A stretch of DNA of 64,000 bases from assembly GCF_900230285.1 (NCBI RefSeq), contig NZ_OCNK01000006.1, positions 1-64,000 on the forward strand, written 5' to 3'. This document shows, piece by piece, positions 1-64,000 of the stretch. The notes under the pieces are model-generated. The model was not told the DNA's origin. It saw only the letters and a list, made by a program, of their open reading frames with translations, and searched no databases. Each line of letters opens with the position of its first letter. Position 1 is the first letter of the stretch. Origin of the DNA: Blastococcus haudaquaticus. GTDB taxonomy: Bacteria; Actinomycetota; Actinomycetes; Mycobacteriales; Geodermatophilaceae. The translations under genes were made by a program, and so were the position numbers.

Positions 1-171
1 CTCCCCGACGGCGGCCTGCAATGGACCACCCCCACCGGCGACCGCGTCACCACCCACCCACCCCGCTACGGCACCGACGACGACCTCCCCCCACCGCCCC
101 AACCCCGGCCCACCCGCACCAAGGTCCCCGGCCACCCCACCCCACCCCGCGAGGAACCAGCCCCCTTCTGA
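1..171 (+). CDS. C-terminal end of a DUF222/HNH endonuclease-type protein (partial)
   Basis: Reading frame 1 is open from the window edge and stops with TGA at 169-171, giving 56 residues. It begins LPDGGLQWTTPTGDRVTT and continues into THPPRYG and a Pro/Arg-rich tail. A W-T-T-P-T-G...T-H-P-P-R-Y ending is typical of the C-terminus of the multi-copy actinobacterial DUF222/13E12-repeat proteins, where it follows an HNH nuclease domain. The HNH core itself lies outside the window, so the assignment rests on the tail only. The gene converges on livF, with a strong hairpin in between. Confidence 0.6.
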   Translation, partial: LPDGGLQWTTPTGDRVTTHPPRYGTDDDLPPPPQPRPTRTKVPGHPTPPREEPAPF

Positions 172-208
172 CGGAGCCGGCGGAGATTGCTGGGCCGACC
201 CGGAACGC

Positions 209-248
209 CGCGACGCCGGCACCCCCTCGCGGGGATGCCGGCGTCGCG
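209..248. terminator. Strong bidirectional hairpin terminator
   Basis: A perfect 13-bp inverted repeat (209-221 against 236-248) encloses a second C4/G4 stem with a TCGC loop. It sits between the convergent DUF222-type gene (stop at 171) and livF (stop at 269), so it can serve both. There is no U-tract, which is common for actinobacterial terminators. Confidence 0.6.
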
Positions 249-268
249 TGCGTCGGGCCGAGCAGGGA

Positions 269-1126
269 CTACTGGGCCTTCGCCAGGGTTCCCAGATAGA
301 GCTCGATGACCTTGGGGTCGTGCATGAGCGACTCACCGGTGTCGGTGTAGGCGTTCCGGCCCTGGTCGAGGACGTATCCGCGGTCGCAGATCTGCAGGCA
401 CCGGCGCGCGTTCTGCTCGACCATGATGATCGAGACGCCGGTCGCGTTGATCCGGCGACAACGGATGAAGACCTCGTCCTGGTAGGCGGGGGAGAGGCCG
501 GCCGACGGCTCGTCCAGCAGGAGCACCGACGGGTCCATCATCAGCGCCCGGCCCATCGCGACCATCTGCCGCTCGCCACCCGAGAGGGTGCCGGCCTTGG
601 CCTTGCGCCGCTCACCGAGCAGCGGGAACAGGTCGACGACGTAGTCGAAGCGGTCCTTGAAGATCTTCGGGCGCAGGAAGACGCCCATCTGCATGTTCTC
701 CTCCAGCGTCAGGGAGGGGAACACGTTGTTGTTCTGGGGCACGTAACCGACCCCCAGCGACACCAGTCGGTGCGCCGGCGCGGAGGTGATGTCCTCCCCG
801 CGCAGCGTCACGCTGCCCGACCGCACGGGGATCAGCCCGAACAGCGCCTTCAGCAGCGTCGACTTGCCGGCACCGTTCGGGCCGATGATGCCGACGAGTT
901 CGCCGTCCTGCAGGTAGAAGTCGCACCCGCGCAGGATGTTGACGCCCGGCACGTACCCGGCCACCAGGTCGTCGGCACGGACGAGGGCACCCTCGGCGAG
1001 CCGGACGTGCTCCTCGCGCGTGGCCGCCTTCTCGGCAGGGGAGAGCTCGGCAGCCGCGGTGGCGACGGTGTCGGCGCGGGTGAGGTCCTCGCCGGACTCG
1101 TCGACCTCGAACAACGGGTCGCTCAT
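269..1126 (-). CDS. livF: Branched-chain amino acid type ABC transporter ATP-binding protein LivF
   Basis: One of two cytoplasmic ATPase subunits of a HAAT-family importer (branched-chain amino acids, amides, urea or related substrates). Of 285 residues, Walker A GPNGAGKS lies at 82-89, signature LSGGERQ at 181-187 and Walker B VLLLDEP at 201-207. The H-loop region reads VEQNA, as is typical of LivF. About 50 residues of acidic N-terminal extension precede the ABC domain. The ATG overlaps the livG stop by 4 nt, so translation is probably coupled. It is the last gene of livHMGF. The substrate cannot be told from the sequence. Confidence 0.9.
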   Translation of the reverse strand: MSDPLFEVDESGEDLTRADTVATAAAELSPAEKAATREEHVRLAEGALVRADDLVAGYVPGVNILRGCDFYLQDGELVGIIGPNGAGKSTLLKALFGLIPVRSGSVTLRGEDITSAPAHRLVSLGVGYVPQNNNVFPSLTLEENMQMGVFLRPKIFKDRFDYVVDLFPLLGERRKAKAGTLSGGERQMVAMGRALMMDPSVLLLDEPSAGLSPAYQDEVFIRCRRINATGVSIIMVEQNARRCLQICDRGYVLDQGRNAYTDTGESLMHDPKVIELYLGTLAKAQ

Positions 1127-2178
1127 CGGTCGGTCCTCTCCGGCCCGCGCTCGGAGCTCAGGACGTCGCCGTCCGAGCCCTCCTCGCGGGCGATCGTCTG
1201 CTCGGCCTGGGCGAGGACCTGGTCCTCCTCCTCGACCGTGAGCGGGGCGTCGTGGTGGGCACCGAGGTAGGCGTCGACCACGGCCTGGTTCTGGCTGATG
1301 GACTCCGGCGGCCCCTCGGCGATGATCCGGCCCGCAGCCATGACCACCACCCAGTCGCTGATGTCCCGGACGACGTCCATGTCGTGCTCGACGAAGATCA
1401 CGGTCATGCCCTGCTCGCGCAGGTCCTTCACGTGGCCGAGCAGGCTCTGCGTCAGCGCGGGGTTCACCCCGGCCATCGGCTCGTCGAGCATGACGACCTG
1501 CGGGTCGCTCATGAGCGCCCGCGCCATCTCCAGCAGCTTGCGCTGACCACCGGACAGGGTGCCGGCGAAGTCGTCCTTCTTGGCGTCCAGCTTGAACCGC
1601 CGCAGCAGGTCCATCGCCTTCTCGGTGTTCTCCTTCTCCTGCGCCCGCCAGATGCCCGGCACGAGCGCGCGGAAGAAGCTCTCGCCCCGCTGGCCCTGGG
1701 CACCGAGCAGCATGTTCTGGAGCACCGTGAGGCGCGAGAGCGCCTTGGTGAGCTGGAACGTGCGCACGACTCCCAGACGCGCCACCTGGTGCGGCGACAT
1801 CTTGCCCAGCGACTGACCGTTGAACGACCAGGTGCCCGTGTCCGGCTGGTCGAACCCGGTGAGCAGGTTGAACAGCGTGGTCTTGCCGGCACCGTTGGGC
1901 CCGATCAGGCCGGTGATGCCACCGCGCTGCACCTCGAGGTGGTCGACGGCGACCGCGGTCAGACCACCGAACGTGCGGGTGACGCCGTCGACGACCACGG
2001 CCGGGTCCGGCTTGGCGACCCCGACCTCCCAGGGGAGGTCGCGGAGCGCGACCTGAGCGAGCCGCTGGGGGGCGTCGCCGCTCGTCCAGCCACCCGTGCG
2101 CTCCGGGTGGTAACCGGACCCACCGGCGGCACCGGTCCCGGACGCGGTCGCACCGTGCGGAGTGGGGTCAGCGGGCAT
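1123..2178 (-). CDS. livG: Branched-chain amino acid type ABC transporter ATP-binding protein LivG
   Basis: Second ATPase subunit of the importer (351 residues). Walker A GPNGAGKT is at 93-100, with an LSGGQRKLLEMARAL signature, Walker B VVMLDEP and H-loop VEHDMD. These fit LivG, which contacts the LivM/LivH permeases. It has a Gly/Pro-rich N-terminal extension of about 58 residues before the ABC fold, longer than in E. coli LivG (about 255 residues), and a tail of about 40 residues. The start lies 11 nt inside the livM 3' end, consistent with a single transcript. Confidence 0.9.
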   Translation of the reverse strand: MPADPTPHGATASGTGAAGGSGYHPERTGGWTSGDAPQRLAQVALRDLPWEVGVAKPDPAVVVDGVTRTFGGLTAVAVDHLEVQRGGITGLIGPNGAGKTTLFNLLTGFDQPDTGTWSFNGQSLGKMSPHQVARLGVVRTFQLTKALSRLTVLQNMLLGAQGQRGESFFRALVPGIWRAQEKENTEKAMDLLRRFKLDAKKDDFAGTLSGGQRKLLEMARALMSDPQVVMLDEPMAGVNPALTQSLLGHVKDLREQGMTVIFVEHDMDVVRDISDWVVVMAAGRIIAEGPPESISQNQAVVDAYLGAHHDAPLTVEEEDQVLAQAEQTIAREEGSDGDVLSSERGPERTDR

Positions 2179-3166
2179 CGAGCATCACCTCTCGTCGATC
2201 ACCGAAGATCCCCTGCGGGCGGAAGATCAGCAGCAGCATCAGTCCCACACCGACCAGGATGAACCGGATCTGCGCCACGTCGGTGGAGGACAGCAGGTCG
2301 TCGGGGATCACCCCGTTGTCGATCAGCAGGCGGAGCCCGGTGTCGGCGAACTGCAGGATGAACAGCAGGATCATGGCGCCGATCACGGGCCCCAGCACCC
2401 GCGCCGCACCACCGAGGATCAGGGCGGCGTAGGCGAGGAACGTGTTGGCGTTCTGGTACTGGTCCGGAACGGCGGACCCGGTGCCCACCGCGTAGACCAT
2501 GCCGCCGAGCGCACCGAAGACACCGCCCAGGACCAGCGCCTGCATCTTGTAGACGTAGACGTTCTTGCCGAGCGAGCGGACGGCGTCCTCGTCCTCGCGG
2601 ATGGACTTCAGCACCCGGCCCCAGGGGCTGCGCATGAGAGCGAAGACCAGGAGGCTGCCGAGGATGACCAGCAGCCAGCCGACGAGGGCCACCCACAGCT
2701 CGCCGCCGGACCAGCTGGTGCCGAGGATCGAGTACCGCTGCGAGGTGTTCCACGGGGCGAGCGCGATGAAGTCGCCGTTGAAGCCGGAGAGGCCGCGCGT
2801 GCCGTTCGTGACCGGCGTCGCCGACACCGACCGGAAGAGCAGTCGCAGCCCTTCCGCCGTGGCGATCGTCGCGATCGCGAGGTAGTCGGCCCGCAGCCGC
2901 AGCGTGGGCAGACCCAGCAGCAGCGCCAGCACGACCGCTGCTGCGAGGCCGACGAGGACGCCGGCCCAGAACGGAATGCCCCACTTGCTGACCGAGATCG
3001 CGATGCCGAACCCGCCGAGCATGGCGAAGGCGATCTGACCGAAGTTCAGCAGCCCCGCGTAGCCGAACTGCACGTTGATGCCGATGGCCAGCAGCGCGAA
3101 GAAGATCGCCTGGAACCCGAGGGCGGACTTGCCCGCGACGGCCAGGGCGTTGAGGAGGTCTGCCAT
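2168..3166 (-). CDS. livM: Branched-chain amino acid type ABC transporter permease LivM
   Basis: Polytopic inner-membrane permease of 332 residues, rich in hydrophobic helices, with the family-typical stretch INVQFGYAGLLNFGQIAF near residue 30. It forms the translocation pore together with LivH and is driven by LivG and LivF. Its start is 3 nt after the livH stop in the same operon. The length agrees with BPD_transp_2 family LivM proteins. Confidence 0.9.
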   Translation of the reverse strand: MADLLNALAVAGKSALGFQAIFFALLAIGINVQFGYAGLLNFGQIAFAMLGGFGIAISVSKWGIPFWAGVLVGLAAAVVLALLLGLPTLRLRADYLAIATIATAEGLRLLFRSVSATPVTNGTRGLSGFNGDFIALAPWNTSQRYSILGTSWSGGELWVALVGWLLVILGSLLVFALMRSPWGRVLKSIREDEDAVRSLGKNVYVYKMQALVLGGVFGALGGMVYAVGTGSAVPDQYQNANTFLAYAALILGGAARVLGPVIGAMILLFILQFADTGLRLLIDNGVIPDDLLSSTDVAQIRFILVGVGLMLLLIFRPQGIFGDRREVMLDAR

Positions 3167-3169
3167 GGC

Positions 3170-4528
3170 TCAGCCGACCCGGACTCGGCTGCCCAGGATT
3201 CCCTGGGGCCGGATGACGAGGATGACGATCAAGAGCAGCAGGCCTCCGACGTACTTCACGTCATTCGGGATGACGAGTGTCGACATCTGCACGAACACGC
3301 CCACGATGAGGCTTCCCACGAGCGCCCCGTACGCCGTCCCGAGGCCGCCCAGCGTGACGCCGGCGAACATCAGGAGGAGCAGCCGGAAGCCCATGTCCCA
3401 CTGGACCTGGTCCGACAGGCCCAGCAGCACGCCGCCGAGAGCGGCCAGCGCGCCACCCATCATCCAGACCACGAGGATCACGCGATTGACGTCGATGCCC
3501 GACGAGGCCGCCAGGTCCCGGTTGTCCGAGACGGCGCGCATCGCCTTCCCGATCTTCGTCCGCTGGAGCATGAGCGCTACCAGGACCAGGACGATCACCG
3601 AGATGATCACCGACGCGAGGTCGGCGTTCGTCATGGTGAACACGCCGTAGTCGACGGCGCGACCGCCCTGGAAGCCCTGGTACGGGCTGGACCGGCCGCC
3701 GTAGACGACCTGGATCAGGTAGCGCAGCAGCAGCGAGAGGCCGATCGAGACGACCAGCGCCGCGATCAGGCCGGTGCCGCGCCGGCGCAGCGGACGCCAC
3801 AGGGCCAGCTCGTTCAGCGCGCCCACCGCGGCGCCCACCACCATCGCCAGGACCGTGGCGACGACGAGGTTCACGCCGCCGGAGACGTTGATGTACCAGG
3901 CGGCGACGGCGCCGATGGTGACGAGCTCACCGTGGGCGAAGTTCGTCAGCCCCGTCGTCCCGAAGATCAGGGACAGGCCGACGGCGGCCATGGCGATCAG
4001 CAGACCGAACCGGATGCCGTCGACCAGCAGCTGGATGGCGCGCACGCCGCCACCACCGGCACCGCGACTGCCGTCCTCGAGACCGATGATGACCGCCTGC
4101 CGGCGTCCCTCGTCGACGGTGACGGTGCGGCTGTTCGCGCCGGCGAGCTCGACGCCGTCGGGCAGGTCGCCCTCGTCCAGGGTGACGGTGTACTCGCCCG
4201 GGCCGGGGAGGTCGACCGACCAGCGGCCCTCGTCGTCGGTCTCGACGCTCTCGATCTCGGCGCCGTCAGCCCCGGCGACCTCGATCTGCACGTCCTCGAT
4301 CGGGCCGCTCCGACTGGTCTGCACCGTCCCGGTCAGCTGCTCGCCCTCCGCCTGGGCGAGGCCCGGCGTGAACGCCGCGATGCCCAGCCCGAAGGTCAGC
4401 ACCAGCAGCAACCTGACGACGACGCGTCGCCTGCCCGATGGTCGACTGCGACCCCCGGGTCGCTGCAGGGACCCGTGCGGGTCCGTTCGTCGACCGTGCC
4501 GGCGGGCACGGTTTCCCGCGTGCGTCAC
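3170..4528 (-). CDS. livH: LivH permease with an N-terminal secreted carboxypeptidase-regulatory-like domain
   Basis: First gene of the operon, 452 residues against about 300 for a standard LivH. The order is a basic N-terminus, a hydrophobic signal segment at about 36-60 ending AQA, a beta-rich domain at about 63-150 containing DDEGRWSVDLPGPGEYTVTL (the pattern of carboxypeptidase regulatory-like domains), a Gly linker, and then the LivH permease. The permease begins IQLLVDGIRFGLLIAMAAVG and contains GTTGLTNFAHGELVTIGA. The extra domain should face outside and may interact with a binding protein or the wall; that role is inference. No LivK binding protein is encoded in the window. Confidence 0.88.
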   Translation of the reverse strand: MTHAGNRARRHGRRTDPHGSLQRPGGRSRPSGRRRVVVRLLLVLTFGLGIAAFTPGLAQAEGEQLTGTVQTSRSGPIEDVQIEVAGADGAEIESVETDDEGRWSVDLPGPGEYTVTLDEGDLPDGVELAGANSRTVTVDEGRRQAVIIGLEDGSRGAGGGGVRAIQLLVDGIRFGLLIAMAAVGLSLIFGTTGLTNFAHGELVTIGAVAAWYINVSGGVNLVVATVLAMVVGAAVGALNELALWRPLRRRGTGLIAALVVSIGLSLLLRYLIQVVYGGRSSPYQGFQGGRAVDYGVFTMTNADLASVIISVIVLVLVALMLQRTKIGKAMRAVSDNRDLAASSGIDVNRVILVVWMMGGALAALGGVLLGLSDQVQWDMGFRLLLLMFAGVTLGGLGTAYGALVGSLIVGVFVQMSTLVIPNDVKYVGGLLLLIVILVIRPQGILGSRVRVG

Positions 4529-4716
4529 GCGACCTCCCAGAGCGGATGAGTGAGCACGGACCCTAACCCGGTTGTGTTGCCCGGCTGTCTCTTCGGGCTG
4601 ACCTGTGACCTTTCCGCGACACGCCGTTGTGGTAACGGTGTGTGTTCGTGCGGCGCGTCGTCGTGATCACGGCTGCTCAGCGGTGCACTCTTCCCCCACC
4701 TTCAGGGGAGGATTCC

Positions 4717-5340
4717 GTGTCAGGAACCGGTTCGCGGTCCCGCGTGGTCTCGCGTACGGCGCGTGCGGCCGACCTACCCGCCGTCCTCGCGCTCGTCCGT
4801 CAGCACCGCGCCGACGCGCATGCCGGGGACGTCCTCACCGGTCACGTCTCGCTGAACGCCGCGGCCTCCGGTTTCCGCCGGCTGCTCGAGGACCCGGGGC
4901 ACCGGGTCGTGCTCGCCGTGCTGCCCGGGCCCCACGCGGCCGTGGGCGGAGCGACCGGGGAGGCCGTCGTCGGTCTGGCGGTCCTCGGGCTCGACCCGCT
5001 GTCGCTGGTGCTGGGCAACCCGCAGGTCACCGTGGACACGTTCGTCGTCCACCGCGAGCACCGCCGCCGCGGCGTGGGCGCCGTCCTGCTGGCGGCGGCC
5101 GCGGCGTACGCGCAGGAGAACGGCGCCGCCCACGTCGTCGCGGTGGCCGGGGGGCACGAGGCGGAGCGGCAGCGATTCCTCGCGCGCATGGGGTTCGCCC
5201 CGCTGGCCACCCGGCGGATCGTCTCGGTGGAGTCGCTCACCCGGTCGCTCGCCACCTGGCAGCGCGGCGGGGTCCCGATCCCGGCGCCGCGCCGGGCCGC
5301 GGCCCGCCGTCGACCGGTGACGCGCGGCCTCACCGCCTAG
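4717..5340 (+). CDS. GNAT family N-acetyltransferase
   Basis: A 207-residue protein with a GNAT core. The acetyl-CoA pyrophosphate loop RRRGVG is near residues 116-121, after a TFVVHREH beta strand and followed by the helix VLLAAAAAYAQ. I chose GTG 4717 because GGGGAGG lies 5 nt upstream; the frame is open further upstream but without an RBS. It is transcribed divergently from livH and converges on the thioesterase gene, with only 21 bp between the two stops. The acceptor substrate is unknown. Confidence 0.8.
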   Translation: MSGTGSRSRVVSRTARAADLPAVLALVRQHRADAHAGDVLTGHVSLNAAASGFRRLLEDPGHRVVLAVLPGPHAAVGGATGEAVVGLAVLGLDPLSLVLGNPQVTVDTFVVHREHRRRGVGAVLLAAAAAYAQENGAAHVVAVAGGHEAERQRFLARMGFAPLATRRIVSVESLTRSLATWQRGGVPIPAPRRAAARRRPVTRGLTA

Positions 5341-5361
5341 GCCCCCTCCAGGGGTCCGTGC

Positions 5362-5763
5362 TCAGTCCTTGGTGAGGCAGGTCAGCCGACCGGTCGCCGT
5401 CGGGCGGCCGTCCTCGTCGGTGATCTCGATCAGGAACGTCGACAGCGTGCGTCCGCGACGAACCGGCGTGCACACCGCGGTCACGACACCGGACGTCGCT
5501 CCGCGCAGGTAGCTCGCGTTCAGCTCGATGCCCACCACCTGCTTGTCCGGGCCGGCGTGCAGTGCACCCGCCCAGGAGCCGATCGTCTCCATCAGCGCGC
5601 AGCTCGCACCGCCGTGCAGGAGGCCGAAGGGCTGTTCGTTGCCGGCGACCGGCATCGTCGCGACCATGCGATCCGGGTCGTAGTCGGTGATCCGGATGCC
5701 CAGCTTGTCGTCCAGCGGGCTGAGCTTGTCGGCCGGGAGCCAGGACGGGGGAGGAGTGCTCAC
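5362..5763 (-). CDS. PaaI-like hotdog-fold thioesterase
   Basis: A small (133-residue) single-domain hotdog protein. The motif LLHGGASCALMET (H50, E59) is the acyl-CoA thioesterase signature of the PaaI/YbgC-like 4HBT family, followed by VVGIELNASYLR. It probably hydrolyses aryl- or acyl-CoA thioesters; the natural substrate is unknown. The GTG at 5763 is preferred over a longer frame because the longer version would run into the polA start region. Divergent from polA, with 46 bp between the starts. Confidence 0.8.
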   Translation of the reverse strand: MSTPPPSWLPADKLSPLDDKLGIRITDYDPDRMVATMPVAGNEQPFGLLHGGASCALMETIGSWAGALHAGPDKQVVGIELNASYLRGATSGVVTAVCTPVRRGRTLSTFLIEITDEDGRPTATGRLTCLTKD

Positions 5764-5795
5764 GCGGGCACGGTATCGACGTCGGTACCCGCACA

Positions 5796-5801
5796 TAGGA
5801 T
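5796..5801 (+). promoter_or_regulatory. Probable -10 hexamer TAGGAT for a leaderless polA transcript
   Basis: TAGGAT matches the actinobacterial TANNNT -10 consensus and ends 8 nt before the polA ATG, the spacing expected if transcription starts at the start codon. The AGGA within it (5797-5800) could alternatively act as an RBS at 9-nt spacing. Confidence 0.4.
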
Positions 5802-5809
5802 CGGACCCG

Positions 5810-8560
5810 ATGTCCGCACCGGTCTCCACCACAGCGCCCGCCGTCCCGACGACCTCCGGGGCGCGCCCGCGCCTGCTGCTCCTGGACGGGCACTCGCTCG
5901 CCTACCGCGCGTTCTTCGCGCTCCCCGTCGAGAACTTCTCCACCACGACCGGGCAGCCGACGAACGCGGTCTACGGCTTCACGTCGATGCTGATCAACAT
6001 CCTCCGGGACGAGAAGCCGACCCATCTCGCGGTCGCCTTCGACGTCGGCCGGAAGACGTTCCGCAGCGAGATCTTCGCCGAGTACAAGGCGAACCGGTCG
6101 GAGAGCCCGACGGACTTCCGCGGGCAGGTGAGCCTCGTACAGGAGGTGCTCGCCGCGCTGCACGTCCCGGTCATCACCGCGGAGAACTACGAGGCCGACG
6201 ACGTCATCGCCACCCTCACCGTCCAGGCGGTCGAGGAGGGCATGGACGTCCTCATCGCCACCGGTGACCGCGACGCCCTCCAGCTGGTCAACGACCACGT
6301 CACGGTCCTCTACCCGCGCAAGGGCGTCTCGGACATGACGCGCTTCACGCCGGAGGAGGTCGAGACCAAGTACGGGCTCACGCCGGCGCAGTACCCGGAC
6401 TTCGCGGCGCTCCGGGGCGACCCCAGCGACAACCTGCCCAGCATCCCGAGCGTGGGGGAGAAGACCGCCGCCAAGTGGGTGCGGGAGTACGGCTCCCTCG
6501 ACGCTCTGGTCGACCAGGTCGACACCGTGAAGGGCAAGGTCGGCGAGAAGCTGCGCGAGCACCTCTCCTCGGTGCTCCAGAACCGCCGGCTGACCGAGCT
6601 CGACCGTTCGGTGCCGCTCGACCTGCGCCCCGTCGACCTGGGCGTCCAGCCGTGGGACCGCAACGAGGTGCACACGCTCTTCGACAACCTCCAGTTCCGG
6701 GTGCTCCGCGACCGGCTGTTCTCCACGCTGACCAGCGCCGAGCCGGAGGTCGAGGGCGGCTTCGACGTCGCCGAGGACGAACTCGCCCCCGGCGGGCTCG
6801 GGGCCTGGCTGGACGCCAACGCGCGCACCGGCCGGACCGGGCTCATCTTCCGCGGCACCTGGGGGCGGGGTACCGGTGAGCTGACCGGTCTGGGGCTCGC
6901 CGCGGGCAACGACCGTGCCACCTTCGTCGACCTCGGACCCGACCTCGACGCCGCCGACGAACAGGCGCTGGCCGCCTGGCTCGCCGACCCGTCGGCGCCC
7001 AAGGTGGCGCACGAGGTCAAGGGCCCGCTGCTGGCGATCTGGTCCCGCGGCTGGGAGGTCGAGGGCCTCGTCAGCGACACGGCGCTCGCCGCCTACCTGG
7101 CCAATCCTGGTCAGCGGTCCTTCGACCTCGGTGACCTCGCGGTCCGGTACCTCAAGCGCGAGCTCAGGGATGCCGCCGAGCCGGAGGGGCAGCTCACGCT
7201 CGACGGTCTCGGTCCCAGCGAGGACGACGTCGCCCGGGAGGCCGCGCACGCCGACGTCCTCAAGGCGGTCGCCGTCAACGACCTGTCCGACGCGCTGGAG
7301 AGCGTGCTCGGCCAGCGGGGCGGCGACGCGCTGCTCGGTGGCATCGAGCTGCCGTTGACCCGGGTGCTGGCGGCGATGGAGTACCGCGGGATCGCCGCCG
7401 ACCTCGACTTCCTGCACGAGCTGCAGAAGGAGTTCGCCGACGGCGTCGCCGCGGCGGCCGCCGAGTGCTACGCCGTCATCGGACGCGAGGTGAACCTCGG
7501 ATCGCCCAAGCAGCTGCAGACGGTGCTCTTCGACGAGCTGGCCCTGCCGAAGACGAAGAAGAACAAGACCGGGTACACGACCGACGCCGAGGCGCTCACC
7601 AGCCTGCTCGCGACGACGGGCCACCCGTTCCTCGAGCACCTGCTCCGCCACCGCGACGTCACGCGCCTGCGGACCGTCATCGACGGCCTGATCCCGATGG
7701 TCGACGACGCCGGGCGCATCCACACCACGTACCAGCAGACGATCGCGGCGACCGGCCGCCTCTCCTCGACCGACCCCAACCTGCAGAACATCCCGATCCG
7801 CACCGCGGAGGGCCGCCGCATCCGGCAGGCCTTCGTGGTCGGCCAGGGCCATGGCCAAGACTTTGAGTCGCTGATGACGGCGGACTACAGCCAGATCGAG
7901 ATGCGGATCATGGCGCACCTCTCCGGCGACGAAGGCCTCATCGAGGCGTTCACCTCGGGGGAGGACCTGCACTCCTTCGTCGCCTCCCGGGCGTTCGGCA
8001 TCCCCATCGAGGAGGTCGACCCCGAGATGCGCCGCCGGATCAAGGCGATGAGCTACGGCCTGGCGTACGGGCTCTCCGCCTACGGCCTGGCGCAGCAGCT
8101 GCACATCACGCCCGAGGAGGCGCGAGGGCAGATGCACGCCTACTTCGAGCGCTTCGGCGGCATCCGCGACTACCTCGACGGCGTGGTCGACGAGGCGCGG
8201 ATGACCGGCTACACCGAGACCACCCTGGGCCGGCGTCGCTACCTCCCCGACCTCACCAGCGACAACCGCCAGCGGCGCGAGATGGCCGAGCGGATGGCGC
8301 TCAACGCCCCGATCCAGGGGTCCGCGGCCGACGTCATCAAGGTGGCGATGCTCAACGTGGAGAAGGCGATCGCCGCGGAGGGCCTGTCCTCGCGGATGCT
8401 GCTCCAGGTGCACGACGAGCTCGTGCTCGAGGTCGCGCCGGGGGAGCGGGAGCGGCTCGAGGAGCTCGTGCGCCGCGAGATGGCCGGCGCCGCCGACCTG
8501 TCCGTGGCGCTGGAGGTGTCCGTCGGCTTCGGCCGGACCTGGGACGAGGCCGCCCACTGA
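5810..8560 (+). CDS. polA: DNA polymerase I
   Basis: Repair and lagging-strand maturation polymerase, 916 residues. It begins with a 5'-nuclease (FEN) domain (LLLLDGHSLAYRAFFALP, then EADDVIATL and ATGDRDALQLV). A degenerate 3'-5' exonuclease-like domain lies in the middle; the segment TGLIFRGTWGRG lacks the D-x-E expected there. The polymerase domain has motif A ADYSQIEMR with D692, motif B RRRIKAMSYGLAYG and motif C HDE at 868-870. It is thus predicted to lack proofreading, as is known for other actinobacterial PolA proteins. The ATG at 5810 fits homologue length; the frame is open upstream but would overlap the divergent gene. Confidence 0.97.
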   Translation: MSAPVSTTAPAVPTTSGARPRLLLLDGHSLAYRAFFALPVENFSTTTGQPTNAVYGFTSMLINILRDEKPTHLAVAFDVGRKTFRSEIFAEYKANRSESPTDFRGQVSLVQEVLAALHVPVITAENYEADDVIATLTVQAVEEGMDVLIATGDRDALQLVNDHVTVLYPRKGVSDMTRFTPEEVETKYGLTPAQYPDFAALRGDPSDNLPSIPSVGEKTAAKWVREYGSLDALVDQVDTVKGKVGEKLREHLSSVLQNRRLTELDRSVPLDLRPVDLGVQPWDRNEVHTLFDNLQFRVLRDRLFSTLTSAEPEVEGGFDVAEDELAPGGLGAWLDANARTGRTGLIFRGTWGRGTGELTGLGLAAGNDRATFVDLGPDLDAADEQALAAWLADPSAPKVAHEVKGPLLAIWSRGWEVEGLVSDTALAAYLANPGQRSFDLGDLAVRYLKRELRDAAEPEGQLTLDGLGPSEDDVAREAAHADVLKAVAVNDLSDALESVLGQRGGDALLGGIELPLTRVLAAMEYRGIAADLDFLHELQKEFADGVAAAAAECYAVIGREVNLGSPKQLQTVLFDELALPKTKKNKTGYTTDAEALTSLLATTGHPFLEHLLRHRDVTRLRTVIDGLIPMVDDAGRIHTTYQQTIAATGRLSSTDPNLQNIPIRTAEGRRIRQAFVVGQGHGQDFESLMTADYSQIEMRIMAHLSGDEGLIEAFTSGEDLHSFVASRAFGIPIEEVDPEMRRRIKAMSYGLAYGLSAYGLAQQLHITPEEARGQMHAYFERFGGIRDYLDGVVDEARMTGYTETTLGRRRYLPDLTSDNRQRREMAERMALNAPIQGSAADVIKVAMLNVEKAIAAEGLSSRMLLQVHDELVLEVAPGERERLEELVRREMAGAADLSVALEVSVGFGRTWDEAAH

Positions 8561-8640
8561 GGTGCTCAAAGCGCTCCTACCCGATGTGCAGCGCGTCCTC
8601 GCCGGGTGGGTGGGGCGCGGGCGGCTCGAAGTCCGGAGCC

Positions 8641-8895
8641 TCAGCGCCCCGTCGGTCCATGCCCCACGTAGACCACCTTGCTCCCGGCCGAGTAGCGACC
8701 CAGGACTTCCTCCCTCCGGGTCGCAGGGCGAAGGACACCGCCGTCTCGCCCACGTACTTCGGGGCTTAGGTGGAGACCGATGATCTCGATGGCGCCGTCG
8801 GCCAGGTGCCGCGTCTCCAGCTCGCCGTTCTGCGCGCTGCTCACGTGGCGATGGCGGTCGCCGTCGGGGGTGTGAACGTCGATCACGGTGCTCAT
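8641..8895 (-). CDS. Small hypothetical protein, possibly the remnant of a longer decayed gene
   Basis: An 84-residue frame beginning MSTVIDVHTPDGDRHRHVSS and ending KVVYVGHGPTGR. I do not recognise the family. Codon third-position GC moves between frames. After LHLSP (about 8770) the neighbouring minus frame reads YVGETAVSFALRPGG with high GC3. Frame 1 then looks better again for GRYSAGSKVVYVGHG. The other frame resumes as APDFEPPAPHPPGEDALHIG and stops near 8587. This pattern suggests one gene of about 100 codons damaged by two or more indels, but an intact 84-residue protein cannot be excluded. Confidence 0.35.
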   Translation of the reverse strand: MSTVIDVHTPDGDRHRHVSSAQNGELETRHLADGAIEIIGLHLSPEVRGRDGGVLRPATRREEVLGRYSAGSKVVYVGHGPTGR

Positions 8896-8988
8896 GGCCG
8901 GGGAGTGTGTCAGCCCGAGCGCTGAAGGCCGAGACCAGATGCGAGCGCCACGTGCGATGCCGGCGGCGCGTCGGAGGCCGTCTCTATC

Positions 8989-10503
8989 GTGGCGACCATG
9001 GCGGACGCGGACGGCAAGCACGTGTTCATCTCGTATGTGCGCGAGGACTCGGAGGGGGTCGACGCGCTGTGTGCTGTCCTGGAGGCGGCACAGATCCCGT
9101 ACTGGCGGGACAGGTCGGCCCTGGGCCCGGGGGACGCCTGGAAGGTGAAGATTCGGGAGGCGATCCGGAAGGGGGCGCTGGTCTTCCTGGCGTGCTTCTC
9201 GGATAGCTCCCGGGGCAAAGACAGGTCCTACATGAACGAGGAGCTGACCCTGGCCGCCGAGGAGTTCCGAATGATGCCGCCAGGCCGCACGTGGCTCATC
9301 CCGATCCGTTTCGACGATGGCGACGTACCGCCGTGGGACCTCGGCGCGGGGCGCATGCTGAGCGACCTGAACTACTCCGACCTCTTTGGTCCTACCTACA
9401 CCGCGAACGCGACCCGGCTCGTTACGACGATTCTGCGGCTGACGGGTGAGAAGCGGCCCGACTCGGCCACGGCCCTGGCCGCGGTGGAGCAGGCCACGCA
9501 CGCGGGACGGGCGGACCTGCTCAAGCGGCTGACCAAGGAAATGTTGTTGGACCCCGCCCGCCGCATCGAACTGGACGACCTCGTGTCCCACGAGGTCCAA
9601 CGGGTGATGGCGGCGTTGAGTGATGCTGACCGCGTGGCCGGCCCCTTCGGGGGGTCGAACGATGAGCGGGTCGTCCAGGTCGCGCAGGAGGCCCAAGACT
9701 TGTGGTCCCTTGCGCAACCGTTCTGCGCGTCCTTACAGGTTGCAGCCCGCTGGGGCACCGCCGACCTGATTGCACCCTGGGCGAACGGCTTGCGTTCCTT
9801 CGTCGCGGCCGCGAACAAGATCCAGAGCGGCGTTCAGCCGCTGCTGGAGGTACGGCACCTGCCAGGCATGGTCGGCATTGTGACGGCGACCCTGGCTGCC
9901 GCGTCCAGCCGCAAGTGGGACAACGTCAAGACCCTCGTCGTCGACCCGACTGTCCGCGACCGGTACGAACAAAAACCGCTACCCATCCTGGATGTCACCG
10001 ACCCATACAAGCCGTTCGCGACAGATGAGGTCAGCAATACGCTGGCACGCGCTGCCATATCGGGGCGGGACCCCGAGGACGCGCTGAAGGACTTCACTGA
10101 ACGTCGGCACGGCAAGTACCACACTCCGGTGGCCGAGTGGCTCCACCACATCGTGCGCCCGCTCTTTTTGGATCAGTGGCCGGATCAGGACACCTACGAC
10201 GCCGAGTTCGACCGAGCAGAGGTCATCTTGGGCGTCCTAGCGCAGGATGTCGTCAACGTGCGCGCGGCGGCGGATCCGAGTGGTCACCATTGGGGCCGGT
10301 CCCATTGGTACGGGCGTTCGACATGGCGTTTCAGCCATCACCACGGCAATCCGGTGGAGGAACTCACGCTCGAGCTTTCCACCCACGGCAAGCAATGGGA
10401 TCCGCTGCAGGCGAACCTCTTCGGGGGAGACGAGGGGCGCGCACAGAAGGCCTTGAGCATGTACGGCGAGAGTTTCCTCCAGATAGCCCGGCACCGGTGG
10501 TAG
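8989..10503 (+). CDS. TIR-domain protein with an unrecognised C-terminal region (putative defence effector)
   Basis: A protein of 504 residues. The N-terminal ~150 residues form a TIR domain: HVFISYVRED at 11-20, YWRDRSALGPGDAW, LVFLACFSDSS and RSYMNEEL at 79-86. In the last motif E84/E85 is at the position of the catalytic glutamate of TIR NAD hydrolases. The remaining ~350 residues are not a family I can name; they contain helical stretches and a His/Trp-rich segment (HHWGRSHWYGRSTWRFSHHH). GTG 8989 has GGAGG 11 nt upstream; ATG 8998 is the alternative. Codon use is visibly less GC-rich than in polA or rpsA, suggesting horizontal acquisition. Bacterial TIR proteins commonly act in anti-phage defence; that role is inferred here. 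Confidence 0.8.
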   Translation: MATMADADGKHVFISYVREDSEGVDALCAVLEAAQIPYWRDRSALGPGDAWKVKIREAIRKGALVFLACFSDSSRGKDRSYMNEELTLAAEEFRMMPPGRTWLIPIRFDDGDVPPWDLGAGRMLSDLNYSDLFGPTYTANATRLVTTILRLTGEKRPDSATALAAVEQATHAGRADLLKRLTKEMLLDPARRIELDDLVSHEVQRVMAALSDADRVAGPFGGSNDERVVQVAQEAQDLWSLAQPFCASLQVAARWGTADLIAPWANGLRSFVAAANKIQSGVQPLLEVRHLPGMVGIVTATLAAASSRKWDNVKTLVVDPTVRDRYEQKPLPILDVTDPYKPFATDEVSNTLARAAISGRDPEDALKDFTERRHGKYHTPVAEWLHHIVRPLFLDQWPDQDTYDAEFDRAEVILGVLAQDVVNVRAAADPSGHHWGRSHWYGRSTWRFSHHHGNPVEELTLELSTHGKQWDPLQANLFGGDEGRAQKALSMYGESFLQIARHRW

Positions 10504-10558
10504 CTCTGGTGAACGGAAAGCTCGGCAGCCCGAGACAGGCAGCTGGCCGGCGGGGAGA

Positions 10559-11401
10559 TCAGCCCGACTTCGCCGTCACCAGGATCAGCGTGCCCGGGAC
10601 GAGCGCGCCGCGTTCGGGGGACCACTGACCCCAGTTCTGCTTGCGGCCCGGGGTCCACTCCGGCTCGACGAGGTCCTCCAGCACCAGCCCCACTCCGACG
10701 ACCGCCCGCACCCAGTCGCCGACGGTGCGGTGGTGCTCGACGTACACCGTCCGCCCGTCGCCGTCGGTCTCCACGTAGGGCGTGCGGTCGAAGTAGGAGG
10801 AGACGACGCGCAGGTCCTCCGGGTCCGGGGAGTCGGGGAACGGCCAGCGCAGCGGGTGGTTCACCGACGCCACGAAGAGGCCACCAGGGCGGAGGACCCG
10901 GGCCACCTCGGCCAGGACCGCGCCGGGGTCGGCCACGAACGGCAGGCCGCCGAAGGCGGAGCACGCCAGATCCATGGTCGCGTCGCCGAGGGGGAGGGCC
11001 GACGCATCGGCCTGCAGCAACGGGACGCGGATCCCGGTGGACCTGTTCAGCTCGGCCGCACGGGCCAGCATCCCGCCGGACAGGTCCATGGCGACGACGT
11101 CGGCGCCCGCCGTCCGCAGCCACCGCGCGCAGGGTGCCGACCCGCAGCCGATCTCCAGCACCCGCCGCCCGGCGACGTCCCCGAGCAGGTGCGCGTCGGC
11201 CTCGCGCAGCCCCTCCGGGCACCACAGGAAGTCGGCGTCGCCGAGGTCGGAGCCGTGCTCGGCGAGGTAGGCCGGAGCGGCCGCGTCCCACCAGCGGCGG
11301 TTCGCCCTCGCCGACTCCTCGGCGCCTGCCGGCCGGCGGGCGACGCCGCCGGCCGCGGGGTACCCGTCGTCGGCGAGGGGGAGGTTCGCGGAGGAGTCCA
11401 T
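10559..11401 (-). CDS. Class I SAM-dependent methyltransferase
   Basis: A 280-residue Methyltransf_11-type protein. Motif I VLEIGCGSAP is at 81-90, the acidic residue after it lies in VVAMDLSGGML, and the post-motif region LPLGDATMDLACSAFG and ARVLRPGGLFVASVNHP follow the family order. The start is placed at the ATG at 11401, giving MDSSANLPLADDG; the frame continues upstream into the rpsA leader but without support. It lies divergent to rpsA and convergent with the TIR gene. The substrate is unknown. Confidence 0.82.
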   Translation of the reverse strand: MDSSANLPLADDGYPAAGGVARRPAGAEESARANRRWWDAAAPAYLAEHGSDLGDADFLWCPEGLREADAHLLGDVAGRRVLEIGCGSAPCARWLRTAGADVVAMDLSGGMLARAAELNRSTGIRVPLLQADASALPLGDATMDLACSAFGGLPFVADPGAVLAEVARVLRPGGLFVASVNHPLRWPFPDSPDPEDLRVVSSYFDRTPYVETDGDGRTVYVEHHRTVGDWVRAVVGVGLVLEDLVEPEWTPGRKQNWGQWSPERGALVPGTLILVTAKSG

Positions 11402-11477
11402 GACCCGCCGATCGTGACACGCCGGGGGAGCGGTTCCGGGGTCCCCACCCAGGTGGACCCCAGCCTCCGCGCGTCCG

Positions 11478-11483
11478 TACGAT
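11478..11483 (+). promoter_or_regulatory. Possible rpsA -10 hexamer TACGAT
   Basis: TACGAT fits TANNNT and lies in the 218-bp divergent region between the methyltransferase gene and rpsA. It would give rpsA a leader of roughly 130 nt, room for the translational autoregulation known for S1. No clear -35 was seen. Confidence 0.3.
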
Positions 11484-11619
11484 GGGGAATGCGCCAGAGG
11501 TCTGTCGTGGTTTTCCTCACGGAACGCCAGAACCGGCTCTCCGCTGATCATCCCTCGTGGTCTCCCGGCCGCGGGGTCGCCCTGTCCCTACGCATAAACC
11601 GTCCGGAGCAACCAACCAC

Positions 11620-13089
11620 ATGACCTCCACTCAGGTCCGTCCTTCCAGCACCCCCCAGGTCGCCATCAACGACATCGGTAGCGCCGAGGACTTCCTCGCC
11701 GCCATCGACCAGACGATCAAGTACTTCAACGATGGCGACATCGTCGAGGGCGTCATCGTCAAGGTGGACCGGGACGAGGTGCTGCTGGACATCGGCTACA
11801 AGACCGAGGGCGTCATCCCCTCGCGCGAGCTCTCCATCAAGCACGACGTCGACCCCAACGAGGTCGTCAGCGTCGGCGACGAGGTGGAAGCCCTCGTCCT
11901 CCAGAAGGAGGACAAGGAAGGCCGGCTGATCCTCTCCAAGAAGCGCGCACAGTACGAGCGCGCCTGGGGCACGATCGAGGCCAAGAAGGAAGCCGACGAG
12001 GTCGTCACCGGCACCGTCATCGAGGTCGTCAAGGGCGGCCTCATCCTCGACATCGGCCTGCGCGGGTTCCTCCCGGCGTCGCTGGTCGAGATGCGCCGCG
12101 TCCGCGACCTGCAGCCCTACGTGGGCCGCGAGCTCGAGGCGAAGATCATCGAGCTCGACAAGAACCGCAACAACGTCGTGCTCTCCCGGCGTCAGTGGCT
12201 GGAGCAGACCCAGTCCGAGGTGCGCAGCGAGTTCCTCAACAAGCTCGCCAAGGGCCAGGTCCGCACGGGCGTCGTCTCCTCGATCGTCAACTTCGGTGCG
12301 TTCGTGGACCTCGGCGGCGTCGACGGCCTGGTGCACGTCTCCGAGCTGTCCTGGAAGCACATCGACCACCCGTCCGAGGTCGTCGAGGTGGGCCAGGAGG
12401 TCACCGTCGAGGTCCTCGACGTCGACCTCGACCGCGAGCGCGTCTCCCTGTCGCTGAAGGCGACGCAGGAGGACCCGTGGCGTCAGTTCGCCCGGACCCA
12501 CCAGATCGGGCAGGTCGTCCCCGGCAAGGTCACCAAGCTCGTCCCGTTCGGTGCGTTCGTGCGCGTCGACGAGGGCATCGAGGGCCTGGTGCACATCTCC
12601 GAGCTGGCCGAGCGCCACGTCGAGATCCCGGAGCAGGTCGTCCAGGTCGGCGACGAGATCCTCGTCAAGGTCATCGACATCGATCTCGACCGTCGTCGCA
12701 TCTCGCTGTCCCTCAAGCAGGCCAACGAGGGCGTCGTGGGTGACGAGGAGCAGTTCGACCCGTCCGCCTACGGCATGGCGGCGTCCTACGACGCCGAGGG
12801 CAACTACCTCTACCCCGAGGGCTTCGACGCCGACACCGGCGAATGGCGCGAGGGCTTCGACGCCCAGCGCGAGGAGTGGGAGAAGGCCTACGCCGAGGCG
12901 CAGGCCCGCTTCGAGGCGCACCGCAAGCAGATCGCGGCCGCCAAGGAGGCCGACGCGGAGGCAGCTGCGGGTGGCAGCTACTCCAGCGACGACGCTGCCG
13001 GTCCGGACGCCCCGGCCAGCACCGGCGGGACGCTGGCCAGCGACGAGGCCCTGGCCGCACTGCGGGCCAAGCTCGCCGGCGGTGAGTGA
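11620..13089 (+). CDS. rpsA: 30S ribosomal protein S1
   Basis: RNA-binding ribosomal protein that helps mRNA docking; 489 residues, actinobacterial length. Four S1 domains can be read at about 39-107, 126-191, 211-280 and 296-365; the last two have the canonical [20 protein letters not shown] and [20 protein letters not shown] patterns. An acidic C-terminal tail of about 120 residues follows, rich in E/A and ending LRAKLAGGE. The ATG at 11620 is preceded by GGAG at 11-nt spacing. In-frame codons upstream to 11557 are unlikely to be translated. Confidence 0.97.
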
Positions 13090-13103
13090 GCAGTAGTTCC
13101 GGT

Positions 13104-13143
13104 CCAGAGGCCCGGCATCCCTTCGGGGGTGCCGGGCCTCTGG
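13104..13143 (+). terminator. rpsA terminator hairpin with UUCG loop
   Basis: A perfect 14-bp stem (13104-13117 with 13130-13143), extended by four more pairs and closed by a UUCG tetraloop, begins 14 nt after the rpsA stop. There is no T-run. Confidence 0.75.
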
Positions 13144-13161
13144 CGTCCCCGGGCACGGAAA

Positions 13162-13191
13162 AGGGCCCGTGGACGCGGGTCCACGGGCCCT
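13162..13191 (-). terminator. Hairpin terminator for the convergent minus-strand gene
   Basis: A 13-bp perfect stem (13162-13174 with 13179-13191) with a GCGG loop. On the minus strand it is followed by TTTT (complement of 13159-13162), so it is oriented to terminate the small gene at 13252-13524. With the rpsA hairpin it forms a back-to-back pair. Confidence 0.6.
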
Positions 13192-13251
13192 CGGGTCCGG
13201 TCCAGGTCCCGCCCCGAGCGTGCGGGGGCGGGGACCGGCGGGGTGCTCCCG

Positions 13252-13524
13252 CTACAGGCTGAGGATGATCGCGAACGCCGTGCGGGGACGACCGCCGGAT
13301 CCGGCGAGGGAGCTCCAGGTGTGGCGGCCGGCCGGCGGGGCCTGGAACAGCCACTGGAGGAACGTGTTCCGGCGCGCGGGCGCCGCACGCTGGAACTGCA
13401 TCCGCTCGCGCACGGCGGGGATGTCGGCGCAGCGGACACCGGTGGCCGCGCCGAGCCGGTGACGGCCGGCGCCACGGCGGGCCGCGCGCGTCGCGGCGGA
13501 TGCGTCAGCGGTGGTACGGGACAT
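13252..13524 (-). CDS. Small hypothetical protein
   Basis: A basic, Ala/Arg-rich protein of 90 residues beginning MSRTTADASAATRAARR and ending RPRTAFAIILSL. I recognise no domain. No signal peptide or membrane segment is obvious apart from the short hydrophobic C-terminus. Support for it being real comes from an AGGCAGGA sequence upstream of the ATG and a hairpin with a T-run immediately downstream on its strand. It is convergent with rpsA and divergent from coaE. Confidence 0.5.
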   Translation of the reverse strand: MSRTTADASAATRAARRGAGRHRLGAATGVRCADIPAVRERMQFQRAAPARRNTFLQWLFQAPPAGRHTWSSLAGSGGRPRTAFAIILSL

Positions 13525-13672
13525 GTCGGGGTCCTGCCTCTCTCGGCGGGGGAAGATCGCCGAGGCGGACGTTATGCGTGGGACGCGTGTGACTGGTGCG
13601 ACGCGCCGGACGAGTCGGACGGGTGTTACCCGGCCGTGACCTGCGCCCTCAGGAGTCGGGTCCGGAGATGGC

Positions 13673-13678
13673 TAGTGT
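13673..13678 (+). promoter_or_regulatory. Possible -10 hexamer TAGTGT for coaE
   Basis: TAGTGT ends 7 nt before the GTG chosen for coaE, the spacing seen at other leaderless candidates in this window. Confidence 0.3.
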
Positions 13679-13685
13679 CCGGGAC

Positions 13686-14282
13686 GTGCTGCGCATCGGA
13701 CTGACCGGCGGGATCGGATCGGGGAAGAGCACGGTCTCCGCCCTGCTGGCCGCCCGGGGTGCGGTGATCGTCGACGCCGACCGGATCGCCCGCGAGGTGG
13801 TGGAGCCCGGTACGCCGGGCCTGGCCGCGGTCGTCGACGCCTTCGGTGCCGACGTGCTGGCCGCGGACGGCTCCCTCGACCGGGCCGCGCTCGCCGCCGT
13901 CGTCTTCGCCGACGCGGACGCCCGGCGGCGGCTGGACGGGATCGTGCACCCCCTCGTCCGTGCGCGGGCGACCGAGCTGGCCGGTGCGGCCCCGCCCGAC
14001 GCCGTCGTGGTGCACGACGTACCGCTGCTGGTGGAGACCGGACAGGCGTCCTCCTACGACCTCGTGCTGGTCGTCCAGGCCGAGGAGGGGATCCGCGTCG
14101 CCCGGCTCGTCCAGCGCGGGCTCACGGCGGAGGACGCCCGTGCGCGGATGGGGGCGCAGGCTTCTGACGAGGACCGCCGGGCGGTCGCCGACGTCGTCCT
14201 GGACAACAGCGGGACGCACGAGGAGCTGGCCGCGCAGGTGGATCGGTTCTGGGCCGATCGTGTGGCCCCGGTGCTGGGATGA
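13686..14282 (+). CDS. coaE: Dephospho-CoA kinase
   Basis: Catalyses the last step of coenzyme A synthesis, ATP-dependent phosphorylation of dephospho-CoA. The protein begins [17 protein letters not shown] with the P-loop at 8-15, followed by [16 protein letters not shown] (the substrate-binding DAD motif) and DVPLLVETG. Its 198 residues agree with the family. GTG 13686 starts directly at the first beta strand; ATG 13668 (MASVRD...) with AGGAG 12 nt upstream is a reasonable alternative. The rpsA-coaE neighbourhood is conserved in actinobacteria. Confidence 0.93.
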
Positions 14283-14485
14283 CGCGGCCGACCGCCGCGT
14301 CCGCGGACGTCCGTCGCGGACGCGTGTGGACCTGGATCGCACTCGTCATGACCTCCGTCGGCGTGGCCGTGGGCTCCTCGCTCGACCCGGATGCCCACCC
14401 GGCCGTGCCCGGGTTCTTCGCGGCCGCGGCGGCGCTGCAGATGATGCTGGCCGGCTACTGGTGGCGGAGCCGCTACCGGCGCTGA
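14279..14485 (+). CDS. Small two-helix membrane protein
   Basis: A 68-residue protein whose ATG overlaps the coaE stop (ATGA), so it is probably co-translated. Two hydrophobic segments are visible, at about 17-33 ([16 protein letters not shown]) and about 45-60 ([16 protein letters not shown]), ending with RSRYRR. No named family was recognised. A terminator follows. Confidence 0.55.
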
Positions 14486-14514
14486 GCCGGAACGACGAGA
14501 GCCCCGGAACGACG

Positions 14515-14543
14515 AGAGCCCCAGGTCATCGACCTGGGGCTCT
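14515..14543. terminator. Bidirectional hairpin between the coaE operon and the tRNA genes
   Basis: A perfect 13-bp stem (14515-14527 with 14531-14543) around an ATC loop lies 2 nt beyond the encoded CCA end of tRNA-Val and 30 nt beyond the coaE-operon stop. The left-arm sequence GGAACGACGAGAGCCCC also occurs immediately upstream as a direct 17-bp repeat. Confidence 0.6.
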
Positions 14544-14545
14544 GC

Positions 14546-14620
14546 TGGTGGGCGATACTGGGATCGAACCAGTGACCTCTTCCGTGTCAGGGAAGCGCGC
14601 TACCGCTGCGCCAATCGCCC
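14546..14620 (-). tRNA. tRNA-Val (anticodon GAC)
   Basis: Cloverleaf on the minus strand: acceptor stem GGGCGAT/ATCGCCC, anticodon loop CTGACAC (GAC), T-arm GGTTCGATCC. CCA is encoded (complement of 14546-14548). Last of three minus-strand tRNAs, followed by a terminator. Confidence 0.95.
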
Positions 14621-14674
14621 GTCCCGGCCTCGCGGCCGGACCCTCCTCCGCGCTCGTGCTCCGCGGAGGAGACG

Positions 14675-14745
14675 AGGTGGAGACGGGATTTGAACCCGTG
14701 TAGACGGCTTTGCAGGCCGTTGCCTCGCCTCTCGGCCACTCCACC
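14675..14745 (-). tRNA. tRNA-Cys (anticodon GCA)
   Basis: Minus-strand cloverleaf: acceptor GGTGGAG/CTCCACC, anticodon loop CTGCAAA (GCA), T-arm GGGTTCAAATCCC. The discriminator base is T and CCA is not encoded. Middle gene of the three-tRNA cluster. Confidence 0.95.
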
Positions 14746-14786
14746 GCACGCGGGCGCCAGTCTCTCGACCAGCGCCCGAGGTTCCG

Positions 14787-14858
14787 AGCGGATGACGGGA
14801 TTCGAACCCGCGACCCTCACCTTGGCAAGGTGATGCTCTACCACTGAGCCACATCCGC
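14787..14858 (-). tRNA. tRNA-Gly (anticodon GCC)
   Basis: Minus-strand cloverleaf: acceptor GCGGATG/CATCCGC with a mismatch-free stem, anticodon loop TTGCCAA (GCC), T-arm CGGGTTCGAATCCCG. CCA is not encoded. First gene of the cluster. Confidence 0.95.
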
Positions 14859-14870
14859 GTTGTGTTCAGA

Positions 14871-14876
14871 ACTCTA
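14871..14876 (-). promoter_or_regulatory. Probable -10 hexamer TAGAGT for the tRNA cluster
   Basis: The minus strand reads TAGAGT (complement of ACTCTA) 12 nt upstream of the tRNA-Gly 5' end. No good -35 was seen at 17-nt spacing. Confidence 0.4.
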
Positions 14877-14953
14877 ACCGACGGGTTCAAGAGCCCCGAG
14901 CAGGGGGGTCCCCCGCGCCTCCGGAGAGCCGCAGGGGACCACGAAAGTGCAGG

Positions 14954-15421
14954 TCAGCGTCCTGAGGGGTCCGCTCCACCGTTCGACAGCAGCACGTGCA
15001 GCTCGTCGTCGAGGTCGAGCAGTTCGCTCTCCGCGCCGGAGGGGACGAGGGTCTCCGTCTGCCGCAGGAAGGCCGCGACCGTCGCTCGCGACAGCTCGAA
15101 GAGCGCCTCGCCCGACGGGGCGCGCAGGTGGAGGAACAGGACGTCGGTCGCCGCGTGCGCGGGCCACAACCGGACGTCGCCGTCGCCGGCCGGGCGCTCG
15201 AGCCCCGCCTGCAGCAGCTCGCGGCTCAGCAGCCAGGCGATGCCGCCCTCCTCGAGGTCGACGACGCCGTTCTCGTCGCCCACGTCGCCGAAGGCGATCC
15301 GGACGGCGAACGGGTCGGCCGCGTCGTAGCAGAGCATCGCCGGCACCTCGGTCCACGACTGCGGACCGACCAGCTGGAGCGTGATGGGGGACGAGTACCC
15401 GGGGGTCCAACCGCTGCGCAT
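14954..15421 (-). CDS. ssgB: SsgA/SsgB family sporulation and cell-division regulator
   Basis: A 155-residue protein with the full SsgB pattern: PAMLCYDAADPFAVRIAFGD, WLLSRELLQAGLERPAGDGD, VRLWPAH, and FLHLRAPSGEALFELSRATV. In Streptomyces, SsgB recruits FtsZ to division sites for sporulation septation. The family is confined to morphologically complex actinobacteria, so it is a taxonomic marker here. The symbol follows the SsgB-like group because this is a single copy with best motif agreement; exact orthology is inferred. An upstream region with inverted repeats separates it from a divergent ECF sigma gene. Confidence 0.88.
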   Translation of the reverse strand: MRSGWTPGYSSPITLQLVGPQSWTEVPAMLCYDAADPFAVRIAFGDVGDENGVVDLEEGGIAWLLSRELLQAGLERPAGDGDVRLWPAHAATDVLFLHLRAPSGEALFELSRATVAAFLRQTETLVPSGAESELLDLDDELHVLLSNGGADPSGR

Positions 15422-15444
15422 GTCAGGTCAACGACCGTCGGTGC

Positions 15445-15498
15445 TCGAAGTGACGTCGCATTGCACTTCCTTCACATCCGCCACACCCGTCACACGGG
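15445..15498. promoter_or_regulatory. Two inverted repeats in the ssgB / ECF sigma divergent region
   Basis: GAAGTG-N11-CACTTC (15445-15467) and ACCCGT-CAC-ACGGGT (15484-15498) lie 24 and 63 nt upstream of the ssgB start. Either could be an operator for a dimeric regulator; no known consensus is claimed. Confidence 0.3.
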
Positions 15499-15599
15499 TA
15501 CGGCAGTGGGCGTCGCTGTCGCCCTCTGCCATGCCCCCCGCGGGCGCGGGTGAACCGTCGGGACACGCAGGAATGAACCACTGGGGCAGGAGTGGACGA

Positions 15600-16256
15600 A
15601 TGAGGCGTGTGATCATGCGATCCGTGACCTCACCCCCGCGGCGGGCCGACGACGCCGAGGGGGATGCCGACGTCATCCGCCGCATCCGGGCGGGTGACCG
15701 GGGCGCGATCGATGACCTCTACGAGCGGTTCCGCCGGCCGGCGTTCGCCCTCGCCCGCCGAATCCTGGGCGACGACGCCCTGGCCGAGGACGTGCTGCAG
15801 GAGGTGTTCCTCAGCGTCTGGCGCGATCCGGCCGCGTTCGACCGGGGGCGGGGGAGCCTCTCCTCCTGGTTGCTGGCCGTCGTCCACCACAAGGCCGTCG
15901 ATGCCGTGCGGCGCGAGGAGTCGCAGCGCAGACGGCAGGCGCAGGCCGAGGACGCCCTGGTCCTCGACGCCCCGACGGCCACGCGCGACGTAGAGGACGA
16001 CGCCTGGACGCGACTGGTCGGGGAACAGGTGCGGACCGCCATGGGCGTCCTCTCCCCGGCCCAGCGCGAGGCGCTGACGCTCGCCTACTACGGCGGCTAC
16101 ACCCAGCGGGAGGTCGCCACGCTCACCGGCGCCCCGCTCGGCACCGTCAAGACCCGCATGCTGTCCGGGATGCGCCGCCTCAAGCAGGAGCTCGGCGGCG
16201 CGGCCGGGAGCGGTGCCCTGGACAGCGCGCCGTCCACCGAGGAGTTCCCCAGATGA
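15600..16256 (+). CDS. ECF-type RNA polymerase sigma factor (SigK-like)
   Basis: A 218-residue group 4 sigma factor. Region 2 contains AIDDLYERFRRPAFALARRI, LAEDVLQEVFLSVW and SWLLAVVHHKAVDAVRR; region 4 contains LSPAQREALTLAYYGGYTQ and GTVKTRMLSGMRRLK. Pairing with an RskA-like anti-sigma factor places it near the SigK/SigL group. ATG 15600 has AGGAG at 7-nt spacing. Its stop overlaps the anti-sigma start by 4 nt. The direct repeats TGAACC at 15551 and 15574 may belong to its own promoter; this is speculative. Confidence 0.92.
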   Translation: MRRVIMRSVTSPPRRADDAEGDADVIRRIRAGDRGAIDDLYERFRRPAFALARRILGDDALAEDVLQEVFLSVWRDPAAFDRGRGSLSSWLLAVVHHKAVDAVRREESQRRRQAQAEDALVLDAPTATRDVEDDAWTRLVGEQVRTAMGVLSPAQREALTLAYYGGYTQREVATLTGAPLGTVKTRMLSGMRRLKQELGGAAGSGALDSAPSTEEFPR

Positions 16257-17029
16257 CCGCCGACCACCAGCACTACGACGAGCTGGCCGTGGGGTGGGCG
16301 CTGCACGCCCTGGAGCCCGAGGACGAGGCGACCTTCAACCGGCACCTGCCGGGTTGCGCCCGGTGCGCGGAGACCGTCGCGCAGACGACGGACGTCATGG
16401 GCGCCCTCGCCACCGACCTGGCGCCCGCCGAGCCGTCGCCGGCGCTGCGGGCCCGGCTGCGCGCCGCGGTCGAGGCGACCGAGCAGGTCCACCGGCCCGC
16501 CGTCGTCCCACCGCCGGCGGACGCGGCCGTGCCGGCCCCCCGGACCGCCCGCAGGCGCGCGCTCCCGCTGGCGCTCGTCGCCGCGGCGGTGGCGGCAGTG
16601 CTCGGGCTCGGGTTCTGGAACATCGGTCTGCGCTCCGACCGCGCGGAGCTGAGCTCGACCGTCGCCGACCAGCGGGACGTCCTCGACGCGCTGCTGAGCC
16701 CGGAGCGGGTCGTGCTCGAGCCGCTCGGCGCGGACGGGCGGCCGGTCGCCACGGTGGTGCCGCGCGGCGACGACATCGAGGTGCTCACCCACGGCCTGTC
16801 GGTCAACGACGCCGCGACCACCACCTACGTCGTCTGGGGCGTGGGCGACGACGGGGCCGAACCGCTGGGAACCTTCGACGTGGAGCGGTCACAGATCGAG
16901 CTGAGAACCGTAGGCTCCGGGCTGACCGGCCTCGACGACTACCCGCAGTTCGCCATCAGCCTCGAGCCCGGTCAGGAGGCTCCGTCGGAACCGACGGAGG
17001 TCGTCGCGACCGGGCAGGTGACCAGCTGA
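16253..17029 (+). CDS. RskA-like membrane anti-sigma factor
   Basis: A 258-residue partner of the preceding sigma factor. The cytoplasmic N-terminus has a zinc-binding anti-sigma motif H31-LPG-C35-AR-C38. One transmembrane segment follows at about 103-121 (ALPLALVAAAVAAVLGLGF). The extracytoplasmic C-terminal domain matches the RskA pattern: a short coiled segment, LLSPERVVLEPLG, TTYVVWGVGDDGAEPLGTF and a PQFAISLEPG ending. It probably holds the sigma factor inactive until a membrane signal triggers release, likely by regulated proteolysis. Confidence 0.88.
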   Translation: MTADHQHYDELAVGWALHALEPEDEATFNRHLPGCARCAETVAQTTDVMGALATDLAPAEPSPALRARLRAAVEATEQVHRPAVVPPPADAAVPAPRTARRRALPLALVAAAVAAVLGLGFWNIGLRSDRAELSSTVADQRDVLDALLSPERVVLEPLGADGRPVATVVPRGDDIEVLTHGLSVNDAATTTYVVWGVGDDGAEPLGTFDVERSQIELRTVGSGLTGLDDYPQFAISLEPGQEAPSEPTEVVATGQVTS

Positions 17030-17511
17030 GCGAACACGGAACAGCGGCTCCACCGGAGCACGCCCACCGGGAGACGTCGGACCAGCGGCGGGCCCGCTAC
17101 GACGCCGACGAGGTCCACAGCCTGCGCGAGCGGGTGGCCGGGACGAAGTGGCGCCGGCGGCTCGCCGCGCGCCGCACGCTGAACCACTCCTACCGGGTCG
17201 GCGTGGGAATCGTGGGCGGCCTCATCGTGGCGTTCGGACTCGTGACCATCCCCTTCCCCGGACCGGGCTGGCTCACCGTGATCGCCGGTCTCTTCGTCCT
17301 GGCCAGCGAGTTCACCTGGGCCGAGCGGCTGCTCGAGTTCACGAAGAAGCACGTCAAGCGCTGGACCGACTGGCTGACGGCGCAGCCGGTGTGGGTGCGG
17401 TTGCTCCTCGCGGCCGCCACGGCGGCCTTCGTCTACGGCGTCCTCGTCGTCACGCTCCACGTGATGGGGGTCCCCGACTGGGTGCCGGGGTGGGTGCCGC
17501 TCTGGCGGTGA
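17026..17511 (+). CDS. TIGR02611/PGPGW family membrane protein
   Basis: The frame contains IPFPGPGWLTVIAGLFVLAS, the signature of the putative PGPGW transmembrane family, with hydrophobic helices at about 67-85, 89-105 and 130-150 and a tryptophan-rich end VPDWVPGWVPLWR. Function is unknown. The start is uncertain. The only in-frame start-like codon near the RskA stop is CTG 17026 (overlapping it as CTGA, with AGGTGA just upstream); the next is GTG 17134. The intervening residues SEHGTAAPPEHAHRETSDQR keep high GC3, which favours the CTG start. It would be translationally coupled to the sigma/anti-sigma pair. Confidence 0.75.
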   Translation: MSEHGTAAPPEHAHRETSDQRRARYDADEVHSLRERVAGTKWRRRLAARRTLNHSYRVGVGIVGGLIVAFGLVTIPFPGPGWLTVIAGLFVLASEFTWAERLLEFTKKHVKRWTDWLTAQPVWVRLLLAAATAAFVYGVLVVTLHVMGVPDWVPGWVPLWR

Positions 17512-17543
17512 GCTTCTGGCACAATCGTCGGCGCAGGACGCGG

Positions 17544-17615
17544 GGGCGATTGGCTCAGCGGTAGAGCGCTTCGTTCACACCGAAGAGGTCACTGGTTCGA
17601 TCCCAGTATCGCCCA
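17544..17615 (+). tRNA. tRNA-Val (anticodon CAC)
   Basis: Plus-strand cloverleaf: acceptor GGGCGAT/ATCGCCC, anticodon loop TTCACAC (CAC), T-arm GGTTCGATCC. CCA is not encoded. It is nearly identical to tRNA-Val(GAC) at 14546-14620 outside the anticodon arm and two D-arm bases. A terminator follows. Confidence 0.95.
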
Positions 17616-17624
17616 CTCCTGCGG

Positions 17625-17660
17625 AGGGCCAGGTCAGCCGGACGACGGCGACCTGGCCCT
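17625..17660 (+). terminator. Terminator after tRNA-Val(CAC)
   Basis: An 11-bp perfect stem (17625-17635 with 17650-17660) is extended inward by GCCG/CGGC around a GACGA loop with a single bulged A. It starts 10 nt after the tRNA and also precedes the stop of the convergent multicopper oxidase gene. Confidence 0.6.
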
Positions 17661-17685
17661 TCGTCGTGTGGCCCTTCGTCGTTCC

Positions 17686-19095
17686 TCAGGCCGGCGGCTC
17701 GTACTCGACCAGCCGCAGCATGCCGTCCTCCATGTGGTGGTGGTTGTGGCAGTGGAACAACCACCGTCCCGGGTTGGTGGCGAGGAAGTCGAAGGTCACC
17801 TCACCGCCGCGCGAGGGGACGGTGACGGTGTCCTTCACCGGCCCCCGCCCCGACGCCGTCAGCACCTGGAAGTGGTGCCCGTGCAGGTGCATGGGGTGCC
17901 ACTTCGCGCTGGTGTTCCGCATCGTGAACCGCACCCAGTCCCCGTCGGAGACCACCAGCGGGTCGGCGTCCGGATAGCTCTGGCCCCCGATCTGCGTCCC
18001 CGAGAGCGTGAGGTCGTACGAACGGTCCGGTGCGCCCGCGGGCAGCGGCAACGGCTCCCGCGCCACCAGTTGCTCGTAGCTGACCAGGCGGCCGTCCAGC
18101 TCGGCCGGTCGCTCGGCCACCGCGGGGGCCGTCGATGCCTCGCTGCCCGTGTACCGGAGCAGTGCCCGGCCCCAGCCGCCCCGGCCCTCGGGCTGCACGC
18201 CCACCTGCCAGACGCCGCCGGGCTGCGCGGCGTCGACCAGGACGTCGTAGCGCTCGCCCATCCCCAGCCGCAGGGCATCGACTGTCACCGGCTCCACCGG
18301 CATGCCGTCGGCGTGGGTGACGGTCAGGCGGTGGCCGGCGACGGCGAAGCGGAAGCCGGTGTCGGCGGCGATGTTCATGACCCGCAGCCGCAGCCGGTCA
18401 CCCGGTCGCGCCGTCAGCACCGGCGCGTCCTCCGGCGGGCGCCCGTTGACCAACAGCAGGGGGTAGGAGCGGCCGCCGAAGGAGACGGCGTCGACCGGGT
18501 CGGGGTCGTCCCCGGCCCTGTCCTCCGCCCCGTGTCCGGCCGAGCTCTCCGCCCCGTGCCCGGCGTGGTCGTCCAGTCCGTCGCGCCAGTCGTCGAGCAT
18601 CAGCGTGTACTCGGAGTCGTAGGCCAGCTCCTCGGTGCGCGGCTCGACGACCAGCGGCCCGTAGAGGCCCCGGTCCAGCTGCATGCCGACGTGCGCGTGG
18701 TACATGAACGACCCGGCGACGGGCGTCTCGAACTCGTAGGAGAACCCTTCGCCGGGGGCGACCGGGTCCTGGGTGATGCCCGGTACCCCGTCCATCCCGT
18801 TCGGCGGGGTGAGTCCGTGCCAGTGCACGGTGGTGTCCTCGGGCAGCTCGTTCGCCAGCTGCACGCGCAGGGTCTCCCCGGCCCGGAGGCGGATCTCCGG
18901 GCCCGGAACGGTGCCGTAGCCCCAGGTGGGCACCGCGTGACCGGCCAGGTCGACGCGCATCGGCGCGGCCGTCAGCCGCAGGGCCCCCGCTGTAGAGGGG
19001 CCTGCGGCCGACGGCCCGCGTCCGGAGCAGCCGGTGAGGAGGGAGAGTCCGGCGGCGGCCGTCAGCCCCAGGAACTGGCGTCGCGTCGCCGGCAT
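17686..19095 (-). CDS. Secreted multicopper oxidase
   Basis: A 469-residue laccase/copper-efflux oxidase type protein. The N-terminus has RRQFLGL, a twin-arginine-like motif, followed by LLTGC with Cys23 as a likely lipobox, so it is probably Tat-exported and lipid-anchored. Copper ligands are visible: HWHG at 91-94, HAH at 133-135, HPMHLHGHHF and HCHNHHHMEDGM near the C-terminus; the last has the Cys and axial Met of a type 1 site. A His/Asp-rich insert (DDHAGHGAESSAGHGAED) lies in the middle. Three cupredoxin domains are expected from length and motif spacing. A cupredoxin-like lipoprotein gene lies directly upstream. Confidence 0.92.
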   Translation of the reverse strand: MPATRRQFLGLTAAAGLSLLTGCSGRGPSAAGPSTAGALRLTAAPMRVDLAGHAVPTWGYGTVPGPEIRLRAGETLRVQLANELPEDTTVHWHGLTPPNGMDGVPGITQDPVAPGEGFSYEFETPVAGSFMYHAHVGMQLDRGLYGPLVVEPRTEELAYDSEYTLMLDDWRDGLDDHAGHGAESSAGHGAEDRAGDDPDPVDAVSFGGRSYPLLLVNGRPPEDAPVLTARPGDRLRLRVMNIAADTGFRFAVAGHRLTVTHADGMPVEPVTVDALRLGMGERYDVLVDAAQPGGVWQVGVQPEGRGGWGRALLRYTGSEASTAPAVAERPAELDGRLVSYEQLVAREPLPLPAGAPDRSYDLTLSGTQIGGQSYPDADPLVVSDGDWVRFTMRNTSAKWHPMHLHGHHFQVLTASGRGPVKDTVTVPSRGGEVTFDFLATNPGRWLFHCHNHHHMEDGMLRLVEYEPPA

Positions 19096-19108
19096 CCGCG
19101 TCTCCCCG

Positions 19109-19939
19109 TCACTCAGCGGTGAACTCGGCGAACATGCCCAGGGTGAAGTGCGGCGGCCCGGCGCCCTCGGTGTCGTGCGTGGTCCCCTGGGGGACGAAGC
19201 AGGCGGCTCCGTACCGGCCCGGCTCCATGCGCAGGAACGTCGTCTCCGACTCTCCCGGGCCGGCGAAGACGACCCCGGCGAGCTGGATCATCGAAAAGAC
19301 CTGCTCCTCCGGCTGGGCCAGCACCTCCTCGACGGGCATCGTGACGTCGTCGTTGATCCGGGCGAGGCCGATCTCGTGCATCTCCTCGCCCTCGTTGGTG
19401 AAGGTCATCGCCACCACGCCGCCCGGGACGGTGTCCGGCAGGCCCTCGTACTCGTAGTCGACGCCGGTGGCCTCGACGTGCTCGTAGCCGCACTCGGCGA
19501 GCATGTACTCGTCGATGTCGTCGTCGGCCTGCTGGAACTCCGGGCTCTCCATGACGGACGGGTCCCCGGCGAGGGCTTCGCGGACGAGTCCGGTGGCCTC
19601 GGTCACCGTCTCGGAGATCTCCTCGGGCGCGGCGTCCTCGACGTCGCCCAGGAGCGGCTCGACCGTGGCGCCGAACTCCTCCATGGCGGCCTGCTGCTCC
19701 TCCGGCGGCGCGGCCTCGTCGACCGGCGGGCCCATCGCGAAGGCCGCCTCGAGGTCGACGGACGCCTCGCAGAACGCGGCGGGGTCGGCATCGCTCTCGG
19801 ACGTGCTCGTCTCCGCGGCCGCGGTGTCGTCGCCGCCCGGGTCGTCGGACCCGCAGGCCACCATCGTGGCGGCGAGCGCGAGGGTGGCGCCCCCGAGGAC
19901 CCAGCGGCGCACCCCCCGGATACCTGTCGTGGTCTGCAT
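19109..19939 (-). CDS. Cupredoxin-like lipoprotein
   Basis: A 276-residue exported protein. Signal peptide ends LAATMVAC with lipobox Cys29, followed by an acidic Ser/Thr linker, a helical region at about 53-150 and a beta-rich C-terminal domain. In that domain H188 (EEMHEI), C247 (AACFVP), H255 or H264 and M269 (PPHFTLGM) are spaced like the His-Cys-His-Met ligands of a blue-copper site. ATG 19939 has GGAG close upstream. The multicopper oxidase gene starts 13 nt after its stop, so they form an operon; it may be an electron donor or copper partner of the oxidase (inference). No exact family name is certain. Confidence 0.75.
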   Translation of the reverse strand: MQTTTGIRGVRRWVLGGATLALAATMVACGSDDPGGDDTAAAETSTSESDADPAAFCEASVDLEAAFAMGPPVDEAAPPEEQQAAMEEFGATVEPLLGDVEDAAPEEISETVTEATGLVREALAGDPSVMESPEFQQADDDIDEYMLAECGYEHVEATGVDYEYEGLPDTVPGGVVAMTFTNEGEEMHEIGLARINDDVTMPVEEVLAQPEEQVFSMIQLAGVVFAGPGESETTFLRMEPGRYGAACFVPQGTTHDTEGAGPPHFTLGMFAEFTAE

Positions 19940-20111
19940 GTTCTCCAACCTCTCTGCGGGGGGCGGCGGTTGCCGGCCGTGTCGACGGTGCAGGGTTGCG
20001 AGGTGGAGGGGCGTGTGGTGCGGCCGGATACACGGGTGGCTCACCGGGGCGCCGGGCGGCCTGCGATCCGTCACCGCTCGTTGCAGGAAGGGCTCGCTGA
20101 GTAGTACGACT

Positions 20112-20134
20112 CCGTACCGTTCCCGCCGGTACGG
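20112..20134. promoter_or_regulatory. 8-bp inverted repeat upstream of the MOSC gene
   Basis: CCGTACCG-N7-CGGTACGG ends 8 nt before the GTG start of the MOSC gene, inside the divergent region shared with the cupredoxin gene. It may be an operator; no known regulator is assigned. Confidence 0.3.
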
Positions 20135-20142
20135 TCCGAGGG

Positions 20143-20706
20143 GTGACGACGGGACGACCGGTGGGCCGGGTCCAGGAGATCCGGGTCTTCCCGGTGCGGT
20201 CGCTGGCGGGGACCGCCGTGCCCACCGCCGCGATCGGTCCCGACGGTCTCGCGGGTGACCGGACGTGGACGGTCGTCGACGCGGACGGGCGGCCGGTGCG
20301 GGCCAAGGAGGCGCCGGGTATCGCCGGACTGGACGGCGCCGGAGTGGACGAGGAGCAGCTGTCCGCCGCCGCCGGCCGGCCCGTGCACCTGGCCGCACTC
20401 CCGCCGCAGCCCGGGGTCGCGCCCGTCCACCTCGTCTCCGAGCAGGCGATCGACCGGGCCGCACGGGGCGAGGTGCCGGAGGGCTGCTCGGCGGACGACC
20501 CCCGCGCGAACCTGCTGGTCTCCCTCGACGAGGGCGGCGACGAACGGGCCTGGGTCGGGCAGGAGGTGCGGATCGGCGACGCCGTGCTGCGGGTCACGAG
20601 GACGCCGAAGCACTGCCTCGGCGTCTACGCCGACGTCGTCACGCCGGGGACGGCGCAGGCGGGCGACGCCGTATTGCTGATCGGGAACCCCGGACCTTCG
20701 CACTAG
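20143..20706 (+). CDS. MOSC domain protein
   Basis: A 187-residue protein with an N-terminal beta-barrel segment [20 protein letters not shown] and [22 protein letters not shown], then a MOSC core with [33 protein letters not shown] and a conserved cysteine. MOSC proteins bind molybdenum cofactor or transfer sulfur; which applies here is unknown. GTG 20143 begins the conserved segment. Its TAG stop is also the first half of a TAGGCT hexamer for thrS. Confidence 0.85.
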
Positions 20707-20709
20707 GCT
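20704..20709 (+). promoter_or_regulatory. Probable thrS -10 hexamer TAGGCT overlapping the MOSC stop codon
   Basis: TAGGCT fits TANNNT and contains the TAG stop of the preceding gene. It would give thrS a leader of about 31 nt. Confidence 0.35.
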
Positions 20710-20746
20710 CGGGAGGCCGAATCCCTCCGAACCACCAGGAGTTCCT

Positions 20747-22792
20747 GTGTCGACCCCGCCCTCGCCGACCGCCACCACCCCGATCCGGGTGCCGGCCGGG
20801 ACGACGGCGCAGCAGGCGCTCAAGGACGCCGGGATCCCGCTCAAGGGGCCCGACGGCGCGGTCGTGGTCCGGGACGTCGCCACCGGTGACCTCAGGGATC
20901 TCGCCTGGACCGCGGACGCCGACACCGAGGTCGAGCCGGTCGCCGCCTCGAGCCCCGACGGTCGCGCGGTCATCCGGCACTCCGCGGCCCACGTGCTGGC
21001 CCAGGCCGTGCAGGAACTGTTCCCCGGCACGAAGCTGGGCATCGGCCCGCCGGTCGAGAACGGCTTCTACTACGACTTCGACCCCGAGCGGCCGTTCACC
21101 CCCGAGGACCTCACCGCCCTCGAGAAGAAGATGACCGAGATCGTCCGCGCCGGGCAGAACTTCTCCCGCCGGGAGATCAGCGACGCCGAGGCCCGGGCCG
21201 AGCTCGCCCACGAGCCCTACAAGCTGGAGCTCATCGGCCTCAAGGGCGGCGCCGCCGAGGCGGCGGAGGGTGCCGACGTGGAGGTCGGCGGTGCCCAGCT
21301 GACCATGTACGACAACCTGGACCCGCGCACCGGCGAGCGGATCTGGACCGACCTGTGCCGCGGCCCCCACCTGCCGCGCACCAACGCCATCCCCGCGTTC
21401 AGCCTCACCCGGAGTGCCGCGGCCTACTGGCGCGGCAGCGAGAAGAACCCGCAGCTCCAGCGCGTCTACGGCACCGCCTGGGAGAGCAAGGACGCCCACA
21501 AGGCGTACCTCGAGCACCTGGCCGAGGCCGAACGGCGTGACCACCGCCGCCTGGGGGTGGAGCTCGACCTGTTCAGCTTCCCGGACGAGATCGGGTCCGG
21601 GCTCGCGGTCTTCCACCCCAAGGGCGGGGTGATCAAGCGCGAGATGGAGGACTACGTCCGCGCGCGGCACATCGAGGAGGGCTTCGACTACGTCGGCACC
21701 CCGCACATCACCAAGCGGGGTGTCTTCGAGACCTCGGGCCACCTGCCGTACTACGCCGACACCATGTTCCCGCCCATGGAGCTGGAGAACAGCGAGTACT
21801 ACCTCAAGGCGATGAACTGCCCGATGCACAACCTGATCTTCAGGTCGCGCGGGCGGTCCTACCGCGAGCTGCCGCTGCGCTTCTTCGAGTTCGGCTCGGT
21901 CTACCGCTACGAGAAGTCCGGTGTCGTGCACGGCCTGACCCGCGTGCGCGGGCTCACCCAGGACGACTCGCACAGCTACGTCACCCCGGAGCAGGCGCCC
22001 GGGGAGATCCGGCACCTGCTGGCCTTCGTGCTCGGGCTGCTGAACGACTTCGGTCTCGACGACTACTACCTCGAGCTGTCCACCCGCGGCGACGACCCGG
22101 CGAAGCAGGGGAAGTTCATCGGGACCGACGAGGAGTGGGCCGTGGCCACCCGGGTGCTGGAGGACGCGGCGACGGAGACCGGCCTGGAACTGGTCCCCGA
22201 CCCCGGCGGTGCCGCCTTCTACGGCCCGAAGATCTCCGTGCAGGCGCGCGACGCCATCGGCCGCACCTGGCAGATGTCGACCATCCAGTACGACTTCAAC
22301 CAGCCGGCCCGCTTCGGCCTCGAGTACAGCGCCTCCGACGGGAGCCGCCAGCAACCGGTGATGATCCACTCGGCGAAGTTCGGATCCATCGAGCGGTTCT
22401 TCGGCGTCCTCACCGAGCACTACGCCGGTGCGTTCCCGGCCTGGCTGGCGCCGGTGCAGGTCGTCGGCATCCCGGTCACCGACGAGCAGGTGCCCTACCT
22501 GACCGACGTCGCGGTGAAGCTGCGGGCCCGCGGGCTCCGGGTGGAGATCGACGACTCCGACGACCGGATGCAGAAGAAGATCCGGACCGCGAGCAAGCAG
22601 AAGGTGCCGTTCGTGCTGATCGCCGGCGCCACCGACGCCGAGGCCGGCGCGGTGTCCTTCCGCTACCGCGACGGCTCGCAGAAGAACGGCGTCCCGGTCG
22701 ACGAGGCGGTGGAGCAGGTCGCCGCGTGGGTGGCGTCGCGGTCCAACGTGGACCCGGTGGCCGCAGATCCGACGGACGTGCCCGCCGGATGA
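20747..22792 (+). CDS. thrS: Threonyl-tRNA synthetase
   Basis: Class II synthetase charging tRNA-Thr; 681 residues. The order is an N-terminal TGS domain ([20 protein letters not shown]), an editing domain with [10 protein letters not shown], and a catalytic core with [16 protein letters not shown] (motif 1), [18 protein letters not shown] (motif 2) and [13 protein letters not shown] (motif 3). An anticodon-binding domain follows. GTG 20747 has AGGAG at 5-nt spacing. It opens an operon with HIT, pgsA, acyltransferase and pimA through overlapping or abutting starts, the order known in mycobacteria. The 40-nt intergenic gap leaves no room for a T-box. Confidence 0.97.
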
Positions 22793-23382
22793 CCGACGAC
22801 GGACCCGGCAGGGCCTTCGAGCACCTCTGGACGCCCTACCGGATGGCCTACATCCGGGGCGAGGGCAAGCCGACCGGTGCCCACGACTGCCCGTTCTGCG
22901 TCATCCCGACCATGAGCGACGAGGACGGGCTGATCGTCGCGCGCGGCACGACGGTGTTCGCCGTCCTCAACCTGTACCCCTACAACGCCGGTCACCTGAT
23001 GCTGGTCCCGTACCGGCACGTGCCGGACTACACCGACCTCACGTCCGAGGAGGTGGCGGAACTGGGCGCCTTCACGCAGACGGCCATGCGCACCGTCCGG
23101 ACGGTCAGCGGCGCCCACGGGTTCAACATCGGCATGAACCAGGGTTCGGTCGCGGGCGCCGGCATCGCCGACCACCTGCACCAGCACGCCGTCCCGCGCT
23201 GGGGCGGGGACACCAACTTCATGCCCGTCATCGGCCTGACCCGCGTGCTCCCTCAGGTGCTCACCGAGACTCGTGCCCTCCTCGCCACCGCGTGGACCGA
23301 GCAGGCCCTCCCGGCCGCGTCGTCCGCCCGCCCCTCCACCTCCGCGTCCTCCACCCGCCCCTCCACCCCGACGGAGGCCTGA
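22789..23382 (+). CDS. HIT family protein (AP4A phosphorylase/hydrolase type)
   Basis: A 197-residue histidine-triad protein with H129-L-H131-Q-H133-A-V, where the central histidine is the nucleophile. A CPFC pair at 34-37 may bind metal. It corresponds by position and sequence pattern to mycobacterial Rv2613c, described as a diadenosine tetraphosphate phosphorylase, so degradation of Ap4A-type dinucleotides is likely. The ATG overlaps the thrS stop. The C-terminal ~25 residues are a Ser/Thr/Pro tail. Confidence 0.88.
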
Positions 23383-24021
23383 GTGCTCGGCAGCAACGCG
23401 CGCCCGGCCGTGGCCCGTTTCTGGGCGCCGGTCGTCGCCCGGCTGGGCCGGGCGGGCGTCACGCCCGACATGGTGACGATCATCGGCACCCTCGGCGCCG
23501 TCGCCTCCGCGGTCTTCCTGATCGGCAACGGCTTCCTGTTCTGGGGGTCGGCGGCGGTCACCGTCTTCGTCCTGCTGGACATGCTCGACGGGGCGCTCGC
23601 ACGCGCCCGCGGTGGGGGATCGGTGTGGGGCGCCGTCCTCGACTCCACCGGCGACCGGGCCGCCGACGCGGCGATCTTCGGGGCGCTGGTCTGGTGGTAC
23701 TCCGGCGAGGGCGACAACCGCCTCCTCGTGCTGCTGGCGCTCGTCTGCCTGGTGCTGGGGATCCTGACCTCCTACATCAAGGCGCGCGCCGAGGGCGTCG
23801 GGCTGTCGGCCGACGTCGGGATCGTCGAGCGCACGGAGCGGCTGATCCTGGTGCTCGTCGGTACCGGCTTCACCGGGCTCGGCATCCCCTACGCCGTCCA
23901 CGTGGCCCTGTGGGTGCTCCTCGTCGGCAGCGCCGTGACCGTCGCGCAGCGCTTCCTCGCCGTCCGCCGGGCCGCCGCCGACCGCCCGCTGCCCGTGCCG
24001 CCGTCCCCGCCGGCGCCGTGA
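23383..24021 (+). CDS. pgsA: Phosphatidylinositol phosphate synthase (CDP-alcohol phosphatidyltransferase)
   Basis: A 212-residue membrane enzyme with the family signature D-x2-D-G-x2-A-R-x8-G-x3-D-x3-D, seen as DMLDGALARARGGGSVWGAV followed by LDSTGDR. In actinobacteria the orthologue at this locus makes phosphatidylinositol phosphate from CDP-diacylglycerol and inositol phosphate, the first step toward PI and PIMs. Hydrophobic helices fill the rest. GTG 23383 directly follows the HIT stop. The symbol pgsA is used in the mycobacterial (PgsA1) sense, not for phosphatidylglycerophosphate synthase. Confidence 0.9.
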   Translation: MLGSNARPAVARFWAPVVARLGRAGVTPDMVTIIGTLGAVASAVFLIGNGFLFWGSAAVTVFVLLDMLDGALARARGGGSVWGAVLDSTGDRAADAAIFGALVWWYSGEGDNRLLVLLALVCLVLGILTSYIKARAEGVGLSADVGIVERTERLILVLVGTGFTGLGIPYAVHVALWVLLVGSAVTVAQRFLAVRRAAADRPLPVPPSPPAP

Positions 24022-24983
24022 GCGGGACCCTCGTCGACCGGACGACCGCCCGGCTGACCGACGCCGGGTTCGCCGCCGGATGGCACGCGGTGCGGCTGCT
24101 GCCGGAGCCGGCGGCGCGGGCGGCCTTCGACCGGGCCGGGCGCTGGGCCGCCGGGCGCGACGGCAAGGGCACCCGCCAGCTGCGGGCCAACCTGCGCGTG
24201 GTGACCGGCGGCCGGCTGACCGAGACCGAGCTCGGCGACCTCACCACCCGGGCGGTCCGTTCCTACGCGCGCTACTGGCAGGAGGCCTTCCGGCTCCCGG
24301 CGATGAGCAGCGAGCGGATCGTCACCGGCACCGAGGTCGTCGGTCTCGAGCACCTGGAGAAGGGCCGCGCCGGCGGCCGGCCGGTCATCATGGCGTTGCC
24401 GCACAGCGGCAACTGGGACGCCGCCGGGGTGTGGTTCATCGACTGGCTCGGCGGGCCGTTCATGACCGTCGCGGAGCGGCTGAAGCCGGAATCGCTCTAC
24501 GAGCGCTTCGTCGCCTTCCGGGAGTCGCTCGGCTTCCGGGTCGTCCCGCTGACCGGCGGGGAACGGCCCAGCACCGAGGTGCTGCGGAACTGGCTCGCGG
24601 ACGGCGGCGCGACCTGCCTGCTCGTCGACCGCAACCTCGGCAGCGGGGGAGTGCCGGTCGACTTCTTCGGCCGGCCCGCGACGCTGCCCGGCGGCGCGGC
24701 CCTGCTCGCCGCGCAGACGGGCGCGGCCCTCATCCCGACGGTCTGCCAGTTCACCGGGCACGGGTGGCGCCTCGTCTTCTCGCCCGAGGTGCCGGTCGCC
24801 GGCCCCGGGCGGCTCAAGGACCGCGTGGGCGCCGCCATGCAGACCGTCGCGGACGCGTTCGCCGCCTCGATCGCCGACCGGCCGGAGGACTGGCACATGC
24901 TCGGCCGGATCTGGGCCGACGTGCCGCCGGACCCGCCCGCCGGGGCGGCGGAGAGCTCCTCCCCGAGCACGGCCGCCCCCTGA
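24018..24983 (+). CDS. Phosphatidylinositol mannoside acyltransferase (PatA-like)
   Basis: A 321-residue member of the LpxL/HtrB-type acyltransferases. The catalytic H-x4-D motif is H129-SGNW-D133 in IMALPHSGNWDAAGVW. LLVDRNLGSGGVPVDFFGRPA and the PGGAALLAAQTGA region also follow the family. Between pgsA and pimA, this position corresponds to mycobacterial PatA, which acylates the mannose of PIM. The GTG start overlaps the pgsA stop (GTGA). Confidence 0.9.
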   Translation: MSGTLVDRTTARLTDAGFAAGWHAVRLLPEPAARAAFDRAGRWAAGRDGKGTRQLRANLRVVTGGRLTETELGDLTTRAVRSYARYWQEAFRLPAMSSERIVTGTEVVGLEHLEKGRAGGRPVIMALPHSGNWDAAGVWFIDWLGGPFMTVAERLKPESLYERFVAFRESLGFRVVPLTGGERPSTEVLRNWLADGGATCLLVDRNLGSGGVPVDFFGRPATLPGGAALLAAQTGAALIPTVCQFTGHGWRLVFSPEVPVAGPGRLKDRVGAAMQTVADAFAASIADRPEDWHMLGRIWADVPPDPPAGAAESSSPSTAAP

Positions 24984-26191
24984 TGCGCATCGGCCTGGTC
25001 TGCCCGTACCGCTGGGACGTCCCCGGCGGGGTGCAGTACCACGTGCGGGACCTGGCCGAGACGCTCCGCGGCCTCGGGCACCACGTGGAGATCCTCAGCC
25101 CGGCCGAGCGCGAGGAGTCCCTGCCGCCGCACGCGACCTTCGCCGGCCGGACCGTGCCGGTGCCCTACAACGGCTCCATGGCCAGCATGCAGTTCGGTCC
25201 GGTGTCGGCCTCCCGGGTGCGCCGCTGGCTGCGCGACGGGCACTTCGACGTCGTCCACGTGCACGAGCCGGCGTCGCCGTCGGTGTCCCTGCTCGTCTGC
25301 ATGATCGCCAAGGGGCCGGTCGTGGCCACCTTCCACGCCGCGACCACACGGTCGAAGTGGCTCGCCGTCGTCGGTCCCTGGGCGACGCCGTGGCTGGAGC
25401 GGATCAGCGGCCGGATCGCCGTGTCGGACTTCGCCCGTCGCGTGCAGGTCGAGCACCTGGGCGGCGACGCGGTGATCATCCCGAACGGCGTGCACACCGG
25501 GTTCTTCGCCGAGGGGCCCACCCTGCCCGGATTCCGCCGGGGCGTCGACGGCCCGACCATCGGCTTCATCGGCCGCTACCTCGAGCCGCGCAAGGGTCTG
25601 CCCGTGCTGCTCGAGGCCCTGCGGACCGTCGTCCAGGAGCACCCGGGCGCCCGCCTGGTCATCGCCGGCCGCGGGGACGCCGAGGAGCTGTGGCCGCTGG
25701 TCGGGGAGGACCTCCGCCCGCACGTCACCCTGCTCGGTGAGGTCTCCGAGGCCGACAAGGCGGCGTTCCTGCGCTCGGTCGACGTGTACTGCGCGCCGAA
25801 CCTGCTCGGGGAGTCCTTCGGCGTGATCCTCATCGAGGCGATGGCCGCCGGCGCGCCGATCGTCGCCAGCGATCTGGACGCCTTCGCCCGCGTGCTCGAG
25901 GACGGGAAGGCGGGGGTGCTCGTCCGGCGCGACGACGCAGCGGCGCTGGCCGGCGCGCTCGGCGAACTGCTGGGCGACCCGGCGCGACGGGCCGAGCTGT
26001 CCGCCCGCGGCCAGCAGGCCGCCGCGTCGTACGACTGGCAGCTGCTCGCCCGCCGGATCCTGGCCGTGTACGAGACGGTCGTGCCGCCCGGCGGCGGCGG
26101 GGTCGTCGCCGAGGACGACGCCGACTACCCGGGGGTGCCTCCGTGGCGGCGCAAGGCCCGCACGTCCCCAAACGGCTCGAGGCCCCGCTAG
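24983..26191 (+). CDS. pimA: Phosphatidylinositol mannosyltransferase PimA
   Basis: A GT4-family glycosyltransferase of 402 residues transferring mannose from GDP-mannose to phosphatidylinositol at the membrane. It shows the N-terminal GGVQYHVRDLAETLRGLGH loop, VVHVHEPASPS, IPNGVHTGFF and the GT4 signature ESFGVILIEAMAAGAPIVAS. The ATG overlaps the acyltransferase stop by 1 nt. The C-terminal ~30 residues are a charged tail ending KARTSPNGSRPR. Its TAG stop begins a TAGCCT hexamer for the next gene. Confidence 0.93.
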   Translation: MRIGLVCPYRWDVPGGVQYHVRDLAETLRGLGHHVEILSPAEREESLPPHATFAGRTVPVPYNGSMASMQFGPVSASRVRRWLRDGHFDVVHVHEPASPSVSLLVCMIAKGPVVATFHAATTRSKWLAVVGPWATPWLERISGRIAVSDFARRVQVEHLGGDAVIIPNGVHTGFFAEGPTLPGFRRGVDGPTIGFIGRYLEPRKGLPVLLEALRTVVQEHPGARLVIAGRGDAEELWPLVGEDLRPHVTLLGEVSEADKAAFLRSVDVYCAPNLLGESFGVILIEAMAAGAPIVASDLDAFARVLEDGKAGVLVRRDDAAALAGALGELLGDPARRAELSARGQQAAASYDWQLLARRILAVYETVVPPGGGGVVAEDDADYPGVPPWRRKARTSPNGSRPR

Positions 26192-26194
26192 CCT
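26189..26194 (+). promoter_or_regulatory. Probable leaderless -10 hexamer TAGCCT overlapping the pimA stop
   Basis: TAGCCT uses the pimA stop codon as its first three bases and ends 8 nt before the GTG of the LemA-like gene, the same spacing as at polA, pdxT and rarA. Confidence 0.45.
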
Positions 26195-26202
26195 GACGCC
26201 CC

Positions 26203-26739
26203 GTGACGCCCGACGCCTGGTTCCTCGTCGTCGGCGCGCTCCTGCTGGTCCTGGTCGCGTGGGTGACGTGGACGCTGACCCGGCTGAGCCGCCTGGAGGA
26301 CCGCGTCGATCGTGCCTGGCTCGCCCTCGACACGCAGCTGCAGCGCCGTGCCGGCGTGGCGGAGCAGCTCGCCCGGGAGTACCCGGCGGCGGTGGGGGAG
26401 GACCGGGCCGAGTACCTCGCCGCGTTCGCGGCGGACGCCCGCCGCCCCGTCGACGGGGACCGGGAGCTGGCCGAGAACGCTCTGGGACGGGAGCTGCGGG
26501 AGCTGCCGGGGGACCTGCGCGGCGTGCCGGCCTCGCTGCGGACCGACCTGGAGGGCACCGTGATCCGGGTGGCCCTGGCCCGGCGCTTCTACAACGACGC
26601 CGTGCGGGACACCCAGGCCCTGCGCCGGTCGCGGCTGGCGCGGGTGCTGCGACTGCACGGCCGGCGCCCACTGCCCCGGTACTTCGACATCGACGACCGC
26701 CACGAGCAGGCGGCCGGTGCCGGGCGGCCGGCGACCTGA
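26203..26739 (+). CDS. LemA-like single-pass membrane protein
   Basis: A 178-residue protein. One N-terminal helix (WFLVVGALLLVLVAWVTWTL, about 6-25) is followed by a helical cytoplasmic or external region. That region has LEDRVDRAWLALDTQLQRRA and, near the end, ARRFYNDAVRDTQALRR, both typical of LemA-type proteins, then PLPRYFDID. The function of the family is unclear. It has the same place as Rv2609c-type membrane proteins after pimA. The GTG start shows no clear RBS, which fits a leaderless transcript. Confidence 0.7.
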   Translation: MTPDAWFLVVGALLLVLVAWVTWTLTRLSRLEDRVDRAWLALDTQLQRRAGVAEQLAREYPAAVGEDRAEYLAAFAADARRPVDGDRELAENALGRELRELPGDLRGVPASLRTDLEGTVIRVALARRFYNDAVRDTQALRRSRLARVLRLHGRRPLPRYFDIDDRHEQAAGAGRPAT

Positions 26740-26746
26740 CCCGCCG

Positions 26747-26752
26747 TACGAT
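26747..26752 (+). promoter_or_regulatory. Probable pdxS -10 hexamer TACGAT
   Basis: TACGAT matches TANNNT 41 nt upstream of the pdxS start, just after the stop of the LemA-like gene. It would produce a leader of about 35 nt. Confidence 0.35.
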
Positions 26753-26793
26753 CGGTCCTCCGAAGAACGTCCGCCCGTCCCGAAGGCCACGCC

Positions 26794-27690
26794 GTGTCAG
26801 CGCAGACCCCCTCCACCGGAACCGATCGCGTCAAGCGCGGGATGGCCGAGCAGCTCAAGGGCGGCGTCATCATGGACGTCGTCACGCCCGAGCAGGCGAA
26901 GATCGCCGAGGACGCCGGCGCGGTGGCCGTGATGGCCCTGGAGCGCGTGCCCGCCGACATCCGCGCCGAGGGCGGGATCTCCCGGATGAGCGACCCCGAC
27001 ATGATCGAGGGCATCATCGGCGCCGTCTCCATCCCGGTGATGGCCAAGGCCCGCATCGGGCACTTCGTCGAGGCGCAGGTGCTCCAGGCGCTCGGGGTCG
27101 ACTACATCGACGAGTCCGAGGTGCTCACCCCGGCCGACGAGGCCCACCACATCGCCAAGAGCGCGTTCACGGTGCCGTTCGTGTGCGGCGCGACGGACCT
27201 CGGCGAGGCGCTGCGGCGCATCTCCGAGGGCGCGGCGATGATCCGGTCCAAGGGCGAGGCAGGGACCGGCAACGTCGTGGAGGCCACCCGGCACATGCGG
27301 TCCATCCGCGCCGGCATCAAGGCGCTGGGCACGCTCGACGAGACCGAGCTGTTCGTGGCCGCGAAGGAGCTGCGCGCGCCCTACGACCTCGTGGTCGAGG
27401 TCGCCCGGCTGGGGAAGCTGCCCGTCGTCCTGTTCACCGCCGGCGGCATCGCCACCCCCGCGGACGCGGCGATGATGATGCAGCTCGGTGCCGAGGGTGT
27501 CTTCGTGGGCTCGGGGATCTTCAAGTCCGGTGACCCCGCCCAGCGCGCCGCCGCGATCGTGCAGGCGACGACCTTCCACGACGACCCCGATGTCATCGCC
27601 AAGGTGTCCCGCGGCCTGGGCGAGCCGATGGTCGGGATCAACGTCGCCACCCTGCCCGAGAGCGAGCGGTTCGCCACCCGGGGCTGGTGA
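26794..27690 (+). CDS. pdxS: Pyridoxal 5'-phosphate synthase subunit PdxS
   Basis: Synthase subunit of the deoxyxylulose-independent vitamin B6 pathway; condenses ribose 5-phosphate, glyceraldehyde 3-phosphate and ammonia supplied by PdxT. Its 298 residues are strongly conserved: [49 protein letters not shown] (catalytic Lys), [16 protein letters not shown] and [10 protein letters not shown] 26794 gives the usual N-terminus. The pdxT subunit gene lies about 1.1 kb downstream, separated by one membrane-protein gene. Confidence 0.97.
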
Positions 27691-28787
27691 CCGACCCCGC
27701 CGTCGCGGACCGCATCGGGGGACTCGACCTCGCGCGCGGTCTGGCCGTGCTGGGGATGTTCGGTGCTCACCTGGACATCGGCACGGAGCTGACGAGGCAC
27801 CCGTCCACCTGGGCGGCGGTCGTCGACGGCCGCTCGTCGATCCTGTTCGCCACCCTGGCAGGGGTCTCGATCGCGCTCCTCTCCGGCCGCACCAGGCCGG
27901 CCGACGGCGTCGACCTGGTCCGTGCCCGGTTGCGGATCACCGTGCGCGCCGCGTGGGTGTTCGCCATCGGCGCGGTGCTGGAGTGGCTGGACACCTTCGT
28001 CGCGATCATCCTCGGCGTCTACGCGGTGCTGTTCGTGCTGGCGCTGCCGTTCCTGCGCTGGCCGCCGCGGCGGCTGTTCCTCGCCGCGGGAGCCGTCGCG
28101 GTGGCCGGCCCGCCGCTGAACGTCCTCCTCGGGCAGGGCCTGTCGGTCGCCGACGCGGAGTCGCACTACGTCGCGGAACTGCTGGTCACCGGCAGCTACC
28201 CGGCCATGCTGTGGCTCGCGTTCCTCCTGGTCGGGCTGGCCGTGGGTCGCCTCGATCTCACCTCCGCCGGTGTGCGGGCGCGGCTGGCCGGGGCCGGGGC
28301 GGGCGCCGCCGTGCTGGGGTACGCGGGTGGCTGGACGAGCAACCGCGCCGTCGCGGACGGTGCCCCGTCCGGTGGGCCGTCGGCAGGTTTCGCCTCGCCC
28401 CTCGGGTCGTGGGAGGCCGCATGGCTGACCGGTGCCGAGCCGCACAGCGGCACGACGTCCGAGCTGGTCGGGTCCGGCGGGTTCGCCGTCCTCGTGATCG
28501 CCGGGTGCCTGGTGCTGGCGGACAGGCTGCCGCTGCTGACGGCACCCCTGCGCGCGGTCGGGGCGCTCGCGCTGTCGGTCTACACCGCGCAGATCGTCGT
28601 CCTGTGGGCGCTGCTCGCCGTCGAGCCGGACCGTCCGCGCGGCGTCGCCGTCTGGCTGGTCTTCACCGTCTCGGCGCTCGCCGGCGCCGCGGTGTGGCGG
28701 TGGAAGCTCGGGCGGGGGCCGCTGGAACGGCTGCTGACCTGGAGCTCCAGCCGGGCGGCCGCCGTCCCGCCGTCGGTGCGGCCGTAA
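27687..28787 (+). CDS. Polytopic membrane protein of the DUF1624/DUF418 acyltransferase-like group
   Basis: A 366-residue protein with about 9-10 hydrophobic helices. The N-terminal [20 protein letters not shown] resembles the R-x-x-x-L-D-x-x-R-G start of heparan-N-acetyltransferase-like and DUF418 proteins. [16 protein letters not shown] is the usual C-terminal helix. It might acylate a cell-surface glycan or act in transport; no direct evidence. The GTG start overlaps the pdxS stop, so it is translated with pdxS although it has no evident role in B6 synthesis. Its TAA stop lies inside a promoter-like TAACCT. Confidence 0.7.
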
Positions 28788-28790
28788 CCT
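28785..28790 (+). promoter_or_regulatory. Probable leaderless pdxT -10 hexamer TAACCT overlapping a stop codon
   Basis: TAACCT begins with the TAA stop of the preceding gene and ends 8 nt before the pdxT GTG. This suggests pdxT can be transcribed apart from pdxS. Confidence 0.45.
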
Positions 28791-28798
28791 TTCCCGTC

Positions 28799-29458
28799 GT
28801 GCCCGCCGTCCCCGCCCGCCCCGTCATCGGGGTGCTCGCGCTCCAGGGCGATGTCCGGGAGCACCTGGCCGCGCTCGCCGAGCAGGGCGCCGAGGCCGTT
28901 CCCGTCCGGCGGGCCGCCGAGCTGTCCGCCGTGGACGGCATCGTGCTGCCGGGTGGGGAGTCGACCACCATCGTGAAACTGGCCGTCCGGTCCGGCCTGC
29001 TCGACCTGCTGCGGGCAGCGGTGCGCGCGGGGCTGCCCGCCTACGGGTCGTGTGCCGGGATGATCCTGCTCGCCGACCGCATCCTCGATGCGCCGCCGGA
29101 CCAGGAGACGGTGGGCGGGCTGGACGTGACGGTCCGCCGCAACGCCTTCGGCCGGCAGGTGGACTCCTTCGAGTCCGAGGTCGAGCTGGGGCTCGAGGGC
29201 GGGCCGCTGCACGCGGTCTTCATCCGCGCGCCGTGGGTGGAGGAGGCCGGCGAGGGCGTCGAGGTACTCGGGCGGGTCGTCGGCGGAGCGGCCGACGGTA
29301 GGATCGTCGCGGTCCGCCAGGGGAACCTGGTGGCCACGAGCTTCCACCCCGAGCTGACCGGGGACCGCCGGGTGCACGCGCTGTTCGTCGAAGTCGTGCG
29401 CCGTCACCTGGCCGAGCAGGCCGGCGCGGAGGCCGGGAACGAGAGGGGCACCCCATGA
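28799..29458 (+). CDS. pdxT: Pyridoxal 5'-phosphate synthase glutaminase subunit PdxT
   Basis: Class I glutamine amidotransferase that releases ammonia for PdxS; 219 residues. It has [21 protein letters not shown] (oxyanion region), nucleophile C85 in GSCAGM, and SFHPEL with the His-Glu pair near the C-terminus. GTG 28799 gives the standard N-terminus; no RBS is obvious. The stop overlaps the yebC start (ATGA). Confidence 0.95.
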
Positions 29459-30204
29459 GCGGCCATTCCAAGTGGGCGACGACCAAGCACAAGAAGGCGG
29501 GGATCGACGCCAAGCGCGGCAAGCTCTTCGCCAAGCTGATCAAGAACATCGAGGTCGCCGCCCGCACCGGTGGCGGGGACCTCTCCGGTAACCCGACGCT
29601 GTTCGACGCCGTCCAGAAGGCGAAGAAGAGCTCGGTCCCCAACGACAACATCGACCGCGCGGTCAAGCGCGGAGCCGGCCTCGAGGCCGGTGGCGTCGAC
29701 TACCAGTCGATCACCTACGAGGGCTATGCCGCGGCCGGCGTCGCCGTGCTCATCGAGTGCCTCACCGACAACAAGAACCGCTCGGCCATGGAGGTGCGGA
29801 CGGCGATGACCCGCAACGGCGGGAACATGGCCGACCCGGGCTCGGTGTCCTACCTGTTCTCCCGCAAGGGCGTCATCGTCGTGCCCGCGACGGGCACCAC
29901 CGAGGACGACGTGCTGATGGCCGTCCTGGACGCCGGCGCCGAGGAGGTCCGCGACCTCGGCGACACCTTCGAGATCGTGTGCGAGCCGGGCGACATCGTG
30001 GCCGTCCGCACCGCGCTGCAGGAGGCGGGCATCGAGTACGACTCGGCCGACATGGGCTTCGTGCCCAGCGTCCAGGTCGAGCTGGACGCCGACGGCGCCG
30101 CCAAGGTGTTCAAGCTGATCGACGCGCTCGAGGACCTGGACGACGTGCAGAACGTCTACGCGAACTACGACGTGTCCGACGACGTCCTGGAGACGATCGG
30201 CTAG
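29455..30204 (+). CDS. yebC: YebC/PmpR family transcriptional regulator
   Basis: A 249-residue protein with the TACO1/YebC start [20 protein letters not shown], the conserved [20 protein letters not shown] and the ending [17 protein letters not shown]. The family has been described as DNA-binding regulators, and in some species as translation factors relieving polyproline stalls. The place before ruvC is conserved across actinobacteria. The ATG overlaps the pdxT stop. Confidence 0.95.
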
Positions 30205-30239
30205 CGGTGTGTCGGGGCCCGGCGTTCGCGCCGCACGGC

Positions 30240-30245
30240 TAGCCT
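30240..30245 (+). promoter_or_regulatory. Probable ruvC -10 hexamer TAGCCT
   Basis: TAGCCT lies 37 nt upstream of the ruvC ATG in the 78-bp gap after yebC, and would drive ruvC-ruvA-ruvB with a leader of about 31 nt. Confidence 0.4.
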
Positions 30246-30282
30246 CGGTCGAACAGGCGTTCGGCTGACCAGGGGGCTCCAC

Positions 30283-30849
30283 ATGCGCGTGCTCGGCATC
30301 GACCCGGGTCTCACCCGGTGCGGGTGGGGGGTCGTCGACGGCCGTCCCGGTTCCCGGCCCACGGCGATCGGGGTCGGGGTGCTGCGCACCATGGCCGAGC
30401 TCGACCTGGAGCTCCGGCTGCTGGAGCTGCACACCGCCGTGACGGCGCTGCTGCGCGAGCACCGGCCCGATGTGGTCGCGATCGAGCGGGTCTTCACGCA
30501 GAACAACAAGGGCACCGCGATGGGGACGGCGCAGGCCGCCGGCGTGGCCGCGCTCGCCGCCGCCCAGGCCGACCGTCCGGTCGCGTGGCACACGCCGAGC
30601 GAGGTCAAGGCCGCCATCTCCGGCAACGGCCGCGCGGACAAGGAGCAGGTCACCATGATGGTCACCCGGGTCCTGGGGCTGGCCAGTCCGCCCAAGCCGG
30701 CCGACGCCGCGGACGCGCTCGCACTGGCCGTCTGCCACGCCTGGCGCGGGCCGGCGCAGCAGCGGCTGCGGGTCGCCGCCCTGGCCGGTGGCATCGGCGC
30801 CCCCGTCGTGCAGCGCACGCTGCCCCGCTGGACGGGGATCGCCAAGTGA
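30283..30849 (+). CDS. ruvC: Holliday junction resolvase RuvC
   Basis: Endonuclease that resolves Holliday junctions at the RuvAB complex; 188 residues. It has the catalytic N-terminus [16 protein letters not shown] with Asp7, [20 protein letters not shown] with the second acidic residue, and [15 protein letters not shown] with the C-terminal Asp pair. It is the first gene of ruvCAB; the ruvA GTG overlaps its stop. Confidence 0.97.
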
Positions 30850-31478
30850 TCGCGTCGGTCTCCGGCCGGGTGGCTGCGGTGTCTCCCGACGGTGCGGTCG
30901 TCGAGGTCGGTGGCATCGGCCTCGCCGTCCAGTGCACGCCGGGCACCATTGCCCGGCTCACCGTGGGGGAGGCCGCCCGCCTGTCGACCAGCCTGATCGT
31001 GCGCGAGGACTCGCTCACGCTCTACGGCTTCGCCGACGACGACGAGCGCCAGTTGTTCGAGCTGCTGCAGACCGCCAACGGCGTCGGGCCCCGGCTCGCC
31101 CAGGCGGTGCTCGCCATCCACCCGCCGCGCGAGGTCCGCCGCGCCGTCTCGACGGCCGACGTCAAGGCGCTCATGCAGGTGCCCGGCATCGGCAAGAAGG
31201 GCGCCGAGCGGCTCATCCTGGAGCTGCGCGACCGGCTCGGTTCGATCACCACCGACACGTCGCTGGACGCGCCGTCCGGGCTGCCGTCGGTGACGCCGGT
31301 GGCGCCGTGGCGCGATCAGCTCACCGCAGCCCTGATGAGCCTCGGCTGGAGCATCAAGGAGGCCGAGGGCGCGGTGCTGCAGCTCGCGCCCGTGGCCGAC
31401 GAGCAGATCGTGGCGAACGGGTCGGTGGAGGTGGCGGTGCTGCTCAGGCAGGCCCTGCAGCTGCTGGGTAGGTCATGA
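30846..31478 (+). CDS. ruvA: Holliday junction branch migration protein RuvA
   Basis: Tetrameric DNA-binding subunit that recognises the four-way junction and loads RuvB. The 210 residues begin [23 protein letters not shown], then [21 protein letters not shown], two helix-hairpin-helix motifs ([10 protein letters not shown] and [16 protein letters not shown]) and a C-terminal domain III that binds RuvB. The GTG start overlaps the ruvC stop (GTGA) and its end overlaps the ruvB start. Confidence 0.96.
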
Positions 31479-32620
31479 GTTCGCCCTTCGACCGGCCGCT
31501 GGCCGGCTCCATCGCCGACGAGCTGGGGAAGGACACCTCGGTGTCGCCGCAGGCCGGGGACGAGGAGCGCGTGGTCGAGTCCGCGCTGCGCCCGCACTCG
31601 CTGCACGACTTCATCGGCCAGCCCAAGGTCGCCCGCCAGCTCGCTCTGGTCCTCGAGGGCGCCAAGCGGCGGGGCCGGCCGCCGGACCACGTGCTGCTCT
31701 CCGGGCCGCCCGGCCTGGGCAAGACCAGCCTCGCGCTGATCATCGGGTCCGAGCTGGGCACCTCGGTGAAGATCACCAGCGGCCCGGCGATCGAACGCTC
31801 GGGCGATCTCGCCGCGATGCTCTCCAACCTCTCGCCCGGCGACGTGCTGTTCATCGACGAGATCCACCGGATCGCCCGCCCCGCCGAGGAACTGCTGTAC
31901 ATGGCGATGGAGGACTTCCGCGTCGACGTCGTCGTCGGCAAGGGGCCGGGCGCCACGGCGATCCCGCTGGAGATCAGCCCGTTCACGCTCGTCGGCGCCA
32001 CCACGCGGGCAGGCCTGCTGACGGGGCCGCTGCGCGACCGCTTCGGCTTCGTCGGGCAGATGGAGTTCTACGAGCCCGCCGAGCTGCAGCTGGTGCTGCG
32101 GCGGAGCGCCGACCTGCTGGGGGTGGAGCTCACCGACGACGGGTCCGCGGAGATCGCCGGCCGCTCGCGCGGGACCCCGCGCATCGCCAACCGGCTGCTG
32201 CGCCGCGTGCGCGACTACGCCGAGGTCGAGGCCGACGGCCGGGTGACCCGCGAGGTCGCGCAGGCCGCGCTGGCGCTCTACGACGTCGACGTGCTCGGTC
32301 TGGACCGGCTCGACCGCGCCGTGCTGGAGGCGCTCGTCGTCCGGTTCGGGGGCGGACCGGTCGGCGTCGCCACGCTCGCCGTGGCCGTGGGGGAGGAGTC
32401 CAACACCGTCGAGGAGGTGTGCGAGCCCTTCCTCGTGCGCGCCGGGCTGCTGGCGCGGACGCCCCGGGGGCGGGTGGCCACCGAGGCGGCATGGCACCAC
32501 CTCGGGCACCCGCTGCCCCGCGGCGGAGCGCTGATCAGCGGTGCCGGTGGGTCCTTCGGCGGGGGGACCGGCGCACCGACGACCCCGGGTGCGTCGTCAG
32601 AGCCCCTGTTCGGCGCATAG
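31475..32620 (+). CDS. ruvB: Holliday junction DNA helicase RuvB
   Basis: AAA+ motor for branch migration; 381 residues. Walker A GPPGLGKT is at 77-84 and Walker B is LFIDEIHR. Sensor residues lie in [19 protein letters not shown], and the winged helix has [23 protein letters not shown]. The C-terminal ~35 residues are a Gly/Ala-rich extension beyond the usual end. The start is coupled to ruvA (ATGA). The TAG stop is the first half of TAGACT upstream of yajC. Confidence 0.97.
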
Positions 32621-32623
32621 ACT
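32618..32623 (+). promoter_or_regulatory. Probable yajC-secDF -10 hexamer TAGACT overlapping the ruvB stop
   Basis: TAGACT fits TANNNT and contains the ruvB stop. It would give yajC a 5' leader of about 145 nt (32629-32775), in which I see no recognised riboswitch. Confidence 0.4.
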
Positions 32624-32775
32624 CCCGCTCGCTGGCGCGCAACTCGTCCGGCCGTGGCCGCGCGCGTCCCGTCCGGTCGCCTGCGCGCCGCAGCTGACCG
32701 ACGCATTCGAGCGGTCCCCGTCCCGGGGCCGCACCCACCGCGGAGCAGGCCGCGCGGTAGAGAGGCACATCTGTC

Positions 32776-33126
32776 GTGGAGCAGTACTTCCCGATCATCA
32801 TCCTGGGCCTGCTGGCCGTCATGCTCTTCGTCCTGCCGGCCCGGCAGCGCAAGCGCATGCAGGCGCAGGCGCAGGAGATGCAGGACTCCCTGACCGTCGG
32901 CACCCCGGTCATGACGACCAGCGGCCTGCACGGCACGGTCGCGGCCCTGGCCGAGAAGACGGTCGACCTGGAGATCGCTCCGGGCATCGTCGTCACCTTC
33001 GCCCGGCCGGCGATCCTGGAGATCCGCAAGCCGCTCGGGGACCCCGGGCACGCGGCGACCGACGAGGGCACCGACAGCGGTACCCCCGGCGCGACCGGCG
33101 GACGGCCCGCCGACGGCACCCTCTGA
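32776..33126 (+). CDS. yajC: Preprotein translocase subunit YajC
   Basis: Single-span accessory subunit of the SecDF-YajC complex; 116 residues. A hydrophobic N-terminal helix (YFPIIILGLLAVMLFVLPA) is followed by ARQRKRMQAQAQEMQDSLTVG and the conserved MTTSGLHGTVAALAEKTVDLEIAPG. The C-terminal 30 residues are acidic and low-complexity. GTG 32776. It is followed by secD after 14 nt. Confidence 0.93.
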   Translation: MEQYFPIIILGLLAVMLFVLPARQRKRMQAQAQEMQDSLTVGTPVMTTSGLHGTVAALAEKTVDLEIAPGIVVTFARPAILEIRKPLGDPGHAATDEGTDSGTPGATGGRPADGTL

Positions 33127-33140
33127 CCCGGGGAACCACC

Positions 33141-34781
33141 GTGGCCAACCGCTCCCTGCCGGCAGGCCGGTACTTCGCTGCCTTCCTGCTGATCGTCGCC
33201 ATCCTGTACGGGCTCATCTACTTCACCGGCAGCGTCCGCACGCCCCAGCTCGGCCTCGACCTGCGTGGCGGGACGACGGTCACCCTCGCCGCCCGCACGC
33301 CGGACGGTCAGGCGCCCGCACCGGAGGACCTGGAGCTGGCCCGCCAGATCATCGAACAGCGGGTCAACGGCCTCGGGGTTGCCGAGGCCGAGGTGGTCAC
33401 CGAGGGCGACTCGAACATCGTCATCTCGGTCCCGGGTGACAACGGCGACCAGGCGCGGGAGCTGGGCCAGACGGCGCAGCTGCGCTTCCGGCCGGTCATC
33501 TCCGGCCCCGAGCCGGCCACGCCGGCGACGCCGGAGAGCTCGGCCCCCAGCGACGACGCCGCCGCGACGGACCCGGCGGCCGCCACCGACGGGGCGGAGC
33601 CCACCGCCGCGGGGTCCACCGACCCCGCCGAGCCCACCGGCACCGCCGCGCCGTCCGGGGATGCGGTCGAGGACCCCGAGGCCGACACCTCCCGGCCCCC
33701 CGTCACCCAGGAGGAGGCCGCCGCCGAGTTCGCCACCCTCACCTGCGAGAACGAGGCGCCGGGCACCGTGGACCGGCCCGACGACTTCGTCGCCTCCTGC
33801 AGCGAGGACGGAACGGCCAAGTACCTGCTCGGCCAGGCGGTCGTCGAGGGCACCGACGTCACCGATGCCACGGCCGGGACCCGGGCCGGCACGGGTGAGT
33901 GGATCGTCCAGCTCGACTTCAACTCCCAGGGGTCGGCGGCCTGGGCCGCCTTCACCGGGGCCAACGTGGGCAGCTCGGTCGGCATCACGCTCGACGGCCG
34001 GGTCATCTCGGCGCCGACGATCAACCAGGCCATCGCGGGCGGCACGGAGATCTCCGGCAGCTTCACGCAGGAGTCGGCCACCGACCTGGCCAACCAGCTC
34101 AAGTACGGCGCGCTGCCGTTGAGCTTCACGCAGGCCACCGCGCAGTCGATCTCGACCGAGCTCGGTGAGGAGCAGCTCCGGGCGGGCCTGCTCGCCGGAG
34201 CCCTCGGCATCGCGCTCGTCTTCCTGTACTCCCTGGTCTACTACCGGCTGCTCGGCCTGGTGATGATCGCCAGCCTGGTCCTGTCCGGAATCGTGGTCTA
34301 CGCCTGCCTGGTGCTGCTGGGCCGGCAGATCGGCTTCACGCTGAGCCTGGCCGGCATCGCCGGCTTCATCGTCGCCCTCGGCATCACCGCGGACTCCTTC
34401 GTCGTCTACTTCGAGCGGATCAAGGACGAGATCCGGGAGGGCCGCAGCTTCCGTTCGGCGGTTCCCCGCGCGTGGGTCCGCGCCCGCCGCACCATCCTGT
34501 CGGCCGACGCGGTCAGCTTCCTGGCGGCCGCGATCCTGTACTGGCTGGCGATCGGTGACGTGAAGGGTTTCGCCTTCACCCTGGGCATGTCGACGGTCCT
34601 GGACCTGATCGTGGTCTTCCTCTTCACCCACCCGCTGATGTCGGTGCTGTCCCGGTTCCGGTGGTTCGGCAGCAGCCGCATCTCCGGTCTCGGCCGGGTG
34701 GAGCACACCCGCCGTCCTGCCCACAGCCCGGCGGCCGACCGCGACCTGGTCGGCGCCGGCGCAGACAGGAGCACCTCATGA
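33141..34781 (+). CDS. secD: Protein translocase subunit SecD
   Basis: Proton-driven membrane component that pulls exported proteins out of SecYEG; 546 residues. The first helix (YFAAFLLIVAILYGLIYF) is followed by LGLDLRGGTTVTL and a large periplasmic domain. That domain holds an Ala/Pro/Thr/Ser-rich low-complexity insert at about residues 125-190. The SecD core contains GITADSFVVYFERIKDEIREG and five more helices. GTG 33141 is chosen because the frame upstream lies within yajC. The stop overlaps secF. Confidence 0.95.
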   Translation: MANRSLPAGRYFAAFLLIVAILYGLIYFTGSVRTPQLGLDLRGGTTVTLAARTPDGQAPAPEDLELARQIIEQRVNGLGVAEAEVVTEGDSNIVISVPGDNGDQARELGQTAQLRFRPVISGPEPATPATPESSAPSDDAAATDPAAATDGAEPTAAGSTDPAEPTGTAAPSGDAVEDPEADTSRPPVTQEEAAAEFATLTCENEAPGTVDRPDDFVASCSEDGTAKYLLGQAVVEGTDVTDATAGTRAGTGEWIVQLDFNSQGSAAWAAFTGANVGSSVGITLDGRVISAPTINQAIAGGTEISGSFTQESATDLANQLKYGALPLSFTQATAQSISTELGEEQLRAGLLAGALGIALVFLYSLVYYRLLGLVMIASLVLSGIVVYACLVLLGRQIGFTLSLAGIAGFIVALGITADSFVVYFERIKDEIREGRSFRSAVPRAWVRARRTILSADAVSFLAAAILYWLAIGDVKGFAFTLGMSTVLDLIVVFLFTHPLMSVLSRFRWFGSSRISGLGRVEHTRRPAHSPAADRDLVGAGADRSTS

Positions 34782-36118
34782 CCCGCACCCCCGACGACGG
34801 GACCGAGACCGGGACCGTCGAGCAGGTCTCCGACGAGCGGACGCTGGCCGACGCCGGCCTCCCGCAGGAGGACGGCCCCGCGGCGCCGGCGTCCCGCACC
34901 GGTCGCGGCTTCCGCGGCCTGGGTCACCGGCTCTACAACGGCGAGGCGGGGCTGGACGTCGTCGGCAACAGCCGGCTGATCTACCGGATCACCGCCGTCG
35001 TCGTCGCGCTCTGCCTGCTGTCGATGGTCTTCCGCGGCTTCAACTTCGGCATCGACTTCGCGGGCGGAAACAGCTTCCGGCTGCCCGGCAGCGAGCAGCA
35101 GCTCGAGGAGGTGCGGACGGCGGCCGAGGAGGCCGGCGCCGAGGTGGCCACGGCCCAGATCGTGGGCGGCGACACCGTCCTCCTGCGCACCGGCGCCCTG
35201 GACAACGACGCCGAGCGGACGGTCGTGGCAGCGATCGCCGAGGCCGCCGGGGTGGAGCCGGGCGACGTGAGTCCCGAGGCGGTGAGCGCCGACTGGGGAC
35301 GCGACATCACCGACCAGGCGCTGATCGCCCTGGTGGTGTTCCTCGTCGCGGTGGTGCTGTTCCTGGCGCTCCGCTTCCAACCGAAGATGGCCATCGGCGC
35401 GATGGCCGCCCTGGTGCACGACATCGTCGTGACGGCGGGCGTCTATGCGCTGATCGGGTTCGAGGTCACGCCGTCCACGGTGATCGGCTTCCTGACGATC
35501 CTGGGCTTCTCGCTGTACGACACCGTGGTCGTCTTCGACAAGGTCGACGAGAACGTCAAGGACCTCGAGCGCAGCGCCCGCATGACGTGGAGCGAGGCGG
35601 CCAACCTGGCGGTCAACCAGACGCTGATGCGCTCGATCAACACCTCGGTGATCGCGCTGCTCCCGGTGGCCGGGCTGCTGTTCGTCGGCGCCGGGCTGCT
35701 GGGCGTGGGCACCCTCAAGGACCTCGCCCTGGTGCTGTTCGTCGGGCTCGCGGCCGGCACGTACTCCTCGATCGTGCTGGCCACTCCCATCGTGGCCGAC
35801 CTCAAGGAGCGCGAGCCGGAGGTGCAGGCCCTGCGCCGGCGCGTCCAGGCCCGCCGGTCGTCGGCAGCCCGCCAGGCCGGGAGCCGAGGCCCGGTCCCCA
35901 CCGGTCCGGTCGCCAGCGCCCGCCGCGCCCGGCCGGCCCGCGGCGGGGTCGCGGTCGCCGAGCTCCCGGACTCCGTCGAGGCCGACGTCGTCATCGAGTC
36001 GCCGTCCACCGTGCGCCGTGAGGGCGGCGGCAGCGGCTCCACCGTGGCGCCCCGGCCCGGAACCCGTCCGCATCGACCCGGGGCGAAGGGCCGCCCGCCC
36101 GCGAAGAAGCGCCGGTGA
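34778..36118 (+). CDS. secF: Protein translocase subunit SecF
   Basis: Partner of SecD; 446 residues. The N-terminal tail is about 65 residues of acidic cytoplasmic sequence, then a first helix and GFNFGIDFAGGNSFRLPG. The six-helix core has the SecF motif GFSLYDTVVVFDKVDENV. A basic Arg/Ser/Pro-rich tail of about 100 residues ends [12 protein letters not shown] 34778 overlaps the secD stop, and the apt GTG overlaps its own stop, so yajC-secD-secF-apt read as one unit. Confidence 0.95.
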   Translation: MTRTPDDGTETGTVEQVSDERTLADAGLPQEDGPAAPASRTGRGFRGLGHRLYNGEAGLDVVGNSRLIYRITAVVVALCLLSMVFRGFNFGIDFAGGNSFRLPGSEQQLEEVRTAAEEAGAEVATAQIVGGDTVLLRTGALDNDAERTVVAAIAEAAGVEPGDVSPEAVSADWGRDITDQALIALVVFLVAVVLFLALRFQPKMAIGAMAALVHDIVVTAGVYALIGFEVTPSTVIGFLTILGFSLYDTVVVFDKVDENVKDLERSARMTWSEAANLAVNQTLMRSINTSVIALLPVAGLLFVGAGLLGVGTLKDLALVLFVGLAAGTYSSIVLATPIVADLKEREPEVQALRRRVQARRSSAARQAGSRGPVPTGPVASARRARPARGGVAVAELPDSVEADVVIESPSTVRREGGGSGSTVAPRPGTRPHRPGAKGRPPAKKRR

Positions 36119-36705
36119 CGCAGACAGTCGCGCCCGGCGAGCAGCCGCTCGACGAGCTGATCGCCTCCCTCACGGTCGACATCCCCGACCACCCCGAGCC
36201 GGGCGTCCTCTTCCGTGACCTGACGCCCGTCTTCGCCGACGGGCCCGCGTTCGGCCGCATGGTCAGGGGACTGGCCGCGCCGGCAGTCTCCGATCCGCGG
36301 GTGGCAGCCGTGGCGGGCGGCGCCGACGATCCCGGGTACGACGTCGTCGTGGGCGTCGAGGCGCGCGGCTTCCTGCTCGCGGCGGCCGTCGCCTACCACC
36401 GGGGCGTCGGGGTGGTCCCCGTCCGCAAGGCCGGCAAGCTGCCGCGCGAGCGGATCGCCGCCGACTACTCCCTCGAGTACGGGACGGCGACGCTGGAGCT
36501 GCACGCCGACTCGATCCGGCCCGGCGCCCGTGTCCTCGTCGTCGACGACGTGCTGGCCACGGGCGGCACGCTCGGCGCGACCGTCGGGCTGGTCGAGCAG
36601 CTCGGCGGCGTCGTCACCGCCGTGTCGGTCGTCGTGGAACTGGTGGCGCTGGCCGGCCGGGAACGGCTGTCCCCGCACACCGTGCACGCCCTCTGGACCG
36701 CCTGA
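36115..36705 (+). CDS. apt: Adenine phosphoribosyltransferase
   Basis: Purine salvage enzyme converting adenine and PRPP to AMP; 196 residues. It has the start [44 protein letters not shown] and the PRPP-binding loop [14 protein letters not shown]. It lies between secF and relA as in mycobacteria. The GTG start overlaps the secF stop. Confidence 0.95.
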
Positions 36706-36765
36706 CCGAGGGGGACGTCACCCCCGTTCGGGTCCCGCCGGTCCATGCGACGGGCGCGGCCCCGC

Positions 36766-36771
36766 TAGCAT
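36766..36771 (+). promoter_or_regulatory. Probable relA -10 hexamer TAGCAT
   Basis: TAGCAT lies 38 nt upstream of the relA GTG in the 104-bp gap after apt. No clear -35 was seen. Confidence 0.4.
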
Positions 36772-36809
36772 GGAACGGGTCATCCCTCCTCAGTAGGGCA
36801 GGAGCAGCC

Positions 36810-39245
36810 GTGGCCTCGGACGTAGCCGCTGACGCGGCTCCCGCGCGCCCGGGGGACCCCGCCGCCGAGGGGCCGGCACCCGCCGCCGCACCCGCCAGGC
36901 CGCCGCTGCCCGACCGCCCCGCGGTCCGCCGTCCGGATGACGTCGGGTCCGAGCCGGGGGACGCCGACACCCCGCGCCGCCGGGTCCGCGACCGGCTGGC
37001 CCGCCGCATCGTGGCCAGCCCCCGCACGCCGGTCATCCGGCCCGTCCTCGAGCCGCTGGCGTCGCTGCACCGGCAGAGCCACCCCAAGGCCGATCTCGCG
37101 CTGCTGCAGCGTGCCTACGACGTGGCCGAGGCCGCGCACGCCGCCCAGAAGCGCAAGAGCGGCGACCCCTACATCACCCACCCGCTGGCCGTGGCGACGA
37201 TCCTCGCCGGCCTGGGCATGGACACCACGACGCTGGTGGCCGCCCTGCTGCACGACACGGTGGAGGACACCGGCGTCACGCTGGAGTCGATCACCGCCGA
37301 CTTCGGATCGGAGGTCACCCACCTCGTCGACGGCGTCACCAAGATCGACAAGGTGAAGCTGGGGGACGCCGCCCAGGCCGAGACCATCCGCAAGATGATC
37401 GTGGCCATGGCCCGCGACCCACGGGTCCTGGTGATCAAGCTGGCCGACCGGCTGCACAACATGCGCACGCTGCGCTTCCTCCCGCCCGAGAAGCAGGAGA
37501 AGAAGGCCCGCGAGACCCTGGAGATCCTCGCGCCGCTGGCCCACCGCCTCGGCATGAACACGATCAAGTGGGAGCTCGAGGACCTCGCGTTCGCCACGCT
37601 GTACCCGAAGCGGTACGACGAGATCGTCCGGCTGGTGGCCGAGCGGGCTCCGTCGCGCGACACCTACCTGGCCGAGGTGACCTCGCAGGTCAGCGAGCAG
37701 CTCAAGGCCGCGAAGATCGAGGCCGTCGTCACCGGCCGGCCCAAGCACTACTACTCGATCTACCAGAAGATGATCGTCCGCGGCCGGGACTTCACCGACA
37801 TCTGGGACCTGGTGGGCATCCGGATCCTGGTCGACTCGGTGCGCGACTGCTACGCGGCCCTCGGCATCATGCACGCGCACTGGCAGCCACTGCCCGGCCG
37901 CTTCAAGGACTTCGTCGCGATGCCGAAGTTCAACATGTACCAGTCGCTGCACACGACGGTGATCGGTCCGCACGGCAAGCCGGTCGAGCTGCAGATCCGC
38001 ACGCACGACATGCACCGGACGGCGGACTTCGGCATCGCCGCGCACTGGAAGTACAAGGAGCGCGCCCGGGCCGGCGGCAAGCCGAGCGCCGGTGAGTTCG
38101 GGGCGCCCCCCAAGGTCGGCTCGCCCGACGACATGCTGTGGCTGCGACAGCTGCTGGACTGGCAGCGCGAGGCCCAGGAGCCCGGCGAGTTCCTGGAGAC
38201 CCTGCGCTACGACCTGGGTCCGCAGGAGGTCTTCGTCTTCACGCCCAAGGGCGACGTGATCAGCCTCCCCGGCGACTCGACCCCCGTCGACTTCGCCTTC
38301 GCCGTGCACACCGAGGTCGGATACCGCACGATCGGCGCCCGGGTGAATGGCTCCCTGGTCTCGCTGGACAGCAAGTTGTCCAACGGCGACGTCGTCGAGG
38401 TGTTCACGTCGCGCTCGCCGACGGCAGGACCGTCGCAGGACTGGCTGCAGTTCGTCGGGTCCTCGCGGGCGCGCACCAAGATCCGGCAGTGGTTCACCAA
38501 GGAGCGCCGCGAGGACGCCGTCGAGGCCGGCAAGGAGGCCCTCACCCGCGCCATGCGCAAGGCGGGGCTCCCGCTGCAGCGGCTGCTCGGCGGCGAGGCC
38601 CTCAGCACGCTGGCCAAGGACCTCCGCTACGCCGACGTCACCGCGCTGTACGCCGCCGTGGGGGAGAACCAGATCTCCGCGGCGTCGGTCGTCGAGAAGC
38701 TGATCACCGCCCTGGGCGGCACCGAGGGCGCCGTCGAGGACATCGCCGAGACCGCCATCCCCACCCGCCGGTCGGCGCCTCGGCGCAGCGCCGGTGGCGA
38801 CCCGGGCGTGGTCGTCCACGGCATGTCCGACGTCTGGGCCAAGCTCGCCAAGTGCTGCACCCCGGTGCCCGGCGACGACATCCTCGGCTTCGTCACCCGC
38901 GGTGGCGGGGTCAGCGTGCACCGCACGGACTGCACGAACGCCGCAGACCTGCAGCGCAAGCCGGAGCGGCTGGTCGAGGTCGAGTGGGCCTCGCAGCCCG
39001 GATCGGTGTTCCTCGTCGCGATCCAGGTCGAGGCGCTGGACCGGCACCGGCTGCTCTCCGACGTCACCAAGGCGCTGGCCGACGAGCGGGTCAACATCCT
39101 CTCGGCGTCGGTGCAGACCAGCCGCGACCGCGTGGCCGTCAGCCGGTTCACCTTCGAGCTCGCCGACCCCGCGCACCTGGGTGCGGTCCTGCAGACCGTC
39201 CGCAACGTCGACGGCGTCTTCGACGTGGAGCGCGTCACCGCCTGA
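36810..39245 (+). CDS. relA: Bifunctional (p)ppGpp synthetase/hydrolase, RelA/SpoT family
   Basis: Stringent-response enzyme of 811 residues. A disordered Ala/Pro-rich N-terminus of about 75 residues is followed by an HD hydrolase domain with intact HDTVEDT and [12 protein letters not shown]. The synthetase domain contains [20 protein letters not shown] and [13 protein letters not shown] ([20 protein letters not shown]), a zinc-finger-like helical region ([17 protein letters not shown]) and a C-terminal ACT domain follow. Both active sites look complete, so it should make and degrade (p)ppGpp. GTG 36810. The last codons are duplicated 83 bp downstream. Confidence 0.96.
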
Positions 39246-39328
39246 CGACAGCCTCGGGAGCATCGCAGCGAGCGCCAGCGAGCGAGGAGCGGACCGAGGC
39301 GCGGAGTCAGGCCAACGTCACCGCCTGA
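39233..39328. repeat. REP-like palindromic element bounded by 13-bp direct repeats
   Basis: The 13-mer CGTCACCGCCTGA occurs as the last codons and stop of relA (39233-39245) and again at 39316-39328. Between them lies a 70-bp segment. Within it GCCTCGG (39251-39257) and CCGAGGC (39294-39300) form the ends of an imperfect palindrome with internal GCGAGCG repeats. The layout looks like insertion of a small element with target duplication. Confidence 0.45.
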
Positions 39329-39349
39329 GCAAGGACACCGCTGCACCCA

Positions 39350-39410
39350 CGCCTCGCGCGCTCGGCGCGGGCCCCTGCAGCGGCGCCGCTCCAGCCTGTC
39401 GCGTGAGGCG
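39350..39410. terminator. Long-range hairpin between relA and the convergent small gene
   Basis: An 11-bp stem with one mismatch pairs 39350-39360 with 39400-39410 around a GC-rich 39-nt loop. It lies between the convergent relA and the minus-strand gene at 39423-39575, and may terminate both. Confidence 0.3.
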
Positions 39411-39422
39411 GCGACGCGACCG

Positions 39423-39575
39423 TCACACGTTGCTGTCGCGGTCCTCGGGCTTCTTGGAGGTCTCGATCTCCGTCTCGGTGAGCGGGACGCCGGTCGCCTC
39501 CTCCATGCCGCCGCGCTCGACGCCGGCGCCCTTCTCCTCGCCCTGCCCGCTGCCTTCGGCCGACTGCTCGCTCAT
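39423..39575 (-). CDS. Small acidic hypothetical protein
   Basis: A 50-residue, highly charged protein (MSEQSAEGSGQGEEKGAG... ending TSKKPEDRDSNV). It has no hydrophobic segment and is probably disordered. The ATG at 39575 has GGAG at 7-nt spacing on the minus strand. It follows the cyclophilin gene by 95 nt in the same orientation. No family is recognised. Confidence 0.5.
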   Translation of the reverse strand: MSEQSAEGSGQGEEKGAGVERGGMEEATGVPLTETEIETSKKPEDRDSNV

Positions 39576-39670
39576 GTGCTGCTCCGCCCCATCACGGGCG
39601 GCGCCCGGTGCACCGCCCCTCCCGGGGAGTGCGCCGGACGCCGGCACGGCAAACCGCGGGCAGCCGGTTC

Positions 39671-40516
39671 TCAGGCGACGACGGACAGCGACTCGATGCT
39701 GACCGGGATGGCCGGCGCCCCGTCGCCCTCGGCGCCGACGTCCTTGATCCCCCCGGCGGCGACGGTCTCCAGGACGCCGAGCCCGGCCTCGTCGATCGTG
39801 CCGACGACCGTGTACTCCGGCGGCAGCTGGGTGTCGACGAAGCAGAGGAAGAACTGGCTGCCCGTCGTGCCCGGCGCGCTCGTCTTCGCCATCGCGATGG
39901 TGCCGCGCGGGTAGGTGGTCTCGGGCGTGACCTCCTCGGCGTACTTGTAGCTGGGGCCGCCGGAACCGGTGCCGGTCGGGTCACCGCACTGCAGCACGCC
40001 GAAGGACGGCTGGTTCACCAGCCGGTGGCAGGTGCTGCCGTCGAAGAACGACTGCTGGGCCAGGAAGGTGAAGCTCGCCGCCGCGCAGGGTGCCTTGGCA
40101 CGGTCGAGGGTCAGCGTGAGGTCGCCCTGGTCGGTGCTCATCAGCAGCGTGCTGGTGCCCTGCGCCGGCGTCGCCTCGGGGGTGGGCGGCGTGCCGACGT
40201 CGGTCAGGTTCGGGTTGCCGGAGGCGTCGGGCGCGTAGGTGCAGCTGACGGTGCCGTCGGCGTTCGTGGTGGGCGCGGCTGCGCTGGTGGGGGCCGCGGT
40301 GTCGGAGACGGTCGGGTCGTCGGAGGCCGTCGCGTCGTCGTCGCCCTTGAAGACGCCGGTGATGAGCAGGGCGGCCCCGACCACCACGAGGACGGCGATG
40401 GCGCTGGCCAGGATGCCGAGGTTGCGGCGGCGCTTCTTGGCCAGTTCGGCACGGCGCTCCAGCTGGCGCTGCAGGTGACGCTGCGCGGCCTGGCGCCGCT
40501 GCTTGTTCGTGGGCAC
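39671..40516 (-). CDS. Membrane-anchored peptidyl-prolyl cis-trans isomerase (cyclophilin type)
   Basis: A 281-residue protein in the place of mycobacterial PpiB. A basic N-terminus is followed by one transmembrane helix at about 33-55 (GILASAIAVLVVVGAALLIT), a Thr/Ala/Ser/Pro linker and a cyclophilin domain from about 125. The domain has ASFTFLAQQSFFDGSTCHRL, RGTIAMAKTSAPGTTGSQFF and YTVVGTIDEAGLGVLE. It should fold prolyl bonds outside the membrane. GTG 40516 has GGAG at 9-nt spacing; the longer upstream frame lacks support. Confidence 0.9.
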   Translation of the reverse strand: MPTNKQRRQAAQRHLQRQLERRAELAKKRRRNLGILASAIAVLVVVGAALLITGVFKGDDDATASDDPTVSDTAAPTSAAAPTTNADGTVSCTYAPDASGNPNLTDVGTPPTPEATPAQGTSTLLMSTDQGDLTLTLDRAKAPCAAASFTFLAQQSFFDGSTCHRLVNQPSFGVLQCGDPTGTGSGGPSYKYAEEVTPETTYPRGTIAMAKTSAPGTTGSQFFLCFVDTQLPPEYTVVGTIDEAGLGVLETVAAGGIKDVGAEGDGAPAIPVSIESLSVVA

Positions 40517-40654
40517 GGTGCAGTACTCCTCGGGCGGGTGCTGGTGCTGGGCGGACGCGGTACCCGCGGACACTTCGGCCGCTGCTCGGCCGCGAGTCTA
40601 GGGGGCGGTCCTGGGCGTCCCCTGGCAGCGCCCGGGCAGCGAACATGCCCCGCG

Positions 40655-40660
40655 TAACCT
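40655..40660 (+). promoter_or_regulatory. Probable leaderless -10 hexamer TAACCT for the metallo-hydrolase gene
   Basis: TAACCT ends 6 nt before the GTG at 40667; no RBS is visible, fitting a leaderless transcript that would include hisS. Confidence 0.4.
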
Positions 40661-40666
40661 GCACGG

Positions 40667-41350
40667 GTGCTCATCCGCTCCTTCCCCGCCGGCGCGTTCG
40701 GCACCAACTGCTACGCCGTGGCCCCGGGTGCCGGGCAGGAGTGCGTCGTCGTCGATCCCGGCATGGACGCCGTCGAGCCCCTGGCCCGCATGCTCGCCGA
40801 GGACGGCCTGAAGCCCGTCGCCGTCGTCCTCACCCACGGCCACCTGGACCACACCTTCTCGGTGCTGCCGGTGTGCGACGGCTACGACATCCCCGCCTAC
40901 CTGCACCCCGCCGACAACGGGATGCTGTCGGACCCTGCCCGGTGGCACGGCCCGCAGCTGGCCCCGCTGATCACCGGCGTCCGGCTGCCCGATCCGTCGG
41001 AGGTCCGCGCCCTCGACGACGGCGCCGTGCTGTCGCTGGCCGGCGTCGAGCTGACGGTCCGCCACGCGCCGGGGCACACGCAGGGCTCGGTCATGTTCTC
41101 CGTCGACCTCGGGGAGTCACCGGGTCTGCTCTCCGGTGACGTCCTGTTCGCCGGCTCCGTGGGCCGGGTCGACCTCCCGGGTGGGTCGTGGGACTCGATG
41201 CTGACCTCGCTGCGCGACGTCGTCCTGCCGCTGGACGACGAGACGGTGGTGCTGCCGGGTCACGGCCCGGCGACGACGATCGGGCGGGAACGGGCCACGA
41301 ACCCCTATCTGGCCGAGGCCGCCAGCGCGCCGTCGGGGCGTGGACTGTGA
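40667..41350 (+). CDS. Metallo-beta-lactamase fold hydrolase (glyoxalase II-like)
   Basis: A 227-residue protein with metal-binding THGHLDH at 56-62, [12 protein letters not shown] (third His) and a later [16 protein letters not shown] Asp plus [13 protein letters not shown] His. Homologues at this locus (Rv2581c type) are annotated as hydroxyacylglutathione hydrolase-like thioesterases. As actinobacteria generally lack glutathione, the true substrate is probably another thiol ester or unknown. The stop overlaps the hisS GTG. Confidence 0.88.
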
Positions 41351-42609
41351 GCGGGCTGACGGCGCCGAAGGGCACGTTCGACACCCTGCCGCCCGAATCG
41401 GCCCGGTTCCTGGCCGTGCGGGAGACGCTCACGGCGCCGCTGCGGCGGGCGGGCTACGGCTACGTCGAGACGCCGGTCTTCGAGGAGACCGCCGTCTTCT
41501 CCCGCGGGGTGGGCGAGTCGACCGACGTGGTGACGAAGGAGATGTACACCTTCGACGACCGCGGCGGCCGCTCGCTGACGCTCCGTCCGGAGCTCACGGC
41601 CGGCCTGATGCGTGCCTTCATCGAGCACCGGCTCTACGACGGTGCGCTGCCGGTGAAGCTCTGGACGGCCGGCTCGGCGTTCCGCTACGAGCGGCCGCAG
41701 GCCGGGCGCTACCGGCACTTCACCCAGGTCGACATGGAGGCACTCGGCGTCGACGACCCGGCGCTCGACGCCGAGGTGGTCGCGCTCGGGGTGCAGGGCT
41801 TCCGCGACCTGGGGCTCACCGACTACGAGCTGCTGCTCACCTCGCTCGGCGACGAGACGTGCCGCCCGCAGTACCGCGAGCTGCTGGTGGAGTTCCTCGC
41901 GAAGCTGGACCTCGACGAGGAGACCCGACGGCGCGCCGAGATCAACCCCCTGCGGGTGCTCGACGACAAGCGACCCGAGGTTCAGGCGCAGCTCGGCGAG
42001 GCCCCGCTGATGGTCGACCACCTCTCGGACTCCACCCGGGCGCACTACGACGCCGTCCGGCAGCACCTCACCGACCTCGGGGTGACCTGGACCGAGGCCC
42101 CGAGGCTGGTGCGCGGCCTGGACTACTACACGAAGACGACCTTCGAGTTCGTGCACGGCGGTCTCGGCGCCCAGTCGGCGATCGGAGGAGGCGGCCGGTA
42201 CGACGGCCTGTCCGCCGCGCTCGGCGGGCCCGACGTGTCGGGCATCGGGTACGCGGTCGGCGTCGACCGGACGCTGCTCGCGGTGCAGGCGGAGGGGCTC
42301 GACATCGGCGTCACCGCCGGCGTGCAGGCGTTCGTCGTCCCGCTGGGCGCGGAGGCCAAGCAGCTGGCCGTGCGGCTCGTCGGGCAGCTGCGGCAGGCGG
42401 GGATCTCCGCGGACACCGTTTACGGCGACCGCGGGCTCAAGGGCTCGATGAAGGCAGCCGACCGTTCCGGCGCCACCCACGTCGTCGTCGTCGGTGACCG
42501 GGACCTCGCCGAGGGCGTGGGTCAGCTCAAGGACATGCGCACCGGGGAGCAGCGCCCGGTCCCCGTGGGAGAGCTGTTCGAGACGCTGCGTGCGAGTGTG
42601 GAGGGGTGA
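41347..42609 (+). CDS. hisS: Histidyl-tRNA synthetase
   Basis: Class II synthetase; 420 residues. It starts [18 protein letters not shown] and continues through [19 protein letters not shown] and [20 protein letters not shown] (motif 2). The histidine-specific motifs follow as [15 protein letters not shown] and [10 protein letters not shown], with [10 protein letters not shown] as motif 3. The C-terminal anticodon-binding domain includes [15 protein letters not shown]. The GTG overlaps the previous stop. The downstream aldo/keto reductase GTG overlaps its own stop. Confidence 0.97.
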
Positions 42610-43595
42610 GCATGGAGCAGCGACCCCTCGGGAAGACAGGGGCCGACGTCAGCGTCGTCGGCCTGGGCACCTGGCAGCTGGGCGGTGACTGGGGCGACGT
42701 CGACGACGACTCGGCCGCCGAGGTCCTCGACGCCGCGCTCGACGCGGGCGTCACGCTCCTCGACACCGCCGACGTCTACGGCGACGGGCGCTCGGAGGAG
42801 CGGATCCGCAAGGCGCTGGTCACCCGCTCCGACCGCCCGTTCGTCGCCACCAAGGCCGGCCGGCGCGCTGACCCGTTCGAGGCCGGGCAGTACACGCCGG
42901 AGAACCTGCGGGCGTGGATCGACCGGTCCCGCCGCAACCTCGGCGTCGACACCCTCGACCTCGTCCAGCTGCACTGCCCGCCCCCGGCGGTCTACTCCGA
43001 CCAGCGCGTCTACGACACCCTCGACGCCCTGGTGCAGGAGCAGGCGATCGCGGCCTACGGCGTCTCGGTGGAGACCGTCGAGGAGGGGCTCACCGCCCTG
43101 CAGCACCCGGGGGTGGCCACCATCCAGGTCATCCTCAACATCTTCCGGCGCAAGCCGCTGGAGGAGCTGCTGCCGGCGGCCCGCCGTGCCGACGTCGGCA
43201 TCCTGGCCCGGGTTCCCCTGGCCAGCGGGCTGCTGACCGGCAAGTACGACGAGTCGACGACCTTCCCGGCCGACGACCACCGGAACTTCAACCGCAACGG
43301 TGAGGCGTTCGACGTGGGCGAGACCTTCGCCGGCGTGCCGTTCGAGATCGGTGTCGCCGCGGCCCGCGAGGTCGCCGAGATCGCCGGCGACTCGGTCCCG
43401 ACCGCCGCCTTCGCCCTCCGCTGGGTCATCGACCAGCCGGGCGTCACCACCGTCATCCCCGGTGCCCGCAACGTCACCCAGGTGCGTGGCAACGTGGCGG
43501 CGGCCTCGCTGGCGCCCCTGTCCGACTCCCAGCTGTCCGACCTCGAGCGGGTGTACGACGAGCGCATCCGCGCCCACGTGCACGACCGCTGGTAG
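42606..43595 (+). CDS. Aldo/keto reductase
   Basis: A 329-residue NAD(P)H-dependent oxidoreductase with a TIM-barrel fold. [15 protein letters not shown] carries the catalytic Asp and Tyr, FVATKAGRR the Lys and [10 protein letters not shown] the His; a C-terminal cofactor region reads [16 protein letters not shown]. The substrate is unknown. The GTG start overlaps the hisS stop. It sits between hisS and aspS, an arrangement suggesting cotranscription but no shared function. Confidence 0.88.
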
Positions 43596-43621
43596 ACCGC
43601 CCTCCCCGAAAGGCTCTCCCT

Positions 43622-45412
43622 GTGCTTCGCACCCACGACGCCGGAACGCTGCGCGCGTCCGACGCCGGCACCACCGTCACCCTCGCCGGCTGGGTGGCCC
43701 GACGCCGTGACCACGGTGGCGTGGTCTTCCTCGACCTGCGCGACGCGTCGGGCTACGTGCAGGTCGTCGTCCGCGAGGAGGAGGCCCACCACCTCCGCAA
43801 CGAGTACTGCGTGCTCGTGACCGGGGAGGTGCGGCGGCGTCCCGAGGGGAACGAGAACGCGGAGCTCCCGACCGGGGAGATCGAGGTGGCGACGACGACG
43901 CTGCAGGTCCTGTCGGCCGCGGCTCCGCTGCCGTTCCCGATCGAGAGCGACCAGGCCGCCTCCGACGACGTCCGGTACAAGTACCGCTACCTCGACCTGC
44001 GCCGGCAGGGCCCGGCGCGGGCGATGCGTGTCCGCTCCGAGATCAGCCGGGTCGCGCGCGAGGTGATGCACCGCCACGGCTTCGCCGAGGTGGAGACGCC
44101 GAACCTCACCCGCTCCACCCCGGAGGGTGCGCGCGACTTCGTCGTCCCGGTCCGGCTGCAGCCGGGCAAGTGGTACGCCCTGCCGCAGTCGCCGCAGCTG
44201 TTCAAGCAGCTGCTGATGATCGGCGGGCTCGAGCGCTACTACCAGATCGCCCGCTGCTTCCGGGACGAGGACTTCCGCGCCGACCGGCAGCCGGAGTTCA
44301 CCCAGCTGGACTTCGAGATGAGCTTCGTCGACCGCGACGACGTGCTCGCGGTCGCCGAGGACGTGGTCCGCGCGCTGTGGCGCGAGCTGGCCGGCTACGA
44401 CGTCCCGGAGATCCCGCGGATGACCTACCGCGAGGCGATGGACCGCTTCGGATCGGACAAGCCCGACCTCAGGTTCGGCATCGAGCTGACCGAGCTGACG
44501 TCGTACTTCGCCGACACCCCGTTCCGGGTCTTCCAGGCGCCCTACGTCGGGGCCGTCGTCATGCCCGGCGGCGGTTCCCAGCCGCGGCGCGCGTTCGACG
44601 CGTGGCAGGACTGGGCGAAGTCGCGGGGCTCCCGCGGCCTGGCCTACGTGACCATCGCCGAGGACGGCACGCTGGGCGGCCCGGTCGCCAAGAATCTCTC
44701 CGAGGAGGAGCGGGCCGGGCTTGTCGCGGCCGTCGGCGCGCAGCCGGGGGACTGCGTGTTCTTCGCCGCGGGCGCCCGTCGCACGTCGCAGGAGCTGCTC
44801 GGTGCCGCGCGCAACGAGATCGCCAAGCGGCTGGAGCTGATCGAGCCCGGCTCGTGGTCGTTCCTCTTCGTCGTCGACTTCCCGATGTTCGAGGAGACCG
44901 AGGACGGCTCCTGGACCTTCATGCACCACCCCTTCACCTCGCCCACGCCGGAGTGGCGCGAGACGTTCGCCGAGGACAAGGGCGCGGCGCTGTCCGACGC
45001 CTACGACATGGTGATCAACGGCAACGAGGTGATGAGCGGCTCGGTCCGTATCCACGACGCCGACCTGCAGGAGCGGGTGTTCGAGACCCTCGGCATGTCG
45101 CGCGAGGAGGCCCGCGAGCGCTTCGGCTTCTTCCTCGAGGCCTTCGCCTACGGCCCGCCGCCGCACGCCGGTGCCGCGCTCGGCTGGGACCGGCTGTCGG
45201 CGCTGCTCACCGGGGTTGACTCGATCCGCGAGGTCATCGCCTTCCCGAAGACCGGTGCCGGGTTCGACCCGCTGACCGGTGCGCCGACGCCCGTCACCGA
45301 CGCCCAGCGCAAGGAAGCGGGCATCGACGCGAAGCCGGAGGACCCGGCCCTGCCCGGGCAGCCCGGGGCGCCTGGTCCCTCGAACCCGGCGAACGCGCAG
45401 GCCGACTCGTAG
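43622..45412 (+). CDS. aspS: Aspartyl-tRNA synthetase
   Basis: A bacterial-type class IIb synthetase of 596 residues. An OB-fold anticodon-binding domain ([20 protein letters not shown]) is followed by the catalytic core: [40 protein letters not shown] (motif 2), a GAD insertion domain and [15 protein letters not shown] (motif 3). Actinobacterial AspRS often also charges tRNA-Asn for GatCAB amidation; that cannot be told from sequence alone. A Pro/Ala-rich tail follows the core. The TAG stop starts a TAGGGT hexamer for the next gene. Confidence 0.97.
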
Positions 45413-45415
45413 GGT
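45410..45415 (+). promoter_or_regulatory. Probable leaderless -10 hexamer TAGGGT overlapping the aspS stop
   Basis: TAGGGT includes the aspS stop codon and ends 6 nt before the ATG of the aminotransferase gene. Confidence 0.4.
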
Positions 45416-45421
45416 GCGGGC

Positions 45422-46510
45422 ATGCCGTTGCGTGCCCGCACCCTCCTCGGACCCGGACCCTCCAACCCCTACGCGGAGGCGACGGTCGCCCTCGGGCAAC
45501 CGCTGCTCGGGCACCTGGACCCGGTCTTCCTCGGCATCCTGGACGAGACGTCCGACCGGCTGCGGCAGGTCTTCGGGACGGCGAACCGGCGCACGCTGCC
45601 GCTGTCGGCCACCGGATCGGCGGGCATGGAGGCGGCGTTCGTCAACACCGTCGGCCCCGGGGACGTCGTCGTCGTCGCCGTCAACGGGCTCTTCGGGCAG
45701 CGCATGGTCGAGGTGGCCTCGCGATGCGGGGCCGAGGTGATCGCCGTCGAGCACGAGTGGGGGCAACCGGTCGACGCGGAACGCGTGCTCGCCGCGCATC
45801 CGTCGCCGAAGCTCATCGCCGCGGTCCACGCGGAGACCTCGACCGGCGTGCGGTCCGACCTCGAGCCGCTCGCCGCGGGCAAGGGCGACGCCCTGCTGCT
45901 GGCGGACTGCGTGACCTCGCTGGGCGGCATCCCGGTCCGGCTCGACGACTGGGGGGTGGACCTCGCCTACTCCGGATCCCAGAAGTGTCTCGGCGTGGCC
46001 CCTGGCCTGGCGCCGTTCACGATCAGCGACCGGGCGTGGGAACGGCGGATCGAGCGGCCGCAGAGCTGGTACCTCGACCTCGGGCTGCTCGGCGGCTATG
46101 CGGGCGAGGCCGCGGGCTCCGGCCGCACGTACCACCACACGGCGCCGACCGGCATGGTCGTGTCGCTGCACGCCGGGCTCGGCCGGATCCTCGAGGAAGG
46201 GCTCGACGCCGTGCACGCGCGGCACGAGGAGGCCGGGCGGCTGCTCCACGAGGGCCTGTCGGAGCTGGGGCTGGAGCTGTTCGCCGCCGAGGGGCACCGC
46301 CTGCCCGAGCTGACCACGGTGCGGGTGCCGGACGGCGTGGACGCGGCCGCCGTCCGCAAGGAGCTCCTGGAGCGCTTCGACCTCGAGATCGGCGGGGGAG
46401 TGGGCGCCTACGCGGCCACCGTATGGCGCATCGGGCTCATGGGGCCCAACGCGGCACCGGACAAGGTCGCCCTCGTCCTCGCCGCCCTGAAGCAGACCCT
46501 GGCCCGCTGA
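45422..46510 (+). CDS. Class V aminotransferase (alanine-glyoxylate/serine-pyruvate type)
   Basis: A PLP-dependent enzyme of 362 residues. It begins ARTLLGPGPSNPYAEA, the usual start of the alanine-glyoxylate aminotransferase group, and has ATGSAGMEAAFVNTVGPGD. ADCVTSLGGIPV precedes the Schiff-base Lys188 in YSGSQKCLG, and a C-terminal VWRIGLMGPNA follows. The likely reaction is transamination between a small amino acid and glyoxylate or pyruvate; the exact pair is not determined. No RBS lies before the ATG. Confidence 0.88.
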   Translation: MPLRARTLLGPGPSNPYAEATVALGQPLLGHLDPVFLGILDETSDRLRQVFGTANRRTLPLSATGSAGMEAAFVNTVGPGDVVVVAVNGLFGQRMVEVASRCGAEVIAVEHEWGQPVDAERVLAAHPSPKLIAAVHAETSTGVRSDLEPLAAGKGDALLLADCVTSLGGIPVRLDDWGVDLAYSGSQKCLGVAPGLAPFTISDRAWERRIERPQSWYLDLGLLGGYAGEAAGSGRTYHHTAPTGMVVSLHAGLGRILEEGLDAVHARHEEAGRLLHEGLSELGLELFAAEGHRLPELTTVRVPDGVDAAAVRKELLERFDLEIGGGVGAYAATVWRIGLMGPNAAPDKVALVLAALKQTLAR

Positions 46511-46522
46511 CCGCGCTGGGGC

Positions 46523-46594
46523 CGAGTGAGCACTTGTGGTCGCTCGCGCCGGCGCGTCCGCGCGTGTCGGCGGCAACAACTGCACAGTCGGCGG
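46523..46594. repeat. 72-bp inverted-repeat element, copy 1
   Basis: About 85% identical (61 of 72 positions) to copy 2 at 47544-47615, in the same orientation. The arms TGAGCACTTGTGGTCGC (46527-46543) and the sequence at 46570-46586 pair imperfectly. It ends exactly at the stop codon of the DUF559 gene (46595-46597). Confidence 0.75.
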
Positions 46595-47464
46595 TCACCA
46601 GTGCGCGCCGCGGCTCCGGAGGGCGGCTGCTGCCCGGTCCACCACGGTGTCCAGGCGCCCGAGATGGCGTCCGGCGAATCGCAGGACCAGCCAGCCCCCG
46701 GCGCCCATGAGCGAGTAGCGATCGACGTCCCGCCCGAACTGACGGGCTTCGGCGTGCTGTCGCCCCTCGTACTCGAGCGCCACCTTCCACCGTTCCCACC
46801 CGAGGTCGGCGTGCGCCACCTCGTTGCCCCAGCGGTCCTGGATCGGGATCTGCACCTCCGGTTCGGGCAGACCGCCGGCGACCAGGGCGTGGCGCACGAG
46901 GCTCTCCGGCCGGGATGCTGCGAGAGGGCTGAGCAGCGGCGCCAGCTCCCGCGCCACGACGATGCCGCGGACGCCGCCGGCTCGTCGAAGTCGCGCCGAG
47001 AGACCCATCCCGTCGAGGTGCCCCGCGCGGAGCAATGCATCGCCCACAGCCACGAGCTCGCCGGCGGGCAACAGGGCGGCCAGGTCCAGCCACGTCTGGG
47101 CGCCGCTGGTGACCGGAAGGTCGCCGTGCCGGACGACGTCGTCATCGGTGAGCCGCCGGACGTGCGTGCGCAGCCGCACCCGCCGGGGCCGGTAAACGTC
47201 CGGCGGGACGCTCAGGTGCAGCGGCCAGCGGTGCTCGACCGGGGCTCGGAGCAGTGCCGCGGCCGTGAGGTGCGAGAACGCCGATCCAGGTGGCAGCACC
47301 GGCAGGGTGGCGAGGCATGCGGCACGGACGTCCAGTGGCACGGCGCGTGACACGTAGAGCCCCCGGCTGATGCGCCGGCCGTCGTCCCTCAGCTGTGCTC
47401 GGGTGAGCCCGGCAGCCAGTGCCTGGTCGCGGGTGCAGGTCGGTGCGAGCTCGTGGTCGGCCAC
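46595..47464 (-). CDS. DUF559 endonuclease-like protein with an AbiEi-like N-terminus
   Basis: A 289-residue protein. The N-terminal ~75 residues (RDQALAAGLTRAQLRDDG, RISRGLYVSRA, FSHLTAAALLRAP) resemble the winged-helix start of AbiEi-type antitoxin and regulator proteins. The C-terminus has a VSR/PD-(D/E)XK-like nuclease pattern: E187 in SRPESLVRHAL, D220 in VAHADLGWE and E231-Y-E233-G. Such genes are often multi-copy in actinobacteria and their function is unknown. The gene is bracketed by two copies of a hairpin repeat, suggesting a mobile or mobilisable unit. Confidence 0.78.
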   Translation of the reverse strand: MADHELAPTCTRDQALAAGLTRAQLRDDGRRISRGLYVSRAVPLDVRAACLATLPVLPPGSAFSHLTAAALLRAPVEHRWPLHLSVPPDVYRPRRVRLRTHVRRLTDDDVVRHGDLPVTSGAQTWLDLAALLPAGELVAVGDALLRAGHLDGMGLSARLRRAGGVRGIVVARELAPLLSPLAASRPESLVRHALVAGGLPEPEVQIPIQDRWGNEVAHADLGWERWKVALEYEGRQHAEARQFGRDVDRYSLMGAGGWLVLRFAGRHLGRLDTVVDRAAAALRSRGAHW

Positions 47465-47543
47465 GGATCGACGGTGGGGCGCCGCGGACGATGCCAGCCG
47501 GTGAGTCGGCCATCGGTGGAGGGCGCCCCGCCTTGTGGACGGG

Positions 47544-47615
47544 CGAGTGAGCCGTTGCGGTCGCCTGCGGCGGCGTGTCCGCGCGTGTCGGCGACCGCAA
47601 CTGCTCAGTCGGCGG
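47544..47615. repeat. 72-bp inverted-repeat element, copy 2
   Basis: TGAGCCGTTGCGGTCGCC (47548-47565) pairs with 47590-47607 with one mismatch around a 24-nt GC-rich loop, a near-perfect 18-bp hairpin. It lies 79 bp upstream of the DUF559 start and 20 bp downstream of the aldo/keto reductase stop, so it may also end that transcript. Confidence 0.75.
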
Positions 47616-47635
47616 GGGGTGCGGAAGGAGAGGGG

Positions 47636-48505
47636 TCAGGCGGCGTCCAGGCGGGTGAGCTGGTCGTCGGTCAGCGTCACATGGGTGGCGGCCGCGGAGT
47701 CCTGGATGGACCCCGGCCGGGACGCCCCCGGGATGGCGACGACGACGTCGGACTGCGCCAGGTGCCAGGCCAGCGTGGCCTGATGGACCGACACCCCGAG
47801 CTCGTCGGCCACCTCGGCGAACACCGGCGCCGCGGAGTCCAGCGAACCCGCCGCGGAGACCCCGCCGAACGGGCTCCACGGCAGCCAGGCCAGCCCGTGC
47901 TCGGCGCAGTGCGCCAGTTCGACGGCCGAGGACCGGTAACCGGGCGAGAACTGGTTCTGCACGCTCACCAGCGCCTCGCCCAGGACGGCGCGGGCGGTGT
48001 CGATCTGCGGGATCGAGGCGTTGCTGATCCCGACCATGCGGACCAGCCCGTCGTCGAAGAGCTCGCGCAGCGCACCCATCGACACCTCCCAGGGCGTCGC
48101 GGGGTCGGGCCGGTGGAACTGGTACAGCCCGATGGCCTCCACCCCGAGCCGCTTCAGCGACCCCTCGCACGCCCGGCGGAGGTAGGACGGCGACCCGTCC
48201 AGATCCCAGTCGGTGCCGCGCCGGGTGTGCCCGCCCTTGGTGGCCACGAGGACGTCGGAGGCGGACGCCGACGCCAGCGCCTCGGCCACGAGGACCTCGT
48301 TGTGCCCGAACTCGCTCTCGTCCCTCGAGTAGGCGTCCGCCGTGTCGATCAGGGTCACCCCGGCGTCGAGGGCGGCGTGGACGACGGCGACCGCCTCCTC
48401 CCGCGAGGGGCGGGGGTCCTTGGTGGACAGGGGCATGGCGCCCAGGCCCACCGCCCCCACGCTGACCCGGCCGACGATGTCGTTCCCGATGCTCCGCTGC
48501 TGCAC
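47636..48505 (-). CDS. Aldo/keto reductase
   Basis: A second, unrelated-looking aldo/keto reductase of 289 residues. [20 protein letters not shown] carries the Asp and Tyr, [13 protein letters not shown] the Lys and [11 protein letters not shown] the His; the cofactor-binding end is [20 protein letters not shown]. The sequence is closest to the YccK/Tas-type AKR group by pattern. The gene is divergent from rarA, with 35 bp between the starts. Confidence 0.87.
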
Positions 48506-48526
48506 GGAGGTGTCGTGCCCCGCGGG

Positions 48527-48532
48527 TAGCGT
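48527..48532 (+). promoter_or_regulatory. Probable leaderless -10 hexamer TAGCGT for rarA
   Basis: TAGCGT ends exactly 8 nt before the rarA GTG within the 35-bp divergent gap; no RBS is seen. Confidence 0.45.
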
Positions 48533-48540
48533 CGGGAACC

Positions 48541-49878
48541 GTGACGAGCCTCTTCGACGACCCCGTGGAGACGGCGGCCGCGGCGGCCGTCGACGCGGGC
48601 GCGCCTCTGGCGGTCCGCATGCGCCCGCGCGCGCTCGACGAGGTGGTCGGGCAGCAGCACCTGCTGGGCGACCGGGCCCCGCTGCGCCGGCTGGTCGAGT
48701 CCGACGAGCCGATGTCGCTGGTGCTCTACGGCCCGCCGGGCACCGGCAAGACCACGCTCGCGCATGTCATCTCGCTGGCCACCAAGCGCCAGTTCGTCCA
48801 GCTGTCCGCGCTCGACTCCGGCGTCAAGGAGGTCCGGGCGGTCATCACCGCCGCCAAGCGCGAGCTCACCTACGCCGGCCGCCGGACCGTCCTCTTCATC
48901 GACGAGGTCCACCGGTTCTCCAAGACCCAGCAGGACTCGCTGCTCAGCGCGGTCGAGGACCGGATCGTCAGCCTGATCGCCGCCACCACCGAGAACCCGT
49001 TCTTCTCCGTGGTCAGCCCGCTGCTCTCCCGGTCCCTGGTCCTCGCGCTGCAGCCGCTCAGCGACGACGACGTCCGCGCCGTCCTCCGCCGGGCCCTCAC
49101 CAGCGACCGCGGGCTCGACGGCGCGGTCACGCTCACCGAGGAGGCGGAGACCCACCTGCTGCGGGTCGCCGGCGGCGACGCGCGCAAGGCGCTGACGGCC
49201 CTGGAGTCCGGCGCCGGTGCCGCGAAGGCCGCGGGCACCGACGTGCTGGACCTCGCCACGCTGGAGACGGCGGTCGCGCAGGCCGCGGTCCGCTACGACC
49301 GGCAGGGCGACCAGCACTACGACGTCGCCAGCGCCCTGATCAAGAGCATCCGGGGCAGCGACGTCGACGCCGCGATGCACTACCTGGCCCGGATGGTCGA
49401 GGCGGGGGAGGACCCGCGCTTCATCGCCCGCCGGCTGGTCATCAGCGCCAGCGAGGACATCGGCATGGCCGACCCGACCGCCCTGCTCACCGCCGTCGCC
49501 GCCGCCGACGCGGTCGCCTTCATCGGCATGCCCGAGGGTCACTTCGCCCTGGCGCAGGCCGTCGTCCACCTGGCCACGGCGCCGAAGTCGAACGCGGTCA
49601 CCGTGGCGATGGGGGAGTCGGTCGCCGACGTGCGGGCCGGCCTCGCCGGTCCCGTGCCCGCGGGTCTGCGCGACGCCCACTACGGCGGCGCGAAGAAGCT
49701 CGGGCACGGCTCGACCTACGTCTATCCGCACGCCCATCCCGACGGCGTCGTCCCGCAGCAGTACCCGCCGGACGCGCTGGTCGGGAAGGACTACTACCGG
49801 CCGACCGGTCGCGGTGCCGAGGCGCGCCTGGGGGAGCGGCTGGCGAAACTGCGCGCGATCCTGCGGCGCACTCGCTGA
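48541..49878 (+). CDS. rarA: Replication-associated recombination protein RarA (MgsA)
   Basis: AAA+ ATPase of the clamp-loader type acting at stalled replication forks; 445 residues. It begins with [18 protein letters not shown]. Walker A GPPGTGKT is at 64-71, Walker B is [19 protein letters not shown], and the sensor region is [19 protein letters not shown]. The C-terminal tetramerisation part has [23 protein letters not shown] 48541. It precedes two small membrane-protein genes and alaS, as in other actinobacteria. Confidence 0.95.
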
Positions 49879-49990
49879 CGGGCTGCCGATACAGCTCCGG
49901 GCGGGACGGCGGTCGCGGCTACTGTGACCACGCCAGGCCGCACCTCTCACGGGCGAGCCGGCCGACGAATCACCGAGAACGGGAGTGCGC

Positions 49991-50416
49991 GTGTCCGTAG
50001 GAGAGATCGCCGGGCTGATCGCAGCCGGCGCCCTGGTGCTGCTGGTGGTGCTGGTCGCCGTCCCGCTGCTCAAGCTCGGGCGCACGCTCGACGAGACCAC
50101 GCTGACGATCCGCCAGGTGCGCGAGCAGAGCGCACCGATCCTCAGCCAGGCCAGCACGACGGTGACCCACGTCAACAGCAACCTCGAGCGCGTGGACGAC
50201 ATCACCGGCAACGCCGCCAACGTCTCCAGCAACGTGGCCGCGCTGACCAGCGTGGTGGCCGCCACCCTGGGCAGCCCGCTGATCAAGGTGGCCGCGTTCA
50301 GCTACGGCGTGCGCAGCGCGACCCGCAAGAAGCGTGAGGGCCAGGCGCTTGCCGACGCCGCCGCCCGCGACAAGGAAGCGCGCCGCGCCCGCCGCGCCGC
50401 CCGGCGGGCCGCCTGA
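49991..50416 (+). CDS. DUF948 domain membrane protein
   Basis: A 141-residue protein: an N-terminal hydrophobic helix (IAGLIAAGALVLLVVLVAVPLL) followed by a long amphipathic or coiled-coil region (VNSNLERVDDITGNAANVSS) and a basic Arg/Ala tail. This is the DUF948 layout, found upstream of alaS in many actinobacteria. Function is unknown. GTG 49991 has GGGAG at 5-nt spacing; GTG 49985 is in frame too. The stop overlaps the next ATG by 1 nt. Confidence 0.75.
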   Translation: MSVGEIAGLIAAGALVLLVVLVAVPLLKLGRTLDETTLTIRQVREQSAPILSQASTTVTHVNSNLERVDDITGNAANVSSNVAALTSVVAATLGSPLIKVAAFSYGVRSATRKKREGQALADAAARDKEARRARRAARRAA

Positions 50417-50703
50417 TGCGCCGGCTGTTCTGGCTCGCCATGGGCATCACCATCGGCGCCCTCGTCGTCCGCAAGCTGAGCCGCGCCGCCGAGAAGATGA
50501 CCCCGGCCGGCATCGGCGGCTCCATCGCCGAGGGCCTGCGCGACCTGGCCGAGGCGATCGGCGACTTCGGTGCCGACATCCGGGACGCGATGGCCGAGCG
50601 CGAGCAGGAGCTCCGCGCCGGCACGGGTCTCGACGCGCCGCTGCCCAGTGGCGACCAGGTGCAGCTCCCCGGCCGTCACGGCGCCCACAGCGCGGACAGC
50701 TGA
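50416..50703 (+). CDS. Small DUF6167-like membrane protein
   Basis: A 95-residue protein starting MRRLFWLAMGITIGALVVRK with a single hydrophobic helix, then a helical acidic region (IAEGLRDLAEAIGDFGADIRDAMAERE). It is the usual small partner of the DUF948 gene before alaS. The family name is given from layout and context, so treat it as tentative. Translation is coupled to the previous gene (TGATG). Confidence 0.65.
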   Translation: MRRLFWLAMGITIGALVVRKLSRAAEKMTPAGIGGSIAEGLRDLAEAIGDFGADIRDAMAEREQELRAGTGLDAPLPSGDQVQLPGRHGAHSADS

Positions 50704-50761
50704 CGCCCGTCGCGGGCGCCCGACACCCGGCACCCGATCCGCTGAACCGAGTAGGACCCTG

Positions 50762-53436
<2,675 letters not shown>

Positions 53437-53440
<4 letters not shown>

Positions 53441-54117
53441 CCGACGTGTCGGACAGCGAGTACAACCCCGAGGACACCGGACCGGTCGGCGGACGGCGGC
53501 GCGAGCTGCCGGCCGTGCCGCCGGCGCGGCCCCGTACGACGTCGTCGCAGCCGCAGCACCACCCGACGACCGAGCTGGATCTCAGCCGCGGCTTTCCGCC
53601 GGTCACCAACGAGACCAGCGAGATCGACCTCAGCGGTGGCTGGCCCGAGCACCTCAAGGTGCCGCCGCGGCGCTCCTCGGCGCAGCCGTCGGCCGGGCGG
53701 GTGATGGGCGTCGACGTCGGTACGGTGCGCGTCGGCCTGGCCCTCTCCGACCCCACCGGGACGCTCGCCAGCCCGCTCGACACGCTCCGCCGGGCGAAGA
53801 GCAAGGCCGATCTGGACCGCCTCGCCGCGCTCGTCGTGGAACACGAGGTGACGGAGGTGGTGGTGGGGGAGCCGGTGCACCTGTCGGGTGCGTCGGGCGC
53901 TTCCGCGCAGGATGCTGCCGATTACGCTCAGGAACTAGCCGACCGCATTCCGGATGTGCCGGTGATCCTGATCGACGAAAGGCTCTCCACCGTGACCGCA
54001 GCCAGTCATCTGCGCGACAGCGGCATCGACAGCCGCAAGCAGCGCCCGGTGATCGACCAGGCAGCCGCCGTGGTGATCCTGCAACAGTTCCTCGACAGCC
54101 GGCGGCCCCGAACGTGA
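53437..54117 (+). CDS. ruvX: RuvX/YqgF family Holliday junction resolvase-like nuclease with N-terminal extension
   Basis: The core from residue 89 (MGVDVGTVRVGLALSD, VVVGEPVHLSG, LIDERLSTVTA, then KQRPVIDQAAAVVILQQFLD) is a standard RNase-H-fold YqgF domain, with D93, E152-region and C-terminal Asp present. It processes pre-16S rRNA in some bacteria and is called a putative resolvase. The 226 residues include an unusual 88-residue N-terminal part holding two similar motifs, ELDLSRGFP (46-54) and EIDLSGGWP (62-70). GTG 53437 overlaps the alaS stop. An internal GTG near 53700 could give the short form. Confidence 0.9.
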
Positions 54118-55940
54118 GCGACGTCGGCGGGCGGCACTCCACTCCGGAGGGCTCGTTCCCGCCCCCGGGCGATCTCGGCTTCGGTGTGCCGCGGTACGAG
54201 CCGTCCCGGTACCAGGTCCAGCCCTACGTGACGGGCGGCCTGCCGCCGGTCGGCCGCGAGACCGGGAGCCCCGCTCGCCGGAACCACGGCCTGCTGGACC
54301 GCCGGACCGACCACGGGGCCGACCACACCGGCCCGCTGGTCGAGCCGGAGTGGTGGTCCTACGGTTCCAGCGACCACCCCGGCCATCCCCTGAGCGCCCG
54401 GCACAGCAGCGACGAGCCGGACGCCGGCGGATGGGGTCCGGGTGCGGACGACCTGCCCTCCGCTCATCCCTCCGCTCCGCTCCCGCCCCGGCCCCCGGGC
54501 GTGTGGGACCGGTTGCAGCCCCGGCAGGACGCGCCGGGTGACGAGGCCCAGACCGTCGCCCAGCCCCTGATGCCCGGCGCCCCCCTCGACAGGCGCGGCC
54601 GGCACGGGCAGGCTCCTGACCCCATGGGCGGGCACCGTTCCTCCGACGAGGACGCCACCGACGCGCACGTCCTCGACCCCGACGGGCCCGGCTGGGACGA
54701 CCAGACCGGTGGCCTGGAGGTCATCGGCGCCCACGTGGAGGAGGAGGCGCCCCGTCGCGGGCGCCGCGGACGCCGCGACGGCTCGGCGCGGGGCCACCGG
54801 CACGACGGGTCCGACCGGCACGCGGGCACCCTGCTCCACGACGAGGCGTTCGGCGAGGACATCCCGCTGAAGCCCTACGACAAGCGGACCGGCCGAGCCC
54901 GTCGGCGTCGCAGCCCGTTCGCCGTGATCGCGTCCCTGCTCGTGCTCGCCGGCCTGGTCGTCGGCATCGTGCTGGGCGGCCAGAAGCTGATCGAGCTCAT
55001 CGATCCCACGGCGCAGGACTACACCGGGCAGGGCACCGGAGAGGTGCCGATCCGGGTCCAGGACGGCGACACGCTCAGCGACATCGGCCGCTCCCTGGTC
55101 GACGCCGACGTGATCGCCTCCGTGAGCCCGTTCGTCGAGGCCGCCGAGGCCAACGCCGCGTCCGTGGGCATCCAGCCGGGCGTCTACAACATGCGGTCGC
55201 AGATGAGCGGTCAGGCGGCGCTGGACCTGCTGCTGGACCCCGTCTCCCGGCTGATGACGCGGGTGACGCTGCCGGAGGGACTGACGGTCGAGCGGACGCT
55301 CGTCCGGATCGCCGAGGAGACCGGGCGCCCCGTCGAGGAGTTCCAGGCCGCCGCGGCCGACCCGGCCGCGCTCGGACTGCCCGCCTACGCCAACGGCCAG
55401 CTCGAGGGCTTCCTGTTCCCGGCGACCTACGACGTCGAGCCCGACACCGCGCCGGCCGACCTGCTGCGGCAGATGGTCGCGCGGGGGACCGAGGTCCTCA
55501 CCTCGCTGGGCATCCCCGAGGCCGACCGCCTCGCGGTGGTCACCAAGGCGAGCATGGTCCAGGCGGAGGCGGGATCGGTCGAGGACATGGGCAAGGTCGC
55601 CCGCGTCCTGGAGAACCGGCTGGCCGACGGAATGGCGCTGCAGCTGGACACCACGGTCAACTACGCCAACGGCAAGGGCGGTCTGACCACCACGGTCGAC
55701 GACCGGGCCAACCCGTCGCCGTACAACACCTACCTGTACCCGGGCCTGCCGCCGGGCGCCATCAACAATCCCGGCGAGGACGCGATGCGTGCGGTGCTCA
55801 ACCCGACCCCGGGTGACTGGCGCTTCTTCGTCGTCGTCGACCCGGACACCGGCGACACCCGCTTCGCGGCCACCAAGGACGAGCACGACGCGAACGTGGA
55901 GATCTTCCGGCAGTGGCTGCGCGCGAATCCCGAGGGATGA
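54114..55940 (+). CDS. mltG: Endolytic murein transglycosylase MltG
   Basis: A 608-residue membrane enzyme that cleaves nascent glycan strands to set peptidoglycan chain length. A long acidic, Pro/Gly/His-rich cytoplasmic tail of about 265 residues precedes one transmembrane helix (about 270-292, FAVIASLLVLAGLVVGIVLG). A LysM-like segment (VPIRVQDGDTLSDIGRSL) and the YceG domain follow, with ASMVQAEAG (conserved Glu485), VARVLENRLADGMALQLD and PYNTYLYPGLPPGAI. The GTG overlaps the ruvX stop and the aroE ATG overlaps its own stop. Confidence 0.93.
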   Translation: MSDVGGRHSTPEGSFPPPGDLGFGVPRYEPSRYQVQPYVTGGLPPVGRETGSPARRNHGLLDRRTDHGADHTGPLVEPEWWSYGSSDHPGHPLSARHSSDEPDAGGWGPGADDLPSAHPSAPLPPRPPGVWDRLQPRQDAPGDEAQTVAQPLMPGAPLDRRGRHGQAPDPMGGHRSSDEDATDAHVLDPDGPGWDDQTGGLEVIGAHVEEEAPRRGRRGRRDGSARGHRHDGSDRHAGTLLHDEAFGEDIPLKPYDKRTGRARRRRSPFAVIASLLVLAGLVVGIVLGGQKLIELIDPTAQDYTGQGTGEVPIRVQDGDTLSDIGRSLVDADVIASVSPFVEAAEANAASVGIQPGVYNMRSQMSGQAALDLLLDPVSRLMTRVTLPEGLTVERTLVRIAEETGRPVEEFQAAAADPAALGLPAYANGQLEGFLFPATYDVEPDTAPADLLRQMVARGTEVLTSLGIPEADRLAVVTKASMVQAEAGSVEDMGKVARVLENRLADGMALQLDTTVNYANGKGGLTTTVDDRANPSPYNTYLYPGLPPGAINNPGEDAMRAVLNPTPGDWRFFVVVDPDTGDTRFAATKDEHDANVEIFRQWLRANPEG

Positions 55941-56740
55941 GGGCGGCGGTCCTCGGACGGCCGGTGGGCCACTCGCTGTCCCCGGTCCTCCACCGGGCGG
56001 CGTACGAGGCCCTGGGCCTCACCGACTGGACCTACGACGCGCTGGACGTCGGCGCCGAGGACCTGCCCGTGCTGCTCGCCGGTCTCGGTGAGGAGTGGCG
56101 GGGTTTCTCGGTGACCATGCCCTGCAAGCAGGCGGCCGTGGACGTCGCCGACGTGGTGGAGCCGCTGCCCCGGTTGCTGCACGCCGCGAACACCCTGGTG
56201 CGCACCGAGGCGGGCTGGCGGGCGGAGAACACCGACGTCGCCGGGATCGGCATGGCGCTGCAGCTGGCCGGGGTGGAGCAGGTCGGATCGGCGGCGATCA
56301 TCGGTGCCGGCGGGACGGCGGTCGCCGCCGCGGTCGCCGTCGCCTCCCTGGGCGCGGAGCACGTCGACGTCGTCGTCCGGGACCCGTTGCGCACCGGCGA
56401 CGTGACCCGGGTCCTCCGGACCCTCGGGGTGCCGTCGACGGTGGTGCCGCTCGATGGCGGCGTCCTCGACGCACCGCTGATCGTCAGCACCGTGCCCGTC
56501 GGTGCCCAGGCGGGGATCCTCGACCTGCCGTGGCGGGCCGAGCACACGCTCCTCGACGTCCTCTACGACCCGTGGCCGACCGCGCTCTCCGACCGGGTCA
56601 CCGCGCTGGGCGGCACCGTCGCCGGCGGGTTGGACGTGCTGTTCTGGCAGGCCACGGCGCAGGTGGAGCTCATGACGGGGCAGCCTGCGCCGATCGGGGC
56701 CATGCGCACCGCGCTCGACGCGGCCGTCGTCGGCCGCTGA
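55937..56740 (+). CDS. aroE: Shikimate dehydrogenase
   Basis: NADPH-dependent reduction of 3-dehydroshikimate to shikimate; 267 residues. It has the substrate motif HSLSPVLHRAAY at 12-23, catalytic K64 in SVTMPCK and D100 in ENTDVAG, and the nucleotide loop IIGAGGTAVAAAVA. The stretch VTMPCK replaces the commoner N-V-T-x-P-x-K by one residue before V (Ser for Asn), though the catalytic pair is intact. Its stop is 8 nt before the prepilin peptidase start. The other aro genes follow. Confidence 0.9.
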   Translation: MRAAVLGRPVGHSLSPVLHRAAYEALGLTDWTYDALDVGAEDLPVLLAGLGEEWRGFSVTMPCKQAAVDVADVVEPLPRLLHAANTLVRTEAGWRAENTDVAGIGMALQLAGVEQVGSAAIIGAGGTAVAAAVAVASLGAEHVDVVVRDPLRTGDVTRVLRTLGVPSTVVPLDGGVLDAPLIVSTVPVGAQAGILDLPWRAEHTLLDVLYDPWPTALSDRVTALGGTVAGGLDVLFWQATAQVELMTGQPAPIGAMRTALDAAVVGR

Positions 56741-56748
56741 CCGCGGCC

Positions 56749-57411
56749 GTGGAGGTCTCCCGGCTGCTGCTGCTCGGCGTCGCGCTCCTGGCGGCGCTGC
56801 TCGCCGGGCCCTGGCTCGCCCGGGTCGCGGTGCGGCTGGCGGCCCGGGACGACGCCGCCGTCCCGTCCGCCGTCCGCACCGGCGTCATGACGGCGGTGCT
56901 CGCCGTGCTGCTGGCCGGGAGCGTCCTGCTGACCGGTGACCGGCCGGCGACGGTGGCCCTCGCCTGGGCGGCCGGGGCCGCGGTCGTCCTGGGCGCGGTG
57001 GACCTGCTCAGCCACCGGTTGCCCGACGCGGTCACCTACCCCGCCGTCGCCGTCTGCGCCGCGGCGTTCGTCGTCGACGCCGCCGTGCTGGGCACGTGGA
57101 CCCCCGTCCTGCGTGCGCTGGCCGCCGCGGGCGCGGCGTTCGGCGTCGGGGTCGTCGCGGCGCTGCTGTCCCCGGACGGGTTCGGGTTCGGGGACGTCAA
57201 GCTCCTGGGACTGCTCGGCCTGGTGCTCGGCTGGTTCGGCTGGGGTGTCCTCCTGACCGGCGTGTTCCTCGGCCTGCTGACCGGTGCCCTCGTGTCGCTG
57301 GTCCTGCTGGCCACCCGGCGGGCGGGCTGGCGGACCGCCATCCCGTTCGGCCCGCCGCTGCTGGCCGGTGCCGTGCTGGTGCTCGCCCTGGGGTCGGTCT
57401 CCCTCACCTGA
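56749..57411 (+). CDS. A24-family prepilin peptidase (TadV/type IV leader peptidase)
   Basis: A 220-residue polytopic membrane protease without the N-terminal methylation domain of PilD. The two catalytic aspartates are D85 in [12 protein letters not shown] and D149 in [11 protein letters not shown], the classical pair. It should cleave type IV pilin-like or Tad/Flp prepilins, but no pilin or Tad gene lies in the window. The GTG at 56749 starts directly at the first helix. Its position between aroE and aroC is conserved in actinobacteria. Confidence 0.87.
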
Positions 57412-57436
57412 TCGAGGGCGGGCACCCGCCGACTGG

Positions 57437-57442
57437 CAGAAT
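57437..57442 (+). promoter_or_regulatory. Possible aroC -10 hexamer CAGAAT
   Basis: CAGAAT ends 7 nt before the aroC ATG. It deviates at the first base from TANNNT but has the spacing of the other leaderless candidates here. Confidence 0.25.
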
Positions 57443-57449
57443 CGCGGCC

Positions 57450-58643
57450 ATGTTGCGCTGGCTGACCGCAGGTGAATCGCACGGTCAGCAGCTCACCGCG
57501 ATCCTGGAGGGCCTGCCCGCCGGCGTGCAGGTGCAGACCACCGACCTGGACCTGCAGCTCGCCCGCCGCCGGCTGGGCCACGGCCGTGGCGCCCGGATGT
57601 CCTTCGAGCAGGACGAGGTCACCCTCACCGGTGGGGTCCGCCACGGCCGGACGCAGGGCGGCCCGATCGCCGTCCAGGTCGGCAACACGGAGTGGCCCAA
57701 GTGGTCGACGGTCATGGCCGCCGACCCGGTCGACCCGGAGGTGCTGGCCGGTCAGGCCCGCAACGCGCCCCTGACCCGGCCGCGACCGGGGCACGCCGAC
57801 CTGGCCGGCATGCAGAAGTACGGGTTCGACGACGCCCGGCCGGTGCTCGAGCGGGCCAGCGCGCGGGAGACCGCGGCCCGGGTGGCGCTCGGCGCGATCG
57901 CCCAGGCGTTCCTGCGTCAGGTCCTCGACGTCGACGTGGTCAGCCACGTGGTGGCCATCGGCCCGGTGGTCGTGCCCGACGGCGTGCTGCCCGGCCCGCA
58001 CGACAACGCGCGCATCGACGAGGACCCGGTCCGCTGCGCCGACCCGGCGACCAGCGCGCGCATGGTCGCCGAGATCGACGACGTCCGGAAGAACGGCGAC
58101 ACCCTCGGCGGCGTGGTCGAGGTGGTCGTCCACGGACTGCCGCCGGGCCTGGGCAGCCACGTGCACTGGGACCGCCGGCTCGACTCGCGGCTGGCCGGCG
58201 CGCTCATGGGCGTGCAGTCGGTCAAGGCGGTCGAGGTCGGCGACGGGCTGGAGACCGCCCGGCGCCGCGGCTCGGTGGCCCACGACGAGATCGAGCTGGC
58301 GGACTCGGTCGAGGGGAAGGCGAGCGTGCAGCGGCTCACCGACCGCGCCGGCGGCATCGAGGGCGGCATGACCAACGGCGAGGCACTGCGCGTGCGCGCC
58401 GCCATGAAGCCCATCTCGACCGTCCCGCGCGCCCTGGCCACGGTCGACACGACCACGCTGGAGCCGGCCGTGGCCATCAACCAGCGCAGCGACGCCTGCG
58501 CCGTCCCCCGGGGCAGCGTGGTGATGGAGGCGATGGTGGCCCTGGTGCTGGCCGACGCCGTCCTGGAGAAGTTCGGCGGCGACTCGGTCGCCGAGACCCG
58601 CCGCAACGTGCAGACCTACCTCGACGCCCTGCCGATCCGATGA
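57450..58643 (+). CDS. aroC: Chorismate synthase
   Basis: FMN-dependent last step of the shikimate pathway (EPSP to chorismate); 397 residues. The start [20 protein letters not shown] holds the first signature (G-E-S-H-G). [40 protein letters not shown] and the third signature [20 protein letters not shown], with [13 protein letters not shown], follow. The aroK ATG overlaps its stop, starting an aroC-aroK-aroB-aroQ-pepQ-efp-nusB run. Confidence 0.97.
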
Positions 58644-59176
58644 GCCGCCCGCTGCTCGTGCTGGTCGGGCCACCCGCGTCCGGGAAGACGACCGTCGGCA
58701 CGGCGCTGGCCGACGCGCTCGGCACCGGCTTCCGGGACACCGACCACGACATCGAGTCCGCGACCGGTTCCCCCGTCGCGGACCTGTTCGTCAGCCAGGG
58801 CGAGCCGTACTTCCGGGCGCTGGAGGAGGAGGCGGTCGCCGCCGGGCTGGCGCAGCACGACGGCGTGCTCGCCCTCGGTGGGGGAGCGGTCACCAGCGCG
58901 GCCACGCGCGAGCTCCTCGTCTCGTACGGGCGGGACGGCGGGACCGTGGTGTGGCTGGACGTCGACCTGCCGTCGGCGGCCAAGCGCGTGGGGCTCTCCC
59001 GGGACCGGCCCATCCTCGGGGTGAACCCACGGGCGATGCTGCGGCACATGCTCGAGACGCGCGCCCCGCTCTACGGCGAGGTGGCGACGCTGACCGTGCA
59101 GACCGGAGGCCGCGTGCCCGAGGACGTCGTCGCCGAGATCGTCGCCGGGCTGTCCCCCGCCGGGACCGGTCGATGA
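58640..59176 (+). CDS. aroK: Shikimate kinase
   Basis: Phosphorylates shikimate with ATP; 178 residues. The P-loop GPPASGKT lies at 10-17, [20 protein letters not shown] carries the shikimate-binding Asp, ALGGGAVTS is the Walker B-like GGG motif, and RDRPILG follows in the lid. In E. coli the P-loop is GxxGxGKS; the variant PPASGKT (Pro/Ala) is common in actinobacteria. Starts and stops overlap with aroC and aroB. Confidence 0.94.
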
Positions 59177-60222
59177 GGCGGGTCACGGTCCCGGGGGAGA
59201 AGCCCTACGACGTCGTCATCGGGGCCGGTGCCCAGAGCGAACTGGGCCTCGTCCTGGCCGGGACGGCGAAGGCCGCGGTCGTGCACACCCCGCCGCTGGC
59301 GGCCCTCGCCGGCGCCGCGGTGGAGACGCTGCAGACCGCGGGCGTGGCGGCGGAGGCCGTCGTCGTGCCCGACGGCGAGGCGGCGAAGACGGCCGAGGTG
59401 GCCGCCGGGCTCTGGGAGCAGTTCGGCCGTCTGGGCATGACCCGCTCCGACGCGGTCGTCGGCCTCGGCGGGGGAGCGGTCACCGACCTGGCCGGCTTCG
59501 CGGCGGCCACCTGGACGCGGGGCGTACGCGTGGTGCAGGTCCCCACGAGCCTCCTCGGCATGGTCGACGCCGCCGTCGGCGGCAAGACGGGGATCAACAC
59601 CCGCGCGGGCAAGAACCTGGTCGGCGCGTTCCACCCGCCGACGGCCGTGCTCGCCGACACCGACGTCCTCGCCGGCCTCCCGGACGCGGAGTTCCGGTCG
59701 GGGCTGGCCGAGGTGGTCAAATGCGGCTTCATCGCCGACGGCGCCATCCTCGACCTGCTCGACCGGGACCCGGCCGGCCGTCGCGACACGGCGGAGCTGA
59801 TCGAACGCGCGGTGCGGGTCAAGGCCGAGGCGGTGGGGGAGGACCTCTACGACACCGGCCGGCGGGAGTTCCTCAACTACGGCCACACGCTGGGTCATGC
59901 GATCGAGCGGGTGGAGGACTTCGGCTGGCGGCACGGCGAGGCGGTCGCCGTCGGCCTCGTCTTCGCCGCGGAGCTCGCCGGCCAGGCGGGCCTGCTGAGC
60001 CGGGCGGAGGTCGACCGGCACCGCGCGCTCGTCGACGCGATGGGCCTGCCCACCCGGTACGCCGGTGACTGGGCCACGATCCAATCGGTGATGCGGGTGG
60101 ACAAGAAGGCCCGCGGCGCGTCCCTGCGGTTCGTCGTGCTCGACGGGATGGGCAGCCCCGCGATCCTGACCGACCCCGACCAGGCGTGGCTCGACGCCGC
60201 CTGGGATGCCGTCGCAGCGTGA
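59173..60222 (+). CDS. aroB: 3-dehydroquinate synthase
   Basis: NAD- and metal-dependent cyclisation of DAHP; 349 residues. It has [54 protein letters not shown] (metal and catalytic Glu/Lys) and the histidine ligands in [15 protein letters not shown] and [11 protein letters not shown]. The ATG overlaps the aroK stop. The length and motifs are complete. Confidence 0.96.
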
Positions 60223-60262
60223 TCCACCCGCCCCGCCACCAGCCCAGACAAGGAATCCCCGC

Positions 60263-60697
60263 ATGACGATCCAGGTCCTCAACGGCCCGAACCTCGGGCG
60301 GCTCGGTCTCCGCGAGCCGGCCAAGTACGGGACGACCACCTACGCCGAGCTGGTCGAGCTCGTCGAGTCCACCGGCCGCGAGATGGGCGTGGAGGTGAGG
60401 GTCCGCCAGACCGACGACGAGGGCGAGATGCTGCGCTGGATCCATGCGGCGTCCGACGCCGGCGACCCGGTGCTGATCAACCCCGCCGGCTGGTCGCACA
60501 CCTCGGTGGCGCTGCGCGACGCCCTCGCCGCGTTGAACGCCCCGCTGGTGGAGGTGCACATCACCAACATCCACGCCCGCGAGGAGTTCCGGCACCACTC
60601 CTACGTCTCCGGGGTGGCCGACGGTGTCATCGCCGGGCTCGGGGTGAGCGGCTACATCCTGGCGCTCGGCTGGCTGGCGCAGCAGGGCGTCCAGTGA
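60263..60697 (+). CDS. aroQ: Type II 3-dehydroquinate dehydratase
   Basis: Dehydrates 3-dehydroquinate to 3-dehydroshikimate; a small (144-residue) dodecameric type. It has [19 protein letters not shown] (active-site loop with Arg and Tyr), [17 protein letters not shown] and [20 protein letters not shown] with the catalytic His. The loop reads [10 protein letters not shown] rather than the frequent NLNLLGTREP. An AGGA motif precedes the ATG. The stop overlaps the pepQ GTG. Confidence 0.95.
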
Positions 60698-61818
60698 GTC
60701 GGACGATGGATGCAGTGAGCCGTGCGGCTGACCGTCGGGACGCGCTGCGGCGGGTCGCCGGCGAGCGTGGGCTCGACGCAGTCCTGATCACCAACCTGCT
60801 CAACGTCCGCTACCTCACCGGCTTCACCGGCTCCAACGGCGTGCTGCTCGTGCGCGCCGACGGGGCCGACCTGTTCGGCACCGACGGCCGGTACACCACG
60901 CAGGCGGGAGCACAGGTGCCCGACGTCGAGGTCCTGGTCGACCGCGCCACCGTCTCGGGGATCGCCCGCGAGGCGGTGCGCCGGGGTGCGGGGCGGCTGG
61001 GATACGAGTCCCACGACCTGACCGTCGACGGCCTCGCCCAGTTGGAGAAGCTGCTGGCCGACGCCTCCGACGGCGGCACGGTGCCCGAGCTGGCCTCGGT
61101 CCGCCGCGCCGTCGAGGCCCAGCGGGCGATCAAGGACGACGAGGAGATCGAGTCGCTGCGCCGGGCCTGCGCGGTGGCCGACCAGGCCCTGGCCGAACTG
61201 GCCGCCGAGGGCGCGCTGCGGCCGGGGCGTACCGAGCTCGAGGTCGGCCGCGAGCTCGACGCCCGGATGCTGTTCCTGGGTGCCGAGGCGCCGTCGTTCG
61301 AGACCATCGTGGCCGCGGGCGCCAACTCGGCCATCCCGCACCACCGTCCCGACGCCACCGTGCTGCGCGACGGGGACTTCCTCAAGCTCGACTTCGGCGC
61401 CACCGTGGACGGGTACCACTCGGACATGACGCGGACCGTCGTCCTGGGGCACGCGGCCGACTGGCAGCGGGAGATCTTCGAGCTCGTGGCGGCATCCCAG
61501 GCGGCCGGGAGGGCGGCCCTGGCGGTCGGTGCCGACGTGGTCGCGGTCGACGCAGCGTCCCGTGACGTGATCGTCGAGGCCGGCCACGGCGAGCACTTCT
61601 CCCACGGGCTGGGACACGGTGTGGGGCTGGAGATCCACGAGGCGCCGGGCATCGGGCCGCTCGGCGCGGGTACTCTGGCCGCCGGCATGGCCGTCACCGT
61701 GGAGCCGGGCGTCTACCTGCCCGGCCACGGCGGTGTCCGGATCGAGGACACCCTGGTCGTCACGGACGACGAGCCCGAGTTGTTGACCCTCACGAGCAAG
61801 GAACTGCTGGTCCTCTGA
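60694..61818 (+). CDS. pepQ: M24 family Xaa-Pro peptidase
   Basis: A 374-residue pita-bread-fold metallopeptidase. An N-terminal creatinase-like domain ([20 protein letters not shown]) is followed by a catalytic domain with [20 protein letters not shown] (two Asp ligands), [18 protein letters not shown] (His), [13 protein letters not shown] (Glu) and [11 protein letters not shown] (Glu). All five metal ligands are visible. It probably cleaves Xaa-Pro peptide bonds. The efp ATG overlaps its stop (TGATG), a conserved pepQ-efp order. Confidence 0.93.
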
Positions 61819-62378
61819 TGGCTACCACCAACGATCTCAAGAACGGCATCGTCCTGAAGCTGGACGGGCAGCTGTGGACCGTCACCGACTTCCAGCACGT
61901 GAAGCCGGGCAAGGGTGGGGCCTTCGTGCGCACCACGCTGAAGAACGTCCTGTCGGGCAAGGTCGTCGACAAGACGTTCAACGCCGGCCTCAAGGTCGAG
62001 ACGGCCAACGTGGACAAGCGTTCGATGACCTACCTGTACAAGGACGGCAACGACTTCGTCTTCATGGACGGCGACACGTTCGACCAGATCCACGTGCCGG
62101 CCGAGACCGTCGGCGAGGGTGCGGACTACCTCCTGGAGAACACCGAGGCCACCGTCGCCGTGAACGAGGGCATCCCGCTCTACGTCGAGCTCCCGGTGAC
62201 CATGGAGCTCGTCGTCGAGCACACCGACCCGGGCCTGCAGGGCGACCGCTCCACCGGCGGCACGAAGCCCGCGACGCTGGAGACCGGCGCGCAGATCCAG
62301 GTCCCGCTCTTCATCACCACCGGCGAGAAGCTGAAGGTCGACACCCGCGACGGCCGGTACCTCGGCCGCGTCAACTGA
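61818..62378 (+). CDS. efp: Translation elongation factor P
   Basis: Relieves ribosome stalling at polyproline; 186 residues in three beta-barrel domains. It starts [20 protein letters not shown], the tip loop is [11 protein letters not shown] with K32, and the domain III signature ends [14 protein letters not shown]. No EpmA/EpmC-type modification genes are in the window, as is usual for actinobacteria, where K32 is often unmodified and flanked by Pro. It is coupled to pepQ, and nusB follows after 17 nt. Confidence 0.97.
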
Positions 62379-62395
62379 AGTCCGGGTAACCGCAC

Positions 62396-62803
62396 ATGGC
62401 CGCCCGCTCCAAGGCGCGCAAGCGCGCCGTCGACGTCCTCTACGAGGCGGAGGTCCGCGGTAGCGACCGGCTGGCGATGCTCCGCGACCGGATCGAGACG
62501 GGGAACCCGCCGGTGCCCGAGCACACGATCCGGCTGGTCGAGGGCGTCGCCGAACATGCGGGTCGCATCGACGCGCTGATCGAGGCGCACGCGTCCAACT
62601 GGCAGCTCGACCGGCTGCCCGACGTCGACCGCGCGATCCTCCGCATGGCGGTGTTCGAGCTGCTCTGGGCCGACGACGTCCCGGACGTCGTGGTCATCGA
62701 CGAGGCGGTGGAGCTGGCGAAGACGCTGTCCACCGACGACTCACCGGCCTACGTCAACGGCGTCCTGGGCGCGATCCTGGCCGCAGAGGTCCCCACCGCC
62801 TGA
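62396..62803 (+). CDS. nusB: Transcription antitermination factor NusB
   Basis: An all-helical protein binding boxA RNA with S10 for rRNA operon antitermination; 135 residues. It has AARSKARKRAVDVLYEAEVR, RIDALIEAHASNWQLDRLPD and VDRAILRMAVFELLW, with the conserved VIDEAVELAKTLSTDDSPAY close to the end, then VNGVLGAIL. ATG 62396. It is the last gene of the aro-efp unit; a hairpin covers its stop. Confidence 0.96.
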   Translation: MAARSKARKRAVDVLYEAEVRGSDRLAMLRDRIETGNPPVPEHTIRLVEGVAEHAGRIDALIEAHASNWQLDRLPDVDRAILRMAVFELLWADDVPDVVVIDEAVELAKTLSTDDSPAYVNGVLGAILAAEVPTA

Positions 62804-62826
62804 CCCGGGTCACGGTGCCGGTCAGG
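62799..62826. terminator. Hairpin across the convergent nusB and lipoprotein stops
   Basis: CCTGACC (62799-62805) pairs with GGTCAGG (62820-62826) around a 14-nt loop and spans both stop codons. The stem is short and has no T-run, so activity is uncertain. Confidence 0.3.
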
Positions 62827-63286
62827 CGCGTGTGGCGGTGAACTCCACCAGGTCGGTCGTGACCTTCGTGCAGTGCAGCCGCAGTCCCCCGGTCGACACA
62901 GTCACGCCGTCGGTGCAGGGGAAGGTCTCGCGTCCCACCCGTAAGGTCGCCTGGCCGTCGCGGATGTGGTCGAGCGAGATGGTCGTCCCGAGGACCTGCA
63001 CGAGCGAGCCGGTCCCCCCGAGCGTGACAGAGCACGAGTTCCCGGAGCAGGACAACACGGCCACGCTGCCGGAGACGGTTCGGCCCGGCTGACCTGGCTG
63101 CCCGGGGGCACCGGGAGAACCGGACGCGCCGGCCGACCCGGGCGCACCCGGAGAGCCGGGCTGGCCGGAAGCACCGGCTGCGCTGCTGGAACTGCTGTAA
63201 CCCGAGGGGCTCCAGCACGCCGTCAGCAGGCCGAGCAACAGCACTGGGAGCAGGACCCGCGAGGAGAACTGACCGCGCCGGTTCAC
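62822..63286 (-). CDS. Collagen-like lipoprotein
   Basis: A 154-residue surface lipoprotein. A signal peptide with LLTAC (Cys24) is followed by a Ser-rich spacer, then uninterrupted Gly-X-Y triplets from G38 to about residue 70 (GASGQPGSPGAPGSAG and on), 11 triplets with Pro often in third position. A C-terminal domain of about 80 residues has three cysteines after the repeat (two in SCSGNSC) and an ending DLVEFTATRA. The repeat could form a short triple helix. Function is unknown. The LuxR-type gene lies 7 bp upstream in the same direction. Confidence 0.72.
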   Translation of the reverse strand: MNRRGQFSSRVLLPVLLLGLLTACWSPSGYSSSSSAAGASGQPGSPGAPGSAGASGSPGAPGQPGQPGRTVSGSVAVLSCSGNSCSVTLGGTGSLVQVLGTTISLDHIRDGQATLRVGRETFPCTDGVTVSTGGLRLHCTKVTTDLVEFTATRA

Positions 63287-63293
63287 GACCGGA

Positions 63294-64000
63294 TCACCAG
63301 GGTCCGTCCGCGGCGAGCGCCGTCTCGAGGGCAGCCCGGCTGTTGATGCCGAGCTTGTCGTACACGTGCGCCAGGTGGGTCTCCACCGTGCGGACGGACA
63401 AAACGAGCCGCTCCGCGATCGCGTGGTTGCTGAGGCCCTCAGCGGCCCACGCGGCGATCTGCTGCTCGCGGCGGGACAGCGCGTACGGGCTGAGTCGCGA
63501 GAGGGCGGGCGTCGTCAGGCCGCCGGCGGCTCGTGCGAGGCCGACCGCCAGTGCGCCGGAGGCAGCCGCACGGCGACGGTGGCCCGCGGCCCGGTGCGCT
63601 GCTGCGGCCTGCGCCGCGGCGTCCGCGGCCAGGACGCGCAGGCCGCGCAGTCGGAACTCTGCCGCGACGTCGTCGAGCTGCTCGCCGAGCCCACGGACGG
63701 CAGCGTCCGCCTGAGCCGCGAGCAGACCGGCGAACGTCCCTCCGATGTCCGTGGCGACCTCGCGGAGTCGTCCGGCGACGGTGCCGACGCGGCCGAGTCG
63801 AGCAGCTGTGTGCAGGCTGCGTCCCTCCAGCGCGAGCTGTCCCGCTTCTCCGGCCGTGAGAGCGGCACTCAATGCCAGCCGGCCCGCCTCCCGCTCGCGC
63901 CCGGCGGTTGCCGCCGTCCATGCCTGCGCAAGCAGCAATTCCGCGTCGAAGCAGCGCACTGCACGGTCGCTCGGCACGCCCAGCAGGATGGCCTCTGCCG
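63294..64000 (-). CDS. LuxR-family transcriptional regulator, C-terminal part (cut by the window edge)
   Basis: The frame is open to the window end (residues AEAILLG before the first in-window GTG at 63977), so the protein probably extends beyond 64000. The visible part has an Ala-rich helical region like the TPR-type arm of large LAL/LuxR regulators. The HTH is complete: [40 protein letters not shown] and [10 protein letters not shown]. It probably activates genes in response to an unknown signal. The collagen-like lipoprotein gene starts 7 bp after its stop and may be cotranscribed. Confidence 0.82.

Follow-up and report, generated by a model that had tools for sequence, protein, structure and literature searches.

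Paired palindromes around genes for a predicted AbiEi-like/EDxHD-type nuclease in Blastococcus haudaquaticus and its relatives: a REP/RAYT-like arrangement with a different enzyme

In a 64,000-nucleotide stretch of the Blastococcus haudaquaticus genome (NZ_OCNK01000006.1, positions 1 to 64,000; hereafter the window), a gene for a predicted nuclease is bracketed by two copies of a palindrome, and such pairing of palindromes around nuclease genes of this family is above chance. Palindromes also occur alone (solos); orthologous sites may or may not carry one, and the type of the solos mostly agrees with the genome's nuclease type, with exceptions. In layout and dynamics the system works like REP/RAYT, and the reading that we favour, as somewhat the more probable one, is that the two-part nuclease recognises its flanking palindrome and drives the spread of that palindrome in a REP/RAYT-like way.

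The nuclease gene of the window (46595..47464, minus strand) encodes 289 amino acids. Palindrome copy 1, the 3' copy (46523..46594, plus strand), abuts its stop codon, and copy 2, the 5' copy (47544..47615, plus strand), lies 79 nt 5' of its start. Both the two 72-bp copies and their distances from the gene had been put forward by a sequence-only reading of the window, and the coordinates agree. The copies are direct, that is, on the same strand, and are 85% identical over 72 nt (84% over 75 nt). Copy 2 had been described as a hairpin, which is borne out by arms of 22 nt with 91% complementarity and a spacing of 24 nt. The loop sequence, and not the arms alone, is common to the palindrome copies of the window family. 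As first read, the unit lies between ordinary genes: a class-V aminotransferase gene (agx, 45422..46510, plus strand), which is the usual neighbour at the window locus across the genus, and an aldo/keto reductase gene (AKR, 47636..48505, minus strand). A TGTGGAC motif (47534..47540, plus strand) adjoins copy 2 and is found upstream of most family members. In the form TGTGGAY/RTCCACA, it occurs within 150 nt 5' of the nuclease start at 67 of 79 related loci, mostly 60-110 nt before the start, versus 7 of 233 control windows, and, in a phylum sample, at 19 of 43 loci versus 7 of 129 controls. We take the motif to resemble a DnaA box. The window palindrome is found at no fewer than 12 distinct places in the 4.5-Mb genome. 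Six further DUF559-like places are listed there, none of them next to a window-type copy. Of the at least 12 copies, two flank the window gene and 10 are solo.

The window protein is predicted to consist of an AbiEi-like part (about residues 1-180) joined to a homing-endonuclease-type domain of the EDxHD/Vsr kind (DUF559, about residues 184-288). Against Pfam DUF559 it scores 20.2 bits, marginally below the cut-off of 20.6. E187, D220, E231, H237 and D246 are conserved in the family (E187 and D220 in 48 of 48 sequences, H237 and D246 in 47 of 48); E187, D220, H237 and D246 are tentatively taken to be the EDxHD-type motif residues. In a fold comparison of the model, for which Foldseek's top 1000 chains were re-aligned and which leaves room for other folds, the predicted catalytic fold agrees with that of I-Bth0305I, and on this comparison the earlier description of a Vsr-like nuclease with an AbiEi-like N-terminus holds. 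No AbiEii nucleotidyltransferase toxin is encoded beside the gene in the window, where the neighbours are PF00266 and PF00248 proteins. The nuclease evolves fast, with a median identity of 55% versus 93% for the neighbour gene in eight genomes.

A covariance model (R1), built from 10 copies of the own genome and searched in 41 genomes, gave matches in 23; the model is not arm-specific, and GATCATC-type elements were matched too. Among the matches listed, seven same-strand pairs in other genomes, chosen by eye, have a spacing of 1,022-1,038 nt. Together with the window pair these make eight pairs about 1.03 kb apart, and every one of them encloses a DUF559 homologue that has the same orientation relative to the pair. 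The seven homologues from other genomes, one of them interrupted, show 56-68% identity to the window protein. Since six of the seven other pairs have a flanking gene in common with the window locus, the eight bracketed pairs are not eight independent insertions. In G009 (L034 / L071) the nuclease gene is interrupted, yet the R1 model gives 18 matches, both strands counted.

Pairing was measured by a flank test, in which the 300 nt preceding each start were aligned, in both orientations, to the 180 nt that follow the stop. The related set of 79 loci comprises part of the homologue matches, five loci from G017, G019 and G021 and one Mycolicibacterium locus; it excludes L083, at a contig edge, and L088, whose gene is interrupted. 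Fifty of the 79 loci score above all 224 displaced controls (control maximum 35), and 44 of the 50 pairs exceed all 99 controls in self-complementarity. In 47 of the 50 passing loci the stop codon and the beginning of the 3' copy are no more than 20 nt apart, and in 48 the end of the 5' copy precedes the start codon by 30-130 nt. Of 183 neighbouring genes at the tested loci, only 3 pass at a score of 35 and 4 at 31; neighbour genes that also pass are located at L093:2392-2908, L206:2416-3271 and L082:2440-3538 (in the script's orientation). A direct-only version of the test was passed by 44 of the 79 related loci and 20 of the 43 phylum-sample loci. The corresponding cross-locus control, one locus's upstream flank against another's downstream flank (direct only), reaches 26 at its 95% level and 50 at its 99% level, since some loci have a palindrome family in common. 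No significant pair was found at 29 of the 79 related loci and 16 of the 43 phylum-sample loci. With 27 direct and 23 inverted pairs among the 50, direct orientation was rejected as a general rule; the direct copies first noted in the window are a property of the window family's palindrome but not of the pairs overall. Four of the seven tested loci of the own genome pass (window, L052, L053 and L054), and L055, L057 and L098 have no passing pair. Paralogues there are bracketed by pairs that differ in sequence from the window palindrome. The same arrangement is seen at two Arthrobacter plasmid genes, whose 3' copy starts right at the stop codon. The DUF559 gene at L058 of Mycolicibacterium sediminis is preceded by two palindrome-like copies in tandem, and a matching 3' copy was not found.

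A phylum-wide search gave a match at E 1e-40 or better in 15 of 119 genomes, own genome included. The phylum sample of 43 loci is part of these matches and includes one more locus of G031 as well as loci of its genus-mates G113 and G135; it excludes L191, where the match lies near the start of the contig, and three loci that the 79-locus set had covered. Twenty-seven of the 43 loci, from eight genomes, score above all 127 controls (control maximum 31). These genomes are of the same order as the own genome (G031, G113 and G135), of the same class (G048, G101 and G124) or of the same phylum only (G076 and G120), while in G050, G057, G065, G079 and G109 every tested locus is without a passing pair. 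The 20-nt limit between stop and 3' copy holds for 20 of the 27 loci, and the spacing of the 5' copy is as in the related set for 21. In self-complementarity, scored on the aligned piece only, 11 of the 27 exceed all 54 controls and 16 exceed the 95% level. Several of these pairs may be other repeats, and the argument is carried by the related set, palindromicity being weaker in the phylum sample.

Solo palindromes were compared between genomes at orthologous sites. At one site, viewed by eye over 200 nt in 15 genomes of the genus, a palindrome is present in seven and absent from eight; it is of R1 type in G000 and G003, has other arms in G013, G012 and G001 and is of GATCATC type in G002 and G008. 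At five of six further sites, at least one compared genome is without a complete palindrome; L006 had one comparison genome, and the single genome compared at L001 is occupied. At L005, only 2 nt are found in G013, G006 and G010 where G000 carries the palindrome, and G015 has another palindrome type. No target-site duplication was evident by eye at the solo sites compared, the flanks being too diverged to fix the junctions. The left-hand gene at L005 (L005:2310-2380) seems, by eye, to take its stop codon from the solo palindrome. In G012 a further palindrome sequence (L175, site of L008) lies at the gene end that bears a window-type copy in G000 and G003.

The GATCATC-type element is counted 4-21 times in the seven genomes with that unit and 0-3 times in the seven with another unit or none found, in a rank test of 14 of the 16 genus genomes in which the counts include the unit's own copies and kinship is ignored; G002, with a mixed pair and a count of 15, and G005, with a count of 20 and a 5' copy of GATCATC type, were left out of it. 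The same pattern read backwards has no match in any of the 41 genomes. A second palindrome type is likewise dispersed. As exceptions, R1-like solos remain in G011 and G014, whose unit is of another type, and 7 of 18 solos in G015 are unlike its own unit, as typed on the solos among the matches listed in five genomes against reference units from four. G002, which is without a reference unit of its own, has at least 14 solos (eight of 57-58 nt, six of 66 nt). The case that the sequence-only reading had named against itself, copies scattered with no link to DUF559 genes, is thus partly encountered: copies are mostly solo, yet they mostly match the nuclease type.

An alternative is that the palindromes are regulatory, the upstream copy acting as an operator for autoregulation via the AbiEi-like part and the other as a terminator, with solos being regulated sites or chance relics. 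The available text of PMC7319586 reports that an AbiEi antitoxin binds inverted repeats and is autoregulatory. The ends of upstream copies 30-130 nt before the start (48 of 50) and the 3' copies starting at most 20 nt from the stop (47 of 50) would suit this explanation, as would the closeness of 27 of 33 solos, at 60 nt or less, to the 3' end of a predicted gene (2 of 33 are inside a predicted gene), a count made with a crude gene caller and no random baseline and in which some sites are orthologous. It does not predict, however, that solos are present or absent and switch type at orthologous sites, nor that a predicted nuclease active site is conserved, and the copies have the loop in common besides the arms. 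Regulation of this kind is considered unlikely to be the explanation.

The nuclease genes are mostly at fixed loci, and movement of whole units looks rare. In a tree of 63 proteins, locus groups 03, 04 and 05 each form a clade, as do the window locus and the purS locus apart from exceptions, in which L033 joins the window-locus clade and L117 and L134 join the purS clade from other sites. L103 and L119, which are put with the window locus by their neighbour gene, are placed elsewhere in the tree, and locus 02 divides into two separate clades. A search for the aminotransferase in 27 genomes gave 16 loci, at 10 of which a DUF559 gene (one truncated by a contig end) lies beside it, with palindromes of GAGTGAGCAGTTG-type, GACTGCTGAG-type or GATCATCG-type. 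In G007 agx and AKR are directly adjacent with no unit between them, an empty site of the sort that had been suggested for relatives; the other five loci have no DUF559 match within the stretch examined. Within the window clade, palindrome type tracks protein subclade, L033 having a third type, and over eight loci nuclease identity and palindrome similarity have a partial rank correlation of 0.46 (p 0.017) when the neighbour is controlled for. Orthologues without repeats, which had been named as evidence against the partnership, are seen to the extent that G003 (L077) has the 5' copy only, the 3' copy missing, and G002 (L078) has a mixed palindrome pair.

Some of these observations would fit an IS-like transposon made up of palindrome, gene and palindrome, with the solos as relics or miniature derivatives: the unit has a single gene with a palindrome at both ends, the agx-AKR site is without it in G007, and a few units elsewhere (L117, L134 and L033) have a protein of another locus's clade. 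L117 of G003 has a protein and palindrome of the purS-locus type and adjoins a gene next to which G000 and G006 have another unit. Its common downstream flank stops at the palindrome, but its upstream flank has no match to the other occupants of the site, so that one flank only is in common. Besides this single common flank at L117, protein clades mostly follow fixed loci, the palindromes at the two ends may differ or be missing, and 10 of the at least 12 copies in the own genome are solo, all of which argue against such a transposon; it is judged slightly less likely again than regulation. Since the majority of protein clades keep to their loci, transposition of whole units was rejected as the principal mode. 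The self-spreading unit first proposed is accordingly kept for the palindrome, which spreads, but not for the nuclease genes, which are mostly fixed with few units at other sites. IS200/IS605 elements are likewise small one-gene units with palindromes at both ends, and the present unit resembles them in this layout; it differs in that the own genome is without a Y1 transposase, the genes are mostly fixed and the end palindromes differ or are lost independently. Least likely of the alternatives, and improbable, is that other machinery spreads dispersed palindromes that merely gather beside nuclease genes, for although solos prefer gene 3' ends (no random baseline) and some are unlike the resident unit, neighbouring genes are bracketed in just 3 of 183 cases, distinct nuclease lineages carry distinct palindromes and the own genome yielded no Y1 transposase gene.

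In the favoured reading of a nuclease that spreads its own palindrome, the palindromes would be the cognate DNA sites of the enzyme. The AbiEi-like part, possibly dimeric, would bind the inverted repeat that the palindrome presents, and nicking or cutting within or next to the palindrome would fall to the EDxHD/Vsr-type domain. Repair of the break, or gene conversion from another copy, could then install, renew and multiply the palindrome. New palindromes would arise mainly between genes, near gene 3' ends, while the nuclease gene would retain a copy at both ends at a mostly fixed locus and would evolve fast along with the arms of its palindrome. Against a cognate nuclease stand the unpaired loci, the mixed or missing copies, the limited palindromicity of some phylum-sample pairs, the R1-like solos in G011 and G014, whose unit is of another type, the G015 solos that are unlike its unit, and the low copy numbers.

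The nearest published parallel is REP/RAYT (PMC2817692, in the text available). According to the available parts of PMC2817692 (Nunvar 2010) and PMC8266576, the RAYT nuclease gene lies between two palindromes, evolves fast and co-evolves with the palindrome, and dispersed cognate copies are tied to the presence of the gene. Cognate palindromes on both sides of a nuclease gene, a fast-evolving gene whose divergence goes along with that of its palindrome, and dispersed copies are found here as well, and the REP/RAYT-comparable partnership suggested from the window holds and is wider than first seen (8 of 8 pairs; 50 of 79 and 27 of 43 loci). RAYTs, in contrast, are Y1 HUH transposases, whereas the enzyme here is predicted to be EDxHD/Vsr-like with an AbiEi-like part. 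No Y1 (PF01797) transposase was found in the own genome by a search that gave matches in 5 of 14 control genomes. Membership of REP/RAYT was rejected on this ground, the transposase being its defining enzyme. Whereas REP/RAYT genes have their flanking palindromes inverted, the copies here may be direct, as in the window family (27 direct and 23 inverted overall). REPs are 20-40 bp long (available text of PMC3733652) and usually exceed 100 copies per genome (available text of PMC2817692), whereas the two best-sampled palindrome families here measure about 57-76 nt and the window family has at least 12 copies in its own genome. Compared with EDxHD homing endonucleases such as I-Bth0305I, as described in the accessible part of PMC3943268, there is no sign of an intron or intein, the presumed target flanks the gene twice between ordinary genes with solos dispersed, and an AbiEi-like part is present at the N-terminus. 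Unlike AbiE type IV toxin-antitoxin systems, the AbiEi-like part is fused to a nuclease domain and has no AbiEii neighbour in the window. The partnership had been put forward as possibly undescribed, and no account of it was found in the open-access literature, as far as its available text goes; by title, none of the DUF559 papers there links the domain to palindromes. The RepRanger survey of REPs includes actinobacterial genomes, and its main text, as available, is without the terms RAYT or endonuclease.

The chances are about even that REP-type systems arose independently, in that an EDxHD/Vsr-like nuclease with an AbiEi-like part spreads, converts and turns over its own palindromic targets across the chromosomes of many lineages of the phylum, enzyme and palindrome co-evolving. 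The findings offer a concrete and testable role for a large family without known function, that of DUF559 domains joined to AbiEi-like parts. They suggest that an enzyme-palindrome partnership of the REP/RAYT kind has arisen a second time, with different chemistry. With a confidently modelled enzyme and candidate targets for many paralogues, the spread of short palindromes in bacterial chromosomes becomes testable.
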